A DNA stretch of 61,957 nucleotides from an uncultured Prevotellaceae bacterium (lineage in GTDB: Bacteria > Bacteroidota > Bacteroidia > Bacteroidales > Bacteroidaceae), in assembly GCA_900313235.1 (NCBI GenBank), contig OMQN01000007.1, forward strand, positions 1 to 61,957. Direction: 5' to 3'. Under the pieces are notes generated by a model. The model was not told where the DNA came from and searched no databases. It worked only from the letters and a program-made list of their open reading frames with translations. Below, piece after piece: positions 1 to 61,957 of this stretch; position 1 is the stretch's first letter, and every line of letters begins with the position of its first letter. Position numbers and translations under genes: made by a program.

Positions 1-1
1 C

Positions 2-532
2 ATCAATGATGTGGTGTGTGAGGTGTGGGGATATAGTCGTACGCGCATGCTCATCTGGATGGGCTTCGCCATGAACTTCTTCTTTGTCGTCATGGGTGCG
101 ATAGCCGACTGGATTCCTGGTGCCGACTACTGGGACGGTGATGCCGGATTTCACCAGATTTTCGGACTGGCACCGCGTATTGCGCTGGCCTCGTTCATTG
201 CCTTCATCTGCGGCTCGTTCACCAATGCATATGTCATGTCGCGCATGAAACTGTCGTCAGGGGGTAAGAACTTCTCGGCACGTGCCATTCTGAGCACCGT
301 GTTTGGTGAGGGTGTAGACTCTGTCATCTTCTTTCCGTTGGCACTGGGTGGTGTCATTCCCTGGGAGGAGATGCCGTCGCTGATGATTTCGCAGGTGACG
401 CTGAAGACGCTCTATGAAATCGTCGTGTTGCCTGTGACTATCCGTGTGGTGGAATTCACCAAGAAGCACGACCACGAGGATGTCTTTGATAACGACATTA
501 ACTATAACATCTTTAATGTGTTGAAGATTTAA
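2..532 (+). CDS. yhhQ: Queuosine precursor transporter, YhhQ/VUT family (5' truncated)
   Basis: Integral inner-membrane protein of the YhhQ (VUT, DUF165) family, which imports queuosine precursors such as preQ0/preQ1. The frame is open to the left window edge and reads I-N-D-V-V-C-E-V-W-G-Y, matching the family's conserved 'DVVxEVYGY' region, so the GTG at 11 is internal and the true start lies upstream. Several hydrophobic segments follow, with the motif F-x-C-G-S-F-T-N-A-Y (family 'S..N..I' region) and a charged C-terminal tail rich in D/N. It sits 64 bp ahead of queF on the same strand, which supports the queuosine role. The family assignment is firm; the exact substrate is inferred. Confidence 0.88.
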   Translation: MNDVVCEVWGYSRTRMLIWMGFAMNFFFVVMGAIADWIPGADYWDGDAGFHQIFGLAPRIALASFIAFICGSFTNAYVMSRMKLSSGGKNFSARAILSTVFGEGVDSVIFFPLALGGVIPWEEMPSLMISQVTLKTLYEIVVLPVTIRVVEFTKKHDHEDVFDNDINYNIFNVLKI

Positions 533-567
533 CCTACCCTCGGCCCTTCCCAATAGGGAGGGGAGAG
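533..567. repeat. GC-rich interspersed palindrome, copy 1 (intergenic)
   Basis: The stretch CCTACCCTCGGCCCTTCCC-AATA-GGGAGGGGAGAG contains a CCCTTCCC/GGGAGGGG hairpin. It aligns with similar 34-37-bp sequences inside two genes at 10955-10991 and 48775-48808 (shared pattern: CCTCCCC, spacer, CCCCTC, AA, GAGGGG). Here it lies just after the transporter stop codon and is followed directly by a 7-bp periodic array. Confidence 0.6.
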
Positions 568-595
568 GTGAGAAGTGAAAGTTGAAAGATTAGAA
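568..595 (+). repeat. Heptad array (GTGAGAA GTGAAAG TTGAAAG ATTAGAA)
   Basis: Four degenerate 7-bp units run up to the queF start codon at 597. One of about a dozen such arrays in the window. Confidence 0.6.
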
Positions 596-596
596 T

Positions 597-1058
597 ATGG
601 CAAGAGAGAATGAAGGCCTGCAGCAGTTAGGCAAGAAGACAGAATACAAGATGACGTATGCTCCAGAGGTGCTGGAGACGTTTGAGAACAAGCATAAGGA
701 CAACGACTACTGGGTGCAGTTCAACTGTCCCGAGTTTACGTCGCTGTGCCCTATCACGGGGCAGCCCGACTTTGCGGAAATCAAGATTATGTATATCCCT
801 GACGAAAGGATGGTGGAGTCGAAGAGTCTGAAGCTCTACCTCTTCTCCTTCCGCAACCACGGCGACTTCCATGAGGACTGCGTGAACATCATCATGAAAG
901 ACCTGGTGAAGCTGATGCAACCTAAATATATCGAGGTGATAGGATTGTTCACCCCTCGTGGTGGCATCAGCATCTATCCGTATGCTAACTACGGACAGCC
1001 AGGAACAAAATACGCTGCCCTTGCAGAGCAGCGCCTCTTGAACTACCAGATGAAGTAA
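597..1058 (+). CDS. queF: NADPH-dependent 7-cyano-7-deazaguanine reductase QueF
   Basis: Reduces preQ0 to preQ1 with NADPH in queuosine synthesis; cytosolic. The 153-residue length fits the short single-domain (type I, YkvM-like) form. The catalytic cysteine is Cys51 in [10 protein letters not shown], with the general-acid Asp58 seven residues later, the same spacing as in B. subtilis QueF (Cys55/Asp62). The family's NADPH motif is visible as [17 protein letters not shown] (from about residue 74). ATG start directly after a heptad array and no clear Shine-Dalgarno. It follows the YhhQ-type transporter, so the pair likely couples uptake and reduction of preQ0. A strong terminator hairpin follows. 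Confidence 0.95.
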
Positions 1059-1077
1059 TCATCAGCAGTAGATACTA

Positions 1078-1112
1078 AAAATGCTCCCTTCAACGAGGGA
1101 GCATTTTGTTTT
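1078..1112. terminator. Bidirectional intrinsic terminator
   Basis: Perfect 12-bp inverted repeat AAAATGCTCCCT (1078-1089) / AGGGAGCATTTT (1096-1107), 6-nt loop, T-rich on the plus side and A-rich on the other. It separates queF (+) from the convergent beta-barrel gene (-) and can serve both. Confidence 0.9.
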
Positions 1113-1130
1113 CAGCATGTGTATTCCACA

Positions 1131-1703
1131 TTAGAACTTGTAGCCGATGGTCAGAGAACCGCCGTCGGTGTAGTACTTGTAATCATCATTATTGAACTTA
1201 TCAACTCTGGTCAGAGAGTAGCCTCCGCGCAGGTCGAGGGTAATGCCGTTATTGAACTCATAAGAGAGGCCAACAGGAATAGAGAAGTTGAAAGATTTGC
1301 AATCTCCATTGATATTGTCGTTAACCAGGATACCAGGCTGCACACCGATCTTCAGCGCAAAGCCCTTGGCAACATAGAAGTTGGCCATGACGGGAATGTC
1401 GATGTAGTCAAGCTTTACATCGCTAGCGTCCTTCCATTTCCAACCCAGCTGCTCGTATTTCAGACCTGCAGAAACAGAAAGCCATGGGGTAGAGGTGTAA
1501 TACTCTGCCTCAGCACCAATAGCGAGACCTACGCGAGCTTCGTTTCCAGTTACAGTACTACTAGAGTACTCACCTCTGAAGGTACCTACTGAGAAACCAA
1601 TCATGGGCTGGATGGTGAATGAACCAGCTGCGTGACGAGCGTTCTGTGCATTTGCAGTGAGGCAAGCTACTGCCATTACTGCCATCATAAAGAATTTCTT
1701 CAT
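1131..1703 (-). CDS. Outer-membrane beta-barrel (porin-like) protein
   Basis: 190-residue secreted protein of the small Bacteroidota OMP_b-brl type. The start at 1703 is chosen because it opens a clean signal peptide (MKKFFMMAVMAVACLTANA^Q); the frame is open further upstream but runs into the preceding gene's end. The mature part alternates amphipathic strands ('GFSVGTF', 'LSVSAGLKYEQLGW', 'IPVMANFYV', 'FALKIGVQPGIL', 'IPVGLSYEF', 'LDLRGGYSLT') and ends in ...LTIGYKF, an aromatic-terminated last strand typical of outer-membrane barrels. It is the last gene of the minus-strand run starting near 6430. Role beyond an outer-membrane location is unknown. Confidence 0.85.
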   Translation of the reverse strand: MKKFFMMAVMAVACLTANAQNARHAAGSFTIQPMIGFSVGTFRGEYSSSTVTGNEARVGLAIGAEAEYYTSTPWLSVSAGLKYEQLGWKWKDASDVKLDYIDIPVMANFYVAKGFALKIGVQPGILVNDNINGDCKSFNFSIPVGLSYEFNNGITLDLRGGYSLTRVDKFNNDDYKYYTDGGSLTIGYKF

Positions 1704-1746
1704 AACTTTTGTTGTTTTAAATGAATTAATAATGTTAATTGGTTTA

Positions 1747-3402
1747 TTATAAAGTAATATTGAGTACGCTCTGGATGACGTCCTTGATGGCTTTCGAGGC
1801 TGCCTCGTCACACTTGTCTTTACTCAGGAACTCGTAGCTATGAGTACCTATGAGGTTGATGACCTTCCAGACCTTGCGCGAGGGGTTGATTTCAGTATCC
1901 TCGATGGCGTTGGCTGTCCAGGGGTCGTTATAGGAATAGATGAAGATGATGGGTTGCGTGGTGGTCGTTGCTGCCCACTGGTGCACGCTGGTCATCAGCT
2001 TGCCACCATCCCATTGCCCAGGATAACGCTTGCTGTACATACTCTCCACACTGCTCAGGTTGCCCACCTCCTCGGCCAGCTTCTTCGTCAGGTAGCTGCC
2101 ATCGACCAGCGAATAGTCGTAGCAATAGCTGCCCAGCTCACGATAGGCTTGCAGATAGTAGGGCATTTCCTTTTCGCTCTTACGAAGCGCTATAATACCG
2201 TTGTCGTCTAATGCGGCACGTCTGCCTACACTTTTCTGACTGTTTTTGATAATATATTTCATCAATTCTCTCTCGTCCATAAATACGAAGTCCACCACAG
2301 CTTCGATGTCACTCTCATCGGCTGTCGGTGCTATGGCCTTTGCAGGGTCGGGCACGTATTTGGCCCAACTGCTGAACTGAATATAAGAGAAGTCGCCGAA
2401 GAGGTTGTTGTAGAAGGTACAGATGACGCCTGCTGTGGCAGCCTTCTCCAGTTGCGCACCTTCATAATACTGCAACAGCTCTTTATACTCATTTGGTGAA
2501 TTCTGATGGTACTTGCGCAGACAGGCATCGCGCAGCGCCTTATTGCTGCTGATGGCTGCAGGAATGGCACGCAGACGCTGGTAGGCCACAGCCTCGTCAC
2601 TACCTGCGGGATAGCCGTTGCCACAGACATTGATCAGATACGTTCCTGCAGTCATTTCCATGCATGACTCTTCAGTACCTCTGATGAATGGGGCACAGAA
2701 GGGCATGAAGAGGTCGATGTCGTTCCATCCGTTCTTGTCGCTATAGTAGGCATAGAGTGCCGAGGTGATGCCACTCTTACTGACACCAGTGGCCACCCAC
2801 TTGTTGGTGCGTGGGAAGAGGTGTTTCTGCAGCAGCGTCACGACGTTGTGCAGGTCGGTAGCTGCCTGGTCGGTATAGAGGTAGGTGAAGTCTGTGTTGT
2901 CGAAATCCTCAGGCAGCGAAGTGCCGAAATAACGGTGCTCCACAGTGATGTAGTTGGCTTTCAGATATTTCACCAGGTCTTGCTCGTCGTATATCTCGTG
3001 AACAGAGTCTGGCAGGGCATAGCCCTCGGTATCGAGCACCACAGGACGATCCCAGCCCTTGAACTTCATATAGCAGCGCTGCTTGAAGGTGCCGCCCTTC
3101 GGATTCTTGTGGTCTTTCAACTGTTCCACATTGAAGTAATAGCCGTATTTGTCGGGGTTTTCCTTCGAATATTGGATGGTGGCATCGCTGATGCCTGGAA
3201 TCTTCTCCAGCTTCTGCGTGATCTCGTCGCTGGTAGGCTTCTCAGGATCCCCAGGCTCCTTCGGCGTATTGTCATACTGGTATTCATCCAGATGGTCGCT
3301 CTCTGCACAACCTGTCAGGAACTGTGAGCCCCATGCCAGCAGGCAGAAGACCATCGTATAGTTCACATATTGTCTTATCTTCATCATTTTCATCATTTTC
3401 AT
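1747..3402 (-). CDS. S37-like serine peptidase lipoprotein
   Basis: 551-residue protein with a lipoprotein signal (lipobox L-T-G-C, Cys32), so probably periplasmic or surface-exposed. Sequence features match the PS-10/S37 aminopeptidase family: V-E-H-R-Y-F-G at residues 154-160 and the nucleophile elbow G-V-S-K-S-G with Ser208 as likely nucleophile, within an alpha/beta-hydrolase fold; the C-terminal I-G-T-H-S-Y probably carries the catalytic His. S37 enzymes release short N-terminal peptides, often tripeptides after proline; substrate here is not determinable. The start codon is ambiguous: the N-terminus is M-K-M-M-K-M-M-K, with several possible ATGs. Only 8 bp separate it from the S41 peptidase upstream, so the two are co-transcribed. 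Confidence 0.85.
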   Translation of the reverse strand: MKMMKMMKIRQYVNYTMVFCLLAWGSQFLTGCAESDHLDEYQYDNTPKEPGDPEKPTSDEITQKLEKIPGISDATIQYSKENPDKYGYYFNVEQLKDHKNPKGGTFKQRCYMKFKGWDRPVVLDTEGYALPDSVHEIYDEQDLVKYLKANYITVEHRYFGTSLPEDFDNTDFTYLYTDQAATDLHNVVTLLQKHLFPRTNKWVATGVSKSGITSALYAYYSDKNGWNDIDLFMPFCAPFIRGTEESCMEMTAGTYLINVCGNGYPAGSDEAVAYQRLRAIPAAISSNKALRDACLRKYHQNSPNEYKELLQYYEGAQLEKAATAGVICTFYNNLFGDFSYIQFSSWAKYVPDPAKAIAPTADESDIEAVVDFVFMDERELMKYIIKNSQKSVGRRAALDDNGIIALRKSEKEMPYYLQAYRELGSYCYDYSLVDGSYLTKKLAEEVGNLSSVESMYSKRYPGQWDGGKLMTSVHQWAATTTTQPIIFIYSYNDPWTANAIEDTEINPSRKVWKVINLIGTHSYEFLSKDKCDEAASKAIKDVIQSVLNITL

Positions 3403-3410
3403 CTCCTTTC

Positions 3411-4991
3411 TTACTTACCGTTTCTAATCAATTGCAATGCACGATCCAGCTGAGTATCCTTGCCAGTGCTTCTCAGCTGTTTGACGTCGAGGTCGACATC
3501 GATGTCAGGCGTAACACCGACTCCCTCTAAAATGTGTCCTTCGCGGTCGAACTGAGCCAACATGGGCAGATAGACATAGACAGGTGTCTTGTCTTCCTCA
3601 CCGATATGGCCGGTGTAGTTGATTGAGAAGTTGTCATTTCCTGAGAGTGCACACATGCCACCCCACGTGCGCTTGCCGACGAGGGTAGCGTTGTCGATAT
3701 ACTTGGCGCTGATGGACGTTATTTCTGCCATACTCACGGAGTGGCAGTTGGCCAGCACCACGATAGGCTCCGTAATGGTTGCATGTTCTGTCTCCAAGGT
3801 GTTGACAATCTGAGGCATCAGGGGCGAGTAGTCCAGGCGGCCCGTGCCGTGCTTAAAGCGTGCCTTGCCGATTTCGAAGCCGCCGCTGGGAAGGAGCGCT
3901 CCCATCACATAGGGATAGTCTCCTACTGAGCCGCCACCATTGTTTCTGACGTCGATGATGACACCACCGAGTTGGCCGGACTTGTGCAACTGTTGTATGT
4001 AGCTAAACCAGCTGTTCCATACCGTCTGTACCTTCCCAATCTTTTCCTGTGTGGACTTGTCGGGGTTGGGGAAACTCTCTGTGCGAGTCTCCTCGTCCAG
4101 ATAGTATGACAAGCTGAATCCGTCGAAATGAATATAGGCGATGTTCCCCTTCAGCAGTGCATAGCTGACCTTGATGCCATAATCAGCGAAGTGCACGTCA
4201 ATGGGGTCGAAGGCAGGAATGTTCAGGTAAGCATAGCGGTTGGCCAGATCATTGTACAACATCACGCCTTCCTTGGTGTCTTTAATCAAGTCTACTTGTT
4301 TCTCCAGCTCCGTCAGCGTCTGTAGCATTTTGGCCTGCTCTGCAGTGGGCGTTGGCAGTTTCTTCAACGCTGATATGCTGTCGGTAATCCATTCTAATCC
4401 CACATCGTCGCCCTCTCTGAACACATCCAGCAGGTCGGAAATTTCAGTAGAATACTCCATCGTGATAGGTTTGCCCTGTTCGTCGAGCTCCACCTCGCCA
4501 TGCTCCTTGTTCAGATAGTATTGCAGCGATGGCGGGTTGAGATACGCATCCTTAAAATCGGGGCGTTGTAAGTTGCGCTCACTGCTGGGCGATATGGCGA
4601 CAAATTTGCCCGTCTTGTGGTTCTTCAGCTGTACAACCAAGTGACCGTCGTGCAGCGGACTGATTACTTCCGTTGCCAGTTTCTTCAGTTGGTCGTCTGT
4701 GACCTCTTTCTGTTGGTCGAGGGCCTCAAACTGCGGCAGATAGTTGTCGTAAACGGCGTCCCAGTCCAGTCCGTGGTCTCTCTCGTAGTCCCACAGCGCA
4801 TAGTGCTGGTTCAGACCATTCCACAATACCTTGAACTTGCCCGCATAGCTTTTTTCTGCCTCGCCAAATGCCAATACGTCTTCGTGGGCGTAGTTTACCA
4901 GTGTGTCGCTCTGCTCATGGCATGAACCAAGTGCCAGCATGAGGAGTCCTGCTCCTATGATAGATAATATCTTGTGTTCCATCGTGTTCAT
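3411..4991 (-). CDS. S41 family peptidase lipoprotein
   Basis: 526-residue lipoprotein (lipobox A-L-G-S-C, Cys24) of the C-terminal-processing/tricorn-like S41 peptidases. The core reads G-G-V-I-I-D-V-R-N-N-G-G-G (the S41 substrate-binding strand and glycine turn), then V-V-L-A-N-C-H-S-V-S-M-A-E with Ser420 as likely nucleophile, then L-V-G-K-R-T-W-G-G with Lys440 as candidate general base, and G-V-G-V-T-P-D near the end. No obvious PDZ domain; the N-terminal ~270 residues are a family-specific extension. It starts 2 bp after the broken barrel gene and is followed after 8 bp by the S37-like peptidase, suggesting an envelope or extracellular peptide-degrading unit. Confidence 0.88.
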   Translation of the reverse strand: MNTMEHKILSIIGAGLLMLALGSCHEQSDTLVNYAHEDVLAFGEAEKSYAGKFKVLWNGLNQHYALWDYERDHGLDWDAVYDNYLPQFEALDQQKEVTDDQLKKLATEVISPLHDGHLVVQLKNHKTGKFVAISPSSERNLQRPDFKDAYLNPPSLQYYLNKEHGEVELDEQGKPITMEYSTEISDLLDVFREGDDVGLEWITDSISALKKLPTPTAEQAKMLQTLTELEKQVDLIKDTKEGVMLYNDLANRYAYLNIPAFDPIDVHFADYGIKVSYALLKGNIAYIHFDGFSLSYYLDEETRTESFPNPDKSTQEKIGKVQTVWNSWFSYIQQLHKSGQLGGVIIDVRNNGGGSVGDYPYVMGALLPSGGFEIGKARFKHGTGRLDYSPLMPQIVNTLETEHATITEPIVVLANCHSVSMAEITSISAKYIDNATLVGKRTWGGMCALSGNDNFSINYTGHIGEEDKTPVYVYLPMLAQFDREGHILEGVGVTPDIDVDLDVKQLRSTGKDTQLDRALQLIRNGK

Positions 4992-4993
4992 TA

Positions 4994-5600
4994 TTAAAAT
5001 AGGTAGTATACTCCTGCCTGAATGGCAAGCGTATGGTTATATCGGTAGTCTTTCACTTTCATGTACTGCTTCTGTGCACTCGTCGTGCTGTAGTAGTAGC
5101 GAGCCTCCATCTGGGCAGCCCAGTGCGTGGCAAAGCGGTATTCTAAGCCCGCGCCACCTACCAGACCGCAGTCCCAGCGCTGGTCGCGGTCGCTGTCAAA
5201 ATCTACCTTCTCGCTGAACGAGTAGGTCATGGTTGAGAATGCATTGAAATCCAGACCTTCACGACGGCTGTTCAGCCAGTAGCCGCCATAGACACCCAGG
5301 TTGACGAAGCCGCGCAGCTTCTCGCCACCCATGCTCAGCGACGCCATAACGGGCAACTGCAGGTAGTTGTTGAAATACTTGTGTTCGATGCCTGATACCC
5401 AACCAGTTATTTACATCATACTGTCCGGTAATACCGATGGTAGCACCCCAGCGACCCTGCATCTGCCAGTCGCTCTCATACTGTTTGTCCATCGTGTACA
5501 CATTGTAGTCGGTACCTGCTGTCACACCAACGTGCCATTGCCCATGGACGGCCATTGACACCAGCATTGCACAGACCAGAATCATTTTTCTCTTTTTCAT
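4994..5600 (-). pseudogene. Outer-membrane beta-barrel protein, frameshifted/deleted
   Basis: Two overlapping frames together form one small beta-barrel protein. The 5' part starts at 5600 with a good signal peptide (MKKRKMILVCAMLVSMAVHG^Q) and reads W-H-V-G-V-T-A-G...Y-D-V-N-N-W-L-G-I. Around 5390-5395 the barrel-like reading moves to another frame, G-I-E-H-K-Y-F-N-N-Y-L-Q-L-P-V-M-A-S-L-S, which runs to the stop at 4994 and ends ...AIQAGVYYLF, a proper terminal strand. Related proteins normally have more sequence between the 'WLGI' and 'YFNNYLQLPVM' strands, so a short deletion that also shifts the frame is likelier than a single-base error. It leads the two-peptidase operon. Confidence 0.75.
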
Positions 5601-5674
5601 TGGTAACTGTTTAAATATATGTATCTTATTTCGTAGTAAAGTTATTGGAGCACACAAGCACACAAACAAATATG

Positions 5675-6430
5675 CTACTCCTTGCGGTAGTATTCCTGCG
5701 TATGGTCGCTGAACTCCAGGATGAGTGAGTCGGGCGTCAGCAGGCAGATACGTGCCGTGTCTGTATCGGGTACGTCACCATCTTTGGAGATTCCTGCTAT
5801 GGTGTCGGCCTTCAGGATGAGCATGCCGTTGTAGAAGTACCAGTCAGTATAGCGCTTGAGAGCAGGATATTCCACTGGCGACATGTCGTCGGTAGTGGTG
5901 CGATGACGTACGCCTCCTCGTGCCGTTACCGTATAGTCGCGCTTCAGTCGCAGCGAGTATTCGCGAGGTGTCAGCATCAGCTGGCGCAGCGAGTCGGGAA
6001 TACGCTCTATCATGCGGCGCTGCATGCGCTTGCGCAGGCTCTCTGCAGAACGTAGCTGTGGGAGCACCTGGTAGCCCCATTCTCCTTTCAGCATCTCCAT
6101 GTTAACTACGCTGAGGGCCTCGTCGCGGTCTTCCGGGTTGATGATGACTGCCAACTCGTCGCCAATGCGCGGCTGTCCGAAAATGCGATGTTGCTGGAAG
6201 GCGTTGATGATGTCGAACGTGTCGGGGTCGCCACCGGAGTAGCGAAGGAATACCAGCACCGAGTCGGTGCATCCGTCGCACGCCAAGCCATAAAGGGCAG
6301 AGTCTCCCGGCAGGTTCTTCTTAAGACTGATAGCATCGTCAGCAACATCCGTTGCCGGCTGTTCCTGTTTGGTGCTACAGGCTACTGTCAGTAGTGTAGC
6401 GGCAGCTGCAAGAAGTATCAGTCTTTTCAT
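5675..6430 (-). CDS. Hypothetical lipoprotein
   Basis: 251-residue lipoprotein (lipobox T-V-A-C, Cys18). I do not recognise a family. The mature part has a C-D-G-C pair near residue 50, a middle helical, Arg-rich segment (R-K-R-M-Q-R-R-M-I-E-R) and a C-terminal half with alternating strands (W-Y-F-Y-N-G-M-L-I-L-K-A-D) that resembles lipocalin-like beta-barrels of Bacteroidota lipoproteins; this resemblance is weak. It has its own promoter upstream (TAccTTTG at 6453-6460) and is separated from the next minus-strand gene by 74 bp. Confidence 0.75.
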   Translation of the reverse strand: MKRLILLAAAATLLTVACSTKQEQPATDVADDAISLKKNLPGDSALYGLACDGCTDSVLVFLRYSGGDPDTFDIINAFQQHRIFGQPRIGDELAVIINPEDRDEALSVVNMEMLKGEWGYQVLPQLRSAESLRKRMQRRMIERIPDSLRQLMLTPREYSLRLKRDYTVTARGGVRHRTTTDDMSPVEYPALKRYTDWYFYNGMLILKADTIAGISKDGDVPDTDTARICLLTPDSLILEFSDHTQEYYRKE

Positions 6431-6452
6431 CGTCTTATATTAAATTATGGTA

Positions 6453-6483
6453 CAAAGGTACTAATTTGTGGGGAAAGAACAAA
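6453..6483 (-). promoter_or_regulatory. Promoter of the lipoprotein gene
   Basis: Read on the minus strand: TTTG at 6483-6480, 19 bp, TACCTTTG at 6460-6453, a good match to the Bacteroidota -33/-7 consensus, about 25 bp before the start codon at 6430. Confidence 0.75.
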
Positions 6484-6521
6484 ACAAATAGCCATATTTT
6501 TTTTAATAAATCAAAAATATG

Positions 6522-6553
6522 TTGGTTATCTTCTTACTTATTCGTACCTTTGC
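6522..6553 (+). promoter_or_regulatory. Promoter of the decarboxylase alpha subunit gene
   Basis: TTGG at 6522-6525, 19 bp, TACCTTTG at 6545-6552, start codon at 6587. The block TTATTCGTACCTTTGCA is also found unchanged in the flotillin promoter (8938-8954). Confidence 0.8.
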
Positions 6554-6586
6554 ACAAATATTGAAGTCAAACAGTATTTTCAAATT

Positions 6587-8362
6587 ATGAAAAAGAAGAT
6601 TAAGTTTAGTCTTGTCTATCGCGACATGTGGCAGTCGTCAGGCAAGTTTCAACCTCGTAAAGATCAGTTAGAGCGCATTGCTCCCGTCATTATCGACATG
6701 GGTTGCTTTGCCCGTGTAGAGACTAACGGTGGTGCCTTTGAACAGGTAAACCTCATGGCTGGTGAGAACCCCAACCTGGCCGTACGTGCTTTCTGTAAAC
6801 CTTTCAACGAGGTAGGCATCCAGACGCACATGCTGGATCGTGGCCTGAATGCGCTGCGTATGTATCCTGTCCCCGACGATGTGCGTGAGCTCATGTATAA
6901 GGTCAAGAAGGCTCAGGGCGTAGACATTCCCCGTATTTTCTGTGGTCTGAACGACACACGTAATATTATCCCCTCTATCAAGTGGGCCAAGGCCGCCGGT
7001 ATGATTCCACAAGCTACGCTGTGTATTACTACCAGTCCGGTGCATACCGTCGAGTACTATTCAAATATTGCCGACGAGGTCATTGCCGCTGGTGCCGAGG
7101 AAATCTGTCTGAAGGATATGGCAGGTATCGGACAGCCCGCCCTGCTGGGTGCGCTGACGAAGGCCATCAAGACCAAGCATCCCGACATCATCATCCAGTA
7201 TCACGGCCACTCTGGTCCCGGCCTGTCGATGGCCTCCATCCTGGAGGTATGTAACAACGGTGCCGACATCATCGATACCGCTATCGAGCCGCTGTCATGG
7301 GGTAAGGTTCATCCCGACATCATCTCTGTACAGTCTATGCTGAAGAACGAGGGCTTCGAGGTGGCTGATATTAATATGAACGCGTATATGCAGGCACGTA
7401 GTCTGACGCAGGAGTTCATTGACGACTGGTTGGGCTACTTCATCAATCCTGCCAACAAGCACATGTCTTCCCTGCTGCTGGGCAGCGGTCTGCCTGGTGG
7501 TATGATGGGTTCGATGATGGCTGACCTCGGTCCTATCCAGGGTATGATTAACAAGTTGCGCGAGAAGAAGGGCGAGCCCACACTCTCTATGGACGATATG
7601 CTGGTGAAGCTGTTCAACGAGGTAGAGTATGTATGGCCTCGCGTGGGTTATCCCCCATTGGTGACACCGTTCTCTCAGTACACCAAGAACATCGCTCTGA
7701 TGAACCTGCTCACCATGGAACAGGGCAAGGGTCGCTATGTGATGATGGACGACGCCATCTGGGGTATGATTCTCGGCAAGAGCGGCAAGGTCCCCGGTAC
7801 CATCGATCCCGAATTCATCGAACTGGCTAAGAAGCAGGGCCGTGAGTTCACTGATGCCGACCCGCACACCTTGATTCCCAACACCCTCGATACCTTCAAG
7901 AAGGAGATGGATGAGAACGGCTGGGACTACGGACAGGACAACGAGGAACTCTTCGAGTTGGCTATGCACCCCGAGCAGTACCGTCCCTTCAAGAGCGGTC
8001 AGGCCAAGAAGCAGTTGCTCGCCGACATCCAGAAGGCCAAGGATGCCAAGTTGGGCTCGACGCTGTCGCCTGCTGAAATCGCTGCCTTCAAGCATGCCAA
8101 GGCTGATGCACTGATTGCTCCCGTGGCTGGACAGGTGTACTACGAGTTCTCTGGCGAGGGCGCTTGCGAGCCTTGTCTGGAACCGTTCATCGGTCAGCAG
8201 TACAAGGAGGGCGACACCTTCTGCTATATCCAGGCTCCATGGGGTGAGATTGTTCCCATCCCCGCTGCCATTGGTGGTAAACTCGTGGAGGTTGCTGCCA
8301 AGCAAGGCGCCAAGGTTCGCAAGGGCGACAACCTGGGTTGGATAGAAAGAGCAAACAGCTAA
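6587..8362 (+). CDS. Oxaloacetate decarboxylase / pyruvate carboxylase subunit B-like protein, biotin site lost
   Basis: 591-residue carboxyltransferase protein of the OadA/PycB group. The N-terminal TIM barrel has Y-R-D-M-W-Q-S (family R-D-x-x-Q-S), C-L-K-D-M-A-G (carboxylated-lysine/metal region) and Y-H-G-H-S-G-P-G-L-S with D-T-A-I-E-P-L-S (metal-binding His pair and following strand). A linker leads to a C-terminal biotinyl/lipoyl-like hammerhead ('LIAPVAG', 'KEGDTFCYIQ'), but at the biotinylation turn, where A-M-K-M is expected, it has Ala-Pro-Trp-Gly (residues 550-553). No OadB or OadG gene is adjacent. It may still act on oxaloacetate or pyruvate with a separate biotin carrier, or have a changed role. 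The stop codon lies in a heptad array. Confidence 0.85.
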   Translation: MKKKIKFSLVYRDMWQSSGKFQPRKDQLERIAPVIIDMGCFARVETNGGAFEQVNLMAGENPNLAVRAFCKPFNEVGIQTHMLDRGLNALRMYPVPDDVRELMYKVKKAQGVDIPRIFCGLNDTRNIIPSIKWAKAAGMIPQATLCITTSPVHTVEYYSNIADEVIAAGAEEICLKDMAGIGQPALLGALTKAIKTKHPDIIIQYHGHSGPGLSMASILEVCNNGADIIDTAIEPLSWGKVHPDIISVQSMLKNEGFEVADINMNAYMQARSLTQEFIDDWLGYFINPANKHMSSLLLGSGLPGGMMGSMMADLGPIQGMINKLREKKGEPTLSMDDMLVKLFNEVEYVWPRVGYPPLVTPFSQYTKNIALMNLLTMEQGKGRYVMMDDAIWGMILGKSGKVPGTIDPEFIELAKKQGREFTDADPHTLIPNTLDTFKKEMDENGWDYGQDNEELFELAMHPEQYRPFKSGQAKKQLLADIQKAKDAKLGSTLSPAEIAAFKHAKADALIAPVAGQVYYEFSGEGACEPCLEPFIGQQYKEGDTFCYIQAPWGEIVPIPAAIGGKLVEVAAKQGAKVRKGDNLGWIERANS

Positions 8363-8376
8363 TAGCTAACTGCTAA
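8356..8376 (+). repeat. Heptad array (CAGCTAA TAGCTAA CTGCTAA)
   Basis: Three 7-bp units. The first supplies the TAA stop codon of the preceding gene (8360-8362); the array fills the space to the HD-domain gene. Confidence 0.7.
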
Positions 8377-8383
8377 AGCCAAT

Positions 8384-8878
8384 ATGGATTATCAAGCGAT
8401 TATCGATAAGTATTACCCTGCGGACAATGAGCTCCGCAGGGTTTTATTAAAACATTCCCGTCAGGTGGCGGACCGTTGTTTACAGATTGTGCGTAAACAT
8501 CCGGAGCTGTCCGTCGACGCACAGTTTGTGGAAGAGGCCGCCATGTTGCACGACATCGGCATCTACCAGTGTAATGCCCCCAGCATACATTGCCATGGAA
8601 CGGAACCGTATATCAAACACGGACCCATCGGTGGTGAGATGCTCCGTGCCGAGGGCTTCCCCCGCCATGCCCGTGTGGCCGAGCGCCATACAGGTACTGG
8701 TCTGCCGGGGTATGAACCTGAGACCCTGGAGGAACAGATTATCTGTTATGCTGACAAGTTCTATTCCAAATCTAATCCCGACCATGTGCGCAGCGTCCAG
8801 GAGACTGCCGATTCTTTAGAGAAGTTCGGCCATGCTGGTGTCGTGAAATTCCTGGAATGGGCCAAGCGGTTTGAATAA
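8384..8878 (+). CDS. HD-domain phosphohydrolase
   Basis: 164-residue cytosolic protein with an HD metal-dependent phosphohydrolase domain: first His in K-H-S-R-Q-V-A (about residue 24), the H-D doublet in M-L-H-D-I-G-I-Y (HDIG form), then H-G-P-I-G-G and E-R-H-T-G-T-G, and the last Asp in C-Y-A-D-K-F-Y-S-K. All metal ligands expected for an active enzyme are visible. The substrate is unknown; small HD proteins of this kind hydrolyse nucleotides or other phosphoesters. It follows the decarboxylase gene after 21 bp and may share its transcript. Confidence 0.88.
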   Translation: MDYQAIIDKYYPADNELRRVLLKHSRQVADRCLQIVRKHPELSVDAQFVEEAAMLHDIGIYQCNAPSIHCHGTEPYIKHGPIGGEMLRAEGFPRHARVAERHTGTGLPGYEPETLEEQIICYADKFYSKSNPDHVRSVQETADSLEKFGHAGVVKFLEWAKRFE

Positions 8879-8920
8879 CGGCATCTCGAAGGTACTCCCG
8901 TTCGGAAAAACAAAAAAATG

Positions 8921-8952
8921 TTTGGTTTTTCGCTCGCTTATTCGTACCTTTG
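8921..8952 (+). promoter_or_regulatory. Promoter of the flotillin gene
   Basis: TTTG at 8921-8924, 20 bp, TACCTTTG at 8945-8952; start codon at 8988. Near-ideal Bacteroidota promoter. Confidence 0.85.
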
Positions 8953-8987
8953 CAGACAAAGTATAACTTTTAACCAATTAACAGCTT

Positions 8988-10478
8988 ATGGAACCAACCA
9001 CTTTCATTCTTGTTGCCGTGGCCATTCTCGTATTGGTCATCCTGTTGTTCATCTCTTATGTGAAGGCACCGCCCTCAGCAGCTTTCATCATCTCTGGTCT
9101 GTCACGTGAGCCCCGTGTGCTCATCGGTTCCGGTGGTTTCCGCATACCGTTCTTCGAACGTTTGGACCGTGTCTACCTGGGACAGATTACCGTAGATATC
9201 AAGACAGAAGAGAGTGTGCCCACCACCGACTTTATCAATGTCGACGTGGATGCTGTGGCCAAAATCCGTGTGATGCCCACCAACGAGGGTACCCGTCTGG
9301 CTGCGAAGAACTTCCTGAATATGATGCCTAACGAGATTGCCGAACAGCTGCAGGATTCGCTGCAGGGTAACATGCGTGAAATCATCGGTACGTTGGACCT
9401 CCGTTCGCTGAATACCGACCGTGACGGTTTCTCTGACCAGGTGATGACGAAGGCTCAGCCCGACATGGCAAAGCTGGGTATCGAGATTATCTCTTGTAAC
9501 ATTCAGAACGTGACAGACAAGGAAGGTCTTATCAAAGACCTGGGTGCCGACAATACTGCCAAGATTAAGAAGGATGCCAGCATCAACCGCGCCATCGCTG
9601 AGCGTGACGTGAAGATTGAGGTGTCGAAAGCCGACAAGGAGGCCAACGACGCTCGTGTGGATGCCGACACCGCTATTGCCATCAAGAACAACGAACTGGC
9701 TCTGAAGCGTGCTGCCCTGAAGCAGCAGGCCGACACGGCACAGGCTGACGCCGATGCCGCCTATGCCATCCAGCAGCAGGAACAGCAGAAGACCATCAAT
9801 ATCAAGACCGTAGAGGCTGAGATTGAGAAGACGAAGCGCGAGCAGATCCTGTCGAAGGAACAGATTGAGATTCGTCAGAACCAGCTGGCTGCTGAGGTGG
9901 AGAAGAAAGCTGATGCAGACAAGTACCAGATAGAGAAGAATGCTGCCGCCGACCTGGAGCAGCGCAAGCGTGTTGCTGAGGCTCAGAAGTATGAGGCTGA
10001 GCAGCGTGCACTGGCACAGAACGCTGAGTCTGACGCCGTGCGCTACCGTCTGGAACAGGAAGCTATCGGTATTAAGGCCAAGGGTGAAGCTGAGGCTTAC
10101 GCCATCCAGAAGAAGGGTGAGGCCGAGGCTCAGGCCATGGACAAGAAAGCTGAGGCGTATAAAAAGTATAACAATGCTGCTGTGGTGCAGATGATGATTG
10201 AGGTGCTGCCACAGGTTGTGGAGAATGTTGCCAAGCCCATCTCTGCCATCAAGGACGTCCACGTCTACAGTGGCGGTCAAGAGAGCGGTGCCGGTGTTGC
10301 CAGCATGAGTGGCGGTGTACCCGTAGCCATCAAGCAGGCCTTCGACGTGCTGAAGACTGCCACCGGTGTCGATATGGCTGACATCATGCGTGCCGGAACC
10401 ATCGATGCTAAGGTCAATCGTAACATCAACCTCAATGACGAAGCCCGCGAGGCCGTCGACAACGTCATTAAACATTAA
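8988..10478 (+). CDS. Flotillin-family (SPFH domain) membrane protein
   Basis: 496 residues. One N-terminal membrane segment (TFILVAVAILVLVILLF), then an SPFH/band-7 domain (about residues 30-190; 'PPSAAFIISG', 'GSGGFRIPFFERLDRVYLGQ'), then a long Ala/Glu/Lys-rich coiled coil (about 190-400, with EAEAxA repeats such as 'GEAEAYAIQKKGEAEAQAM') typical of flotillin/YuaG scaffolds that organise membrane microdomains. The C-terminal ~80 residues are Gly/Ala-rich and less conserved. It has its own strong promoter. The last residues and stop codon (N-V-I-K-H-stop) are encoded by a heptad array. No NfeD partner gene is adjacent. Family assignment firm; cargo unknown. Confidence 0.93.
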   Translation: MEPTTFILVAVAILVLVILLFISYVKAPPSAAFIISGLSREPRVLIGSGGFRIPFFERLDRVYLGQITVDIKTEESVPTTDFINVDVDAVAKIRVMPTNEGTRLAAKNFLNMMPNEIAEQLQDSLQGNMREIIGTLDLRSLNTDRDGFSDQVMTKAQPDMAKLGIEIISCNIQNVTDKEGLIKDLGADNTAKIKKDASINRAIAERDVKIEVSKADKEANDARVDADTAIAIKNNELALKRAALKQQADTAQADADAAYAIQQQEQQKTINIKTVEAEIEKTKREQILSKEQIEIRQNQLAAEVEKKADADKYQIEKNAAADLEQRKRVAEAQKYEAEQRALAQNAESDAVRYRLEQEAIGIKAKGEAEAYAIQKKGEAEAQAMDKKAEAYKKYNNAAVVQMMIEVLPQVVENVAKPISAIKDVHVYSGGQESGAGVASMSGGVPVAIKQAFDVLKTATGVDMADIMRAGTIDAKVNRNINLNDEAREAVDNVIKH

Positions 10479-10493
10479 AGATTAAACATTGAA
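10466..10493 (+). repeat. Heptad array (CATTAAA CATTAAA GATTAAA CATTGAA)
   Basis: Four exact 7-bp steps. The array contains both the flotillin stop codon (TAA 10476-10478) and the TTG start codon of the next gene (10489-10491). Confidence 0.75.
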
Positions 10494-11508
10494 GATATTG
10501 ATTACAGGAGCCAGTGGGTTCATTGGCTCCTTTATTGTGGAAGAAGCGCTGCGCCGTGGCTTTGAGACATGGGCAGCGGTACGCAAGAGCAGTTCAACGG
10601 CGTTCTTGCAGGATGAGCGCATCCACCTGATAGCGCTAAACCTGTCGTCCGAGGAGCAGTTGAAGGAACAGCTGAAGGACCTCCAGTTTGACTACGTGGT
10701 GCATGCTGCCGGAGTGACGAAATGTCTGAAAAAGGAAGACTTCTTCCGCATCAATACAGAGGGTACCAAGCACTTGGTGCGTGCGCTGATGGCTACGCAG
10801 CACAACCTGCAGCGTTTTGTCTACATCAGCAGTCTCAGCATCATGGGAGCTATCCGCGAGGAACAGCCCTACCAGGAGATTCGCGAGAGCGACGAAGCCA
10901 AGCCGAACACCGCCTACGGCAAGAGCAAGCTGGAGGCTGAGCAGTGGTTATCACAGCTCCCCCTCTACTTGGAGGGGGATGGGGGGAGGCTCTTCCCTTA
11001 TGTCATCTTACGCCCCACGGGCGTCTATGGTCCCCGTGAGCGCGACTACTTCATGATGGCAAAGAGCATCAAGGCGCATACCGACTTCGCTGTAGGTTTC
11101 AAGCAGCAGGACATCACCTTTGTCTACGTCACTGACGTGGTGCAGGCCGTCTTCTTGGCTTGTGAGAAGGGGGTGACGGGACGTCGCTACTTCCTCAGCG
11201 ACGGTGAGGTGTACCAGTCGTCTACCTTCAGCGACCTGATACGTAAGGAGTTGGGCAACCCTTGGTGGATACGCATCACCGCCCCCATCTGGCTGTTGCG
11301 CATTATCACCTTCTGCGGGGAATACGTAGGAAGGCTGACGGGCAAGGTGACAGCACTGAACAACGACAAATACAACATCATGCGCCAGCGCAACTGGCGC
11401 TGCGATATTGAACCAGCACGCCGTGAACTGGGCTATGAGCCACAAGTGAAACTGGAGGAAGGCGTCAAACGAAGCATTGCATGGTACAAAAAGAACAACT
11501 GGCTGTAA
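10489..11508 (+). CDS. NAD-dependent epimerase/dehydratase family protein (possible ketosphinganine/ceramide reductase type)
   Basis: 339-residue extended SDR: Rossmann motif T-G-A-S-G-F-I-G-S at the N-terminus and catalytic Y-G-K-S-K preceded by S-S-L-S-I. The start is TTG (10489), the only initiator-like codon before the Rossmann strand; the upstream frame has no ATG. A 37-bp GC-rich repeat (10955-10991) is inserted in frame, adding about 12 residues (L-P-L-Y-L-E-G-D-G-G-R-L) just before the strand F-P-Y-V-I-L-R-P-T-G-V-Y-G-P. It overlaps the next gene, a PAP2-family membrane enzyme. From memory, sphingolipid reductases of Bacteroides and Caulobacter (CerR/KDSR group) are annotated as this same family, so a sphingolipid role is possible but not shown. 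Confidence 0.82.
   Translation: MKILITGASGFIGSFIVEEALRRGFETWAAVRKSSSTAFLQDERIHLIALNLSSEEQLKEQLKDLQFDYVVHAAGVTKCLKKEDFFRINTEGTKHLVRALMATQHNLQRFVYISSLSIMGAIREEQPYQEIRESDEAKPNTAYGKSKLEAEQWLSQLPLYLEGDGGRLFPYVILRPTGVYGPRERDYFMMAKSIKAHTDFAVGFKQQDITFVYVTDVVQAVFLACEKGVTGRRYFLSDGEVYQSSTFSDLIRKELGNPWWIRITAPIWLLRIITFCGEYVGRLTGKVTALNNDKYNIMRQRNWRCDIEPARRELGYEPQVKLEEGVKRSIAWYKKNNWL
10955..10991 (-). repeat. GC-rich interspersed palindrome, copy 2 (inside a gene)
   Basis: On the minus strand it reads AGCCTCCCCCCATCCCCCTC then CAAGTAGAGGGGGAGCT: the arms CCCCCTC/GAGGGGG form a hairpin. It is closely similar to 48775-48808 in cydB. It keeps the reading frame of the host gene. Confidence 0.75.
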
Positions 11509-12419
11509 AAGGACTGATGGCTGCCGAGTGGGTAGGCATGGGTTACCTGCTGTTTACGCTGCTCTTCATGGCCTGTGTGTGGTCGCGACTACCCAATGTC
11601 ACTGACATGCTGGTGCTGCGTGGTGGCTATGTGGCAGCAACACTGGCCGCCTGGGCGGTCTATAGGCGCTACCCCAACAAGTGGACGCTCTTTCTGCGTA
11701 TACTGGTACAGATGGTATTCCTCAGTTGGTGGTACCCGGATACCTATGAGTTAAACCGCGTACTGCCTAACCTCGACCACGTCTTCGCACAGTGGGAACA
11801 GACACTCTTCGGTTGTCAGCCGTCGCTGCTCTTCTCGCAGAAGGTGCCCTACGGCTGGTTCTCCGAACTGATGTGTCTGGGCTATGTCAGCTACTTCCCG
11901 CTGATGCTGATTACCTATCTTTATTATTTCTTCTGCCGCTACCAGGAGTTCCAGATGGCAGCCTTTGTGATGCTCGGCTCGTTCTTTGCCTACTATGTCG
12001 TCTTCGTACTGCTGCCCGTCACTGGACCGCAGTTCTACTACCTGGCAGTAGGCACCGAGAAGATTGCCGCAGGCATCTTCCCCGATATGGGGGACTGGTT
12101 TCTGACTCACTCAGAACGTATGGCTGCGCCAGGATGGACCGACGGTTTCTTCTATCACTTGCTAGACATCACCCACGATGCTGGCGAGCGTCCCACCGCA
12201 GCATTTCCCAGCAGTCATGTGGGCGTAACGACGGTAGTTATGCTCTTGGCCTTGCGTACCCGTAGCAAGGGACTTATCTTCACTATTCTGCCTTTTTATG
12301 TGGCCATGTGCTTCTCTACTGTGTATATCTATGCACACTACACCATCGATGCCATTGCCGGTTTCGTCACAGGCTGTTGCCTGTACTTTGTATTAGTTAA
12401 TAGCATACTGCGACGATAA
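11481..12419 (+). CDS. PAP2-family membrane phosphatase/phosphotransferase
   Basis: 312-residue polytopic membrane protein with a PAP2 domain in its C-terminal half: E-R-P-T-A-A-F-P-S-S-H-V-G (P-S-x-x-H motif) and A-H-Y-T-I-D-A-I-A-G-F (H-x-x-x-D motif), with about six to seven hydrophobic segments. This architecture is shared with inositol-phosphorylceramide synthase-like (PAP2_3) enzymes. ATG at 11481 overlaps the preceding reductase by 28 bp; an ATG at 11517 just after the reductase stop is an alternative start. The translational coupling suggests the two act on the same lipid. Its 3' end overlaps the convergent dcuB by 23 bp. Confidence 0.8.
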   Translation: MVQKEQLAVKGLMAAEWVGMGYLLFTLLFMACVWSRLPNVTDMLVLRGGYVAATLAAWAVYRRYPNKWTLFLRILVQMVFLSWWYPDTYELNRVLPNLDHVFAQWEQTLFGCQPSLLFSQKVPYGWFSELMCLGYVSYFPLMLITYLYYFFCRYQEFQMAAFVMLGSFFAYYVVFVLLPVTGPQFYYLAVGTEKIAAGIFPDMGDWFLTHSERMAAPGWTDGFFYHLLDITHDAGERPTAAFPSSHVGVTTVVMLLALRTRSKGLIFTILPFYVAMCFSTVYIYAHYTIDAIAGFVTGCCLYFVLVNSILRR

Positions 12420-13722
12420 GGTACCCCACGGCTATCGATACGAAGGTTGTGATGAAGCCGGAAAGCTGGAACGAGTGGTTCAGCACGTAGCGGCCAATGC
12501 GCGTCGTACCGGTGCGGTCGAAACCAATGGCGGCCACCTCAGTGGGGTAGTTGGGCAGGAAGAAATAGCCGTTGACGGCAGGAAACAGCACCAGCAGTAC
12601 CAGTGGCGGCACACCGAGCGCCAGTCCTACGGGATAGAGCGTCTTGGCAGTGGCAGCCTGCGAGAAGAGCATGATGCTGAACACAAAGAGAGGAATAGCG
12701 AAGAGTAGGGGATAGTTGGAAAACACACCCTCGATGCCGCCGAGTATGGTGTCTTTGTTGTTTTCGAAGAAGGTGCTACCCATCCATGCTACTCCAAAGA
12801 TAGCTACCATGGCGTTCATGCCCGAGGCGAAGACGTTGCCTTGTGCAGCCTTCTTGACGTCGGCCTTGCCTACCAACAGTATCAGTGCAGCAATGGACAT
12901 CATCACCATCTCGATGGTGGTGTTCATGCTCAATGTCTCACCGTGAAATGTGGGACGCAACTCTGGGCAACTGCCAAAGACGACTACCAATGCCACACCC
13001 AGCAAGAAGGTAAAGACGGCCCATTTGGCTCGCGGATTGACGGGCAGTGGGTCGTTGATGTTCTCTTCCTCCTCGTGGAGCAGTCCTTCGCGCAGACGTC
13101 GCTGATATTCTGGGTCTTTTGTCAGTGGTTTACCAACATGGTTCTGTATTAACGATGCTATCAGGATGGCAATGAGCGAGGCAGGGATGGTTACGAGGAG
13201 AATGTCATCGATGCCAATGCCATACTCGCCCAGTATAGACTGTGAGAGAATGGCTGCCGTTGCTGCCGACACTGGTGAACCGGTGATGCCTAACGATGCG
13301 GCAATGGTGGCTACGCTCAACGGACGCTCCGGACGCACTTTGTTCTTCTGGGCTATCTCGGAGATGATGGGCAACAGCGCATAACAGGTATGTGCCGTAC
13401 CCGCTAGTATGCAGAACAGCCACGTGGTGAGCGGAGCAAGGTATGTGATGTGGCTGGGGTGACGGCGCAGAAACCGAGCGGCCACATTCACCATATAGTC
13501 CAGTCCGCCTGCTGCTTGAAGGGCTGCCGAGGCGGTGATGACACTTACAATGATAAGCATCACGTCAATGGGGATTGCACCCGGCTCTAGTCCGAAGACG
13601 AACGTCAAGACAAATACGCCTACCATGCCATAGATACCCAAGCCGATACCGCCAACCCTGGCACCGACAAATATCATAGACAGTACAATAAGTAGCTGAA
13701 GAATGAATAAAAATGTAGCCAT
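12397..13722 (-). CDS. dcuB: Anaerobic C4-dicarboxylate transporter, DcuA/DcuB family
   Basis: 441-residue inner-membrane antiporter exchanging fumarate, malate or aspartate for succinate. The whole length matches the Dcu family: N-terminal helices ('GARVGGIGLGIYGMVGV'), the conserved G-T-A-H-T-C-Y-A-L-L-P-I-I region, L-G-I-T-G-S-P-V-S-A-A-T-A-A, and a C-terminal helix ending S-I-A-V-G-Y-L-I-V-A. It fits a fumarate-respiring, succinate-producing anaerobe. It has its own promoter (13777-13809) and its 3' end overlaps the PAP2 gene on the other strand, with no terminator room between them. DcuA versus DcuB cannot be decided from sequence inspection. Confidence 0.92.
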   Translation of the reverse strand: MATFLFILQLLIVLSMIFVGARVGGIGLGIYGMVGVFVLTFVFGLEPGAIPIDVMLIIVSVITASAALQAAGGLDYMVNVAARFLRRHPSHITYLAPLTTWLFCILAGTAHTCYALLPIISEIAQKNKVRPERPLSVATIAASLGITGSPVSAATAAILSQSILGEYGIGIDDILLVTIPASLIAILIASLIQNHVGKPLTKDPEYQRRLREGLLHEEEENINDPLPVNPRAKWAVFTFLLGVALVVVFGSCPELRPTFHGETLSMNTTIEMVMMSIAALILLVGKADVKKAAQGNVFASGMNAMVAIFGVAWMGSTFFENNKDTILGGIEGVFSNYPLLFAIPLFVFSIMLFSQAATAKTLYPVGLALGVPPLVLLVLFPAVNGYFFLPNYPTEVAAIGFDRTGTTRIGRYVLNHSFQLSGFITTFVSIAVGYLIVAVCY

Positions 13723-13776
13723 AGTACTCTTCGTTTTAGGCCTCTCTCGAGATGATTTTTAATTATTTGTTATGGT

Positions 13777-13809
13777 GCAAAGGTATGCAAAAAAGATGAA
13801 ACATCCAAA
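13777..13809 (-). promoter_or_regulatory. Promoter of dcuB
   Basis: Minus strand: TTTG at 13809-13806, 20 bp, TACCTTTGC at 13785-13777; start codon at 13722. Confidence 0.8.
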
Positions 13810-13998
13810 TACTTATCAAAAAAAATGGGACTCCGCTGAGCCCCAAACCTTTGTTAACCTTAAATCTAATACTATGAAAAACACGATGCAAAGATACTAC
13901 ATCTTTTATAATATGCAAGAAAACGAGGAAAGAAAATGGTGTAGCTGCTACACTTTCTTGACATAAATCAAGCAAATTGAAAAATATTTATTCAAAAA
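13810..13998. other. Non-coding stretch between dcuB and greA promoters
   Basis: The 425-bp divergent gap between dcuB and greA is AT-rich. Short open frames on both strands here look random. The only other structure I see is a small perfect hairpin GTGTAG-CTG-CTACAC (13939-13953), followed by TTTCTT; it could end a small transcript but no matching gene is visible. Confidence 0.5.
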
Positions 13999-14030
13999 TT
14001 TGGCTGGTTAAGAAATATTCACTATCTTTG
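13999..14030 (+). promoter_or_regulatory. Promoter of greA
   Basis: TTTG at 13999-14002, 20 bp, TATCTTTG at 14023-14030. It implies a ~110-nt leader before the greA start at 14148. Confidence 0.82.
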
Positions 14031-14061
14031 CAACCGATAAGATATATAGCTGAATTCAGGG

Positions 14062-14096
14062 ATTCCGACATAACGAAGAGTCGGGATTCTTTCTTT
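14062..14096 (+). terminator. Hairpin with T-rich tail in the greA leader (possible attenuator)
   Basis: ATTCCGAC (14062-14069) pairs with GTCGGGAT (14080-14087), 8 bp with one G-T, 10-nt loop, then TCTTTCTTTT. It lies between the greA promoter and start codon, so it could stop transcription early or end a ~65-nt RNA. Confidence 0.5.
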
Positions 14097-14112
14097 TATG
14101 TGTCATCAAACT

Positions 14113-14147
14113 AAAATTGTAAATAGTAAATAATTAAATTGTAAATT
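14113..14147 (+). repeat. Heptad-like array (AAATTG TAAATAG TAAATAA TTAAATTG TAAATT)
   Basis: 7-bp (one 8-bp) steps of a TAAATNG unit ending at the greA ATG; the same unit occurs after the TolC-like gene at 53596-53630. Confidence 0.6.
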
Positions 14148-14615
14148 ATGGCATACATGTCACAAGAAGGTTATGATAAGCTCATAGCCGAACTGCACCG
14201 CCTGGAAGCGGTAGAACGTCCAAAGGCTTCGGCAGCCATTGCTGAGGCTCGTGAAAAGGGCGACCTGAGTGAGAATAGTGAGTACGACGCAGCCAAGGAG
14301 GCTCAGGCTCATTTGGAGGACAAGATCAACAAGTTGAAGGCTACTATTGCTGAGGCTAAGGTTGTTGACACTTCGCGTCTGAGCACGGACTCTGTACAGA
14401 TACTGACCAAGGTGGAGATGACCAATCTGACCACCAAGACCAAGATGTCGTACACCATCGTCAGTGAGAATGAGGCTGACCTGCGTGCCGGTAAGATTTC
14501 TATCAAGACCCCTATTGCCCAGGGCCTGCTGGGTAAGAAGGTTGGCGACGAGGTAGAGATTACCATTCCCCGCGGCACCATCAAGTTGCGCATCGAGAAT
14601 ATCAGCATTGCCTAA
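14148..14615 (+). CDS. greA: Transcription elongation factor GreA
   Basis: 155 residues, the usual GreA length. The N-terminal coiled-coil finger carries the acidic tip region (E-K-G-D-L-S-E-N-S-E-Y-D-A-A-K-E, conserved in all GreA), and the C-terminal FKBP-like globular domain ends with Q-G-L-L-G-K-K-V-G-D-E-V-E-I. It rescues backtracked RNA polymerase by stimulating transcript cleavage. It is followed after 24 bp by a HIT-family gene on the same transcript, an order common in Bacteroidota. Confidence 0.97.
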   Translation: MAYMSQEGYDKLIAELHRLEAVERPKASAAIAEAREKGDLSENSEYDAAKEAQAHLEDKINKLKATIAEAKVVDTSRLSTDSVQILTKVEMTNLTTKTKMSYTIVSENEADLRAGKISIKTPIAQGLLGKKVGDEVEITIPRGTIKLRIENISIA

Positions 14616-14639
14616 TTATTCAAATCGTCAAATAACAAG

Positions 14640-15032
14640 ATGGATATTTTCAGTAAGATTGCTGCCGGTGAGATTCCCAGTTACAAATGTGCAGAGAACG
14701 ACGAGTTCTATGCATTCCTTGACATCAATCCATTGGTAAAGGGACATACCCTGGTTATTCCACGTCGTGAGGTCGACTACTTCTTCGACATGGAGGATGA
14801 CGAGTTGGCTCGCTACCAACAGTTTGCCAAGCGTGTAGCCATTGCCATCAAGAAAGCCTTCCCCTGCAAGAAGGTTGCGCAGGTGGTGCTTGGTTTGGAG
14901 GTAGCTCACGCCCATATTCACCTTATCCCCATGCAGAGTGAGGCCGATGCCGACTTCCGCAAGGAGAAGCTGAAGCTCAGCGAAGAGGAGTTCAAGGAGA
15001 TTGCCGCCAAGATACAGGAGGCTTTTGTGTAA
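14640..15032 (+). CDS. HIT-family hydrolase
   Basis: 130-residue HIT-superfamily protein (HINT-like group). The signature H-A-H-I-H-L-I-P (H-x-H-x-H) is intact near residue 100, and the N-terminal part has D-I-F-S-K-I-A-A-G-E-I-P and the fold-defining P-L-V-K-G-H-T-L-V-I-P. Such enzymes hydrolyse nucleoside phosphoramidates or related nucleotide conjugates in the cytosol. The usual Q-S-V-G before the His triad is replaced by V-L-G-L-E-V, as in Bacteroidota versions of the family. Co-transcribed with greA; ends directly against the convergent histidine kinase gene (15032/15033). Confidence 0.93.
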   Translation: MDIFSKIAAGEIPSYKCAENDEFYAFLDINPLVKGHTLVIPRREVDYFFDMEDDELARYQQFAKRVAIAIKKAFPCKKVAQVVLGLEVAHAHIHLIPMQSEADADFRKEKLKLSEEEFKEIAAKIQEAFV

Positions 15033-16811
15033 TCAGAGGGGTAGGGTCAGAACAAACCGAGCGCCAGGACCAGTATACGACTGGTCGAGGGTGACGCTGC
15101 CACCAATGCGCTGGGCCATGGTGCGGCAGAAAGAGAGACCGATGCCCAGTCCGTCTTTGAAGGGGTCGAGTTTGACAAAGCGCTCAAAGATGTGTTCAGC
15201 CTCCTCGGCAGGTACACCGATGCCAGTGTCCTCTACGGCCAGCATCAGTTGCGAGGTGGTGGCAACAGCTTTCAGCGTGATACTGCCACTATCGGTATTC
15301 TTGATGGCATTGTCAAGCAGCTGGTACAGGATGGTGCGTAGCACCTTCTTGCACGTGTAAACCTCTAGGTCGTCAGTGACTTTCGTTTCATAACTGGCGC
15401 GAATCAGATTTTTCTTCTCGCTACAGATGTGGAGCTCTTTCATGATGTTGCGCATGAAGTCATTGCAGCGGATAGCCACCTTTTCCTCCTCGGCTGACGA
15501 CTCCTGGGCAGCAATCATCAGTACCTCATCAAGCATCAAGGTGATGCGGTTGCTGTTATGTACCACCATGTCAGACATGTAACGGCATTCTTCGTTAGAT
15601 AGATTTCTTTCAGGGTCGGCCATCAGCTGTGCAAAACCACTGATGACATTTAAGGGCGTACGCACCTCATGGCTGACATTCTGGATGAAGAGGGTCTTTA
15701 TCTTGTCTGACTCGAGGGCTCGCTGGTAGGCCTTGCGTATCTCGCGGAGATGACGCTGGCGCGTCTTGACAATATATATCAGGGCGAGCACCAACAAAAG
15801 AAGTAGAGTGGCGATGGCGGCAACACCATAGAGGTGGCGTAGCGTTTCCTTATTTTCTTGCTCGTAACGCTCTAACTCCGTCTGGATGCCTTGCAGTGAA
15901 CTGCTCAGCAGCAAGCTGTTGATAGAGTCAGTCTCTGCCATGTCTTTTTTCTGCATCTCAAAGGCTTCCTGCCAACGGCCTACAGACGAATAAATCTCTG
16001 CAATAGTAGAATAACGGTCGTCCATGGACTCATTGGCCAACCGGACAGCCTCGTCGATATTTCCTTGTCGCACAAGGTGGTAGACCTCAAGTGATCGGCC
16101 ATGAACTGAAGACAATCCTTTTGCCTCGCCCTCTTTGTAGGCTTGATACCCTATGTCGAAGCGTTTCATGTCCCCCATGCGGTAGTAGGCTAATGTGCGG
16201 CGAGCCTCAATATCAAACTCTCGTTCCGGCGAGGTCTCGCGAGCCAACGATGCTGCCTGATCAATGAGACGCAGCGCCTCCTCCGAATCTTCGCTGATAA
16301 CGATATTCACCAGATTCATGTAGATGGGAGGAATGCTTTCCTGATAACCCTCCTTTTCCATCATACGGATAACCTCCCAGAAGCAACGCTTGGCACTGGC
16401 ATTGTTGCCACTATAGTGGTAGATATGTCCCATCATATTGATGGCCATATACATCTCCTTGTGAAGCTTGCGATCTGTCAGCTCACGTGACAGTCTAACG
16501 GACAACATATAAGCCTCGAAGATGTTCTGCCTGTTCAACTCGAAGACAATCTCATTGCAACGCTGCGTATAGTAGGCGTGCAGGTCGTTCTGGTTTATCA
16601 GATACTTTTCAAACTGATATATGGACGCAAAGAATCGTGCAGAGTCACCATCGTTAAAGGCATGGTGCACTGAGTCGCGTAAGGCTCTATACTCAGTCGA
16701 TGACTTGTAATCAGACGCTGCTTGTAGAGTAGCTGTCGAGAGTATCAGAGTTATCAAAACAAAGACGGTACGGCGACTTGCCGTTAACATTCCTCGAAAA
16801 ATCTCGTTCAT
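15033..16811 (-). CDS. Sensor histidine kinase with N-terminal TPR region
   Basis: 592 residues. The start at 16811 gives a secretory signal-like segment (residues 15-32), a periplasmic TPR-like helical region (about 60-300), one membrane helix (about 328-348), and a cytosolic kinase. H-box: N-V-S-H-E-V-R-T-P with His381; N-box L-L-D-N-A-I-K-N with Asn501; G1 D-T-G-I-G (528-532); G2 G-L-G-I-G (554-558). All motifs needed for autophosphorylation are present. There is no receiver domain and no adjacent response regulator, so its partner is elsewhere. It is divergent from the large beta-galactosidase gene. Upstream ATGs exist but would run through the promoter. Confidence 0.92.
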   Translation of the reverse strand: MNEIFRGMLTASRRTVFVLITLILSTATLQAASDYKSSTEYRALRDSVHHAFNDGDSARFFASIYQFEKYLINQNDLHAYYTQRCNEIVFELNRQNIFEAYMLSVRLSRELTDRKLHKEMYMAINMMGHIYHYSGNNASAKRCFWEVIRMMEKEGYQESIPPIYMNLVNIVISEDSEEALRLIDQAASLARETSPEREFDIEARRTLAYYRMGDMKRFDIGYQAYKEGEAKGLSSVHGRSLEVYHLVRQGNIDEAVRLANESMDDRYSTIAEIYSSVGRWQEAFEMQKKDMAETDSINSLLLSSSLQGIQTELERYEQENKETLRHLYGVAAIATLLLLLVLALIYIVKTRQRHLREIRKAYQRALESDKIKTLFIQNVSHEVRTPLNVISGFAQLMADPERNLSNEECRYMSDMVVHNSNRITLMLDEVLMIAAQESSAEEEKVAIRCNDFMRNIMKELHICSEKKNLIRASYETKVTDDLEVYTCKKVLRTILYQLLDNAIKNTDSGSITLKAVATTSQLMLAVEDTGIGVPAEEAEHIFERFVKLDPFKDGLGIGLSFCRTMAQRIGGSVTLDQSYTGPGARFVLTLPL

Positions 16812-16829
16812 AATATTTATAATTTCACT

Positions 16830-16861
16830 GCAAAGATACAAATTTGTTAGAAAAATACAAA
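16830..16861 (-). promoter_or_regulatory. Promoter of the histidine kinase gene
   Basis: Minus strand: TTTG at 16861-16858, 19 bp, TATCTTTGC at 16838-16830; 19 bp upstream of the chosen start at 16811, which supports that start. Confidence 0.75.
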
Positions 16862-16932
16862 AAAATAAACGTTTTTTTGCTAAGGTCACATAAAAAAGCA
16901 GAAGAAAGCAGCGAGAAACCATATAAATAATG

Positions 16933-16941
16933 TATCTTTGC
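16933..16941 (+). promoter_or_regulatory. -7 element of the beta-galactosidase promoter
   Basis: TATCTTTGC about 29 bp upstream of the GTG start. No good TTTG is seen at the expected -33 distance. Confidence 0.55.
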
Positions 16942-16957
16942 AACATATTTCAAATGA

Positions 16958-21496
<4,539 letters not shown>

Positions 21497-21504
21497 GCGA
21501 TTGC

Positions 21505-21915
21505 CTATTCAGCTTTCTTGGTGAACACAAGTCGCAAGATGAAGAATTGCACCATCATGGCGATACCGATAACCAACAGCGGAATGATGAGTTGATGGAT
21601 GCCGAGCCATAGGAAGATGTTGAATAGAACGACGTGCAGTCCGAAGTTGATGGCATGGCTGCCGGAGAATCCGATGAACCGCTTGAGGGTAGGCTTTGTG
21701 CGAAAAGTAAAATAGCTCGTCAGGAAGAAGTTGCTGACAAAGCTGACAAGATATCCATTAATATAGGCAACATTGGCAACTGTGCAGAACAGCAGCACAT
21801 AATAAATGCCATAATGGATAGCTGATGAGAGAGCTCCATTTAATGTAAAGCGTACAAACTGTCCAAACTTCGCACTATGCAGCAATAACCTTATTTTTTC
21901 GTACTTGGTATCCAT
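21505..21915 (-). CDS. GtrA-family membrane protein
   Basis: 136-residue protein with four membrane helices and the GtrA family pattern (F-x-R-F-x-x-N-G-A-L-S-S-A-I-H-Y; later F-V-S-N-F-F-L-T-S-Y-F-T-F-R). GtrA proteins flip polyprenyl-phosphate-linked sugars across the inner membrane in Gtr-type surface-glycan modification. ATG at 21915 is chosen over 21945 because a -7 promoter element (21924-21932) lies between them. It is divergent from a GT2 polyprenyl-P transferase-like gene, the usual GtrA partner (GtrB type), with 89 bp between start codons. Confidence 0.88.
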   Translation of the reverse strand: MDTKYEKIRLLLHSAKFGQFVRFTLNGALSSAIHYGIYYVLLFCTVANVAYINGYLVSFVSNFFLTSYFTFRTKPTLKRFIGFSGSHAINFGLHVVLFNIFLWLGIHQLIIPLLVIGIAMMVQFFILRLVFTKKAE

Positions 21916-21923
21916 ATTCGATG

Positions 21924-21983
21924 GCAAAGTTACGAAAATTTTCACTTTTCACGACTCACTTTTACCTTTTTTTTGTACCTTTG
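21924..21983. promoter_or_regulatory. Divergent promoter region between gtrA-like and GT2 genes
   Basis: A minus-strand TAACTTTGC (21932-21924) faces gtrA, and a plus-strand TACCTTTG (21976-21983) faces the glycosyltransferase at 22005. Between them lies a heptad array; neither -7 box has a clear TTTG partner at -33. Confidence 0.6.
21939..21966 (+). repeat. Heptad array (TTTTCAC TTTTCAC GACTCAC TTTTACC)
   Basis: Four 7-bp units placed between two divergent -7 boxes. Confidence 0.65.
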
Positions 21984-22004
21984 CAAACAAATATAGAAAT
22001 TATC

Positions 22005-22928
22005 ATGATCGATTTATCAATTGTGTCACCCATCTATCGCGGTGAGAAAATGCTGGATGAGCTGGTAAGACGTATCCATGCTGCTATACAGCCGCTGACC
22101 AATGATTATGAAATTGTGCTGGTCAATGACTGTTCACCAGACGATTCATGGAATAAGATTGCGGACATCTGTGCCACTGACAAAAAGGTCAAAGGCATCA
22201 ATCTCAGCAGGAACTTCGGACAGCCATACGCTATCACGGCAGGATTGACATATGCTCAAGGAAAGTATGTGGCAGTCATAGACTGTGACCTGCAGAATAA
22301 GCCGGAAGATCTGCCTGCTATGTATCGCAAGGCTCTCGAGGGATATGATGTGGTCAGTGCACGGCGTACGGTGAGAGAGGATACCTATCTGAAGCGGATG
22401 TCTTCTGCCGTCTTCCATAAGGTGTACGACTTCTTAAGCGGTTTTGAAACTGACAAGGCGGTGGCAGAGTTTGGCATATACAGTCAGAAGATCGTCAAAG
22501 TGTATTGCAGCATCCCTGAATATTCGCGTTCTTTTGTTGAGCTGATTCATACGCTTGGCTTTAAAAAGACGACGGTGGATGTTCTTCACGATCACCGTTT
22601 GGAAGGTAAGAGTTCGTACAATTTCGCCAGACTCATCAAGTTGTCCTATAACTCTATCATCTCTAATAGCAATCGTCCGCTTTACCTGGCTGTAACGTTA
22701 GGACTGATTATGTCTGTGCTGTCGTTCCTGATGGCCATCTATAACATCTTTGCAAAGATTTATGGACTCAACGAGGTGGTAGGCTATACCTCAACAATCT
22801 TCTCCATCTGGTTTGTGGGAGGCCTGTTGCTCTTTATGATGGGCATATTAGGTCTCTATATAGGAAAGATCTTCGACCAGGTAAAAGGTCGTCCTGTTTT
22901 CATTGTCAGCGATACAATTAATATTTGA
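22005..22928 (+). CDS. Polyprenyl-phosphate glycosyltransferase, GT2 (GtrB/ArnC-like)
   Basis: 307 residues. N-terminal GT-A domain of the DPM1/GtrB/ArnC type (S-I-V-S-P-I-Y-R-G-E...; V-L-V-N-D-C-S-P-D-D-S; N-x-S-R-N-F-G-Q; the D-x-D-like V-I-D-C-D-L-Q), followed by two C-terminal membrane helices (about 225-300). Such enzymes move a sugar from an NDP donor onto undecaprenyl phosphate on the cytosolic face. The ATG at 22005 aligns with the domain start; the longer frame upstream crosses the promoter. The gene starts a cassette with an aminotransferase and a GT87-like enzyme, and faces gtrA. Confidence 0.9.
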   Translation: MIDLSIVSPIYRGEKMLDELVRRIHAAIQPLTNDYEIVLVNDCSPDDSWNKIADICATDKKVKGINLSRNFGQPYAITAGLTYAQGKYVAVIDCDLQNKPEDLPAMYRKALEGYDVVSARRTVREDTYLKRMSSAVFHKVYDFLSGFETDKAVAEFGIYSQKIVKVYCSIPEYSRSFVELIHTLGFKKTTVDVLHDHRLEGKSSYNFARLIKLSYNSIISNSNRPLYLAVTLGLIMSVLSFLMAIYNIFAKIYGLNEVVGYTSTIFSIWFVGGLLLFMMGILGLYIGKIFDQVKGRPVFIVSDTINI

Positions 22929-22945
22929 CATCAACATACCAAGCA

Positions 22946-24067
22946 ATGATTCCATTCAATAAACCATACTGCTCTGGTCGCGAAATCAGTTATATACAAG
23001 AGGTGTGCCATTCTACCACTATGTCGGGTAATGGCCAGTTTACCAAGCTCTGTCATGGATTCTTCGAGAAACGCTATGGCTTTAAGAAATGTTTGCTTTG
23101 TACCTCGGGTACAGATGCGTTGGAGATGTGTGCCATGCTTTGCCAGCTGAAGCCTGACGATGAGGTCATCGTTCCGTCTTACACCTTTGTCTCGTCGGCC
23201 ATCGCCTTCCTGCGTGAGGGTGCCCATGTGCGTTTTGCTGACAGCGGTGCTGACAATCCTAATGTCACTGCCGAGCTCATAGAACCGCTTATCAATGAGC
23301 ATACGAAGGTTATCGTAGTGGTTCATTATGCAGGCGTGGCCTGTGACATGGATGAAATCATGGCGTTGGCAGAAAAGCACCATCTGATCGTTGTTGAAGA
23401 CGCTGCGCACTCCGTCGATTCCTTCTATAAAGGTAAACCGTTAGGGAGCATAGGGCACCTGGCTGCATTCTCCTTCCATGAGACCAAGAATATCAACTGT
23501 GGCGAGGGCGGTATGTTGGTCGTCAATGACGAACGGTTCATCGGCAGAGCAGAAATCCTGTGGGAAAAAGGTACCAACCGTGCAGAGTTCTATCGTGGCA
23601 TGGTCAATAAATATGGTTGGTGTGACATCGGCTCCTCTTTTCTTCCTTCTGAATTCAATGCCGCCTTCCTGTGGGCCCAACTGGAGCAGTTAGACGACAT
23701 CCAAGCTAAGCGTCGCCATATCTGGGAACGCTATGACGAAGGTCTGAGAGGAAAAATCGGAAATGGCATCGTGTTACCGGAATTGCCGGCCTATGCCACC
23801 AACAACTACCACATGTACTACCTGCTGTGCCCCTCTCTTGAGGTTCGTACGGCTTTGATGAACTACCTGAAGAATCATGGTGTCCAGGCAACTTTCCATT
23901 ACCTGCCGCTCCATTCCAGCAAGTACTATCAAGACAAGCATGATGGTAGAGTTCTTGTTAACTGCGATCGCTATGCGGACACACTGATGCGTCTTCCACT
24001 ATATTACGAGTTGACTGATGAGGAGATTGACAAAATCGTCAAACTCATCCTTAAGTTTAAATATTAA
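22946..24067 (+). CDS. rffA: dTDP-4-amino-4,6-dideoxygalactose transaminase (RffA/WecE type)
   Basis: 373-residue PLP-dependent aminotransferase of the DegT/DnrJ/EryC1/StrS family, closest in pattern to RffA/WecE: starts I-P-F-N-K-P-Y-C-S-G, has C-L-L-C-T-S-G-T-D-A-L-E-M, V-P-S-Y-T-F-V-S-S-A, V-E-D-A-A-H-S-V-D, and the PLP lysine in F-S-F-H-E-T-K-N. It would convert dTDP-4-keto-6-deoxyglucose to dTDP-4-amino-4,6-dideoxygalactose (Fuc4N precursor). ATG 22946 is preferred over the TTG at 22925. It lies 17 bp after the GT2 gene, and its stop overlaps the next start (TAATG). Confidence 0.9.
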   Translation: MIPFNKPYCSGREISYIQEVCHSTTMSGNGQFTKLCHGFFEKRYGFKKCLLCTSGTDALEMCAMLCQLKPDDEVIVPSYTFVSSAIAFLREGAHVRFADSGADNPNVTAELIEPLINEHTKVIVVVHYAGVACDMDEIMALAEKHHLIVVEDAAHSVDSFYKGKPLGSIGHLAAFSFHETKNINCGEGGMLVVNDERFIGRAEILWEKGTNRAEFYRGMVNKYGWCDIGSSFLPSEFNAAFLWAQLEQLDDIQAKRRHIWERYDEGLRGKIGNGIVLPELPAYATNNYHMYYLLCPSLEVRTALMNYLKNHGVQATFHYLPLHSSKYYQDKHDGRVLVNCDRYADTLMRLPLYYELTDEEIDKIVKLILKFKY

Positions 24068-25968
24068 TGATTACGGGCATGAAGAAAATCGTCAATGCCA
24101 TCAAGTGGTTCTTTTCCAATCCTACATGTGTCTTTTTCCTGGGTTTGGCAGTCGCTTTGCTAGCCACCACCTTAGAGGTGGTTCGTGGACGTAACACCAA
24201 CTATTTCGACTATCAGGATTCTACCCGTATGTTTTGGGAAGGACTGAGCCCTTACAACTTGGAATATGTGCAAGCCCATGGCATCTATTTCCTCTACAGT
24301 CCGGTATTCAATGTCGTCTTCGCCCCCATCTTCTTTCTCCCATGGTGGTTAGGTCCCTACATCTGGAATGTTGGTAACTACTGCCTGTTTACCTTGGCTA
24401 TCAAGACGCTTCCTGAGCAGTTGGACAAGTACAAACACTGGATATTTCTTTTCCTGTTATCTGTGGTACTTCAGTCCATCTTCTGCTACCAGCACAACAT
24501 CATCGTCAGCTATATATACATCTTTGCCTTTATCCTGTTGGAAAGGGGAAAAGGATTCTGGGCAGTATTCCTCATCATGCTGTCTGCCACTACGAAAATT
24601 TATGGAGCCGCCGAACTGGCGATTCTGCTCTGCTATCCCAAAGTTTGGCGAAATATAGGCTATGCCGTCCTCTGCGGAGTTGGATTCTTGCTGTTGCCGG
24701 CTATCAATACCGCCTTTGACAATGTTTTCGTATTATATAACGAGATGTTCGATATGATAGCCAGCCACCATAGCGATTCTGACTTTATCGGTATTCTTTT
24801 TGCCCGAGGACTGAAACCTTTCCTGTTGCCCAACTATAGGATGGTGCAGATAGCTGTTTTCGCCTTCTTGGCTGTCGCCTTCTTCGCCCGCTATAAGCGG
24901 TGGAAGGATTTCCGCTTCCGCGTGCAGGCTTTGGCGGTGCTCACGGGCTTTATGATTCTCTTCAGTGATTGTCCCGAGACGCATACCTACATCATTGCCT
25001 TCCCATTCTATGCGATGGCTTTTTGGCTCCAGCCCAACCGTACATGGATAGACTGGACACTTTTCTGGTTGCTCGTTGTGAATTTCTGCATACTACCTAC
25101 CGACATCCTGTGCCCCGCATGGTTGCATGACTATGTCCATCAGACGTTCTGGATTGATGTCTATACCTATTTTCTCTGTTGGCTGCGTCTCATCTGGTGG
25201 GCCATAGGTCCACAGAAGCTGTCGCCGGCATTGAAAAAAGTCTCCATGATGCTGTTATTGATGCTCGTCCCCGTGGGAATGCAGGCACAGCATACCAAGA
25301 TATTCAAGATCAAGGGCGTGGAGCTGAAGATGAAGGAGGTTAAGGGTGGCACCTTTACGATGGGAAAACTGTCAGGCGATACACTTGCCGATGCCGACGA
25401 GGTGCGCCGACAGGTAACGCTGAAAGACTTCTACATTGGTGAGACGGAGGTTACACAAGCGCTTTGGGAGGCTATTATGCCCAAGAATCGTTCTAAGCAC
25501 AAAGGGGCAGATCAACCTGTAGAGTACGTTACCTACGACATGTGTCAGGAGTTCATTGCCCGGCTGAACCAGTTGACTCATTATCAGTTCCGTCTGCCGA
25601 CAGAAGCAGAATGGGAATATGCTGCCCGAGGTGGACAGAAATCGAAGGGCTACCTCTATGCTGGCAGCAATCAGATAGACGAGGTGGGTGTCTCCCTGTC
25701 AAACCTTCAAGGAGGAAACCACTATCCTGTTGCCCAGTTCAAGCCCAACGAACTGGGGCTCTACGATATGTCTGGCAACGTATGGGAGTGGTGTGAGGAC
25801 TGGTATCGCAAGACACCCGACAGTCGGCCATCCGGAAATTTCCATGTGCTTCGTGGTGGAGGATATGACTGTAGCCCACGCTACTGTCGCAGCACCAATC
25901 GCTTTATGTATGACAAGCGTCGCAGAAGAAAGGCGGTAGGTTTCCGTTTGGCCTTTTCGGTCAGATAG
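24067..25968 (+). CDS. GT87-like polyprenyl-sugar transferase fused to an FGE/SUMF1 domain
   Basis: 633 residues in one uninterrupted frame. Residues 1-385: about nine to ten hydrophobic helices of a GT-C glycosyltransferase (GT87/DUF2029-like), which would take a sugar from a polyprenyl-phosphate carrier on the periplasmic side. Residues 394-406 (M-M-L-L-L-M-L-V-P-V-G-M-Q-A-Q) look like a signal peptide with a cleavage-type A-Q-A end. Residues ~410-633: an FGE-sulfatase (SUMF1) domain, with G-G-T-F-T-M-G, E-V-T-Q-A-L-W, R-L-P-T-E-A-E-W-E-Y-A-A-R-G-G, D-M-S-G-N-V-W-E-W and R-G-G-G-Y. Cys602 and Cys607 occur in C-S-P-R-Y-C, the spacing of the copper-binding cysteines of true FGEs. Stop-start overlap with rffA. 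Possibly two genes fused by stop-codon loss. Confidence 0.85.
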   Translation: MITGMKKIVNAIKWFFSNPTCVFFLGLAVALLATTLEVVRGRNTNYFDYQDSTRMFWEGLSPYNLEYVQAHGIYFLYSPVFNVVFAPIFFLPWWLGPYIWNVGNYCLFTLAIKTLPEQLDKYKHWIFLFLLSVVLQSIFCYQHNIIVSYIYIFAFILLERGKGFWAVFLIMLSATTKIYGAAELAILLCYPKVWRNIGYAVLCGVGFLLLPAINTAFDNVFVLYNEMFDMIASHHSDSDFIGILFARGLKPFLLPNYRMVQIAVFAFLAVAFFARYKRWKDFRFRVQALAVLTGFMILFSDCPETHTYIIAFPFYAMAFWLQPNRTWIDWTLFWLLVVNFCILPTDILCPAWLHDYVHQTFWIDVYTYFLCWLRLIWWAIGPQKLSPALKKVSMMLLLMLVPVGMQAQHTKIFKIKGVELKMKEVKGGTFTMGKLSGDTLADADEVRRQVTLKDFYIGETEVTQALWEAIMPKNRSKHKGADQPVEYVTYDMCQEFIARLNQLTHYQFRLPTEAEWEYAARGGQKSKGYLYAGSNQIDEVGVSLSNLQGGNHYPVAQFKPNELGLYDMSGNVWEWCEDWYRKTPDSRPSGNFHVLRGGGYDCSPRYCRSTNRFMYDKRRRRKAVGFRLAFSVR

Positions 25969-25975
25969 TAGATGA

Positions 25976-26815
25976 CTATTGCTGATTCTGGCGCATATAG
26001 TCTGGGAACGTCAGCGACCAGCGTGAGAAGCTCCATTTACGCTGCAACGTCTCGTAGTCGGTAAGGCGTTTATAGGGCAGTCGCTTCTGAAGCCAAGGGC
26101 GTAGTACCTTGTCTGTGACGAAATTACCATACAGCTCGAATTCAGAGAATCCGGCATGGCAATGGCGGTCGTAACTCTCTATAATCGTATCTGTCCACGA
26201 CTTCCCGGAACGCTGAGCTAATGCCGCATGTAACTGCTGGAGTTGTTCTTTGTCGAATAGCATCTTGTGGTCTACATAAGACAAGGAAGCCAGCTTCATG
26301 TCTGGAAATAAGCGGTGTATATTGTCATAGTAAGGCTGGTGTTCTTCATAACTCATATAAAATACCGTCTTTCGGTCTTTTGTCAGGAATACATGAGGGT
26401 GTACCAGCACATGGTCGGCATCGATACACAGGTAATGTTGACAGGTGCCTATCTTACCGCTGAGTTTCACAAATTGCTGAAATAGCCACCCGCTGCGGTC
26501 AAGAGACCCGTCGGGAGTTTCTATCTGGAGCTTTAAATCCTTGGGAGCAAAGCCCAACACCGTTGTCTCGTCTACAAACTGCAGGTGATACTTGTCGCAG
26601 AACTCGATAATCTCAGGCTGAGCAGGTGCGACAATGTAAATCTGCTTGATAGGATGTGCTACACAGTGGTGTATACCCTCTAAGCACAGAGGGAGAATGC
26701 GCAGATCCTTCGCTATGATAGGAATGATGACATCGATGGCGTCAGGAGCAGCCTGCAGCTTGGGAAACCAGCGCCACGAAAACAGGCGGTATCTTATCTT
26801 TCGTAGTTGAGACAT
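25976..26815 (-). CDS. Putative glycosyltransferase (DUF6492-like)
   Basis: 279 residues. Contains a nucleotide-sugar-binding-like fold: I-D-V-I-I-P-I-I-A-K-D near residue 28, Q-I-Y-I-V-A-P, and the D-x-D-like Y-L-C-I-D-A-D-H-V near residue 150; then W-x-D-T-I-I-E-S-Y and F-S-E-F-E-L-Y-G-N-F-V. This pattern fits DUF6492 proteins, small GT-A-like enzymes in polysaccharide loci. No membrane helix. Last gene of a four-gene minus operon with an LpxL-like acyltransferase, an LtaS-like transferase and a GT11-like enzyme. Donor and acceptor unknown. Confidence 0.72.
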   Translation of the reverse strand: MSQLRKIRYRLFSWRWFPKLQAAPDAIDVIIPIIAKDLRILPLCLEGIHHCVAHPIKQIYIVAPAQPEIIEFCDKYHLQFVDETTVLGFAPKDLKLQIETPDGSLDRSGWLFQQFVKLSGKIGTCQHYLCIDADHVLVHPHVFLTKDRKTVFYMSYEEHQPYYDNIHRLFPDMKLASLSYVDHKMLFDKEQLQQLHAALAQRSGKSWTDTIIESYDRHCHAGFSEFELYGNFVTDKVLRPWLQKRLPYKRLTDYETLQRKWSFSRWSLTFPDYMRQNQQ

Positions 26816-26821
26816 TTCTTA

Positions 26822-27649
26822 CTATATAATTCTTCTAAACCAATAATCAAATTTCAGGAAGCCCTCATCAGTCATCAGTTGTTCATCGGCACTGTCCATA
26901 CGATACAGTGGCAGGTCTCTATACATGGCAGCCACCAGTGAGAACGTGCTGGGAGGCCCGATGAGCGCATCGCATGCTGAGAGCATATACAAATCCTCCG
27001 GTGCATTGCCGTTCAGCAGATGAATATGTGCTTTCGGACATAATGACTGAAACAAGTCCTCTATGACCTTGCTGTCGTTGGTAGACAGGTATACATGGAC
27101 AGTCTGGCTTTCGTGCATTTCTACAAACCTGTTGATATGTCGTGCATAGACATCATCTGAATAGAAGTACTTGCCACCCGCCCAGTTGGCATAGTCGCCT
27201 CGACGGATATGTACACCTAACCGTAATACGTTAGCGCTCGTCGCCTCTAAGTCCTGCATCTTCTGCTTTACGGGCTCTGTATACTGGCTGTCTATGGTAA
27301 ACAAGTCACAAATCTCCTGTCGATATTTCAGAAACAGGTCGTACCATCGGGCATGCCAGCCACTGACGACCAGATGCCGATGGCGTAGCATTTGCTGTTC
27401 TATAGCTTGCATGTCGGTCGGCACCTCTTTGAAACTGACGGTGGGTAGCAGATGCAGTGCTGCCATGTACTTGGCAAAGAGATACCAGCCAAAACCCGTT
27501 AGCGAGGTATGGCAGATATGGAAATATTGATATTTATAGCTGAAACGCATGGAGATAACTTTCTTTCCATGCTCCCTTCCCCATGCGTATACATGAGCAT
27601 ACTGCAACAGATTGTTGCACATCTGACTTTTATCGCGCGCAAATATCAT
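26822..27649 (-). CDS. GT11-like (alpha-1,2-fucosyltransferase-like) glycosyltransferase
   Basis: 275 residues. The signature L-G-V-H-I-R-R-G-D-Y matches motif I (H-x-R-R-x-D) of alpha-1,2/alpha-1,6 fucosyltransferases; further family pattern at V-Y-L-S-T-N-D and C-D-A-L-I-G-P-P-S-T-F-S (usual 'S.SSFSWW' position). The N-terminus (M-I-F-A-R-D-K-S-Q-M-C-N-N-L-L-Q-Y-A) matches the 'GxxNQxxQ' start of GT11 but is altered, so donor specificity is uncertain. Spacing of 4 bp and 6 bp to its neighbours indicates one transcript. Confidence 0.75.
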   Translation of the reverse strand: MIFARDKSQMCNNLLQYAHVYAWGREHGKKVISMRFSYKYQYFHICHTSLTGFGWYLFAKYMAALHLLPTVSFKEVPTDMQAIEQQMLRHRHLVVSGWHARWYDLFLKYRQEICDLFTIDSQYTEPVKQKMQDLEATSANVLRLGVHIRRGDYANWAGGKYFYSDDVYARHINRFVEMHESQTVHVYLSTNDSKVIEDLFQSLCPKAHIHLLNGNAPEDLYMLSACDALIGPPSTFSLVAAMYRDLPLYRMDSADEQLMTDEGFLKFDYWFRRII

Positions 27650-27653
27650 CTTT

Positions 27654-29465
27654 CTATCTCTTGTCTAAGTCGTCATATAACTTTTGGAGGTAAGCCTTTG
27701 CTTTTTTCACTAACAGATCTGTATCTGAGCCCATCTCTTGGTGAGTCTGATGGGATGTATTATCATAGATAACCCGGCAGCTATCCGTCACCATGCCCAT
27801 CGCGTCGGGGAATGTGAAAAAGGCAAAGTGAGGAGCCTGTGCATCCAGCAAATCCTTTGAATAGGTAAACTCGCTATGGTCAATACCCAACAGTCCCAAT
27901 AAGGTCGCTGGGATGTCTATTTGTGAACCTACCGTATGGCATTGTAGTCCTGTAGGCAGTATGCCTCCCAACAAGATGAAGGGTACCTTGAAGCGCCACC
28001 ACTGATAGTTGTCTGCCTGGTCGGGATAAGCCCCCAGGTGATCCGGAACGATAGCTACTATGGTGTTCTGCCAACAAGGTAGCTTCTTTAATTCACCGAT
28101 AAACTGTCCCAGGCAGTGGTCGGCATACGAAAACGCATTGAATACCTCATTGTCCTTTATCTTCTGGTAGTTAGGTACGTCAAATGGCTCATGACTGCTT
28201 TCTGTCATGATGCTTTTGAAGAACGGCTTTCCGGTGTGGTTACTTTTGATGTCTGCCAGCATGCGCTCATAGACAGGTCCGTCAGCAACGCCCCACTTGC
28301 CGGTATGCATGCTGAGAGCGAAGTCTGCATCCGATACTACCTGCTGGAACCCCGTACCAACGAAATAGGAGCGCATATTACTATAGTTGATGTCGCCTCC
28401 GTAGTAGAATGTCGTCTGATAGCCGTTCTTGCCTAACTGTTGGGCGATGGAAGGCAACGAGGTGCTCTTGCGAGGCATGTCCATGACGCTCATACTCGGT
28501 TGTGCTGGCAGTCCACTATGGATGGACACAAGAGCACGGTCGGTACGGAAACTGCTGGCGTAGAACTGGGTGAAGCTGATGCCCTCTTCCTGCAACTGCA
28601 ACAGGTTCGGAGTGACGCCTTTCATGTGCATGATGCTGTCAGAGAAACTCTCTAAGACTATCAAGATGACATTTGGCTGCTGGGCAAATTGTGTTGTGTC
28701 CTTACGTAATTGTGTGTAAGTCAGTTCTTGGAACAATGTGTCAGCCTCATCGGGAGATAAGTAGCGGTATCTGGTGCCAATTTCCTCTATATGGACGACA
28801 GCTTCAATAAAGCTAAAAATAGGATTGACGGCAGCATGGTTTAACCGATTATCCGTCGAGAAATACACACTACCTACATGGTTTGTGCCAGTGCCCACAC
28901 CGCCACGGATGGGCAATAGCAGCGCTGCCGTCAGCAGTACGAGCAATACTGACTCGGCAATCTTTTTGCCCCTTGCGTCATATCGCTTCTTGGGAAACAG
29001 GGATGCTCCAGCTTTGTATATCACCAATGCGATGAGAAGAATGACGAGCGGCAACAAGGTCATCTGCCACCATGTCATGCTTGCCATAGCGTCAGCAGGC
29101 GAAGTCTTCAGATAGAGTAACGGCGTGTTGTCCAGTGGGAATCCCCAATAGCTATATAGGCCGAGGTTGGCGACGTAAGCCAGCGACGCCAGCAGGGCAA
29201 TTAGGAAGAAATAACCATTCCACAGCCAGTGTATCAGTCGCCGTCTGCTCCATAGGGTGGCTATCAACAACAGTCCCGGAATGCCGGTCACATAGCCTGC
29301 TACGGCAATGTCCAGTCGAAGGCCGTACCAGAAGACCTGGCAAAGTTCTGAGAAAGTGGCATTTGCAAACAGGGAATGATAAATCAAGAGGAAGGCCCCT
29401 TTGCTGATCATACCCACCAGTGTCCATAACAGGAAGACAAGAAAGAAAGTACGTATACGGCTCAT
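27654..29465 (-). CDS. LTA synthase/phosphoglycerol transferase-like membrane sulfatase-fold protein
   Basis: 603 residues: five N-terminal membrane helices (about 1-190), then an extracytoplasmic alkaline-phosphatase/sulfatase-fold domain: N-V-I-L-I-V-L-E-S-F-S-D-S, the likely Thr nucleophile in S-S-F-R-T-D-R-A-L-V-S-I, H-E-P-F-D-V-P, and V-P-D-H-L-G-A-Y. Members move phosphoglycerol or phosphoethanolamine from phospholipids to glycans or lipids. The start at 29465 is chosen because ATG overlaps the acyltransferase stop (TGATG) and opens directly into the first helix; the longer frame only overlaps the upstream gene. Confidence 0.85.
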   Translation of the reverse strand: MSRIRTFFLVFLLWTLVGMISKGAFLLIYHSLFANATFSELCQVFWYGLRLDIAVAGYVTGIPGLLLIATLWSRRRLIHWLWNGYFFLIALLASLAYVANLGLYSYWGFPLDNTPLLYLKTSPADAMASMTWWQMTLLPLVILLIALVIYKAGASLFPKKRYDARGKKIAESVLLVLLTAALLLPIRGGVGTGTNHVGSVYFSTDNRLNHAAVNPIFSFIEAVVHIEEIGTRYRYLSPDEADTLFQELTYTQLRKDTTQFAQQPNVILIVLESFSDSIMHMKGVTPNLLQLQEEGISFTQFYASSFRTDRALVSIHSGLPAQPSMSVMDMPRKSTSLPSIAQQLGKNGYQTTFYYGGDINYSNMRSYFVGTGFQQVVSDADFALSMHTGKWGVADGPVYERMLADIKSNHTGKPFFKSIMTESSHEPFDVPNYQKIKDNEVFNAFSYADHCLGQFIGELKKLPCWQNTIVAIVPDHLGAYPDQADNYQWWRFKVPFILLGGILPTGLQCHTVGSQIDIPATLLGLLGIDHSEFTYSKDLLDAQAPHFAFFTFPDAMGMVTDSCRVIYDNTSHQTHQEMGSDTDLLVKKAKAYLQKLYDDLDKR

Positions 29466-30418
29466 CAGTTCTTCGGTTTTATCCCACCATGCGTTATCTT
29501 CAGCCATTCTTCCTTGGTACGTTTCCATCGGCGATGGCTCCACAGCCAATAGGAGGGTGCGCGCATAATTGTATGTTCCAGCATCTTGGCATACTGGTCG
29601 GTTATCCAGAACTGTTCCTGATTCTTCGGCTCAGTGGTAATGCGCTTATATTCTGCAACATAGTAGCCGCGCTTCACTCTGCGTACATCCAGATAATACA
29701 CATCCATGTCCAACTTTTGCATGATGCGTTCTGCTCCCGTAAACCATGGTGTCTCATGGTTCAGGAAGTCTGACCAGAAATAGATGTTATCCCAGAAAGG
29801 CGCCTGGTCGGCAATGAAACCGACAAGTACGGGCTTCCCTTCATTACGGTATTGTACCAGATACTTGATAGACTTATCCATCGTAATATTCACACCACCC
29901 CAGCGACGACGGGTATAAAGAACCAACTGGTCGGTGACATAGTTCTCCAGCGAATGGTAGAGTTGTGCGCACGTACACAACTTTGGGTCAATCCAAAGCG
30001 GCATGCTACTAATCCATTCCCAGTTGCCGTAATGTCCGAGAAATACACCGCAGGAACGACCTTTGCGGAATGATTCTTCCAACAGCTCCACCCCTTTGAA
30101 CTTCATGCGACGTTTCAGATTCCATTTGGAGATAGAGAAATACTTTACACTCTCAAACAGAAGGTCACTAAAATGGGTGTAGAAACGGCGCTCTATCATC
30201 CAGCGCTTGCGAGGTGACAAGTGGGGAAATGACGATTTAATATTCTCGTGTACCACCTCCCGACGGTAGCGCACCACATAGAATAAGATGACAGACACAA
30301 AAGAGGACACCGCATGCCAGAACCACATGGGCAGCAACGATGCTACATACCACACACCAAAGAGTATGTAGTAGGCTGTCTGTTTGAGTGTATGGTATCT
30401 TTCCTTGTTATAGCTCAT
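29465..30418 (-). CDS. LpxL/HtrB-family lipid A acyltransferase-like protein
   Basis: 317 residues. One N-terminal membrane-anchoring hydrophobic stretch (about 15-48), then the LpxL/LpxM-type acyltransferase domain: catalytic G-H-Y-G-N-W-E-W with His129 and Glu134 (H-x4-E), the strand P-V-L-V-G-F-I-A-D-Q-A-P near residue 200, and W-F-T-G-A-E-R. It would add a secondary acyl chain to lipid A or a related lipid at the inner membrane. First gene of a four-gene operon with surface-glycan genes; no good promoter of the TAnnTTTG type is visible directly upstream. Confidence 0.88.
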   Translation of the reverse strand: MSYNKERYHTLKQTAYYILFGVWYVASLLPMWFWHAVSSFVSVILFYVVRYRREVVHENIKSSFPHLSPRKRWMIERRFYTHFSDLLFESVKYFSISKWNLKRRMKFKGVELLEESFRKGRSCGVFLGHYGNWEWISSMPLWIDPKLCTCAQLYHSLENYVTDQLVLYTRRRWGGVNITMDKSIKYLVQYRNEGKPVLVGFIADQAPFWDNIYFWSDFLNHETPWFTGAERIMQKLDMDVYYLDVRRVKRGYYVAEYKRITTEPKNQEQFWITDQYAKMLEHTIMRAPSYWLWSHRRWKRTKEEWLKITHGGIKPKN

Positions 30419-30492
30419 TGTCAGTTTTTCCTGTTATGATACATATATATTTATATTGTAAACGGAATTTTCCTACTTTTATTGTGAAATAC

Positions 30493-30523
30493 TTGCATAA
30501 TTGACAATTTCTGCGTAAATTTG
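30493..30523 (+). promoter_or_regulatory. Promoter of the nine-gene glycan operon
   Basis: TTGC at 30493-30496, 19 bp, TAAATTTG at 30516-30523; start codon of the LicD gene at 30555. Confidence 0.6.
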
Positions 30524-30554
30524 CATCGCACAATCAAAAGAATTTGCAACAGAA

Positions 30555-31370
30555 ATGACAAACTACGATATACGCCAACTCCAACAAAAAATACTGGGAA
30601 ACTTGCTTGCCATACATCAAGTTTGTGAGGAGCATGGCTTACGATATTACCTGTGGGCAGGCACCATGTTGGGAGCCATCAGGCATAAAGGATTTATCCC
30701 CTGGGATGATGACATTGACATCGCGATGCCACGCAAGGACTATGAGTTGCTGATGGCGCATGCAAAAGACTGGCTGCCAGAGCAATACGAAGTGGTGAGC
30801 TATGAAACGGATCCAGAGAATTACCCCTTGCCATTCGCAAAGCTACAGGATGCCCATACCACATTGATAGAACGAGAACACCTGCGTTATGTGGGAGGCG
30901 TTTATCTGGACATTTTTCCTCTTGATGGCGTCACTGGCAACAAACTGATGCAACGTCTTCATTTTATGAAGTATCAGTGGTATAAGAAGGCACAATATTT
31001 TGTACATCGTGACCCATATCGTCATGGTCATGGCGTGTCGTCATGGCTACCCCTGCTATGTCGTAAGATATATAGTATGCAACAGATACAGAGGAAGATG
31101 AAGGAACTTCAGAAGAAGTACGACTATGACAACTCTGACTTGATTGTTGATCACGACGATGGCGTAAAAGGCATCATGCTGAAGTCTGTCATCGGGGAGC
31201 CTACATTGGTGGAATTTGAGGGTCATCAACTCTACGGAGTGGCTGACGCTCATACCTATCTGAGTAACAAATACGGTGATTATATGGTGATTCCATCCGA
31301 GAACCGCCAGAGACAGCACAACTTCCACTATCTGGATTTTGACAAGAGTTACAAAACATTACATACTTAA
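30555..31370 (+). CDS. LicD-family phosphotransferase
   Basis: 271 residues. Full LicD/fukutin-like nucleotidyltransferase-fold pattern: Y-Y-L-W-A-G-T-M-L-G-A-I-R-H-K-G-F-I-P-W-D-D-D-I-D-I near residues 30-56, with the paired aspartates for metal binding, and Y-L-D-I-F-P-L-D-G-V later. LicD enzymes transfer phosphocholine, or other phospho-groups, from CDP-linked donors onto surface glycans. No licABC choline genes are visible in the window, so the transferred group is unknown. First gene of a plus-strand run reaching to 39698. Confidence 0.9.
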   Translation: MTNYDIRQLQQKILGNLLAIHQVCEEHGLRYYLWAGTMLGAIRHKGFIPWDDDIDIAMPRKDYELLMAHAKDWLPEQYEVVSYETDPENYPLPFAKLQDAHTTLIEREHLRYVGGVYLDIFPLDGVTGNKLMQRLHFMKYQWYKKAQYFVHRDPYRHGHGVSSWLPLLCRKIYSMQQIQRKMKELQKKYDYDNSDLIVDHDDGVKGIMLKSVIGEPTLVEFEGHQLYGVADAHTYLSNKYGDYMVIPSENRQRQHNFHYLDFDKSYKTLHT

Positions 31371-31380
31371 ACAAAAGGCT

Positions 31381-32277
31381 ATGTTTACAGGGTTTTCCAT
31401 ACTGATTCCAACATGGAACAACTTACCTTTCTTGAAACTATGCGTAGAGAGCATACGCGAAAATTCAAGTTTTCAACACCAGATCATCGTACATATCAAC
31501 GATGGCTCTGATGGTACGTTGGAATGGGTAAAGGAAGAGGGACTTGACTATACCTATACGCCACAGAACGTTGGTGTCTCTTTGGCGATGAATATGATGC
31601 GCACAAAGGTCGCCACAGACTACATGTATTTTGTGAATGACGATATGTATGTGCTGCCAGGATGGGACACCGCTCTAATGGACGAAATCAAGTCTCTGGG
31701 ACATAACCGGTTTTTCTTGTCATCTACCATGATACAGCCGCATGACAAAACCGATGTGGGGTTGTGCGTGAACTATGGTGATACGATAGAAGGCTTCCAG
31801 AAAGAAGAATTGCTGAAACACTATATGGACATACCCTATCCCGATTGGCAGGGAGCCACACGACCACCCAATATGGTGCATCGCGACATCTGGGATATGG
31901 TGGGTGGCTACAGCATTGAGCTGTCGCCAGGAATGTATAGCGATCCGGACTTCACAGCCAAGCTGTTGCTGATTGGCATTACCCACTTGAAAGGAATAGG
32001 GAAGAGCAGAGTATACCACTTTGAGACCAAGACGACCCAACGAGTCAAGAAGAATGATGGAAGACTGCAATTCCTGTTGAAATGGGGCATTACAAACTCT
32101 TCCATGCGCAAACTTATCACCCGACAGGGTGAAGACTGGGCTAAGAAAGAGGTGCCCTTGGATTTACCTCTGCTGAAAAAGAAGCGCTTACTGTCAAGGT
32201 TCAAAGCTTCTTTCTACCTGTTAACTAAGGGATTTGGAATCATACATACTATTGAAAACCAGAAATCATGGATATAA
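31381..32277 (+). CDS. Glycosyltransferase family 2
   Basis: 298 residues. GT-A fold: F-S-I-L-I-P-T-W-N-N near the start, I-V-H-I-N-D-G-S-D-G, Y-F-V-N-D-D-M-Y-V (D-D-M in the DxD position), and P-P-N-M-V-H-R-D-I-W-D-M-V-G-G-Y, the common acceptor-side W-D-x-V-G-G-Y/F motif. ATG 31381 is taken as start because the upstream frame overlaps the licD end without domain sequence. Its 3' end overlaps the next gene by 10 bp. Sugar specificity unknown. Confidence 0.88.
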   Translation: MFTGFSILIPTWNNLPFLKLCVESIRENSSFQHQIIVHINDGSDGTLEWVKEEGLDYTYTPQNVGVSLAMNMMRTKVATDYMYFVNDDMYVLPGWDTALMDEIKSLGHNRFFLSSTMIQPHDKTDVGLCVNYGDTIEGFQKEELLKHYMDIPYPDWQGATRPPNMVHRDIWDMVGGYSIELSPGMYSDPDFTAKLLLIGITHLKGIGKSRVYHFETKTTQRVKKNDGRLQFLLKWGITNSSMRKLITRQGEDWAKKEVPLDLPLLKKKRLLSRFKASFYLLTKGFGIIHTIENQKSWI

Positions 32278-33119
32278 AGATAGCCATAGCATATCACAAG
32301 CCCTCTGTTCTTCTCCAAGAGAAGTACTTCCTGCCCATACATGTGGGTAAGGCACTGTCTAATCAGGACTTACATATCCAAGGAGATGATGAAGGTGACA
32401 ACATCAGTAGCAAGAACCCGCTATATTGTGAGTTGACAGGACTGTACTGGTTGTGGAAGAATACTTCTGCAGACTATAAGGGCCTCATGCATTATCGTAG
32501 AATCTTTACCGAGAGGAATTCTTTCTCCTTCTTTAGATTCTTGCTGAGACTCAAGTATAAAGAGAGACAGCTGGCATCATTGTGGAGTCCATACAGAAGT
32601 ATGGGAGTCAAGAAACAATATAGCTGCAACGATATTGACATCTTCCAGCAGTATGCCAAGGATTTCTCTTCTCATCTAGAGGAACTCCTAAGCGACGGTA
32701 CTGATATGCTGATTCCTCACCCTGGTCGTTTCTATATCAGTCTCCGCCAATTTATCTATCAGCATGCCAACAAGCAGCTCATTGATTTGATGGATGAGAT
32801 AGTACAGACCTCATTCCCTGATATCTATCCTTCCTACAAGAAGTCGTTAGACGGACAGAGACTATACAACTGCAATATGTCGGTCATGAAGAACGAACTG
32901 TTTGACGATTATTGCAACTTTATTTTCACTGTTCTCGGGAAGCACGAAGAAGAAGTTCTCAATCGTGGCATTCTGAACTCTCTTTCAGAAAAGATCTACG
33001 CAAGGGTTCCTGGATATCTTGGTGAGCTATTGACCAACGCTTACATTCAATACTGTATTCACAATGGAAAGAAGATAAAGGTATTACCCGTATTATTTCT
33101 TGAAGACAGCAATGCCTAA
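32268..33119 (+). CDS. DUF4422 glycosyltransferase-like protein
   Basis: 283 residues. Matches the DUF4422 pattern seen in capsular and LPS loci: I-A-I-A-Y-H-K-P at the start, Y-F-L-P-I-H-V-G-K-A-L, I-S-S-K-N-P-L-Y-C-E-L-T-G-L-Y-W-L-W-K-N near residue 50, G-L-M-H-Y-R-R-I-F, and R-L-Y-N-C-N-M-S-V-M-K later. DUF4422 proteins are regarded as glycosyltransferases, some UDP-Galf-dependent; a glf gene is present at 41.6-42.8 kb, so Galf transfer is a reasonable guess. Overlaps both neighbours, indicating translational coupling. Confidence 0.82.
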   Translation: MDIKIAIAYHKPSVLLQEKYFLPIHVGKALSNQDLHIQGDDEGDNISSKNPLYCELTGLYWLWKNTSADYKGLMHYRRIFTERNSFSFFRFLLRLKYKERQLASLWSPYRSMGVKKQYSCNDIDIFQQYAKDFSSHLEELLSDGTDMLIPHPGRFYISLRQFIYQHANKQLIDLMDEIVQTSFPDIYPSYKKSLDGQRLYNCNMSVMKNELFDDYCNFIFTVLGKHEEEVLNRGILNSLSEKIYARVPGYLGELLTNAYIQYCIHNGKKIKVLPVLFLEDSNA

Positions 33120-34146
33120 TAAGATAAAAACTACAACCATGCATCAGCTGAAAAGACTCTACTACATCTATTTTGGAGGAACACACAAGAACCAGCATTT
33201 CCCTTACATGCTTCATGGCTTGCTCATGCTGCTTATGCCTAATGCATTGTATCGGTGTTTACTTAAGAAGAAATTGAATGCTTTCAATTCTTTGTCTGAA
33301 GAAGAGAAGAAATACATTCAAGATAGGGTGGACTATTACTGCAGATTAGAAGAAGGTGCCAAGGTGAGCGATATCAACGAACACCTGCCACGCATAGAGC
33401 GTCCCAGCAAATCGACAGTTGTCAAAGACTACACATTCAAGAACAAGGTAGGTAACACCTCCTATTTCTTTGACACCTACGAATACATGCGCTACTTCCC
33501 AAAGCATTTCAGGTTTCTTACAATACCTGGTGATGTATTCTATCATCTTCCCAGTCCCGCTATTGTCAAGAGCAGACCAATAACAGATTCTAATACTCCA
33601 TCTAACGAGGTGCTACTCAATCTTGACAAAGTGCGCCACTTCACATGGATTAACGATCCTTTCAAGTGGGAAGATAAGGAATGTCGCATTCTGTTCCGTG
33701 GTGAAATTGTCAATAAGGCACGTCGCTATCAGTTCTTTGATATGTGGAAAGACCATCCTCTCTGCGACCTGTCAGCAACCAGTTCCATGCCGCTATACGA
33801 CCATTTGTATTATCGATATATCATGTCACTGGAAGGCAATGATGTAGCATCAAACCTCAAGTGGGTCATGTCAAGCAACTCTGTGGCTGTGATGCCTCGT
33901 CCTACCTGTGAGACTTGGTATATGGAAGCACGTCTGATTCCAAACTATCACTATGTAGAGATAGCTTCCGACTACCACGACCTGATAGACCGCATCAACT
34001 ACTACGAGGCTCATCCCGAAGAGGCAAAAGCCATCATACAGCATGCTCACGAATGGGTGGCGCAATTCCAAAACAAGAAACGCGAAGACCTTATCTCACT
34101 GATGGTACTTGACAAGTACTTTCAGAAAACAGGTCAGCAACAATAA
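33112..34146 (+). CDS. Glycosyltransferase family 90 (CAP10/LpsA-like)
   Basis: 344 residues if started at 33112. GT90-type pattern: T-W-I-N-D-P-F-K-W-E-D-K, I-L-F-R-G-E, and the strongly conserved M-S-L-E-G-N-D-V-A-S-N-L-K-W-V-M-S-S-N-S-V-A-V-M-P, then E-T-W-Y-M-E and I-P-N-Y-H-Y-V-E. Related bacterial LpsA proteins add hexoses to the LOS core. Possible starts are 33100, 33112 and 33139; 33112 gives an 8-bp overlap with the previous gene, but 33139 is also possible. Supports the reading of this region as an LPS/LOS core locus. Confidence 0.87.
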   Translation: MPNKIKTTTMHQLKRLYYIYFGGTHKNQHFPYMLHGLLMLLMPNALYRCLLKKKLNAFNSLSEEEKKYIQDRVDYYCRLEEGAKVSDINEHLPRIERPSKSTVVKDYTFKNKVGNTSYFFDTYEYMRYFPKHFRFLTIPGDVFYHLPSPAIVKSRPITDSNTPSNEVLLNLDKVRHFTWINDPFKWEDKECRILFRGEIVNKARRYQFFDMWKDHPLCDLSATSSMPLYDHLYYRYIMSLEGNDVASNLKWVMSSNSVAVMPRPTCETWYMEARLIPNYHYVEIASDYHDLIDRINYYEAHPEEAKAIIQHAHEWVAQFQNKKREDLISLMVLDKYFQKTGQQQ

Positions 34147-34166
34147 ATAATAAGAGGATAAGAAGT

Positions 34167-35315
34167 ATGAATAAAGATATCATTACAGTTACTTCTCCAC
34201 TACTTCCCAATCTTGAGGATTTCAATGATATGCTCAAAGAAATATGGAAGTCGAAATGGATTACCAATATCGGGCAGTTCCACAAGCAGTTAGAGACTGC
34301 TCTTGCTGAGTATCTCCATGTGCCTTACGTCTGTCTGTTTACCAATGGTACATTGCCACTAATAACAGCTTTACAGGCACTTAGAATCACGGGAGAGGTT
34401 ATCACAACACCATATAGCTTCGTCGCCACAACCCACTCTATTTGGTGGAATGGTTGTAAGCCAGTCTTTGTAGATATCGATCCTGCGACAGGCAATATGG
34501 ACCCGAATAAAATTGAATCTGCTATTACCCCTGCCACAACATGTATCATGCCTGTACATTGTTACGGAAAACCATGTGATACCAAACAGATTCAAGCGAT
34601 TGCCGACAAATATGGGCTAAAAGTCATCTACGATGCAGCACACGCCTTTGGTTTGGAAGTTCCTGCAGCGCAGTATGGCTTAGAGGCTTACGATAACAAA
34701 GGACTCGCTGGTATCTTGAATGCCGGCGACATGAGTTCGCTATCCTTCCATGCTACCAAGGTATTCAACACCATTGAAGGTGGAGCCTTAATCGTTCACG
34801 ACGAGAAGATGAAGAAGCGTATTGACAACCTGAAGAACTTCGGTATTACCGATGAGGTTACTGTTGTTGCTCCTGGTATCAATGGTAAGATGGACGAGAT
34901 GCGTAGTGCCTATGGACTGCTCAATCTCAAACAGGTAGACAAGGCCATCAGTCTGCGTCAAGATGTTGCAAAACAATATCGCGCAGCTTTACGTCCCGTT
35001 GATGGTATCAATTTCTGGGATGACATGCCTGGTGTACGCCACAACTACAGCTACTTCCCCATCTTCGTTGATGCCGAGAAGTTTGGAATGACGCGTGACG
35101 AACTATATTTCAAAATGAAGGAGCATGGTATTCTCTGCCGCCGTTATTTCTATCCGCTCATCAGCAATTTCCCGACATATCGCGGATTACCAAGTGCCAG
35201 CCAAGAACATCTTCCCGTTGCCAACAAGATGGCCGACGAAGTGCTCTGTCTGCCTATGCATCACGAGCTAAGCGAAGAAGATATCCATCGCGTATTAGAA
35301 CAAATTCTTGCGTAG
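34167..35315 (+). CDS. DegT/DnrJ/EryC1/StrS sugar aminotransferase
   Basis: 382-residue PLP-dependent aminotransferase. I-T-V-T-S-P-L-L-P near the start, F-T-N-G-T-L-P-L (phosphate-binding loop), Y-D-A-A-H-A-F-G (PLP ring Asp), and the PLP lysine in S-F-H-A-T-K-V-F-N-T-I-E-G-G. The last motif resembles VioA-type enzymes (dTDP-4-amino-4,6-dideoxyglucose), but the assignment to a specific sugar is only suggestive. It heads a tight group with two ATP-grasp ligases and an SDR, so its amino sugar may be the acceptor for an amino-acid ligase. Confidence 0.85.
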   Translation: MNKDIITVTSPLLPNLEDFNDMLKEIWKSKWITNIGQFHKQLETALAEYLHVPYVCLFTNGTLPLITALQALRITGEVITTPYSFVATTHSIWWNGCKPVFVDIDPATGNMDPNKIESAITPATTCIMPVHCYGKPCDTKQIQAIADKYGLKVIYDAAHAFGLEVPAAQYGLEAYDNKGLAGILNAGDMSSLSFHATKVFNTIEGGALIVHDEKMKKRIDNLKNFGITDEVTVVAPGINGKMDEMRSAYGLLNLKQVDKAISLRQDVAKQYRAALRPVDGINFWDDMPGVRHNYSYFPIFVDAEKFGMTRDELYFKMKEHGILCRRYFYPLISNFPTYRGLPSASQEHLPVANKMADEVLCLPMHHELSEEDIHRVLEQILA

Positions 35316-35316
35316 T

Positions 35317-36528
35317 ATGAAACAGAAAAGATTAATGTTACTAGGCGGTCTTCGTTATCTTCTGCCCGTCATCGAAGCAGCACATCAGCAGGGCTATTAT
35401 GTCATCACGGCAGACTATCTGCCTGACAATATTGCTCACAAATATAGTGATGAATTCTGTAATGTCAGTGTCATTGACAAGGATGCCGTTTTGAGAGAAG
35501 CAAGACGCTTGCAGATTGACGGCATCATGTCATTTGCCTGTGACCCGGGAGTTGTAGCAGCCAGCTATGTACAGAACCAAATGGGCCTACCCAGTTTCGG
35601 ACCTTTTGAAAGTGTGGAGATTCTCCAGAACAAAGATAAATTCCGTGCATTCCTTGCTCAGCATCATTTTAATGTACCATTGGCAAAAGGCTATGACTGC
35701 ATTGAGGCAGCCATGAAGGATGTTACCTCCTATCCTTGGCCAGTCATTGTAAAACCAACCGATGCAGCAGGAAGCAAAGGTGTAACACGCGTAGATAAGG
35801 CTGAAGATTTAGAGCCTGCATTAGCATACGCTTTCAAGCACTCCCTTTCTGGACATATCATCGTTGAAGAGTTTATTGAGAAACAAGGTTGTTCGTCTGA
35901 TACCGACAGTATGTCAATAGACGGCAAACTGGTATTTACCAGCTTTTGTGCTCAGCGCTTTGACCTCCATGCTACCAACCCATATACTCCAGCAGCATAT
36001 AGTTGGCCCTCCACCTTCACAAAGGAACAAGAGGATTATCTGACTTCAGAGATTCAGCGTCTTATCACATTACTTGATTTGAAGACCGTTGTCTATAATA
36101 TAGAAACACGTATTGGCACTAATGGTAAACCCTACATTATGGAACTCACTCCTCGTGGTGGCGGAAATCGTCTTTGCGAGATGTTACGCTATGCCACGGG
36201 TGTTGATATGATTACAGCTATCACTCGTGCCATTGTTGGAGATTCTATAGCACCTATTACACAAAAGCCTTATAATGGCCATTGGGCTGAGATCATTCTG
36301 CATGCCGATAAGACTGGTACTTTCCAAGAACTGGCTATCAATAAACCAGAGTATCAAGAATACGTAATAGAAACTGATCTTTGGGTACAGCGTGGAGATC
36401 ATGTAGACTCTTTTGAAGGAGCAAACAATGCCATTGGGACATTGGTAATGCAGTTCCCAACAGCAGAAGAACTGGAATATGCCATCACTCACCAGCAAGA
36501 GTGGTTGACAATAGCCGTGGCATCATAA
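35317..36528 (+). CDS. ATP-grasp ligase (first of two)
   Basis: 403 residues. N-terminal pre-ATP-grasp Rossmann-like domain (L-M-L-L-G-G-L-R-Y-L-L-P), middle lid W-P-V-I-V-K-P-T-D-A-A-G-S-K-G-V (P-loop-like glycine segment), I-V-E-E-F-I-E, and C-terminal metal site Y-I-M-E-L-T-P-R-G-G-G-N-R. The usual E-x-N-x-R reads E-L-T-P-R here, so the Asn is Thr. ATP-grasp enzymes join a carboxylate to an amine or other nucleophile through an acyl phosphate. ATG at 35317 is 1 bp after the preceding stop; the longer frame uses TTG. Substrates unknown; context suggests an amino-sugar acceptor. Confidence 0.85.
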   Translation: MKQKRLMLLGGLRYLLPVIEAAHQQGYYVITADYLPDNIAHKYSDEFCNVSVIDKDAVLREARRLQIDGIMSFACDPGVVAASYVQNQMGLPSFGPFESVEILQNKDKFRAFLAQHHFNVPLAKGYDCIEAAMKDVTSYPWPVIVKPTDAAGSKGVTRVDKAEDLEPALAYAFKHSLSGHIIVEEFIEKQGCSSDTDSMSIDGKLVFTSFCAQRFDLHATNPYTPAAYSWPSTFTKEQEDYLTSEIQRLITLLDLKTVVYNIETRIGTNGKPYIMELTPRGGGNRLCEMLRYATGVDMITAITRAIVGDSIAPITQKPYNGHWAEIILHADKTGTFQELAINKPEYQEYVIETDLWVQRGDHVDSFEGANNAIGTLVMQFPTAEELEYAITHQQEWLTIAVAS

Positions 36529-36546
36529 ACAACATAGGAAAAGACT

Positions 36547-37656
36547 GTGAAGAAGAAAATAGCTATTATAGGAGCTTCCATCGGCCAACAGGAGTTATGC
36601 CTAAAGGCAAAAGAGATGGGATTGTATTCCATTTCATTTGCATGGGATGCCGGTGCTATATGTAAGCATCTGGTTGATAGATTCTACCCTATTTCAATTA
36701 TAGAGAAAGACACCATTGTTGACATCTGCAGACAAGAGAAAGTAGATGGCGTTATCAGCAATGCCTCAGACCTCACAGCAGAGGTGGTCGCATACGTTTC
36801 TGAGCAGTTAGGCTTAAACGGCAACAGGTGCGATATCATTCAAGCCATTGAAAACAAAAGCCTCAGCAGGAAGAAGACTGCAGCCATCAAGGAGTTGTCT
36901 GCTATTGACTACTATCTTTACAATCATCAAGCGCCACACTTTTTACCTTGCATTATTAAGCCACAGTCTGGTGGTGGAAAGGTTGGTGTATCCTTCGCCA
37001 AGGATGAGAAAAGTTTTCAAGAAGGTATTGCCTATGCCAAAGCAGCAACAGATAGCCCAATACTGATAGAGCGCTTTATCGAAGGTAGTGAGGTTTCAGT
37101 AGAATCTATCTCCTTCCATGGTAAACACTATGTGATACAAATCACGGACAAGGTAACATCTGGTGCACCGCATTTCGTGGAATTGGCACATCATCAGCCA
37201 TCACAGTTGTCTCAGCCTATTAAGCAAAAGATTACGCAAGCTACAATAGCCATTCTCGATGCACTGAACTTCCAGAACGGTGCATCTCATGTGGAGTTGA
37301 AAGTTACTGAACAAGGAGAGGTCTTTCTAATTGAAGTCAACGCAAGAGGCGGTGGAGACCATATCTCAAACAAGCTCGTTATGCTCAGCACGGGTTATGA
37401 CTATGTCAAAGCCATGATTCATGTGGCACTCAACGATTTTGAGCCACCTGTTATTGGTGAAGGCGCATATTCAGGTATCTATTACCTGTGTCAGCAGACC
37501 AGTAAACTGCTTCCTTTATTTGAGAAAGATACTAATGAGAGTTGGATGACAGAGAAAGTTTTCGACAATCAAGCTTTGGTCAATAGCCTTGGCAATGCCA
37601 CTCGAAACGGATACTTTATCTATCAGTCCGACCACCGCATATCATTAAACATATAA
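36547..37656 (+). CDS. ATP-grasp ligase (second of two)
   Basis: 369 residues; starts with GTG at 36547 (M-K-K-K-I-A-I-I-G-A-S-I-G). Same architecture as its neighbour: Rossmann-like N-domain, L-P-C-I-I-K-P-Q-S-G-G-G-K-V-G-V lid, I-L-I-E-R-F-I-E-G-S-E-V-S-V-E-S, and V-F-L-I-E-V-N-A-R-G-G-G-D-H with the canonical E-x-N-x-R metal site. It is clearly a paralogue-type neighbour of the gene before but not a close duplicate. Together they could add two residues in succession, or one may act on a precursor. Followed after 3 bp by an SDR. Confidence 0.85.
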   Translation: MKKKIAIIGASIGQQELCLKAKEMGLYSISFAWDAGAICKHLVDRFYPISIIEKDTIVDICRQEKVDGVISNASDLTAEVVAYVSEQLGLNGNRCDIIQAIENKSLSRKKTAAIKELSAIDYYLYNHQAPHFLPCIIKPQSGGGKVGVSFAKDEKSFQEGIAYAKAATDSPILIERFIEGSEVSVESISFHGKHYVIQITDKVTSGAPHFVELAHHQPSQLSQPIKQKITQATIAILDALNFQNGASHVELKVTEQGEVFLIEVNARGGGDHISNKLVMLSTGYDYVKAMIHVALNDFEPPVIGEGAYSGIYYLCQQTSKLLPLFEKDTNESWMTEKVFDNQALVNSLGNATRNGYFIYQSDHRISLNI

Positions 37657-37659
37657 TCT

Positions 37660-38676
37660 ATGGAGAAGAAGAATGTAGTCGTATTAGGCGCAACAGGTTC
37701 ATTAGGAACACATATAGCTGTCCACATGAAGAAATGTGGATACCAGGTATTCGCCGTAGGTCATCATAAGTCTGATAACGGATTTTATGCAGACTTCGGC
37801 ATCACCTATTTGAGAATGGATATCAGCAACCCCAATGAGTTTATTCTTCTTCCACAAGAAAATGTATGGGCTGTATTCCATTTTGCTGGTGCACTGCCTG
37901 CAGTTATGGAGGAATTCAATGGTTCTTTATATGTTTCATCTATCATGCAAGGTACGCTGAACGTATTAGAATATTGCAGAAAGGTGAAAGCCGACAGAAT
38001 CATTTTCCCACAATCACTTTACGATGTGAAACATCTGTTTGGCAGTAAGACGCCCATACCTGCTGATATGACTCATGTAGCTCCTATGGAAGGCGACCAT
38101 GCTGTATATGTCATCTGTAAGAATGCTGCTGTTGACTTGATAGAGCACTACTACCAGACTTATGGCATCAAGCGCTTTGTCTTCCGTCTGTCACGCATCT
38201 ATCTATATCATCCTAATCCATATACCTATACTGATGGTAAAAAAGTATTGGTATCTGATCGTTATCTGATTTATAGAGCTATGAAGGGGGAACGCATGGA
38301 GATTTGGGGAGATCCTGACCGTTTGTTAGAAACTATCTCTATCTACGACTTCCTGCAAATCATGGAGAAGGCTGCTTCTGCTGATATTGATGGAGGATTC
38401 TATAATGTAGGTAGCGGAGGTAGCACACTTCGAGAGCGCATACAAGGTATTGTTGATGTCTTCTCACCAAAAGACAAACCTTGCGACATTGTCTATTGTC
38501 CGGAGAAACAGTCTGCCATGCAGTTCGTGTTAGATTATAGCAAGACCGCACAAGAATTGGGCTATAAGCCACAATATTCCTGGAAGCAATATCTTGAAGC
38601 ATTCAAGCAAGAAATGGAGAAACAGCCGTTTGCTAAGATTTGGGGACGAGAAGAAGACTATTTTAATGGTTTATAA
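37660..38676 (+). CDS. NAD-dependent epimerase/dehydratase (extended SDR)
   Basis: 338 residues. N-terminal V-V-V-L-G-A-T-G-S-L-G-T-H (G-x-x-G-x-x-G), V-F-H-F-A-G-A-L-P, I-I-F-P-Q-S-L-Y, and catalytic Y-V-I-C-K (Y-x3-K) in D-H-A-V-Y-V-I-C-K-N-A-A. C-terminal G-F-Y-N-V-G-S-G-G and L-G-Y-K-P-Q-Y-S are typical of NDP-sugar epimerases and dehydratases. Likely modifies the nucleotide sugar used in this cassette; exact reaction not determinable. Three bp from the preceding ATP-grasp gene. Confidence 0.88.
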   Translation: MEKKNVVVLGATGSLGTHIAVHMKKCGYQVFAVGHHKSDNGFYADFGITYLRMDISNPNEFILLPQENVWAVFHFAGALPAVMEEFNGSLYVSSIMQGTLNVLEYCRKVKADRIIFPQSLYDVKHLFGSKTPIPADMTHVAPMEGDHAVYVICKNAAVDLIEHYYQTYGIKRFVFRLSRIYLYHPNPYTYTDGKKVLVSDRYLIYRAMKGERMEIWGDPDRLLETISIYDFLQIMEKAASADIDGGFYNVGSGGSTLRERIQGIVDVFSPKDKPCDIVYCPEKQSAMQFVLDYSKTAQELGYKPQYSWKQYLEAFKQEMEKQPFAKIWGREEDYFNGL

Positions 38677-38684
38677 TTCTGATA

Positions 38685-39698
38685 ATGATGACAGAAGACC
38701 CTAGACCACTGATGGTCACCATCCGTTGTATCGCATACAACCACGAACGCTTCATCCGACAGTGTCTGGAGGGATTTGTGATGCAGAAAACCAATTTCCG
38801 TTTTGAAGCTATTGTGCATGATGATGCCTCAACTGATGGTACTGCGACTATCATTCGTGAATATGCGGAGAAATATCCTAATATTATTAAGCCCATTCTG
38901 CAAACAGAGAATCAATATTCTCAAGGTAAGAAGATTGGCGCTATCATGGAACAGCTATTCCCTCAGGGAAAATATATAGCTGAATGCGAGGGTGATGATT
39001 ATTGGACTGATCCTGAGAAGTTGCAGCGACAGGTAGATTTCTTGGAAGCACATCCGGATTATTCTACTGTATGCAATCGCACAAAGCTCTATTCTGAATA
39101 CCGCCAGCAGTATATCGGTGAGAATTGTTGCTACGACAAGAGTCAAACCATTGATGTTAGGGATATCATTCTTAAAGGTGGTCTATTTATCTCTACATGT
39201 AGTCTGCTGTATAGAAAATCTATTCTTCCTACCACACTGCCTGGCTATTGGGAACGATGCCATGTAGGAGATTATCCTTTACAGATACATGCAGCTATGC
39301 AGGGAAAGGTTTACTATTTCCATGATGCCATGTCTGTTTATCGCGTTGAGAACACTGCATCATGGGTTGGACGCAGAGAGTCCATCAGTATTGACAAGTT
39401 AATTGCAACGGTGAAATCTGAAGTGCAAATGCTCAAAGGATTTGCAATGGCCAATCCTGCCTATAAGAGTATCTTCCTACAACGCATACGGATATTCATC
39501 AATACACAATATCCCTATAAGACCGCTTCTGAGGATGACCTAAAGAAATATATAGAGGCATTCCAAGAAGACATTTGTCAGTACGATGTTCTCTCAAAAA
39601 TGGATTTGTGGATGCGTTCCTCCCGTTTCTATCTGTTGAGGGCATTACGCCCCTATAAGTTTATGCACCTATTGCAGAAGCTACACCTTATCTATTAA
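38685..39698 (+). CDS. Glycosyltransferase family 2
   Basis: 337 residues. GT-A pattern: V-T-I-R-C-I-A-Y-N-H-E-R-F-I-R-Q-C-L-E-G, A-I-V-H-D-D-A-S-T-D-G-T, Y-I-A-E-C-E-G-D-D-Y-W-T-D-P-E-K-L-Q (the E-G-D-D-Y-W metal-binding motif very common in Bacteroidota GT2s), then a C-terminal helical part. Two adjacent ATGs are possible starts. Last gene of the nine-gene plus run; its end overlaps the convergent aminotransferase by 11 bp. Confidence 0.9.
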   Translation: MMTEDPRPLMVTIRCIAYNHERFIRQCLEGFVMQKTNFRFEAIVHDDASTDGTATIIREYAEKYPNIIKPILQTENQYSQGKKIGAIMEQLFPQGKYIAECEGDDYWTDPEKLQRQVDFLEAHPDYSTVCNRTKLYSEYRQQYIGENCCYDKSQTIDVRDIILKGGLFISTCSLLYRKSILPTTLPGYWERCHVGDYPLQIHAAMQGKVYYFHDAMSVYRVENTASWVGRRESISIDKLIATVKSEVQMLKGFAMANPAYKSIFLQRIRIFINTQYPYKTASEDDLKKYIEAFQEDICQYDVLSKMDLWMRSSRFYLLRALRPYKFMHLLQKLHLIY

Positions 39699-40791
39699 AG
39701 GCATTCACCCATTTAACCACCTCTTGCGCTTCCTCCTCAGTAATCACTTGATTCATGGGGATGGAAAGTTCCTGTTGGTGTATTTTCTCGGTGATAGGAT
39801 ACGAGCGGTCGTTCCACTCCTTGTAACACTCTTGCTTATGAGGCGGTATCGGGTAGTGTATCAGTGTCTGTATGCTATGTTCAGTGAGGAATGCCTGTAG
39901 CTCATCTCTTCGCTCACAGAAGATGGGGAACTGGTGATAAACGTTATTTTCGTCATTGAGCTGCTGAGGCAGTGTGATCAGAGGATTATCTATTGACTTG
40001 TAATAGTAGGCAGCTAATTGCTGACGCCGACGGTTATCCTCATCCAGATACTTGAGCTTGACATCAAGAACAGCAGCGTCCATCTCTGACATTCTGCTAT
40101 TCATGCCAACATACTTAAAGACATACTTCTTCTGGCTGCCATAGTTGGCAAGAGCACGGACAACATCAGCCAATTCTTTATCATTGGTGGTTACTGCTCC
40201 TGCATCGCCAAAGGCTCCCAGATTCTTTCCTGGATAGAAACTATGCGCTGCGGCATCGCCTAAAGCACCTGTCTTGACACCGTTCCATCTACAGCCATGA
40301 CTCTGTGCACAGTCTTCCATCAGTTTCAGATGATACTTCTCACAGAGTGCTTTTAGCTCATCATTATAGGCGATACGTCCATAGAGGTGTACCGTCATGA
40401 TGCCTCTTGTCTTAGGGGTTATTGCCTCTTCTGTCCTATCAATATCTATCTCAAGATGTTCCCATGTTGGTTCCACCAATACAGGAGTGAGATGATTATC
40501 TGTAATAGCCAGTATGGTGGCAATATAAGTATTAGCAGGTACGATAATCTCGTCGCCTTCATGGAAGATGCCCAATTCCATATAACCTCTCAGTATCAGT
40601 TTCAAAGCATCCAATCCATTAGCAACAGCCACGCAGTGTTCACTACCGATATATCTGGCATAGTCTGCCTCAAACTGTTGATTCTCCTTACCCTGTAGAA
40701 ACCAACCGGATTCTATCACGCGATTGATGGCTACCTTATATTCTTCGGCATGTGCCATCGTTATCTTTTGTAAGTCGAGCAGCTTAACCAT
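39688..40791 (-). CDS. dTDP-3-amino-sugar aminotransferase, FdtB/QdtB type
   Basis: 367-residue DegT/DnrJ/EryC1/StrS aminotransferase: V-A-N-G-L-D-A-L-K-L-I-L, V-P-A-N-T-Y-I-A-T-I-L-A, M-E-D-C-A-Q-S-H-G, and PLP lysine in S-F-Y-P-G-K-N-L-G-A-F-G-D-A-G-A. This 'FYPGKNLGA' pattern and the neighbouring 3,4-ketoisomerase genes fit FdtB/QdtB, which aminates dTDP-3-keto-6-deoxyhexose to Fuc3N or Qui3N. Start ATG overlaps the stop of the cupin gene upstream (1 bp). No N-acetyltransferase (FdtC/QdtC) is adjacent, so acylation, if any, is encoded elsewhere. Confidence 0.88.
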   Translation of the reverse strand: MVKLLDLQKITMAHAEEYKVAINRVIESGWFLQGKENQQFEADYARYIGSEHCVAVANGLDALKLILRGYMELGIFHEGDEIIVPANTYIATILAITDNHLTPVLVEPTWEHLEIDIDRTEEAITPKTRGIMTVHLYGRIAYNDELKALCEKYHLKLMEDCAQSHGCRWNGVKTGALGDAAAHSFYPGKNLGAFGDAGAVTTNDKELADVVRALANYGSQKKYVFKYVGMNSRMSEMDAAVLDVKLKYLDEDNRRRQQLAAYYYKSIDNPLITLPQQLNDENNVYHQFPIFCERRDELQAFLTEHSIQTLIHYPIPPHKQECYKEWNDRSYPITEKIHQQELSIPMNQVITEEEAQEVVKWVNAFNR

Positions 40792-41207
40792 TACTTCTGC
40801 GATTTGATAAATTCCAGATACTCCTCATAAGTGCGGATGTAGTCATCTTCTTCATATCCGTGGCTCGCCAACACCAAACAGATGCTTCCTGAAGAGAAAC
40901 CTTGTTCTGATGCCCAGATGCCTGGTGGCACGTGTAGTCCCCAGAAAGGACGGTTCAGTGTTACCGTTCGTTTGTTGGTACCATCATCCAGCACCACCTC
41001 AAAAGCACCAGAGGCAGCTACTATCAACTGATGGCACTGCTTATGGGCATGAGCACCGCGGTCCTCACCACTGGGAATATCATAAGAATAGAACACCCTG
41101 TTGATAGGAAACGGTACATGGATATTCTGATACACATACGTCAGGTTTCCCTCTGGGTAATGATATTTGTTCAGCTCATACAGTGAGCAGTCGAAGACAC
41201 TTGCCAT
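40791..41207 (-). CDS. FdtA/QdtA-like 3,4-ketoisomerase (WxcM-like cupin), HxH form
   Basis: 138-residue cupin of the WxcM/FdtA family: I-N-R-V-F-Y-S-Y-D-I-P near residue 36, E-D-R-G-A-H-A-H-K with the two active-site-position histidines (H-A-H), V-V-L-D-D-G near residue 73, and W-G-L-H-V-P-P-G-I-W. This matches dTDP-4-keto-6-deoxyglucose 3,4-ketoisomerase, which prepares the 3-keto sugar for FdtB. It sits between its paralogue (2 bp away) and the aminotransferase (1-bp overlap). Confidence 0.85.
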   Translation of the reverse strand: MASVFDCSLYELNKYHYPEGNLTYVYQNIHVPFPINRVFYSYDIPSGEDRGAHAHKQCHQLIVAASGAFEVVLDDGTNKRTVTLNRPFWGLHVPPGIWASEQGFSSGSICLVLASHGYEEDDYIRTYEEYLEFIKSQK

Positions 41208-41209
41208 GG

Positions 41210-41623
41210 TTACTTGCCCTTCCTCCAGTTGGTGAATGTTTGATAATCGTACATATAATCGTTCTCGTCATAATCAGTCGACGAGAGTACGAGTGCCAAA
41301 GAGTTGGTAGAGAAGTTATTCATCGACCTCCAGATGCCTTTGGGGATGAACAATCCATAGTAGGAGCGGCTCAACTGGAAAGTCTGCTTCTGTTCTCCGT
41401 CGTCCACCTCCACATCAAAGCTACCCGACAAAGCCACAATAAACTCCTCATTAACTTTGAAAGCATGACCACCTCGCTCTATACCTCCAGGCACATCATA
41501 TATCCAGTGTACCCTCTTGATATCAAAAGGTATCTGTTTGAATTGTTCGATGATGGAGAGGTTGCCTCGCACATCAACAATCTTTGGAAGCTCTATGAGC
41601 TTACAGTCTTCTACTTTCATCAT
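41210..41623 (-). CDS. FdtA/QdtA-like cupin paralogue, HxF form
   Basis: 137 residues, same family as its downstream neighbour: V-R-G-N-L-S-I-I-E, I-K-R-V-H-W-I-Y-D-V-P-G-G, E-R-G-G-H-A-F-K, V-D-D-G and Y-G-L-F-I-P-K-G-I-W. The second histidine of H-A-H is Phe here, so activity or stereochemistry may differ. WxcM-like paralogue pairs may make two different 3-keto isomers, or one may be a non-catalytic partner. Spacing of 2 bp and 9 bp to neighbours supports one transcript. Confidence 0.82.
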   Translation of the reverse strand: MMKVEDCKLIELPKIVDVRGNLSIIEQFKQIPFDIKRVHWIYDVPGGIERGGHAFKVNEEFIVALSGSFDVEVDDGEQKQTFQLSRSYYGLFIPKGIWRSMNNFSTNSLALVLSSTDYDENDYMYDYQTFTNWRKGK

Positions 41624-41632
41624 AGGTTTTTA

Positions 41633-42769
41633 TTAGAATAGGGTGTCAGCTATGGCGAAGGCTCTTTCTATTATGGGAGCCATATCATAATATTTATATT
41701 CAGCCAGTCGTCCGCCGAAGATGACATTCTTTTCTGCTTCTGCCATCTTGCGATACTGGTTATACAACTGCTGGTTGCGCTCATCATTGATGGGATAGTA
41801 GGGTTCTATTCCGGGATGCCACTCAGTAGAATACTCACGAGAGATTACGGTCTTCGGATTCTTGTCTACATCAGCACCAAAGCTTTCAAAGTGCTTATGC
41901 TCGATGATACGGGTATAAGGTATTTCGCGCTCTGTATAGTTGACTACTGCGTTGCCCTGATAATTGGAAGTAGGCAGTGTCTCTGTTTCAAAACGTACCG
42001 TACGCCACTCCAAATAACCTAAGCGATAGTCAAAGTAGCGGTCTATCTCACCAGTATATACAATCTGATTTGCTTGTTCATTCCAAGCCTCACGATTCTC
42101 CAGATAGTCTACGCCCAATCGTACATCACAACCTTCTAATAATTTATTGATAAGTACGTTATAGCCACCTTCAGGTATTCCCTGGTAACGGTCATTGAAA
42201 TAGTTGTTGTCAAAGACGAAGCGTACAGGCAATCGACGGATAATGAAGGCAGGGAGTTCTGTACAGGCTCTGCCCCACTGTTTTTCCGTATAGCCTTTAA
42301 TCAGTTTCTCGTAGATATCTCTGCCAATCAGCAGCAGTGCCTGCTCTTCCAGATTACGAGGTTCTGTTACACCTTGCTGGTTTAACAACTGGCGAGCCTC
42401 AGCACGCTGTTCCTCAATCTTGGCAATAGCCTCAGTAGGAGTTCTTACGCCCCACATCTGGTAGAACGTATTCATATTAAAAGGCAGGTTATACAACTTA
42501 CCTTGATAGTTTGCCACAGGACTATTAGTGTAGCGGTTAAAGGGTACCAGCGAATTAACGAATCGCCAAATCTCCTCATTGTTGGTATGAAAGATGTGCG
42601 CTCCATAATGATGCACATGAATACCTTCAACATCTTCACAATAGACATTACCCCCCACATGTGTCCTACGATCAATCACGACACACGACTTGCCTGCCTG
42701 ACGAGCTCGCCATGCGAAGGTGGCACCAAAGAGGCCTGTACCAACTATCAGATAATCGTATTTCTTCAT
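41633..42769 (-). CDS. glf: UDP-galactopyranose mutase
   Basis: 378-residue FAD flavoenzyme converting UDP-galactopyranose to UDP-galactofuranose. The N-terminal dinucleotide motif is Y-L-I-V-G-T-G-L-F-G-A-T-F-A, followed by V-V-I-D-R-R-T-H-V-G-G-N, H-H-Y-G-A-H-I-F-H-T and F-N-R-Y-T-N-S-P; then Y-T-E-K-Q-W-G and the conserved Y-T-G-E-I-D-R-Y-F-D and R-L-A-E-Y-K-Y-Y-D-M. Length is normal. It indicates that galactofuranose is part of the surface glycan. It follows the MsbA-like exporter by 6 bp. Confidence 0.97.
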   Translation of the reverse strand: MKKYDYLIVGTGLFGATFAWRARQAGKSCVVIDRRTHVGGNVYCEDVEGIHVHHYGAHIFHTNNEEIWRFVNSLVPFNRYTNSPVANYQGKLYNLPFNMNTFYQMWGVRTPTEAIAKIEEQRAEARQLLNQQGVTEPRNLEEQALLLIGRDIYEKLIKGYTEKQWGRACTELPAFIIRRLPVRFVFDNNYFNDRYQGIPEGGYNVLINKLLEGCDVRLGVDYLENREAWNEQANQIVYTGEIDRYFDYRLGYLEWRTVRFETETLPTSNYQGNAVVNYTEREIPYTRIIEHKHFESFGADVDKNPKTVISREYSTEWHPGIEPYYPINDERNQQLYNQYRKMAEAEKNVIFGGRLAEYKYYDMAPIIERAFAIADTLF

Positions 42770-42775
42770 AAACTC

Positions 42776-44611
42776 TTATAGCTGCTGCATGTCATACAGA
42801 CGCTTGTAGTAGCCATTCTTGGCAATCAGTTCGTCGTGCTGTCCGCATTCTACTATCTCACCCTCATAGAGCACGTATATCTTGCTGGCATTCTTGATGG
42901 TCGACAGACGGTGGGCAATGGCGATGGTGGTGCGCGACTTCATCAGGCGCTCCAGGGCTTCCTGTACCAGACGCTCCGACTCGGTGTCCAGTGCCGATGT
43001 GGCCTCGTCGAGAATCAGAATAGGAGGATTTTTCAGAATGGCACGGGCAATGCTTACACGCTGGCGCTGACCGCCGCTCAGTCTGCCGCCACGGTCACCA
43101 ATCATGGTGTCGTAGCCGTGTTCCGACTCCATGATAAACTCATGGGCATTAGCTATCTTGGCGGCCTCGATAACCTGTTCCATGGTAGCATTCTCCACGC
43201 CGAAGGTGATATTATTATAGAAGGTGTCGTTAAAGAGGATAGCCTCCTGGTTGACATTTCCTATCAGCGCACGCAGCTCAGAAATGCGTACCGACTTGAT
43301 GTTCTTGCCGTCGATGAGCACTTCGCCGTCCATCACGTCGTGATAGCGGGGAATGAGGTCTACCAGTGTCGACTTGCCAGAGCCCGACTGTCCCACCAGT
43401 GCGATGGTCTCTCCCTTGGGCACTTTCAGGTTGATGTTCTTCAGTACGGGACGGCCCTCTGTGTAGCTGAACGACACGTTGCGCAGTTCGATGTCCTTCT
43501 CGAACGAAGGCATGGGCTGTGGCTCTGCAGGTTCCTTGATAGGGTTGTCAGCCTTGAGGATGAAGTCGATGCGGTCCATAGAAGCCAGTCCGATAGGTAT
43601 CTGGTAGGTAGCCTTCGACAGGTCCTTTAGCGGGTTGATGACACTATACAAGATAACCATGAAGAAGATAAACGTTGGAGCATCTATCAGGTTCGACGCG
43701 TTCAGAATCAGATAGCCGCCAAACCACAGGACGATAACGATGATGATGGTACCCAGAAACTCCGACATGGGGTGGGCGGCACTCTGGCGTATAGCCATGG
43801 CGTTGACGTCGTTTCTGTATTCTTCGTTGATGCTGATGAAGCGCTGCAGCATCTTGTGCTCGGCAATGAATGCCTTGATGATGCGCAAACCGCCCAGCGT
43901 CTCGTCGAGTTGCGCCAGCATGTCGCCCCAGCGGTTCTGGACGGTGGCCGACTGCGACTTCAGCTTACGGCTTACCTTGCCCATAATCCAGCCGGCCAGC
44001 GGAGCGACTATAATAACGAATACCGTCAGCTGCCAGCTTACTGTCAGCATGGTAGCAAAACATACGATGATGGCGATGGGCTGGCGTATCAGCATGTCGA
44101 TACTGCTGGTGATGGAGTTCTCTACGGCTCCCACGTCGGCCGACATGCGCGCTATGATGTCGCCCTTGCGCTCCTCCGAGAAGAAACTCAGCGGCAGCTT
44201 CAGCACTTTCTCATACACCTCGATACGGATGTCGCGGACGACACCCGTGCGCAGTGGTATCATGATGGCTGACGAGGCGAAGTAGCCAAACGTCTTTAGA
44301 CCGGTCATGATAATCAATGCCATACCCATATAGACCAATGTCAGGAAGGCACCATTGACGGCTATCAGTTCCTGCACCCACGCATAGGCATTGTTCACCA
44401 CAAGGTCTTTGTCCAGCGTGTCCCATGTCCAGGGCTTATAGGTGTAGACGGCTGTGTCTATCTTAAAGAGGATGTTCAGAATAGGTATCAGCACAGCAAA
44501 GGAGAACACGTTCATCCACTGTGACAGAAAGTTGATGACTACCGACCAAGCCAAGTACTTGCGGTATGGCTTGAGGTAGCGGTCCATGACCGAGAAAAAC
44601 TGTTTTAGCAT
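42776..44611 (-). CDS. ABC exporter (MsbA-like; permease and ATPase in one chain)
   Basis: 611 residues: six-helix type 1 exporter domain (about 1-330) and ATPase with Walker A G-Q-S-G-S-G-K-S-T, Q-loop N-V-N-Q-E-A, signature L-S-G-G-Q-R-Q-R-V, Walker B I-L-I-L-D-E-A-T-S-A-L-D and the switch His in A-H-R-L-S-T. The half-transporter organisation and the surface-glycan context fit an MsbA-type lipid A or lipid-linked glycan flippase working as a homodimer. First gene of a five-gene operon with glf, two cupins and an aminotransferase. A minus-strand -7 box (TACCTTTG, 44640-44633) lies just upstream. Confidence 0.92.
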   Translation of the reverse strand: MLKQFFSVMDRYLKPYRKYLAWSVVINFLSQWMNVFSFAVLIPILNILFKIDTAVYTYKPWTWDTLDKDLVVNNAYAWVQELIAVNGAFLTLVYMGMALIIMTGLKTFGYFASSAIMIPLRTGVVRDIRIEVYEKVLKLPLSFFSEERKGDIIARMSADVGAVENSITSSIDMLIRQPIAIIVCFATMLTVSWQLTVFVIIVAPLAGWIMGKVSRKLKSQSATVQNRWGDMLAQLDETLGGLRIIKAFIAEHKMLQRFISINEEYRNDVNAMAIRQSAAHPMSEFLGTIIIVIVLWFGGYLILNASNLIDAPTFIFFMVILYSVINPLKDLSKATYQIPIGLASMDRIDFILKADNPIKEPAEPQPMPSFEKDIELRNVSFSYTEGRPVLKNINLKVPKGETIALVGQSGSGKSTLVDLIPRYHDVMDGEVLIDGKNIKSVRISELRALIGNVNQEAILFNDTFYNNITFGVENATMEQVIEAAKIANAHEFIMESEHGYDTMIGDRGGRLSGGQRQRVSIARAILKNPPILILDEATSALDTESERLVQEALERLMKSRTTIAIAHRLSTIKNASKIYVLYEGEIVECGQHDELIAKNGYYKRLYDMQQL

Positions 44612-44632
44612 ATTCTTGATGTCTTTTGGCTA

Positions 44633-44640
44633 CAAAGGTA
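44633..44640 (-). promoter_or_regulatory. -7 element upstream of the MsbA-like gene
   Basis: TACCTTTG on the minus strand, 21 bp before the start codon; no clear TTTG at -33. Confidence 0.55.
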
Positions 44641-44680
44641 ATAATTAATTCTCAATTCTCTGTTACTAATTGAGTATTTT

Positions 44681-44701
44681 TCAACTATCAACTATCAACT
44701 A
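44681..44701 (+). repeat. Heptad array (TCAACTA x3) at a gene end
   Basis: Three perfect 7-bp units. On the minus strand they read TAGTTGA, and the first TAG is the stop codon of the LtaS-like gene ending at 44699. Confidence 0.85.
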
Positions 44702-46669
44702 CCTCAGTCTGTCCTGCGTCATGCGCTCCATATACTGTTGGATGATGGCTTTCAACTCACGCTCCATCTGCGGCTGGATGTTCTTGCCGTCTTCCGTCTT
44801 CCATCTTCCGTCTTCCATCAGGTTGTGCTTCATCAGCGAGTCGCTGAGGGCATAGATGCCACGGGTGCTCTGACCGTCAAACTGCAGCACATGGCCGTGT
44901 TTCACATACTGGTAGATGCCGCCCATGTAGTTTACTGCCCACGTGTCTTCTGCAGGGGTGTTCAGCAGGTCAATGCCGAAGCCGAAGAAGGGTTTGGGGT
45001 AGTGTAGCATGCCCATCACTGTCGGCAGTATGTCAATCTGTTGGGCTATCTTGTCCAGCACCTGTGGCTCGCGTCCAGGCTCATATATAATAATAGGTGA
45101 ACAGAATCCGCCTAAGTCGGTCTGATATTCCGCATGGTCACTCATGTTGGTGTGGTCGCTGGTTAGCACAAAGATGGTATTCTTGAACCAGGGCTCACGG
45201 CTCACCGTCTCAAAGAACTTGCCGATAGCCATATCGGTATAGCGGATGCACTTGTGAATCTCCAGACTTTCTTCAGGGAACCGCTGCTTGTACTTTTCGG
45301 GAATGGCAAAGGGATGGTGGCTCGACGCGGTGAAGACTGCCGTCATAAACGGTTCTTTCATCTCCGACATCTTCGTGGCATAGTATTGCAGGAAAGGCTC
45401 GTCCCAGATGGCCCACATGCCATCAAAGTCGTCGTCGCCACCAAAGCGCTTGTCTGCATCATAGTCTTCCCGACCGTAGTAGTTCTGGAATCCGGTGCTA
45501 CGGGCAAAGGCCTGGAAACCCATCGAGCCGCGCTGGGCACCATGGAAGAAAGCTGTCTGGTAGCCCTCCCCGGCCAGCAGCGAGGCAATGCCGTCGACAT
45601 GGTTCATGGAGGCGGGTGTCAGGAAGAACGGCTCTACAAACATGGGGATGCTGCTCAGAATGGACGGCATGCCGTCTATCGACTTGCGACCATTGCAGTA
45701 GCTGTGGCTGAAGGTGATGCTCTTGGCAATCAGTGAGTCGACGCAAGGGGTGTATCCGTGATAGCGACCGTTCTCCAGTGTCTTGTTCAGTGCACCGATA
45801 TACTCTCTGCCGAAGCTCTCCACGATGAGCACCACCACATTCTTCTTGGTCATCGGCACCGAGTCGTTGGGTACATGTATAGGATTGTAGATGGCTGCCA
45901 TCTCCTGTTCATCGCTATAATAGTTGGGCACCACAAAGACGGCCTTGCCGATGGTGCGATACAGGGAGAACGGTGTGTTGAGCACCAGTGCCGCCTCGGT
46001 AGGACGGTTCACATACTGGTTGGCATTGCTGATGGTGATGGGACGCACGGCTGAGGTAAAACCGCCACGGATTCCGGCTACCACAAAGGGGGCTATCAGC
46101 AGCAGCGACAACAGACTTGCCACGTTATAGTGCCACAGGCGGAACTCGTTATTTCTATTCGTGGCTACCTTTCTGTAAAGCCGGTAGGTACACCATAGCA
46201 GTAGTACAAAGAGTATCAGCAGATAGAAGTGCCTGAACGTCTCTGTCAGGAAGATGCTGCCCAGATTCCCTTCGTTCGAGAACTCGTCAAAGACAGTTGT
46301 CGTGGTGCGTCGCATGGTAAATTGGAAATACACTGCGTCGCAGAGGTTCATGGCGAGTGCCAAACCGTTGACGGTGAGAAACAGTCCGCGGCAGATTTTC
46401 TGATAGACGGGTTTTGTCACCACCTGGTGCAGGGGCAACAGCATCATAACGATATAGAGCGAGTTGGTCACCATGATGGCGCTGGTGTCAAACATCAGTC
46501 CGCCACCCAGCATCTCCAGCAGGTGCCCGCCTGTCAGGTTGGCAGAAAAGTAGCTCCAGTTCTCCAACAAGAAGGTTATGCGTGCTATGAAGTACAGCAC
46601 ATAAGCCAACAGCAGGTTATACAAGGTAGTCGCCAGTGGCGCCAACAGCCTCAATCGTCGGTAGTTCAT
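44699..46669 (-). CDS. LTA synthase-like phosphotransferase (second paralogue)
   Basis: 656 residues with five N-terminal membrane helices and an extracytoplasmic sulfatase-fold domain: V-V-V-L-I-V-E-S-F-G-R-E-Y-I-G, likely Ser nucleophile in N-G-R-K-S-I-D-G-M-P-S-I, S-S-H-H-P-F-A-I-P, and L-T-S-D-H-T-N-M-S-D-H. Predicted to transfer a phospho-headgroup to lipids or glycans outside the cytoplasm. It uses Ser where the paralogue at 27.7-29.5 kb has Thr. The C-terminus carries an extra E-D-G-R-W-K-T-E-D-G-K coded by a heptad array, and another array supplies the stop codon. Its ATG overlaps the miaB stop (ATGA). Confidence 0.87.
   Translation of the reverse strand: MNYRRLRLLAPLATTLYNLLLAYVLYFIARITFLLENWSYFSANLTGGHLLEMLGGGLMFDTSAIMVTNSLYIVMMLLPLHQVVTKPVYQKICRGLFLTVNGLALAMNLCDAVYFQFTMRRTTTTVFDEFSNEGNLGSIFLTETFRHFYLLILFVLLLWCTYRLYRKVATNRNNEFRLWHYNVASLLSLLLIAPFVVAGIRGGFTSAVRPITISNANQYVNRPTEAALVLNTPFSLYRTIGKAVFVVPNYYSDEQEMAAIYNPIHVPNDSVPMTKKNVVVLIVESFGREYIGALNKTLENGRYHGYTPCVDSLIAKSITFSHSYCNGRKSIDGMPSILSSIPMFVEPFFLTPASMNHVDGIASLLAGEGYQTAFFHGAQRGSMGFQAFARSTGFQNYYGREDYDADKRFGGDDDFDGMWAIWDEPFLQYYATKMSEMKEPFMTAVFTASSHHPFAIPEKYKQRFPEESLEIHKCIRYTDMAIGKFFETVSREPWFKNTIFVLTSDHTNMSDHAEYQTDLGGFCSPIIIYEPGREPQVLDKIAQQIDILPTVMGMLHYPKPFFGFGIDLLNTPAEDTWAVNYMGGIYQYVKHGHVLQFDGQSTRGIYALSDSLMKHNLMEDGRWKTEDGKNIQPQMERELKAIIQQYMERMTQDRLR
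44787..44820 (-). repeat. Heptad array inside the LtaS-like gene ((CCRTCTT)4 plus partial)
   Basis: CCGTCTT, CCGTCTT, CCATCTT, CCGTCTT, CCATCAG on the plus strand; coding on the minus strand for M-E-D-G-R-W-K-T-E-D-G-K near the C-terminus. Confidence 0.85.
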
Positions 46670-48003
46670 ATAATCTCACCTAATAGTGTTGCACTCGTAC
46701 TTCCTGTGATGCGCACACGCACGGTCTCGCCGATGTGGTGCGAACCCTTGTTGACGACGACGGCCTTGTTCTGCTCCGTACGTCCCATCAGCTGCTCGCG
46801 GCTGCGCTTTGAGAAGGCCTCCAACAGTACGTCAAACTCCTTGCCCTCGTCTTTCTTGTTCTGCTGGGCAGAAATCTCCGTCTGTAGGGCTATCAGCTCG
46901 TTCAGTCGGCGTATCTTCTCTTCGTCGGCGATGTTGTCGGGCAGATGTTTCGAGGCATAGGTGCCTGGGCGCTCTGAGTATTTGAACATAAAGGCGGAGT
47001 CGTAACCTACCTCGCGCATCAGCGACAGCGACAGCTGGTGGTCCTCCTCCGTTTCTGAGTGGTAGCCCACAAAGATGTCTGTCGACAGGCCGCAGTCGGG
47101 AATGATGCGACGAATGGCTGCCACACGGTCCAGGTACCATTCGCGGGTGTACTTACGGTTCATCAGTTTCAGGATGCGGTCCGAACCACTCTGCACGGGC
47201 AGGTGGATATGCTTGCAGACGTTAGGAACCTCAGCGACTACGCGCAGCGTCTCGTCACTCATGTCCTTGGGGTGACTCGTGGTAAAGCGGATGCGCATCT
47301 CGGGGGCCTCCTCAGCCACCTTCCTCAGTAACTGCGGAAACGATGTTCCATCGTTCCCATGATAGCTATTGACATTCTGCCCCAGCAGCGTCACCTCCTT
47401 GAAGCCACGGTCGCGCAGGTCACGCACCTCTCTTAAGATGCTCTCCACGTCGCGGCTACGCTCACGACCACGGGTGTAGGGTACAATGCAGTAGTGGCAG
47501 AAGTTGTTGCAACCACGCATGATGCTCACAAAACCGCTGATCTTCGCACCGTGCAGGCGCTGTGGCACCACGTCACGGTAGGTCTCTGTCGTCGACAGTT
47601 CTATGTTTATCGCCTTATGTCCCAACTCGGCCTGTGCAATCAGGTCGGGCAGCGACATATAAGAGTCAGGACCAGCCACCAGGTCGCAGTGGTGGTTCTC
47701 CAGCAGGTCGTCCTTGACGCGCTCAGCCATACACCCCAGCACGCCGATAATAAGGCCGTTAGCTGTTGGCTGTTCGCTGTTAGCTTTCTGGCGCTGGCGT
47801 TTGATGGCGTCCAGCGCATCCAGGCGGTGGTATATTTTCTGTTCCGCATTGTCGCGTATCGAACAAGTGTTCAGGAATACGGCATCAGCCTCATCCAACT
47901 CCTCTGTTGTCTCGTAGCCCGCCATCTTCATGACCGATGCTACGACCTCTGAGTCTGCCACATTCATCTGGCAGCCATAAGTCTCAATATACAGTTTCTT
48001 CAT
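46666..48003 (-). CDS. miaB: tRNA-2-methylthio-N6-dimethylallyladenosine synthase MiaB
   Basis: 445-residue radical-SAM methylthiotransferase that adds the 2-methylthio group to i6A37 of tRNAs. Three domains: UPF0004 N-domain with T-Y-G-C-Q-M-N, N-T-C-S-I-R and G-C-M-A-E-R cysteines (second Fe-S cluster), radical-SAM core with C-N-N-F-C-H-Y-C (C-x3-C-x2-C), and a C-terminal TRAM domain. Start at 48003 (M-K-K-L-Y-I-E-T-Y-G-C) follows the promoter; the longer frame crosses it. A heptad array inserts K-A-N-S-E-Q-P-T-A-N-G in the N-domain, between the second and third cysteine motifs. Its stop overlaps the LtaS-like gene start. Confidence 0.96.
   Translation of the reverse strand: MKKLYIETYGCQMNVADSEVVASVMKMAGYETTEELDEADAVFLNTCSIRDNAEQKIYHRLDALDAIKRQRQKANSEQPTANGLIIGVLGCMAERVKDDLLENHHCDLVAGPDSYMSLPDLIAQAELGHKAINIELSTTETYRDVVPQRLHGAKISGFVSIMRGCNNFCHYCIVPYTRGRERSRDVESILREVRDLRDRGFKEVTLLGQNVNSYHGNDGTSFPQLLRKVAEEAPEMRIRFTTSHPKDMSDETLRVVAEVPNVCKHIHLPVQSGSDRILKLMNRKYTREWYLDRVAAIRRIIPDCGLSTDIFVGYHSETEEDHQLSLSLMREVGYDSAFMFKYSERPGTYASKHLPDNIADEEKIRRLNELIALQTEISAQQNKKDEGKEFDVLLEAFSKRSREQLMGRTEQNKAVVVNKGSHHIGETVRVRITGSTSATLLGEII
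47756..47783 (-). repeat. Heptad array inside miaB (CNGTTNG units)
   Basis: CCGTTAG, CTGTTGG, CTGTTCG, CTGTTAG on the plus strand; four 7-bp steps, followed by CTTTCTG. Encodes N-S-E-Q-P-T-A-N in MiaB, a segment not expected in the family. Confidence 0.85.
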
Positions 48004-48022
48004 AAATAGTCTTTTTTCAGCT

Positions 48023-48055
48023 GCAAAGGTAGTACAAACCGAGTGAAAAACCAAA
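48023..48055 (-). promoter_or_regulatory. Promoter of miaB
   Basis: Minus strand: TTTG at 48055-48052, 20 bp, TACCTTTGC at 48031-48023. The -33 box sits in the loop of the cydB terminator hairpin. Confidence 0.8.
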
Positions 48056-48078
48056 TTTATTTGAGTTTTTCACTCGGT
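48038..48078 (-). terminator. Terminator hairpin downstream of cydB
   Basis: Perfect 14-bp inverted repeat ACCGAGTGAAAAAC (48038-48051) / GTTTTTCACTCGGT (48065-48078), 13-nt loop. Located 33 bp after the cydB stop; the T-tract after the stem is short (TTTG). Confidence 0.75.
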
Positions 48079-48111
48079 GCAGCCTACTTTCCTTTTCTGT
48101 ATGTCTGATGA

Positions 48112-49278
48112 CTAATAGGCATGTCCGTCGGCAATCTCTTCCTTGTCGAGTTTCTTCTTGTCGAGTGCATACCATGCGTAGGCGATATAGGCCACCACGA
48201 AGGGTATGAATAGGCTGACAACGGCCATGGTGCGCAGCGTGAACTCACTGGAGCAGGAGTTGGCAATGGTCAGTGACGACTGCAGGTCGGCAGTAGATGG
48301 GTAGTAGGCCGTGTGGTTCCATGCTGACATGAGCAACAGGGGCAGCACGACGAGTACGACACCTATGCCTGCAGGCCAGATGCCCTTGATATAGTCTTTG
48401 GAAACAATCGTCTTGCCGATGGCATAAAGAACCATGACGACACCCACGAGGAACAGAATGGTGAGGTACCACATGTCAATGAAGTTATGCAGGTACTTGT
48501 AGGGCTCCATGAAGATGACACTCTCATCGTTGTACGCATAGCCGTCCTTCACCAGCAGGTGGACGAGGTAGGCAATGAAGAGGATGAGGAAGGGCACGGC
48601 ATTGCCGATGAGGCGCACACTGGCGCGACAGCGGATGTCTTCGTCGTTCACATTATTAATAATGTATAGGGTGCCCAGCACGCGTGCCAGAAACATGACA
48701 GCCAGCCCGAAGACGAGTACCCACGGGTTGAGCAGGGCGTCGAGACCATGCGAGGCGTTGGCCCACCGGGAGATAGCCTCCCCTGACCCCTCTAAAAGGA
48801 GGGGAGAGAGCATGGAGTTCTTGGTGACGATGAAGTTGCTGCCTTCGAAGAAGGTTGCGACGGCTCCACCTAACAGCAGGGGGCCTATCAGCCCGTTGAT
48901 GATGAGAAACCATTGGAAAGTCTTGGCACCCAGGATGTTGCCTAACTTGTTCTGAAACTCGTAACTGACGGCTTGCAGGACGAAGGTGAACAGGATGGTC
49001 ATCCACAGCCAGTAGGCTCCGCCAAAGCTGGTGGAGTAGAAGAGGGGGAAGGAGGCAAAGAAGGCTCCGCCAAAGGTGACCAGCGTGGTGAAGGTCAGTT
49101 CCCATTTGCGACCTGTAGAGTTGATGACGAGTCGGCGACCTTCCTCAGTATATCCTAACGAACGTACCATGGAGTTGGCACCCTGTACGAAGAGCAGGAA
49201 TACCAGCAGGGCTCCCAGCAGTGAAACCAGGAAGCACCAGTAGTGTTGCAAGAAACTATAGGTAATCATAATTGTCAT
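48112..49278 (-). CDS. cydB: Cytochrome bd ubiquinol oxidase subunit II
   Basis: 388-residue polytopic membrane subunit of the high-affinity terminal oxidase, with the CydB pattern throughout (L-L-V-F-L-L-F-V-Q-G-A-N-S-M; R-K-W-E-L-T-F-T-T-L-V-T-F-G-G-A-F-F-A; F-P-L-F-Y-S-T-S-F-G-G-A-Y-W; W-N-H-T-A-Y-Y-P-S). A GC-rich palindromic repeat (48775-48808) is inserted in frame and codes roughly L-S-P-L-L-L-E-G-S-G-E-A in a periplasmic or cytosolic loop. An alternative ATG lies three codons in. It follows cydA by 10 bp. Confidence 0.96.
   Translation of the reverse strand: MTIMITYSFLQHYWCFLVSLLGALLVFLLFVQGANSMVRSLGYTEEGRRLVINSTGRKWELTFTTLVTFGGAFFASFPLFYSTSFGGAYWLWMTILFTFVLQAVSYEFQNKLGNILGAKTFQWFLIINGLIGPLLLGGAVATFFEGSNFIVTKNSMLSPLLLEGSGEAISRWANASHGLDALLNPWVLVFGLAVMFLARVLGTLYIINNVNDEDIRCRASVRLIGNAVPFLILFIAYLVHLLVKDGYAYNDESVIFMEPYKYLHNFIDMWYLTILFLVGVVMVLYAIGKTIVSKDYIKGIWPAGIGVVLVVLPLLLMSAWNHTAYYPSTADLQSSLTIANSCSSEFTLRTMAVVSLFIPFVVAYIAYAWYALDKKKLDKEEIADGHAY
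48775..48808 (+). repeat. GC-rich interspersed palindrome, copy 3 (inside cydB)
   Basis: AGCCTCCCCTGACCCCTC, TAAAA, GGAGGGGAGAG: arms CCCCTC/GGAGGGG form a hairpin. Near-identical in design to the copy at 10955-10991; keeps the cydB frame. Confidence 0.78.
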
Positions 49279-49288
49279 ATTTCAATTA

Positions 49289-50893
49289 TCATTTCTCAAT
49301 GAGGCCATCGGCCGTATAATGTGGTCCCTTTTTAATCTGCTTGAGCATGATGTTAATCTCCACACAGAGCATCAGCGTGAAGAGGAACAGGAAGAGGAAG
49401 AAGGTCAGTGCCACCGAACAGCTCTCGATGTCGCTGACGCCTACCCATGTGGGTAGCATGTCCTGAATGGTCCATGGCTGACGTCCGAATTCAGCTACCA
49501 GCCATCCGCTCTCTGAGGCAATATAGGCCAGAGGGAGTAGCAGAATGGCCAGCCAATAGTGCCAGGCGGGCAGTGCTGAAATGTCGTGGTTGTCGGCCTG
49601 TGTCTCAGGCAGGATGCCAATGGTGGCCAACAGGCGGCGTGTGATGACGGACAGATAAGGTATCTGGAAAGCCATGATGCACAAGACGGCAAAGAAGAGG
49701 ATGAACAGACACCCTGCGCCCACCATGATGCGGAAGGCCCAGAAGTTGACCCAGACGGGTGGTACTGCGTCGTGCTTGTCTTTCATATAGCCATAGCCGA
49801 AGTAAGGCATGTTCTCGTTGAGTGTCTGTAGCTGTTGGATAAGAACAGCATCGGCAGCCCCCTCCGCCTTGGCCTTGCGATAGGTTGCCAAGGCATTGAT
49901 GGCCATCTTTCCACGCACAATCTTCTCATCGACAGAGGGTTCTTCCGTGCCGTCAGCTTTCGTGTAGCCGTTGAGGATGTCGTCGATGCCAGGTACGAAA
50001 CCGTGGAAGTCGTTGGTAGCCATAAACGACAGCATGTAAGGCATCTCAATGCCAGGCACTACCGTGAGCCCTTGGTCGTAGCCGCCATCGTACAAAGCCT
50101 CCATGGCGGCGAGCTTCATGGGCTGCACCTTGGCTACGCTCTGTGCCGACTGATGGCCCGTCATGCCGGCTCCTAACGAAGCGATGAGGCCTACGACAGC
50201 AGCAATCTTGATGCTCTCCTTGGCCAGACGTATCTCGCGCTTCTTCATCAGATACCAGCACGAGACGGCAACGACGAAGACGGCACCGATAATCCAGGCA
50301 GAGATGACAGTGTGACAGAACTTGTCGATGGCAAAGGGCGACAAGGCCACGTCGAGGAAGCTGACCATCTCGTTGCGCATGGTGTCAGGGTTGAAGGCAC
50401 AGCCCACAGGATACTGCATCCACGCGTTGGCCACCAGAATCCACCAGGCGGAAATGGTGGCACCAAGGCCTGTCAGCCAAGTCGATGCGAGATGAAATCC
50501 GGGCGATACCTTCTTCCATCCGAAATACATGACGGCAACAAAGGTGGACTCCATAAAGAAGGCCACAATGCCCTCGATGGCCAAAGGTGCACCGAAGATG
50601 TCGCCGACAAACCAGGAGTAGTTGGACCAGTTGGTGCCAAACTCAAACTCCAGGATGATGCCTGTGGCTACGCCCATGGCAAAGTTGATGCCGAAGAGAC
50701 GCTGCCAGAATTGGGCCGTATCGCGCCAGAAGGTATCGCGTGTGCGGTACCAACAAGTCTCTACGATGCCCATCACTACGGCGAGTCCCAGCGTCAGAGG
50801 CACGAAGAGCCAGTGGTAGATGGCTGTCAGCGCAAATTGTGCTCTTGCCCAGTCGATGGACCCGCTGTCAATGGTTAGAAATAAGTTGTTCAT
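49289..50893 (-). CDS. cydA: Cytochrome bd ubiquinol oxidase subunit I
   Basis: 534 residues, the quinol-oxidising and heme-bearing subunit. Conserved R-A-Q-F-A-L-T-A-I-Y-H-W-L-F-V-P-L-T-L-G (N-terminal heme His region), G-I-N-F-A-M-G-V-A-T-G, E-G-I-V-A-F-F-M-E-S-T-F (buried acidic residues), H-T-V-I-S-A-W and G-W-L-V-A-E-F-G-R-Q-P-W (the GRQPW motif). Together with cydB it allows oxygen scavenging or nanaerobic respiration in an otherwise anaerobic organism. Operon order on the minus strand: DUF4492 gene, cydA, cydB. Confidence 0.97.
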   Translation of the reverse strand: MNNLFLTIDSGSIDWARAQFALTAIYHWLFVPLTLGLAVVMGIVETCWYRTRDTFWRDTAQFWQRLFGINFAMGVATGIILEFEFGTNWSNYSWFVGDIFGAPLAIEGIVAFFMESTFVAVMYFGWKKVSPGFHLASTWLTGLGATISAWWILVANAWMQYPVGCAFNPDTMRNEMVSFLDVALSPFAIDKFCHTVISAWIIGAVFVVAVSCWYLMKKREIRLAKESIKIAAVVGLIASLGAGMTGHQSAQSVAKVQPMKLAAMEALYDGGYDQGLTVVPGIEMPYMLSFMATNDFHGFVPGIDDILNGYTKADGTEEPSVDEKIVRGKMAINALATYRKAKAEGAADAVLIQQLQTLNENMPYFGYGYMKDKHDAVPPVWVNFWAFRIMVGAGCLFILFFAVLCIMAFQIPYLSVITRRLLATIGILPETQADNHDISALPAWHYWLAILLLPLAYIASESGWLVAEFGRQPWTIQDMLPTWVGVSDIESCSVALTFFLFLFLFTLMLCVEINIMLKQIKKGPHYTADGLIEK

Positions 50894-50897
50894 AGCA

Positions 50898-51113
50898 TTA
50901 TTGTTTTAGGATTTTGGTAGCCACAAATTCTGATTCCTTGCCCTCGTCAGCATGAGTGCTGATGTAGTTGGGGAAGAAAAACACTTTCAGAATGGCAAAG
51001 ATGATGAACAGCTTAATCAGAATGATAGCCCAGAGCGTACGCCCCAGCGTCATCTGGCGGAAACCGTCGCGATAGAAGTTGAAAGCCTTGTATAGCCAAT
51101 TGTCTTTGTCCAT
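50898..51113 (-). CDS. DUF4492 small membrane protein
   Basis: 71 residues starting at 51113 (M-D-K-D-N-W-L-Y-K-A-F-N-F-Y-R-D-G-F-R-Q-M-T-L-G-R), with one membrane helix (L-W-A-I-I-L-I-K-L-F-I-I-F-A-I-L) and a charged C-terminus. This is the DUF4492 pattern commonly found directly ahead of cydA in Bacteroidota. By position and size it may act as a CydX-like accessory subunit, but this is inference. Stop lies 4 bp before the cydA start. The longer frame upstream crosses the promoter and is not used. Confidence 0.88.
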   Translation of the reverse strand: MDKDNWLYKAFNFYRDGFRQMTLGRTLWAIILIKLFIIFAILKVFFFPNYISTHADEGKESEFVATKILKQ

Positions 51114-51143
51114 CACAATGCCCTTTATAGCGTTAATAATGTT

Positions 51144-51175
51144 GCAAATATAGTAAATATTTTCAAAACTGCAAA
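51144..51175 (-). promoter_or_regulatory. Promoter of the cyd operon
   Basis: Minus strand: TTTG at 51175-51172, 19 bp, TATATTTGC at 51152-51144; start codon at 51113. Confidence 0.75.
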
Positions 51176-51181
51176 TTTTTC

Positions 51182-51212
51182 TTTGGTATTTCGTAGAAAA
51201 AGTATAACTTTG
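51182..51212 (+). promoter_or_regulatory. Promoter of the coiled-coil protein / efflux run
   Basis: TTTG at 51182-51185, 19 bp, TAACTTTG at 51205-51212; start codon at 51247. The -33 boxes of the two divergent promoters lie back to back (51172-51185). Confidence 0.82.
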
Positions 51213-51246
51213 CAGCATGTTTTCGAAAACAAAAATCTTTTGAACT

Positions 51247-52125
51247 ATGAATAATAAGAAAATTGTACTGCCCTTAGTGGCTGTCATCGTGTTGCTGGTT
51301 GCAGGTGTTGCTTATCTTGCTTATTCTCTCAATCAGGAGAAACAGGTAAACAAGGACATGCAGGAACTGGCTGTTCTTGAGAAGCAAGAAATGGAAAATG
51401 AGTATCAACAGTTTGCTGATCAGTACAGCGAGATGAAGACACGCATCAACAATGACTCTATCGTTGCCCAGCTGACCCGTGAGCAGGAGCGTACCAAGCA
51501 GTTGCTGGAAGAACTCCGCAAGACGAAGGCTGACGACGCTGCAGAGATTACCCGTCTGAAGAAAGAACTGGCTACCGTTCGTGCCGTGCTGCGCAGCTAT
51601 GTGCTCCAAATCGACTCGCTGAACCAGTTGAATGCAGAGCTGATGGACGAGAACAATCGTGTGCGCTCTGAGTTGGAAATCACCAACCAGCAGAACATGG
51701 CGTTGGCATCGAGCAACATGACGCTGTCAGAGAAGGTCGCTATCGCTTCGCAGCTGAATGCTACGAATATCTCGCTGACCCCGCTGAACAAGAAGGGCAA
51801 GAACAACAAGAATATGAAGAAGGCCCGCTCACTTCTCGTTTCCTTCAATATCGCTCGTAACGTGACGGCTGCCAATGGCACCCGCGAAATCTTCATTCGC
51901 ATCACCACTCCTATGGGTGAGGCACTCAATGGTGGCGGCACATTCAACTATGAAGACCGCCAGCTGGCCTACAGCATCAAGCGCTCTATCGACTATAGCG
52001 GTGAAGAGACTTCTGTTACTGGCATGTGGCCTGTCAACGAGACACTGCCTGGTGGCTCTTACAACGTCAGCATCTTTGCTGATGGCAATATGATTGGCTC
52101 AAGAAACTTCACGTTCGAGAAATAA
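51247..52125 (+). CDS. Membrane-anchored coiled-coil protein of unknown function
   Basis: 292 residues. One N-terminal membrane helix (about 6-27, I-V-L-P-L-V-A-V-I-V-L-L-V-A-G-V-A-Y), a long coiled coil (about 28-165, rich in E/K/Q with heptad hydrophobics), a basic stretch (K-K-G-K-N-N-K-N-M-K-K) and a C-terminal beta-rich domain (I-F-I-R-I-T-T-P-M-G-E, D-G-N-M-I-G-S-R-N-F-T-F). I do not recognise a named family. The stop codon abuts the TolC-like gene's ATG, so it may be an accessory part of the efflux operon, or simply co-transcribed. Confidence 0.8.
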   Translation: MNNKKIVLPLVAVIVLLVAGVAYLAYSLNQEKQVNKDMQELAVLEKQEMENEYQQFADQYSEMKTRINNDSIVAQLTREQERTKQLLEELRKTKADDAAEITRLKKELATVRAVLRSYVLQIDSLNQLNAELMDENNRVRSELEITNQQNMALASSNMTLSEKVAIASQLNATNISLTPLNKKGKNNKNMKKARSLLVSFNIARNVTAANGTREIFIRITTPMGEALNGGGTFNYEDRQLAYSIKRSIDYSGEETSVTGMWPVNETLPGGSYNVSIFADGNMIGSRNFTFEK

Positions 52126-53598
52126 ATGATTAGGTTATTAACTGTTTGCTGTTGGCTATTAGCTGTTGGCATATCACCTGTTGAGGCTCAGCGCGTTCTG
52201 AGCCTTGATAGCTGTCGAGCCATGGCCTTGCGCAACAATAAGCAAATGAGTGTGCAACGTGTCAAGCAGGAGGTAGCCAAGAACCTCCGCAAGTCGGCAC
52301 GTACGAAGTATCTGCCTCATGTGTCTGCCGCAGGTGGCTATCTCTATACTAGCAAGGAGATATCGCTGCTTAGTGACGAGAGCAAGGATAAACTGTCGAA
52401 CCTGGGCACCAACGGTGTCAATCAGCTGCAGACGGGACTGGCTTCGGCTATGCCTATACTGAGCGCCTTGTTTGGTGGTACTGCTCCCGTGACATCTATG
52501 ATGAATGGCATGGCGGGCACGCTGAACCAGATAGGGCAGGGCATCGTCGACGAGTTGAACACGGATACGCGCCACATGTTTGGCGGTGCCATCCTCGTGA
52601 CACAACCCGTATTCATGGGTGGTGCCATCGTGGCAATGAACAAGATAGCGGATATTGGCGAAGAAATGGCGGCCAACTCGGCCGATGCTCGTCGCCAAGA
52701 GACGCTCTACCAGATAGACCAGGCCTACTGGCAGGTGGTGTCGCTGCGCCATAAGCAGAAGCTCGCTGAGGGTTTTCTTGGACTGGTGAAGAAGCTGGAC
52801 GGCGATGTACAGAAGATGATTCGTGAGGGTGTCGCTACCCGTTCGGAGGGCTTGAGCGTCAGCGTGAAAGTCAACGAGGCTGAGATGGCTGTCATGAAGG
52901 TCAACGACGGACTGACACTGTCGAAGATGCTGCTGTGCCAGCTCTGCGGACTGCCCGTCGACGAGCAGGTGACGCTGGCTGACGAAGAGAAGGAAGAGAT
53001 TGCCGTGACGGACGAAGTAAGGACTGCCGCTCAAACCGACATGATGCTTTCGAACCGTCCGGAGCTGAAGATGCTGCAGAACGTGGTGGATATCAGTCAT
53101 CAGACTACCAATCTCCTCAAGGCAGGTAATCTGCCGCAGGTGATGCTGGTAGGTGGCTATTCGGTGTCGAATCCTAATGTGTATAACGGTTTCCAACGTA
53201 AGTTCAGTGGCGCATGGAATGTGGCCGTACTGATGCGTATACCCATCTGGAACTGGGGTGACGTAGCTTATAAGGTGCGTGCCGCCAAGGGGGCAGCCAC
53301 TATCGCTACTCTGGAACTGGAGGAAGCCCGCGAGAAGATGGAACTGCAGTTGAGTCAGAGCAACTTCCGTGTGAACGAGGCCGACAAGAAGCTGGAACTG
53401 GCGAAGGCCAGTCGGCAGAAGGCTGAAGAGAACCTGCGAACGGCCAACCTGGGATTCCAGGAGGGCGTCATCTCGTCGACAACGGTCATGGAGGCACAGA
53501 CTGCCTGGCTGCAGGCGCAGTCGCAGTATATCGACGCTGAGATTGATGTGCAGCTGAGTCGTGTGAACCTGCAGAAGTCGCTGGGAACACTGAGGTAA
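52126..53598 (+). CDS. TolC-family outer-membrane efflux protein
   Basis: 490 residues with the TolC/OEP architecture: two repeats of long helices and strands (L-D-S-C-R-A-M-A-L-R-N-N-K near the N-terminus; Y-Q-I-D-Q-A-Y-W-Q-V-V-S-L-R-H-K; C-terminal E-A-Q-T-A-W-L-Q-A-Q-S-Q-Y-I-D-A-E). Signal peptide M-I-R-L-L-T-V-C-C-W-L-L-A-V-G-I-S-P-V-E-A, whose hydrophobic core is coded by a heptad array. Forms the outer-membrane channel for the HlyD and ABC-2 proteins encoded next. Its stop codon begins another heptad array. Confidence 0.93.
   Translation: MIRLLTVCCWLLAVGISPVEAQRVLSLDSCRAMALRNNKQMSVQRVKQEVAKNLRKSARTKYLPHVSAAGGYLYTSKEISLLSDESKDKLSNLGTNGVNQLQTGLASAMPILSALFGGTAPVTSMMNGMAGTLNQIGQGIVDELNTDTRHMFGGAILVTQPVFMGGAIVAMNKIADIGEEMAANSADARRQETLYQIDQAYWQVVSLRHKQKLAEGFLGLVKKLDGDVQKMIREGVATRSEGLSVSVKVNEAEMAVMKVNDGLTLSKMLLCQLCGLPVDEQVTLADEEKEEIAVTDEVRTAAQTDMMLSNRPELKMLQNVVDISHQTTNLLKAGNLPQVMLVGGYSVSNPNVYNGFQRKFSGAWNVAVLMRIPIWNWGDVAYKVRAAKGAATIATLELEEAREKMELQLSQSNFRVNEADKKLELAKASRQKAEENLRTANLGFQEGVISSTTVMEAQTAWLQAQSQYIDAEIDVQLSRVNLQKSLGTLR
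52135..52169 (+). repeat. Heptad array coding a signal-peptide core
   Basis: TTATTAA CTGTTTG CTGTTGG CTATTAG CTGTTGG: five 7-bp units, in frame as L-L-T-V-C-C-W-L-L-A-V-G of the TolC-like protein's signal peptide. Confidence 0.85.
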
Positions 53599-53630
53599 AT
53601 TGTAAATAGTAAATCGTCAAATAGTAAATA
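53596..53630 (+). repeat. Heptad-like array starting at a stop codon
   Basis: TAAATTG TAAATAG TAAATCG TCAAATAG TAAATA; the first TAA is the stop codon of the TolC-like gene. Confidence 0.75.
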
Positions 53631-53635
53631 TAAAG

Positions 53636-54622
53636 ATGAATGCAAAAACGCAACATAACAACATTCTGCTGGCTATCATAGGTTTCGCCACAGTGGTGGT
53701 CATCGTTGGTGTCATCGGATTCTTTGCCTTCTCCCGTAAGCCAGAGGTAATACAGGGACAGGTAGAAGTCAGCGAATATCGCGTGTCGAGCAAGGTGCCT
53801 GGCCGTATCCTGGAGATACGCGTCAAGGAGGGTGACTTCGTCAAGGTCGGCGACACGCTGGCAATCCTCGATGCTCCTGAGGTGCGTGCCAAGATGGAAC
53901 AGGCCCAGAGTGCACAGGATGCTGCCTCGGCGATTGAACTGAAAGCACAGAATGGTGCCCGTGAAGAGCAGATTCGCGGTGCCTACAATGTGTTACAGCA
54001 GGCCAAGGCCGGCGTAGAGATTGCTGAGAAGTCATACAAGCGCATCCAGCGCCTCTTCGATGAGGGCGTTGTCAGCGAACAGAAACGTGACGAGGTGTAT
54101 GCCCAGTATAAGGCGATGGAGGCACAGATGCAGGCTGCCCAGAGCCAGTATGACATGGCGGTGAATGGTGCCCGTCGCGAGGACAAGCTCGCTGCTGCTG
54201 CCCAGGTGGGACGTGCCAAGGGTGCCGTACAGGAAGTGAACTCGTATATCCACGAGACAGTACAGATTGCCCAGATGGAGGGAGAGGTCATGGACATCTA
54301 CCCCAAGCAGGGTGAGTTGGTAGGTACTGGTTCGCCTATCATGACCATTGCCGTCATGAAAGATATGTGGGGAACGTTCAGCGTCCGTGAAGACCAGTTG
54401 GCAGACATGAAGGTGGGCGACACGTTTACCGCCTTTGTTCCTGCTTTCAACAAGGATATCCAGCTGAAGGTGTACTCTCTGAAAGACGAGGGCTCTTACG
54501 CCGTTTGGCGTGCCACGAAGGCCAATGGTCAGTATGACCTGAAGACCTTTGAGGTCAAGGCCCGTCCGGTAGAGAAGTTTGAGGGACTGCGTCCTGGAAT
54601 GAGTCTGGTTATTAAGAACTGA
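53636..54622 (+). CDS. HlyD-family periplasmic adaptor (membrane fusion protein)
   Basis: 328 residues: N-terminal membrane anchor (about 10-32, I-L-L-A-I-I-G-F-A-T-V-V-V-I-V-G-V-I-G-F), first half of a barrel-sandwich domain (V-P-G-R-I-L-E-I-R-V-K-E-G-D-F-V-K-V-G-D-T-L), a helical hairpin rich in A/E/Q (about 75-205), second half-motif (E-G-E-V-M-D-I-Y-P-K-Q-G-E-L-V), and a beta-barrel domain. It links an inner-membrane exporter to the TolC-like channel. Two bp separate it from the following permease. Confidence 0.94.
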   Translation: MNAKTQHNNILLAIIGFATVVVIVGVIGFFAFSRKPEVIQGQVEVSEYRVSSKVPGRILEIRVKEGDFVKVGDTLAILDAPEVRAKMEQAQSAQDAASAIELKAQNGAREEQIRGAYNVLQQAKAGVEIAEKSYKRIQRLFDEGVVSEQKRDEVYAQYKAMEAQMQAAQSQYDMAVNGARREDKLAAAAQVGRAKGAVQEVNSYIHETVQIAQMEGEVMDIYPKQGELVGTGSPIMTIAVMKDMWGTFSVREDQLADMKVGDTFTAFVPAFNKDIQLKVYSLKDEGSYAVWRATKANGQYDLKTFEVKARPVEKFEGLRPGMSLVIKN

Positions 54623-54624
54623 CG

Positions 54625-55797
54625 ATGTTGCTGATGCTGCGTCGGATATACGAGTTGTCGTTGAGGGAGTGCAAGATATTCATGCGCAACCCCATCTACG
54701 TATTCTGCATGGTGGTGTTCCCGCTGGCAGTGATGGTCTTCTTCACCTCTATGCTGGAGAACGGACAGCCGCAGGATATGCCCATAGGTGTGGTAGACCC
54801 TGACAATTCGTCGACGACACGTGCCTTGATACGTCGCCTGGATGCCTTCCAGACTAGTCAGGTAGTTGCCCGCTATCCTTCTGTCAGTGCCGCACGCCGT
54901 GCCATACAGAATAATGAGATTTTCGGTTTCATCTATTTCCCCCAGGGAACGACAGAAAAACTGCTGAGTGGCAGACAACCCAAGATCTCGTTCTACTATT
55001 CGATGACGTCGGTTACTGCCGGTTCGATGGTGTTCCGTGACTTGAAGACGGTAGCCACATTGGGCTCTGCCGCTGTAGGACAGGCCACGATGCGTGCCCG
55101 TGGATTTACGGACAGCCAGATTAAGACATTCCTGCAACCCATAGCCATCGACCTGCATCAGATAGGTAACCCTACGACTGACTATAACGTCTTCCTGTCG
55201 ACGATGATGGTTCCTGGCATTATGATGCTGTTTATCTTCCTCATCACGACCTATGCCATTGGTACGGAACTGAAGTTCAACCAAGGTAAGCAGATTATGC
55301 TGATGGGTGGCAACAGCATCATGGTAACGCTCATCGGCAAGCTGTTGCCCCACCTGCTGATATGGCTCACGCAAGTGTTCTGCTATAGCTTCTACGTCTT
55401 TGGCATCCTGGAATTCCCCCATCCTGGAGGTACGGGAATGATTGTGCTGCTCAACCTGCTGATGGTCTTTGCCGCCATGGGCTTTGGCATCTTTGCCTTC
55501 GGACTGATGCCTTCGCTGCGCATGTCGATGAGTATCAGCTCACTGTGGGCGGTGCTCAGTTTCTCGATGGCTGGTACGGCATTCCCCGTCATGGGAATGG
55601 ACGGCCCCTTGCAGGCGTTGGCATGGCTCTTCCCACTGCATCACTATTGTGTAATCTATGATACCTGCGTGCTAAATGACTTCTCGCTGCTCGAGTGCTG
55701 GTGGCATGTGGCTGCTATGCTGGCCTTTATGCTGTTGCCGATGCTTGTGGCAGGAAAGATCAAGAACGCTATGCATACCTATGTATATATCCCCTAA
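54625..55797 (+). CDS. ABC-2 type permease (YhhJ/YbhR-like), first
   Basis: 390 residues: one N-terminal membrane helix (about 22-42), a large extracytoplasmic domain (about 45-190, with I-G-V-V-D-P-D-N-S-S-T-T-R-A-L), and five C-terminal helices with the ABC-2 permease pattern (T-T-Y-A-I-G-T-E-L-K; F-S-M-A-G-T-A-F-P-V-M-G-M). Pairs with the following homologue in an MFP-dependent exporter. No ATPase gene lies in the operon. Confidence 0.92.
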   Translation: MLLMLRRIYELSLRECKIFMRNPIYVFCMVVFPLAVMVFFTSMLENGQPQDMPIGVVDPDNSSTTRALIRRLDAFQTSQVVARYPSVSAARRAIQNNEIFGFIYFPQGTTEKLLSGRQPKISFYYSMTSVTAGSMVFRDLKTVATLGSAAVGQATMRARGFTDSQIKTFLQPIAIDLHQIGNPTTDYNVFLSTMMVPGIMMLFIFLITTYAIGTELKFNQGKQIMLMGGNSIMVTLIGKLLPHLLIWLTQVFCYSFYVFGILEFPHPGGTGMIVLLNLLMVFAAMGFGIFAFGLMPSLRMSMSISSLWAVLSFSMAGTAFPVMGMDGPLQALAWLFPLHHYCVIYDTCVLNDFSLLECWWHVAAMLAFMLLPMLVAGKIKNAMHTYVYIP

Positions 55798-55809
55798 CGA
55801 CGCAGACCC

Positions 55810-57027
55810 ATGAAAATAGACTATATCCTAACGACGATCAAAGAGGGCTGCCGCGACGCAGCACGCATCTGGCGTGACGAGTTGCTGCGGATTATCAAAG
55901 ATGAGGGTGTCATCATCTTCTTCTTTGTCGTGCCCTTGGTCTATCCGTTGCTCTATTCGTGGATATATAATAATGAGGTGGTACGTGAGGTCCCTGTGGT
56001 GGTGGTAGACAATAGCCACTCTCAGCTGAGCCGTAAGTTTATCCGCATGTGCAATGCGTCGCCCGATGTCAAGGTGGTGGCCTTTGTGGACGATGTCGAT
56101 GAGGCCAAGATGCTGATAGGACGTAACGTGGCGATGGCACTCTATTACATCCCCTCCGATTTCCAGACGCGCATCTATCGCATGGAGCAGGCTACCATAA
56201 GCGTCTATTGTAACATGAGTCTGGTGCTGTGTTATAAGGCCGCTTACCAGACGGCACTCATGGTGTCGCAGGAGATGAACAGTGAGATACAGATTCAACT
56301 GTCGGGAAAGTATACCAAGCGCGAGGAACAGATACAGGCGATGCCCTTGGAGGCTGACGGACAACCGCTGTTCAGTCCGGCAGGAGGCTACGGCTCGTTT
56401 GTGCTGCCTGCCGTGCTCATGCTGATTGTCCAGCAGACACTGGTGCTAGGTATTGGTCTGTCGGCAGGTACTGCCCGCGAGAGCAACCGCTTCCAGAACC
56501 TGGTACCCCCAGATCGCCGCTATTATCATGGCATGTTCCGCGTGGTGTTTGGCAAGGCGATGTGTTACCTGATGATATACATCCTGATGGGTGCATGGCT
56601 TACCATCATTGTACCGCGGCTGTTCCATTTCCCCTGTCTGGCCCACTGGCAAGACTTGTTGGCCATCATGCTGCCCTATACGCTGGCCTGCATCTTCTTT
56701 GGTATGACGGTGAGCTGTCTGGTACGCTATCGTGAGAACGTGATGCTCATCATTGTGTTCGTCTCTGTGCCGTTGCTGTTCCTGACAGGAGTGTCATGGC
56801 CGCAGACGGAGATTCCTGGCTTCTGGCAGGGCGTGTCTTGCTTGTTCCCTTCAACCTTCGGTGTGCGTGCCTATATCCGTCTGAACTCTATGGGCGGTAC
56901 GCTGAGCGACGTACTCACGGAGTACCGCATACTCTGGTGCCATGTGGTGGTCTACTTCATTGTGGCCTGTCTGGTCTATCACCACCAGGTGAATCTGGCT
57001 CGCCAGCACGCAGCAGAGGCAGAGTAA
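55810..57027 (+). CDS. ABC-2 type permease, second
   Basis: 405 residues with the same design as its neighbour: N-terminal helix (about 36-55, V-I-I-F-F-F-V-V-P-L-V-Y-P-L-L-Y), extracytoplasmic domain (V-V-V-V-D-N-S-H-S-Q-L-S-R-K), and C-terminal helices (L-G-I-G-L-S-A-G-T-A-R-E-S-N; F-L-T-G-V-S-W-P). Probably forms a heterodimer with the previous protein. Last gene of the coiled-coil/TolC/HlyD/ABC-2 run; the energy source is not encoded here, so an ATPase must come from elsewhere or the system works differently. Confidence 0.92.
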   Translation: MKIDYILTTIKEGCRDAARIWRDELLRIIKDEGVIIFFFVVPLVYPLLYSWIYNNEVVREVPVVVVDNSHSQLSRKFIRMCNASPDVKVVAFVDDVDEAKMLIGRNVAMALYYIPSDFQTRIYRMEQATISVYCNMSLVLCYKAAYQTALMVSQEMNSEIQIQLSGKYTKREEQIQAMPLEADGQPLFSPAGGYGSFVLPAVLMLIVQQTLVLGIGLSAGTARESNRFQNLVPPDRRYYHGMFRVVFGKAMCYLMIYILMGAWLTIIVPRLFHFPCLAHWQDLLAIMLPYTLACIFFGMTVSCLVRYRENVMLIIVFVSVPLLFLTGVSWPQTEIPGFWQGVSCLFPSTFGVRAYIRLNSMGGTLSDVLTEYRILWCHVVVYFIVACLVYHHQVNLARQHAAEAE

Positions 57028-57046
57028 AACAAATTTCCACCTTTTT

Positions 57047-57078
57047 CTTGGCTGTTTCGGAAATAATTTCTATCTTTG
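57047..57078 (+). promoter_or_regulatory. Promoter of the MNT-HEPN remnant locus
   Basis: CTTG at 57047-57050, 20 bp, TATCTTTG at 57071-57078. The ~50-bp region around it is about 85% similar to the promoter at 57568-57620. Confidence 0.75.
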
Positions 57079-57097
57079 CAGCAGATACAAAGAAATT

Positions 57098-57412
57098 ATG
57101 CAGAGACCAGAAATAGTTAATAAGATTCGTCAGACCATCCGAGGCACGGAGCCAACGGCAACGGCTATATTGTATGGTTCAGAAGCACGAGGTGATGCTC
57201 GTGCTGATAGTGATGTTGACGTGCTGATTCTATTAGATGGCGACAAACGCGACCTTCGACGTGAGGCGGCTGTTTCTGGAGCTTTGTATGACATAGAACT
57301 GGCTACAGGAGTTATTATTAGTCCCATGATTATGTTGCGCAAGCAATGGGAAAATCGTCCTTTTAAGACTCCGTTCTATGTCAATGTTATGAATGAAGGA
57401 GTCGTATTATGA
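57098..57412 (+). CDS. MNT-type minimal nucleotidyltransferase (antitoxin-like)
   Basis: 104-residue minimal nucleotidyltransferase: I-L-Y-G-S-E-A-R-G-D-A-R-A-D-S-D-V-D-V-L-I (G-S-x-A-R-G and paired Asp metal ligands). MNT proteins usually sit with HEPN proteins in toxin-antitoxin pairs, where the nucleotidyltransferase (MntA) AMPylates the HEPN RNase toxin. Catalytic residues look intact. Its stop overlaps the start of a heavily deleted HEPN gene (TTATGA), so this may be an orphan antitoxin. It has its own promoter. Confidence 0.9.
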   Translation: MQRPEIVNKIRQTIRGTEPTATAILYGSEARGDARADSDVDVLILLDGDKRDLRREAAVSGALYDIELATGVIISPMIMLRKQWENRPFKTPFYVNVMNEGVVL

Positions 57413-57526
57413 AAGAAACGTTAGACGAACTATGACGATTTCGTTTATTGTGACAAAGAACTGGTTGAGGAATATCAGCCGAAAGCAGAGAAGTTTATCA
57501 AAGCAATCAATGAGTTGCTAGTTTGA
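57409..57526 (+). pseudogene. HEPN-domain gene remnant
   Basis: ATG at 57409 begins M-K-E-T-L-D-E-L and stops at 57433-57435. Shifted by one frame, 57431-57526 reads Y-D-D-F-V-Y-C-D-K-E-L-V-E-E-Y then Q-P-K-A-E-K-F-I-K-A-I-N-E-L-L-V, which matches the C-terminal end of HEPN proteins ('YDDF...A..FI..I..LL'). The central part (normally about 80-90 residues with the R-x4-6-H RNase motif) is gone, so a deletion removed the toxin core. Confidence 0.85.
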
Positions 57527-57583
57527 CAATAAGTATATATTCATACGCATCACGGTGGCAATCGAAAGATTTTCACCTTTTTC

Positions 57584-57614
57584 TTTGCTGTTTCAAAAAT
57601 AATTCCTATCTTTG
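57584..57614 (+). promoter_or_regulatory. Promoter of the structured RNA
   Basis: TTTG at 57584-57587, 19 bp, TATCTTTG at 57607-57614, ideal consensus. Transcription would start near 57621-57623. Confidence 0.85.
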
Positions 57615-57621
57615 CAGTGTT

Positions 57622-57942
57622 CTCATACCGAAGCCTTGCTTGAGTGCGGTGCTGACGAGGGTGGGAATTTATATATAGGAAAAGCGTTATCTGACGCTTT
57701 GTTCTTGACTCTTCGGAATCTGGCAGTTCCCAACTAATCGTCGAGATGCAAAGCAACAATGACGCTCATGGGTATGTAATATCCGTATCAGCATAGTTGT
57801 CAGCCATCATTGGCTTACTACTAATGCTGTCGTATATATACATACGGCGTGGGCTTCGGCGTTGCTCGTTCTGACGATTAGGGCGATGCCAGAGCCTCGG
57901 AGAGTGGGACGAGTAACAGGTAGGATCCCACGCTCTTTTTGT
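57622..57942 (+). ncRNA. Structured RNA of about 320 nt (unknown class; stand-alone RNA or long leader)
   Basis: No plausible protein is coded here. Predicted helices: 57662-57669/57725-57732 (8 bp) enclosing a perfect 7-bp hairpin 57681-57687/57694-57700 and a TTCG-loop hairpin 57707-57711/57716-57720; AGCCA-TCAT-TGGCT at 57802-57815; 57829-57835/57842-57848; a long stem 57852-57855/57893-57896 plus 57858-57867/57881-57890. The loop of that stem (57868-57880) plus one base is complementary over 9 nt (GACGATTAG, 57873-57881) to CTAATCGTC at 57734-57742, a likely pseudoknot. It is preceded by an ideal promoter and ended by a terminator. It does not show the signatures of RNase P, tmRNA or SRP RNA. 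It lies 67 bp before an InlB-type repeat protein gene. Confidence 0.7.
57900..57940 (+). terminator. Intrinsic terminator ending the structured RNA
   Basis: GAG-A-GTGGGA (57900-57909) pairs with TCCCAC-G-CTC (57926-57935), one A-G mismatch, followed by TTTTT (57936-57940). Confidence 0.8.
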
Positions 57943-58008
57943 ATATAAGTAAAGCTTACTACGAACGTTCTGTTCCGGGATTCGCAGATGTATAAAGATC
58001 ATTTGCTA

Positions 58009-58851
58009 ATGAAACACTTAAAACTATTAACTGTGGCGTTTTTCTCTTTGCTATTGGGGACAATACCACTAATGGCACAGGAAGACGGCACAAAATGTGT
58101 AATGATCGAGACGTCGCAAGGAGAGACACTAGAGTATTATATTTCCTCTCATCCTCGACTAACGCAAAACAATGACAAGGTAACTCTAATATCAGATGAA
58201 GAGACACTTGAGTTCAGCACGGTTGGCATTAAGAAGGTTTATACCTCCATTGCCACCATCAAGGTTGTATATACAGTAGATGGTGAAGTTTACAAGACAT
58301 ACTATCACCACGCTGGCGTAAAAATCAAGACAGAGCCAGCCCCGGAAAAAGAAGGCTATTCGTTCTCTGGATGGAACAATGAGCCAACGGTAATGCCCGA
58401 TCATGACATCACTATTGCAGGAACCTTCAGCATCAACAAGTACAAACTCGTATACCAAGTGGATGGTACTGATTACAAGAGTATTGATGTTGAGTATGGT
58501 GCTACTATTACACCAGAAGCGGAGCCTACAAAGGAAGGCTACACCTTCTCTGGTTGGAGTGAAATCCCTGAAACTATGCCAGCTCACGATGTAACTGTTA
58601 CTGGTACGTTTACGATTAATTCTGGTATTGGTGGTGTATACACATATTTTGATTTCGTAAATACAGGTAGCGAGATTCATATTAATGGTTTGCAGCCATA
58701 TGAAGTAGTAACCATTTATAGTGTATCTGGAAGTAAGATTATTACAAAACAAGCATCTAAGGATGGTAAACTGACAATCTCAACATCTTTGCTCACACAG
58801 AGTGTGTATATTATCAAAACAAACAGTAGAACAATTAAATATACAAAATAA
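58009..58851 (+). CDS. Secreted InlB B-repeat (Listeria-Bacteroides repeat) protein
   Basis: 280 residues from ATG 58009: signal peptide (M-K-H-L-K-L-L-T-V-A-F-F-S-L-L-L-G-T-I-P...A-M-A-Q type end at 'LMAQ'), an N-terminal domain, then two B-repeats (about 75-205) each with the hallmark P-x-K-E-G-Y-x-F-S-G-W and M-P-x-H-D-x-T-x-x-G-T-F. The C-terminus (I-Y-S-V-S-G-S-K-I-I...S-V-Y-I-I-K-T-N) resembles type A T9SS sorting domains, suggesting surface delivery. Function unknown; such repeats act as structural spacers or adhesion modules. Its stop overlaps the next start (TAATG). Upstream is the structured RNA, possibly part of its 5' leader. Confidence 0.85.
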   Translation: MKHLKLLTVAFFSLLLGTIPLMAQEDGTKCVMIETSQGETLEYYISSHPRLTQNNDKVTLISDEETLEFSTVGIKKVYTSIATIKVVYTVDGEVYKTYYHHAGVKIKTEPAPEKEGYSFSGWNNEPTVMPDHDITIAGTFSINKYKLVYQVDGTDYKSIDVEYGATITPEAEPTKEGYTFSGWSEIPETMPAHDVTVTGTFTINSGIGGVYTYFDFVNTGSEIHINGLQPYEVVTIYSVSGSKIITKQASKDGKLTISTSLLTQSVYIIKTNSRTIKYTK

Positions 58852-59903
58852 TGAAAAGAACAATAATATCAATAGCTATTGCTGCATTGGCAACAAGCCT
58901 TTTTGCCCAAACAGTTAACGTACACTTCAAGAATGGACAGACCATCGTATTTCCTTCTGGGAATGTAGAATTCGTAGATTTTTCAGAGAAAGCCCCTGAC
59001 CCCACAGTGTCTGCAGGTGCAGTGGTTGACCTTGGATTATCTGTGTACTGGTGTTCATGCAACGTTGGAGCTGAAGCTCCAGAGGAGTATGGTGATTATT
59101 ATGCTTGGGGTGAGACAAAACCGAAGAGTAGTTATTTACAGAAGAACTATGCTTTCTATGATGATAACACCAAAACATATACTAATATTGGCAACGATAT
59201 TAGTGGTACAGAGTATGATGCTGCTACTGCTAATCTTGGTAACGATTGGAGGATGCCTACAAAGGCAGAAATCAAAGAACTTAGAGACAACTGTACATGG
59301 GAGTGGGTTCAGATTAAAAGCATCAATGGATATAAGGTAACTGGATCTAACGGAAATTCAATATTTATACCTGCAGCAGGATTCTATCTATCTTCTTCGA
59401 AAATGTATGTCGGAGAAAAAGATGGTAATGATTTTTGGAGTGCAACATCTACATCAACAGAGTATGCTCATACATGTAATAATCTTTATGATGGTTCAGG
59501 TCGTCCCAAATATTATGGTCTTTGTATCCGCCCCGTCACTTCTAACCCCAACGCTGAGGGAGGTCCTGTTGACCACTCTAGTGACTACCTTGTAACGGAT
59601 AAAATCTCTGCATCGATTATAAGTGCTTCTGTTAGTAAAATCAATGGGGTAATACGGTCTGGCAGTTCTTTTGGTGTAAAATTCAGTAACGCAAGTGACG
59701 AGGCTGTGACACTGATTGGTATAGAAGTTCACGATAGCGGAAAGGCTGCGGGCAGCAATCTGCTTTCAGAAGAGGTAGAAGTCGCTGCTGGTGAATCTAA
59801 GAGCTATACTGTCACACTTGGCTCAAACATGACAACCCCTGTGTTCTGTTTCACCTACCGTTACAATAAAAAGAAATACACAGTTGAAGCAACCTATTCC
59901 TAA
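58851..59903 (+). CDS. Secreted protein with Fib_succ_major-like domain
   Basis: 350 residues. Signal peptide M-K-R-T-I-I-S-I-A-I-A-A-L-A-T-S-L-F-A^Q. The middle (about 58-225) matches the Fibrobacter succinogenes major paralogous domain type: V-D-L-G-L-S-V-Y-W-C-S-C-N-V-G-A, Y-Y-A-W-G-E-T-K, G-N-D-W-R-M-P-T-K-A-E, F-I-P-A-A-G-F, F-W-S-A-T-S and L-C-I-R-P-V. The C-terminal ~110 residues form an Ig-like beta domain. Presumably a surface or secreted binding protein; role unknown. Part of a three-gene set. Confidence 0.83.
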   Translation: MKRTIISIAIAALATSLFAQTVNVHFKNGQTIVFPSGNVEFVDFSEKAPDPTVSAGAVVDLGLSVYWCSCNVGAEAPEEYGDYYAWGETKPKSSYLQKNYAFYDDNTKTYTNIGNDISGTEYDAATANLGNDWRMPTKAEIKELRDNCTWEWVQIKSINGYKVTGSNGNSIFIPAAGFYLSSSKMYVGEKDGNDFWSATSTSTEYAHTCNNLYDGSGRPKYYGLCIRPVTSNPNAEGGPVDHSSDYLVTDKISASIISASVSKINGVIRSGSSFGVKFSNASDEAVTLIGIEVHDSGKAAGSNLLSEEVEVAAGESKSYTVTLGSNMTTPVFCFTYRYNKKKYTVEATYS

Positions 59904-59915
59904 CTTTTTTAATAA

Positions 59916-60782
59916 ATGATTATGAATAAGAAGAATCTATTTTCATTGTTGCCATTAGTAGTGATGGTTATGTTAACTATCTCCTTATTCTCTTGTGGCG
60001 GTGACGATGACAATTCCCCTAATGGTGGCGGCTCGTATGACTTAGTAGATGGAGTTCATGTCAACCCCCAAAAACTCTTGGCTTTGGACGTTTATAAAGG
60101 GGAAAATGCAAAGAGCAAAATCCACTTTGATATGTCCTATGATGCCAAGGGACGACTGACTGATGTCATAGCGAGTGTTTATAGGACGCTCAGCGATGGC
60201 AATACGCAGACGGATAAGGCAAAAATATTGAGTATTGACTATGATTTGAGATTTATCGAATACTATCATAAAGAAAAATATAGCTATAACTCAACAACTC
60301 ACGGATATGATGTAACACCTGTGTATGAGCGTGCTTTCTTTAATTTGAACAGCAATGGCTACATTGCTACACTTGATAATTGCGAGCTATCGTATAACAA
60401 TGACGGCTATCTCGTTGGGACGAAAGACAGCAAGACGATGTGGACTTTTGCCTACGGAGAAAACGATGTAATCAAATACATGGTAGAGAGATTAAAGACT
60501 GGCAATATTGACATTTACTACACTCACTATGGTGCGAAAAATGGAGATATGTATTTCTCAGTTAATAATCCTGATAAGTTTTCAGAATGGGATTCATATC
60601 CTACGATTTCCGACTGTCGTACTGCCTCAGTCCTAATACTCTATCAAGCAGGTCTGTTTGGAAGAATAAGCCAACAATGCATAAACCTGGCTGGTTCTTC
60701 TAATAAGAATGCAATAATTGAACAAATTAGTGACAAGGATGGTAGTAATTTGATTATCCGTTGCTCGTTCGTGTTCAAATAA
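59916..60782 (+). CDS. Hypothetical lipoprotein (YD-like repeat lipoprotein)
   Basis: 288 residues with a lipoprotein signal ending L-F-S-C-G-G followed by D-D-D, the acidic residues after Cys being a surface-export signal type in Bacteroidota lipoproteins. ATG at 59916 or at 59922. The mature part has short strands of the pattern S-Y-D-A-K-G-R-L-T and S-Y-N-N-D-G-Y-L-V, like the DUF4595-type lipoproteins of Bacteroidales. No enzymatic motif seen. Ends the three-gene set; a strong hairpin follows 36 bp later. Confidence 0.78.
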   Translation: MIMNKKNLFSLLPLVVMVMLTISLFSCGGDDDNSPNGGGSYDLVDGVHVNPQKLLALDVYKGENAKSKIHFDMSYDAKGRLTDVIASVYRTLSDGNTQTDKAKILSIDYDLRFIEYYHKEKYSYNSTTHGYDVTPVYERAFFNLNSNGYIATLDNCELSYNNDGYLVGTKDSKTMWTFAYGENDVIKYMVERLKTGNIDIYYTHYGAKNGDMYFSVNNPDKFSEWDSYPTISDCRTASVLILYQAGLFGRISQQCINLAGSSNKNAIIEQISDKDGSNLIIRCSFVFK

Positions 60783-60818
60783 ATAAGAATTCCCCCAAAA
60801 CATTTGACCTATTAACAT

Positions 60819-60865
60819 AACATGCCTCAAACCCTTTGTACACCAGGGGTTGAGGCATGTTAAAT
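60819..60865. terminator. Terminator hairpin after the lipoprotein gene
   Basis: AACATGCCTCAA (60819-60830) / TTGAGGCATGTT (60850-60861), 12 bp perfect, extended by CCC/GGG pairs; symmetrical AT-rich flanks. Confidence 0.8.
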
Positions 60866-61000
60866 GCTTGCTCACTAGTATCGTTCATCTACTTGAAAAT
60901 ATGGGGGGGATTCCTCAAGCAATATATTAAGGGACTGTACATCAACAACGGCCGCAAAGTAGTGAAGAGATAATTTCTGTTGATACCAAAGAAAAACGAA

Positions 61001-61062
61001 GAAAAATGCTGTCACAGTCACGCGCAAGCCACTGACACACAGCGAGATAAGTGTGACACCTA
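61001..61062 (-). repeat. 62-bp inverted repeat, left copy
   Basis: About 90% identical (6 mismatches in 62) to the reverse complement of 61482-61543. Core: CACACAGCGAGATAAGTGTG. No transposase is nearby. Confidence 0.88.
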
Positions 61063-61481
61063 AAATGTGCTTATCAAAACGAATCAAAATTTCTGTTAAA
61101 TCAGTGTTAATTTCGGTCGCTTGTTTTTGACAGCCAGATGTGTTAGTACTATCTTGTCATTTTGTACTAATACTTCGTAACTGCCTTGTACTCAGTTATT
61201 TCCGCTTTTGGCGTTTGCGTCAGTCGTATCAGTTCTTCTCATCAGTGTATCAGTTTATCTGTCTTCGTGCGACGGCCGTCAAAAATACCTGCGACGGCCG
61301 TCGTAGATATCTACGACATCCGTCACACAATAAGTCTTTATCTATGCCCATGTCGGGAACAGCTGATAAGGATACAGGACTCATTTAATACGAAAGCGGA
61401 ATGACTACTATAGCAATGGGGGATGAACTCATATATCGTTCAAGCATGTAGATAAGTGCTTGACTTGTTGCCCCCTAAAAA
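61063..61481. other. Non-coding interior between inverted repeats
   Basis: 419 bp without a convincing gene; short overlapping frames look random. It contains the triplicated 22-bp palindromic unit at 61269-61334. Confidence 0.6.
61269..61334 (+). repeat. Three 22-bp units with a palindromic 12-mer
   Basis: GCGACGGCCGTC at 61269 and 61291, ACGACATCCGTC at 61313, spaced exactly 22 bp. Between units 2 and 3 lies a perfect palindrome GTAGATATCTAC (61303-61314). Confidence 0.8.
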
Positions 61482-61543
61482 TAGGTGTCACACTTATCTC
61501 GCTGTGTGTCAGCAGTTTGTACGTGACAGTGACAGCATTTTTC
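61482..61543 (+). repeat. 62-bp inverted repeat, right copy
   Basis: Reverse-complement partner of 61001-61062; begins TAGGTGTCACACTTATCTCG. Confidence 0.88.
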
Positions 61544-61616
61544 TTCACAAATACTATCATAAGTGCCAACGAAACAAGGTCTACTAACACTTTGAACTTG
61601 TGGGGTATGCATATAA

Positions 61617-61654
61617 AAAAAGTCTTTAAGGCCCAGCAGCCTTAAAGACTTTTT
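61617..61654. terminator. Strong bidirectional terminator
   Basis: Perfect 16-bp inverted repeat AAAAAGTCTTTAAGGC (61617-61632) / GCCTTAAAGACTTTTT (61639-61654), 6-nt loop; likely ends the korB transcript on the minus strand. Confidence 0.9.
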
Positions 61655-61707
61655 AAGATGGGAATAACCTTTTACTTGAAACTTCGTTTCGAATTCGCTC
61701 ACGCTCG

Positions 61708-61731
61708 ACAGAGTGAATCAATTCACTCTGT
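61708..61731 (-). terminator. Perfect hairpin directly after the korB stop codon
   Basis: ACAGAGTGAAT-CA-ATTCACTCTGT, 11-bp arms and 2-nt spacer; no T-run, so it may be an RNA-stabilising 3' hairpin rather than a terminator. Confidence 0.5.
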
Positions 61732-61737
61732 GCTCGC

Positions 61738-61957
61738 TTACTCGCGAACTTCCCAGATGTCGTTGGTCTCCAGCAACTCCTCGAAGTTGTGGTACTTCTT
61801 CTGAGCGCTGACCTCAGCGAGCTGAGCGTGTACGGCATCGTTGTAGGTAGGAGCCTCTACGTCGCGGATGACACCCAACGCTACGGGGAAACCGTCGCCA
61901 TTGCCCATGAGGGCGAGCTTCAGCTGCAGGGTGTTGTCCTCGCAGTGAGCATCGTGA
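61738..61957 (-). CDS. korB: 2-oxoacid:ferredoxin oxidoreductase beta subunit, C-terminal part (KorB type)
   Basis: Minus-strand frame open to the right window edge, 73 codons visible. It reads H-D-A-H-C-E-D-N-T-L-Q-L-K-L-A-L then M-G-N-G-D-G-F-P-V-A-L-G-V-I-R-D-V and ends Y-H-N-F-E-E-L-L-E-T-N-D-I-W-E-V-R-E. This matches the C-terminal end of the thiamine-diphosphate-dependent beta subunit of 2-oxoglutarate (or other 2-oxoacid) ferredoxin oxidoreductases. The start and catalytic part lie outside the window. The codon choice is GC-rich, like highly expressed genes. Confidence 0.8.
   Translation of the reverse strand, partial: HDAHCEDNTLQLKLALMGNGDGFPVALGVIRDVEAPTYNDAVHAQLAEVSAQKKYHNFEELLETNDIWEVRE

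What the first reader, a model, noticed from the sequence alone, without database searches (positions are those of the whole stretch)
57584..57942. A promoter-to-terminator structured RNA with a predicted pseudoknot and no recognised class
Between the HEPN remnant and a B-repeat surface protein lies ~320 nt with an ideal promoter (57584-57614), seven helices including a TTCG tetraloop hairpin and a 14-bp two-part stem, a 9-nt perfect long-range complement (57734-57742 with 57873-57881, the loop of that stem), and an intrinsic terminator (57900-57940). The design suggests a folded stand-alone RNA or a long attenuating leader controlling the 58.0-60.8 kb surface genes. I could not match it to RNase P, tmRNA, SRP or a riboswitch I know.
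Basis: partly seen in the sequence, partly recalled or inferred. Interest (0 to 1): 0.8.

Follow-up and report, generated by a model that had tools for sequence, protein, structure and literature searches.

The report
Shape-shifting leader RNA in gut Bacteroidales
The sequence encodes one copy of a widespread RNA, apparently undescribed, that sits in front of many unrelated genes in gut bacteria, can fold into competing 'stop' and 'go' shapes, and carries two fast-changing, self-matching code words, so it looks like a new kind of genetic on/off switch.

Summary
The ~320-nt RNA (57621-57940) belongs to an RNA family without a match in Rfam 15. A 3'-domain model finds it in 280 of 398 sampled genomes of the genus and 87 of 393 of the order, almost none outside.

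In 153 non-redundant copies three long-range helices covary strongly: for PK1 and PK2 the copy's own partner beats at least 95% of partners swapped in from other copies in 96% and 95% of copies.

The next ORF is on the same strand in 139 of 149 scorable copies. First genes are diverse: 83 homology groups among 128.

The conserved hub strand 57848-57867 has three mutually exclusive conserved partners: upstream (P5/P6), local (H1) and downstream (Pb/P_A, directly before a U-run), as in a transcription attenuator. The terminator arm also pairs with a site before the start codon.

Code sites PK1/PK2 differ at 322 of 705 sites in 30 close pairs; the apical hairpin at 316 of 855, the rest at 356 of 5411. 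No expression data were available; regulation, signal and any trans action are inferred.

The parts
57584..57614 (+). promoter: TTTG 57584-57587 and TATCTTTG 57607-57614
   Evidence: sequence; TAnnTTTG upstream in 133 of 152 copies vs 9 of 147 controls; Bacteroidetes consensus recalled
57621..57940 (+). structured leader RNA (start inferred from promoter spacing, end = U-run)
   Evidence: sense strand shown by 1484 G.U vs 274 A.C cells in 12 helices
57682..57699 (+). hp1 hairpin AAGCGU/ACGCUU
   Evidence: 97% canonical over 153 copies
57697..57753 (+). early 5' hairpin P2/P3 whose loop carries the 5' strands of PK1, PK4, PK2
   Evidence: 89% and 88% canonical (71.3% together on alignment A6); in the MFE of 95-96% of 153 transcripts cut at 57845
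57708..57716 (+). PK1 5' strand, hypervariable code (partner 57897-57905)
57897..57905 (+). PK1 3' strand
57719..57724 (+). PK4 5' strand UCUGGC (partner 57888-57893)
   Evidence: 99% canonical, 157 double-change cells
57888..57893 (+). PK4 3' strand GCCAGA
57734..57742 (+).
   Evidence: own partner beats at least 95% of swapped partners in 95% of 153 copies; only 65% canonical column by column, because indels misalign it
57873..57881 (+). PK2 3' strand
57753..57778 (+). 5' strands of P5/P6/P7, antiterminator (partners within 57839-57865)
   Evidence: 99/96/88% canonical
57839..57845 (+). P7 3' strand UACAUAC (partner 57772-57778)
57848..57867 (+). hub strand CGUGGGCUUCGGCGUUGCUC with three conserved alternative partners
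   Evidence: 0-1% different in close pairs
57852..57896 (+). local hairpin H1 (57852-57867 with 57881-57896, fixed C.A mismatch)
   Evidence: RNAalifold of 40 copies; 89% canonical in 153, 67 double changes, 51 of them in one pair, 57858:57890
57847..57933 (+). terminator hairpin: P_A 57847-57853/57927-57933 and Pb 57861-57871/57907-57917
   Evidence: 99% and 97% canonical; covariation above shuffled and slid controls
57904..57931 (+). short alternative terminator stem T, GUGGGA/UCCCAC
   Evidence: 93% canonical, 55 double-change cells
57934..57940 (+). U-rich run of the terminator
   Evidence: at least 6 T of 10 in 151 of 153 copies
57976..57984 (+). PK3 site (GGGAUU and neighbours) pairing with terminator arm 57921-57930; in other copies in a hairpin loop
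   Evidence: window: -11.7 kcal/mol, 2 of 152 swapped sites as good; family: native -10.6 vs swapped -8.15; closing stem -5.1 vs -2.1, but in the window a 4-bp stem that is not the local MFE
58009..58851 (+). first downstream gene, List_Bact_rpt surface protein (mechanical ORF starts at 57988)
   Evidence: Pfam PF09479 E 5e-15
58851..59903 (+). second gene, weak Lcl_C match below its cut-off
59916..60782 (+). third gene, lipoprotein-like by eye, no Pfam match

Best explanation
A new family of cis-acting leader RNAs that controls transcription into whatever operon lies downstream by attenuation. Transcription starts at about 57621. The 5' hairpin P2/P3 folds first. When the hub strand 57848-57867 appears it pairs upstream (P5/P6, beside P7). 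When 57873-57905 appears it pairs with the P3 loop (PK2, PK4, PK1), giving a rod in which the terminator's 5' half is locked away and polymerase reads on (ON). If PK pairing is prevented, P2/P3 stays and the hub pairs downstream (Pb and P_A), forming a strong hairpin directly before the U-run, and transcription stops near 57940 (OFF). In read-through mRNA the freed terminator arm pairs with a site before the start codon (PK3), which could fix the ON fold or tune translation. Shown: the conserved, mutually exclusive pairings and the leader position. Predicted by energy folding only: the two states and their order. Inferred: termination, regulation and the signal.
For: Next ORF on the same strand in 139 of 149 scorable copies, median 56 nt after the model end (window 57954), upstream ORF in either direction 80 vs 60. 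Alternative helices that share one strand are each conserved in 153 copies: P6 96% vs P_A 99%, P5 99% vs Pb 97%, H1 89%. On a separate alignment of 40 copies the ON set has 247 double-change cells vs 97 shuffled, the OFF set 43 vs 13.6, both above all slid controls. A tree-simulated null puts column pairs of PK1, PK4 and PK2 at E<=0.05. MFE folds of 153 growing transcripts go from P2/P3 to PK with P5/P6/P7. Forbidding pairing of 57873-57903 flips them to P2 93%, P3 95%, Pb 98%, P_A 82%, P5 3%, P6 10%; two same-length control masks leave Pb/P_A at 1-3%. Promoter 133 of 152, U-run 151 of 153.
Against: No transcription data were available; termination and read-through are not shown. In nested folding the ON rod wins by about 20 kcal/mol (-121.8 vs -101.6 with 31 nt barred), so OFF needs a kinetic cause or a bound factor that I cannot name. 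Masking the 5' loop gave only 56% Pb and 52% P_A, and masking the P5/P6 5' strands only 26% and 24%; masking PK1b, PK2b or PK4b alone gave Pb 9%, 24% and 43%. Only PK1, PK4 and PK2 reach E<=0.05 in the tree-based test, and 11 of its 24 pairs are under 70% canonical: indirect pairs or misaligned PK2 columns. PK3 lies after the terminator, so it cannot stop termination that has already happened. Ten of 149 copies have the next ORF on the opposite strand. Copies studied are the best-scoring matches, not a random sample.
Confidence: 0.68

Rival explanations
1. A stand-alone ~320-nt regulatory RNA that acts in trans; the downstream gene is merely a neighbour or one of its targets.
For: Own promoter and U-run; strong conserved fold; the PK3 site in the adjacent mRNA looks like a target site.
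Against: Same-strand adjacency in 139 of 149 with a short gap and locus-matched PK3 point to the adjacent gene; terminator and antiterminator share strands.
Confidence: 0.15
2. A processive-antitermination element of the put/EAR type (recalled): the folded RNA loads onto RNA polymerase so that it ignores terminators, including its own, along an operon.
For: Diverse downstream genes, three of 123 first genes being NusG-like; rod-like ON fold.
Against: No dominant gene class; strands shared with a terminator are what plain attenuation needs. No protein partner was tested.
Confidence: 0.1
3. A ligand-binding riboswitch of a new class responding to a general signal (would overlap with the attenuator reading).
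For: Conserved loop residues around AAUCUGGCAGUU and the hp1 loop; many unrelated target genes, as for signalling-molecule riboswitches (recalled).
Against: No aptamer-like conserved core apart from the switching strands was identified; no gene association hints at a ligand.
Confidence: 0.2
4. A DNA-level mobile repeat (MITE-like) whose palindromes only look like RNA structure.
For: Similar copies in unrelated contexts: of 39 pairs at least 80% identical, 6 share upstream and 13 downstream homology.
Against: 1484 G.U versus 274 A.C cells, so selection acts on one strand as RNA; promoter and orientation conserved; no phage record and two plasmid records match the 331-nt query.
Confidence: 0.03

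Closest known systems
Transcription attenuators and riboswitch expression platforms (general kind)
   Same: 5' leader, mutually exclusive terminator and antiterminator, U-run, same-strand gene
   Different: Hub strand with three conserved partners, hypervariable long-range codes, a pairing to the 5' UTR beyond the terminator, and use by 83 gene groups among 128
T-box leaders (RF00230, number recalled)
   Same: Large attenuating leader with late terminator/antiterminator choice
   Different: No Rfam T-box match; the GUGGGA arm is not invariant
Antisense-RNA attenuation in plasmid copy control such as pT181 and ColE1 RNAI/RNAII (recalled)
   Same: Fast-changing loop sequences that stay complementary; attenuation or loop pairing decides the outcome
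   Different: Both code strands are in one transcript; antisense transcripts and trans action were not tested
put/EAR antitermination RNAs and UpxY leaders (recalled)
   Same: Leader RNA in front of operons; 3 of 123 first genes are NusG-like
   Different: No Rfam match; explicit terminator competition; sequences of UpxY leaders were not compared
HMP2_4205 and HMP2_1881 of Fremin and Bhatt 2021 (PMC8040213, passages read)
   Same: Bacteroidetes candidate structured RNAs of 132 and 108 bp; HMP2_4205 is described as palindromic and a predicted terminator
   Different: Described near TPR and radical SAM genes; the sequences are not in the passages I saw and supplements could not be read, so partial overlap with the 3' domain is possible but untested

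Membership tests
Any Rfam 15 family | covariance-model score at or above gathering threshold | tested here: not met
   No hit on the RNA in the window, none at E<=10 except a minus-strand snoRNA at E 1.1, none on the RNA in 19 further loci
Transcription attenuator leader (kind) | same-strand position just 5' of a gene | tested here: met
   139 of 149 scorable, median 56 nt
Transcription attenuator leader (kind) | terminator and antiterminator that share strands, both conserved | tested here: met
Transcription attenuator leader (kind) | regulated read-through in vivo | not testable with these tools
   no transcript data held
T-box riboswitch | match to the Rfam T-box model | tested here: not met
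Ligand-binding riboswitch | specific ligand | not testable with these tools
   none known
RNA guide of a mobile element (omega RNA, bridge RNA, retron ncRNA) | adjacent nuclease, recombinase or reverse transcriptase gene | tested here: inconclusive
   None among the 25 commonest Pfam families shown for first genes (of 73 families) or second genes (of 79); the rarer families were not shown
UpxY/LoaP-type antitermination leader | dependence on a NusG paralogue | not tested
   NusG-like first gene in 3 of 123

The most novel reading that the evidence does not exclude
The two hypervariable code helices are private addresses under diversifying selection. The terminated leader RNA, which exposes both code strands in loops, pairs in trans with the nascent leader of its own locus and flips it to the terminator, giving locus-specific feedback. 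Related and incoming copies must change code to avoid cross-regulation, a chromosomal analogue of plasmid incompatibility, used as an interchangeable switch module by many unrelated surface, defence and signalling operons of Bacteroidales.
Probability: 0.2. Interest if true: 0.95.

Novelty: new variant of a known kind. Interest (0 to 1): 0.82.

Why it matters
It would be a large regulatory RNA family, spread over an order and absent from Rfam 15, found in 280 of 398 sampled genomes of the window's genus and placed before surface LRR proteins, abortive-infection genes, kinases and NusG-like genes. It offers a natural case in which bases with several alternative partners are frozen while single-partner helices race, which makes multi-state RNA folding readable from evolution. 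The rapid but compensated code change raises a testable question: what selects private self-complementary codes in leader RNAs?

Tried and rejected
Known RNA classes: Rfam at gathering and at E<=10 and tRNA/tmRNA gave nothing on the RNA. Shine-Dalgarno reading of the GGGAG site: disfavoured, because it changes with the terminator arm and SD sequences are generally absent in this phylum (PMC3155529, start of abstract). Conserved short ORF AUGACGCUCAUGGGUAUGUAA: not kept in other copies (read by eye). T-box: the arm resembles GUGGNAC but is not invariant. MITE: disfavoured by strand asymmetry. First idea that PK1/PK4/PK2 are pseudoknots only: their order is nested, so a rod is equally allowed. 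Whole-RNA replacement by a paralogue as the cause of code change: disfavoured where the rest of the RNA and the apical hairpin stay similar (for example L016/L023).

Results against the reading: 3 of 30 close pairs show no faster codes (L013/L014, L205/L213, L199/L212), and the apical hairpin is also fast (316 of 855). Of the nine pairs, two (L105/L110 3/22, L183/L035 4/24) change little in the codes; only L052/L066 and L105/L110 match over more than 1 kb on both flanks, and they disagree. PK2 code sites may be inflated by misalignment; PK1 alone gives 168 of 357 and PK2 154 of 348. PK3 beats 95% of swaps in only 24% of single copies, its support being the mean shift, and in the window its hairpin is not the local MFE. 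RNAalifold prefers a third fold, PK1+H1. P1 (83%) and the CCUAUAUAUAGG hairpin (62%) are weaker. The own-genome match on C167 (E 8.6e-6) and the one match outside the order (G1094, E 7.5e-7) showed nothing in my motif search. Genome tallies count matches on both strands (self-complementary 3' domain), score at most 8 candidates per genome in most scans, and use rough E-values, so copies per genome are not reliable. The tree null is home-made (20 simulations).

Rows dropped: L017 (contig end) was not used after and L122 (short) not aligned; 159 copies became 153 at 90% identity; the first-gene Pfam scan used 123 of 128 (size cap), the second-gene scan 121 of 122; A4 used 78 of 102 candidate rows, A6 40 of 60; one identical pair was skipped. 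Copies were the best-scoring matches listed; weaker and unlisted matches were not studied. Genes are mechanical ORFs of at least 60 aa.

Literature: searches listed no paper that by title or abstract start describes this element; PMC8040213 was seen as outline with abstract and passages, PMC8632094 by a term search without hits, the others as listings only.

Full report
What was checked. It folds much better than shuffled sequence (z -7.3) and matches no Rfam family. Similar RNAs occur in other genomes: by DNA similarity in 132 of 299 genomes of the genus (E<=0.01), by a 3'-domain covariance model in 280 of 398 of the genus (E<=0.001) and 87 of 393 of the order, in 53 of 206 genera (E<=0.01). 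A second model gave 9 of 395 in the class sample (E<=1e-5): eight of the own order, the window's genome included, and one weak match outside (G1094); and 1 of 198 in the phylum sample, the own genome. No phage record and two plasmid records matched the window's RNA; 6 IMG/VR contigs carry the pattern. The own genome has a second copy on contig C123 (E 1.4e-15); by eye its PK1, PK4, PK2, Pb and PK3 strands match each other, and a 146-aa ORF and a BspA-type LRR gene follow.

It is a leader. In 153 non-redundant copies the next ORF of at least 60 aa is on the same strand in 139, opposite in 10, unscorable in 4; the median distance from the end of the model match is 56 nt, while the upstream ORF has no clear preference (80 same, 60 opposite). 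A TAnnTTTG box lies upstream in 133 of 152 (9 of 147 in controls) and a U-rich run follows in 151 of 153. The first downstream genes fall into 83 homology groups of 128. Among 123 scanned, the commonest Pfam families are BspA LRR_5 (11), AbiH (7), LRR_8 (6), CarboxypepD_reg and DUF2971 (4 each), then kinases, PEGA, MBOAT, glycosyltransferases, NusG and others (3 each), 73 families in all. Second genes are again led by LRR_5, 15 of 121. RNA copies at least 75% identical share a homologous first gene in only 16 of 163 pairs, so the RNA is a module reused in front of unrelated operons.

The helices. Exchanging strands between copies is the cleanest test: PK1 native -11.4 against -2.8 kcal/mol swapped, native better than at least 95% of 60 swapped partners in 96% of 153 copies, with 123 and 118 distinct strand sequences; PK2 -11.4 against -3.7, 95%; PK4 -11.2 against -6.7, 16%, its strands being less varied; eleven other helices 8-21% with smaller but consistent mean shifts. 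A G-test with APC against tree-simulated null alignments gives 24 column pairs at E<=0.05, 13 of them at least 70% canonical, all within or beside PK1, PK4 and PK2. Selection is on the sense RNA: 1484 G.U against 274 A.C cells.

A switch. Canonical pairing over 153 copies is 99% for P5 and 96% for P6, and also 97% for Pb and 99% for P_A, although P5/Pb and P6/P_A use the same bases. A third local partner, H1, is 89% canonical and was proposed by RNAalifold without guidance. On a separate alignment of 40 copies both state sets beat shuffled and slid controls. The hub strand, which must suit three partners, is highly conserved, whereas PK1 and PK2 are hypervariable; I read this pattern as the mark of alternative folds (inference). 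Energy folding of growing transcripts in 153 copies forms P2/P3 first and replaces it by PK1/PK4/PK2 with P5-P7 once 57906 is reached. Barring the 3' PK strand flips the fold to P2/P3 with Pb (98%) and P_A (82%); two control masks do not; barring the 5' loop gives 56% and 52%, barring the P5/P6 5' strands 26% and 24%. These folds ignore kissing interactions.

Beyond the terminator. The arm 57921-57930 pairs with a site a median of 42-43 nt after it: native -10.6 against -8.15 kcal/mol swapped, while five control segments show no native advantage. In the window the site is 57976-57984, -11.7 kcal/mol, with 2 of 152 swapped sites as good. Over 151 copies the site is closed by a stem of -5.1 kcal/mol against -2.1 at control positions; in the window that stem is short and not the local MFE. 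It could hold the read-through mRNA in the ON fold or act on translation (inference).

Racing codes. In 30 disjoint pairs of copies whose other sites differ by at most 10%, code sites differ at 322 of 705 (PK1 168 of 357, PK2 154 of 348), the apical hairpin at 316 of 855 and the rest at 356 of 5411; codes are faster than the rest in 27 of 30. PK1 pairs that changed kept pairing with both sides changed 69 times, with one side 15 times, and lost it 8 times. L016 and L023 are identical at 184 of 184 other sites, differ at 2 of 45 apical sites, yet at 11 of 23 code sites. L052/L066 have flanks 93.1% and 94.9% identical over more than 1 kb each but differ at 14 of 23 code sites; L007/L008 share 88.8% identical downstream DNA (not the upstream side) and differ at 11 of 24; L105/L110, also matched on both flanks, differ at only 3 of 22. 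Either selection for new codes or a mutational process that copies one arm onto the other could do this; selection is favoured by cases like L052/L066 but not proven.

Verdict. Best reading: a new family of attenuating leader RNAs, confidence about 0.68, within a known kind of mechanism but with unusual multi-state wiring and code evolution. The signal is unknown. Prior partial detection in the candidate list of PMC8040213 cannot be excluded (passages read; supplements not readable here).

Noticed in passing
window 13815-13884, minus strand: Match to RF04319 BTncRNA_FopS, a known family of paralogous Bacteroidetes sRNAs (79.5 bits).
   Followed up: no
window 57033-57081 versus 57569-57617: The promoter region of the upstream nucleotidyltransferase gene is 90% identical to the RNA's promoter region, and shorter similar stretches occur on four other contigs.
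   Followed up: no
   Followed up: partly
L010, L012, L013, L354: By eye, a recurring operon shape after the RNA: an AbiH-like or a small ORF of about 90-146 aa, then a secreted protein of BspA LRR type.
   Followed up: no
L111 and L135, downstream of the RNA: Small cysteine-rich peptide ORFs with a similar leader, possibly RiPP precursors (by eye).
   Followed up: no
L136 and L137 (NZ_CP072250.1, NZ_CP096966.1): The RNA's 3' domain matches unannotated stretches on 95-kb and 93-kb plasmids of Phocaeicola dorei and P. vulgatus, about 60 nt before a hypothetical gene.
   Followed up: partly
L337-L342: Six IMG/VR contigs carry the 3'-domain pattern; whether these are true viruses was not examined.
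   Followed up: no
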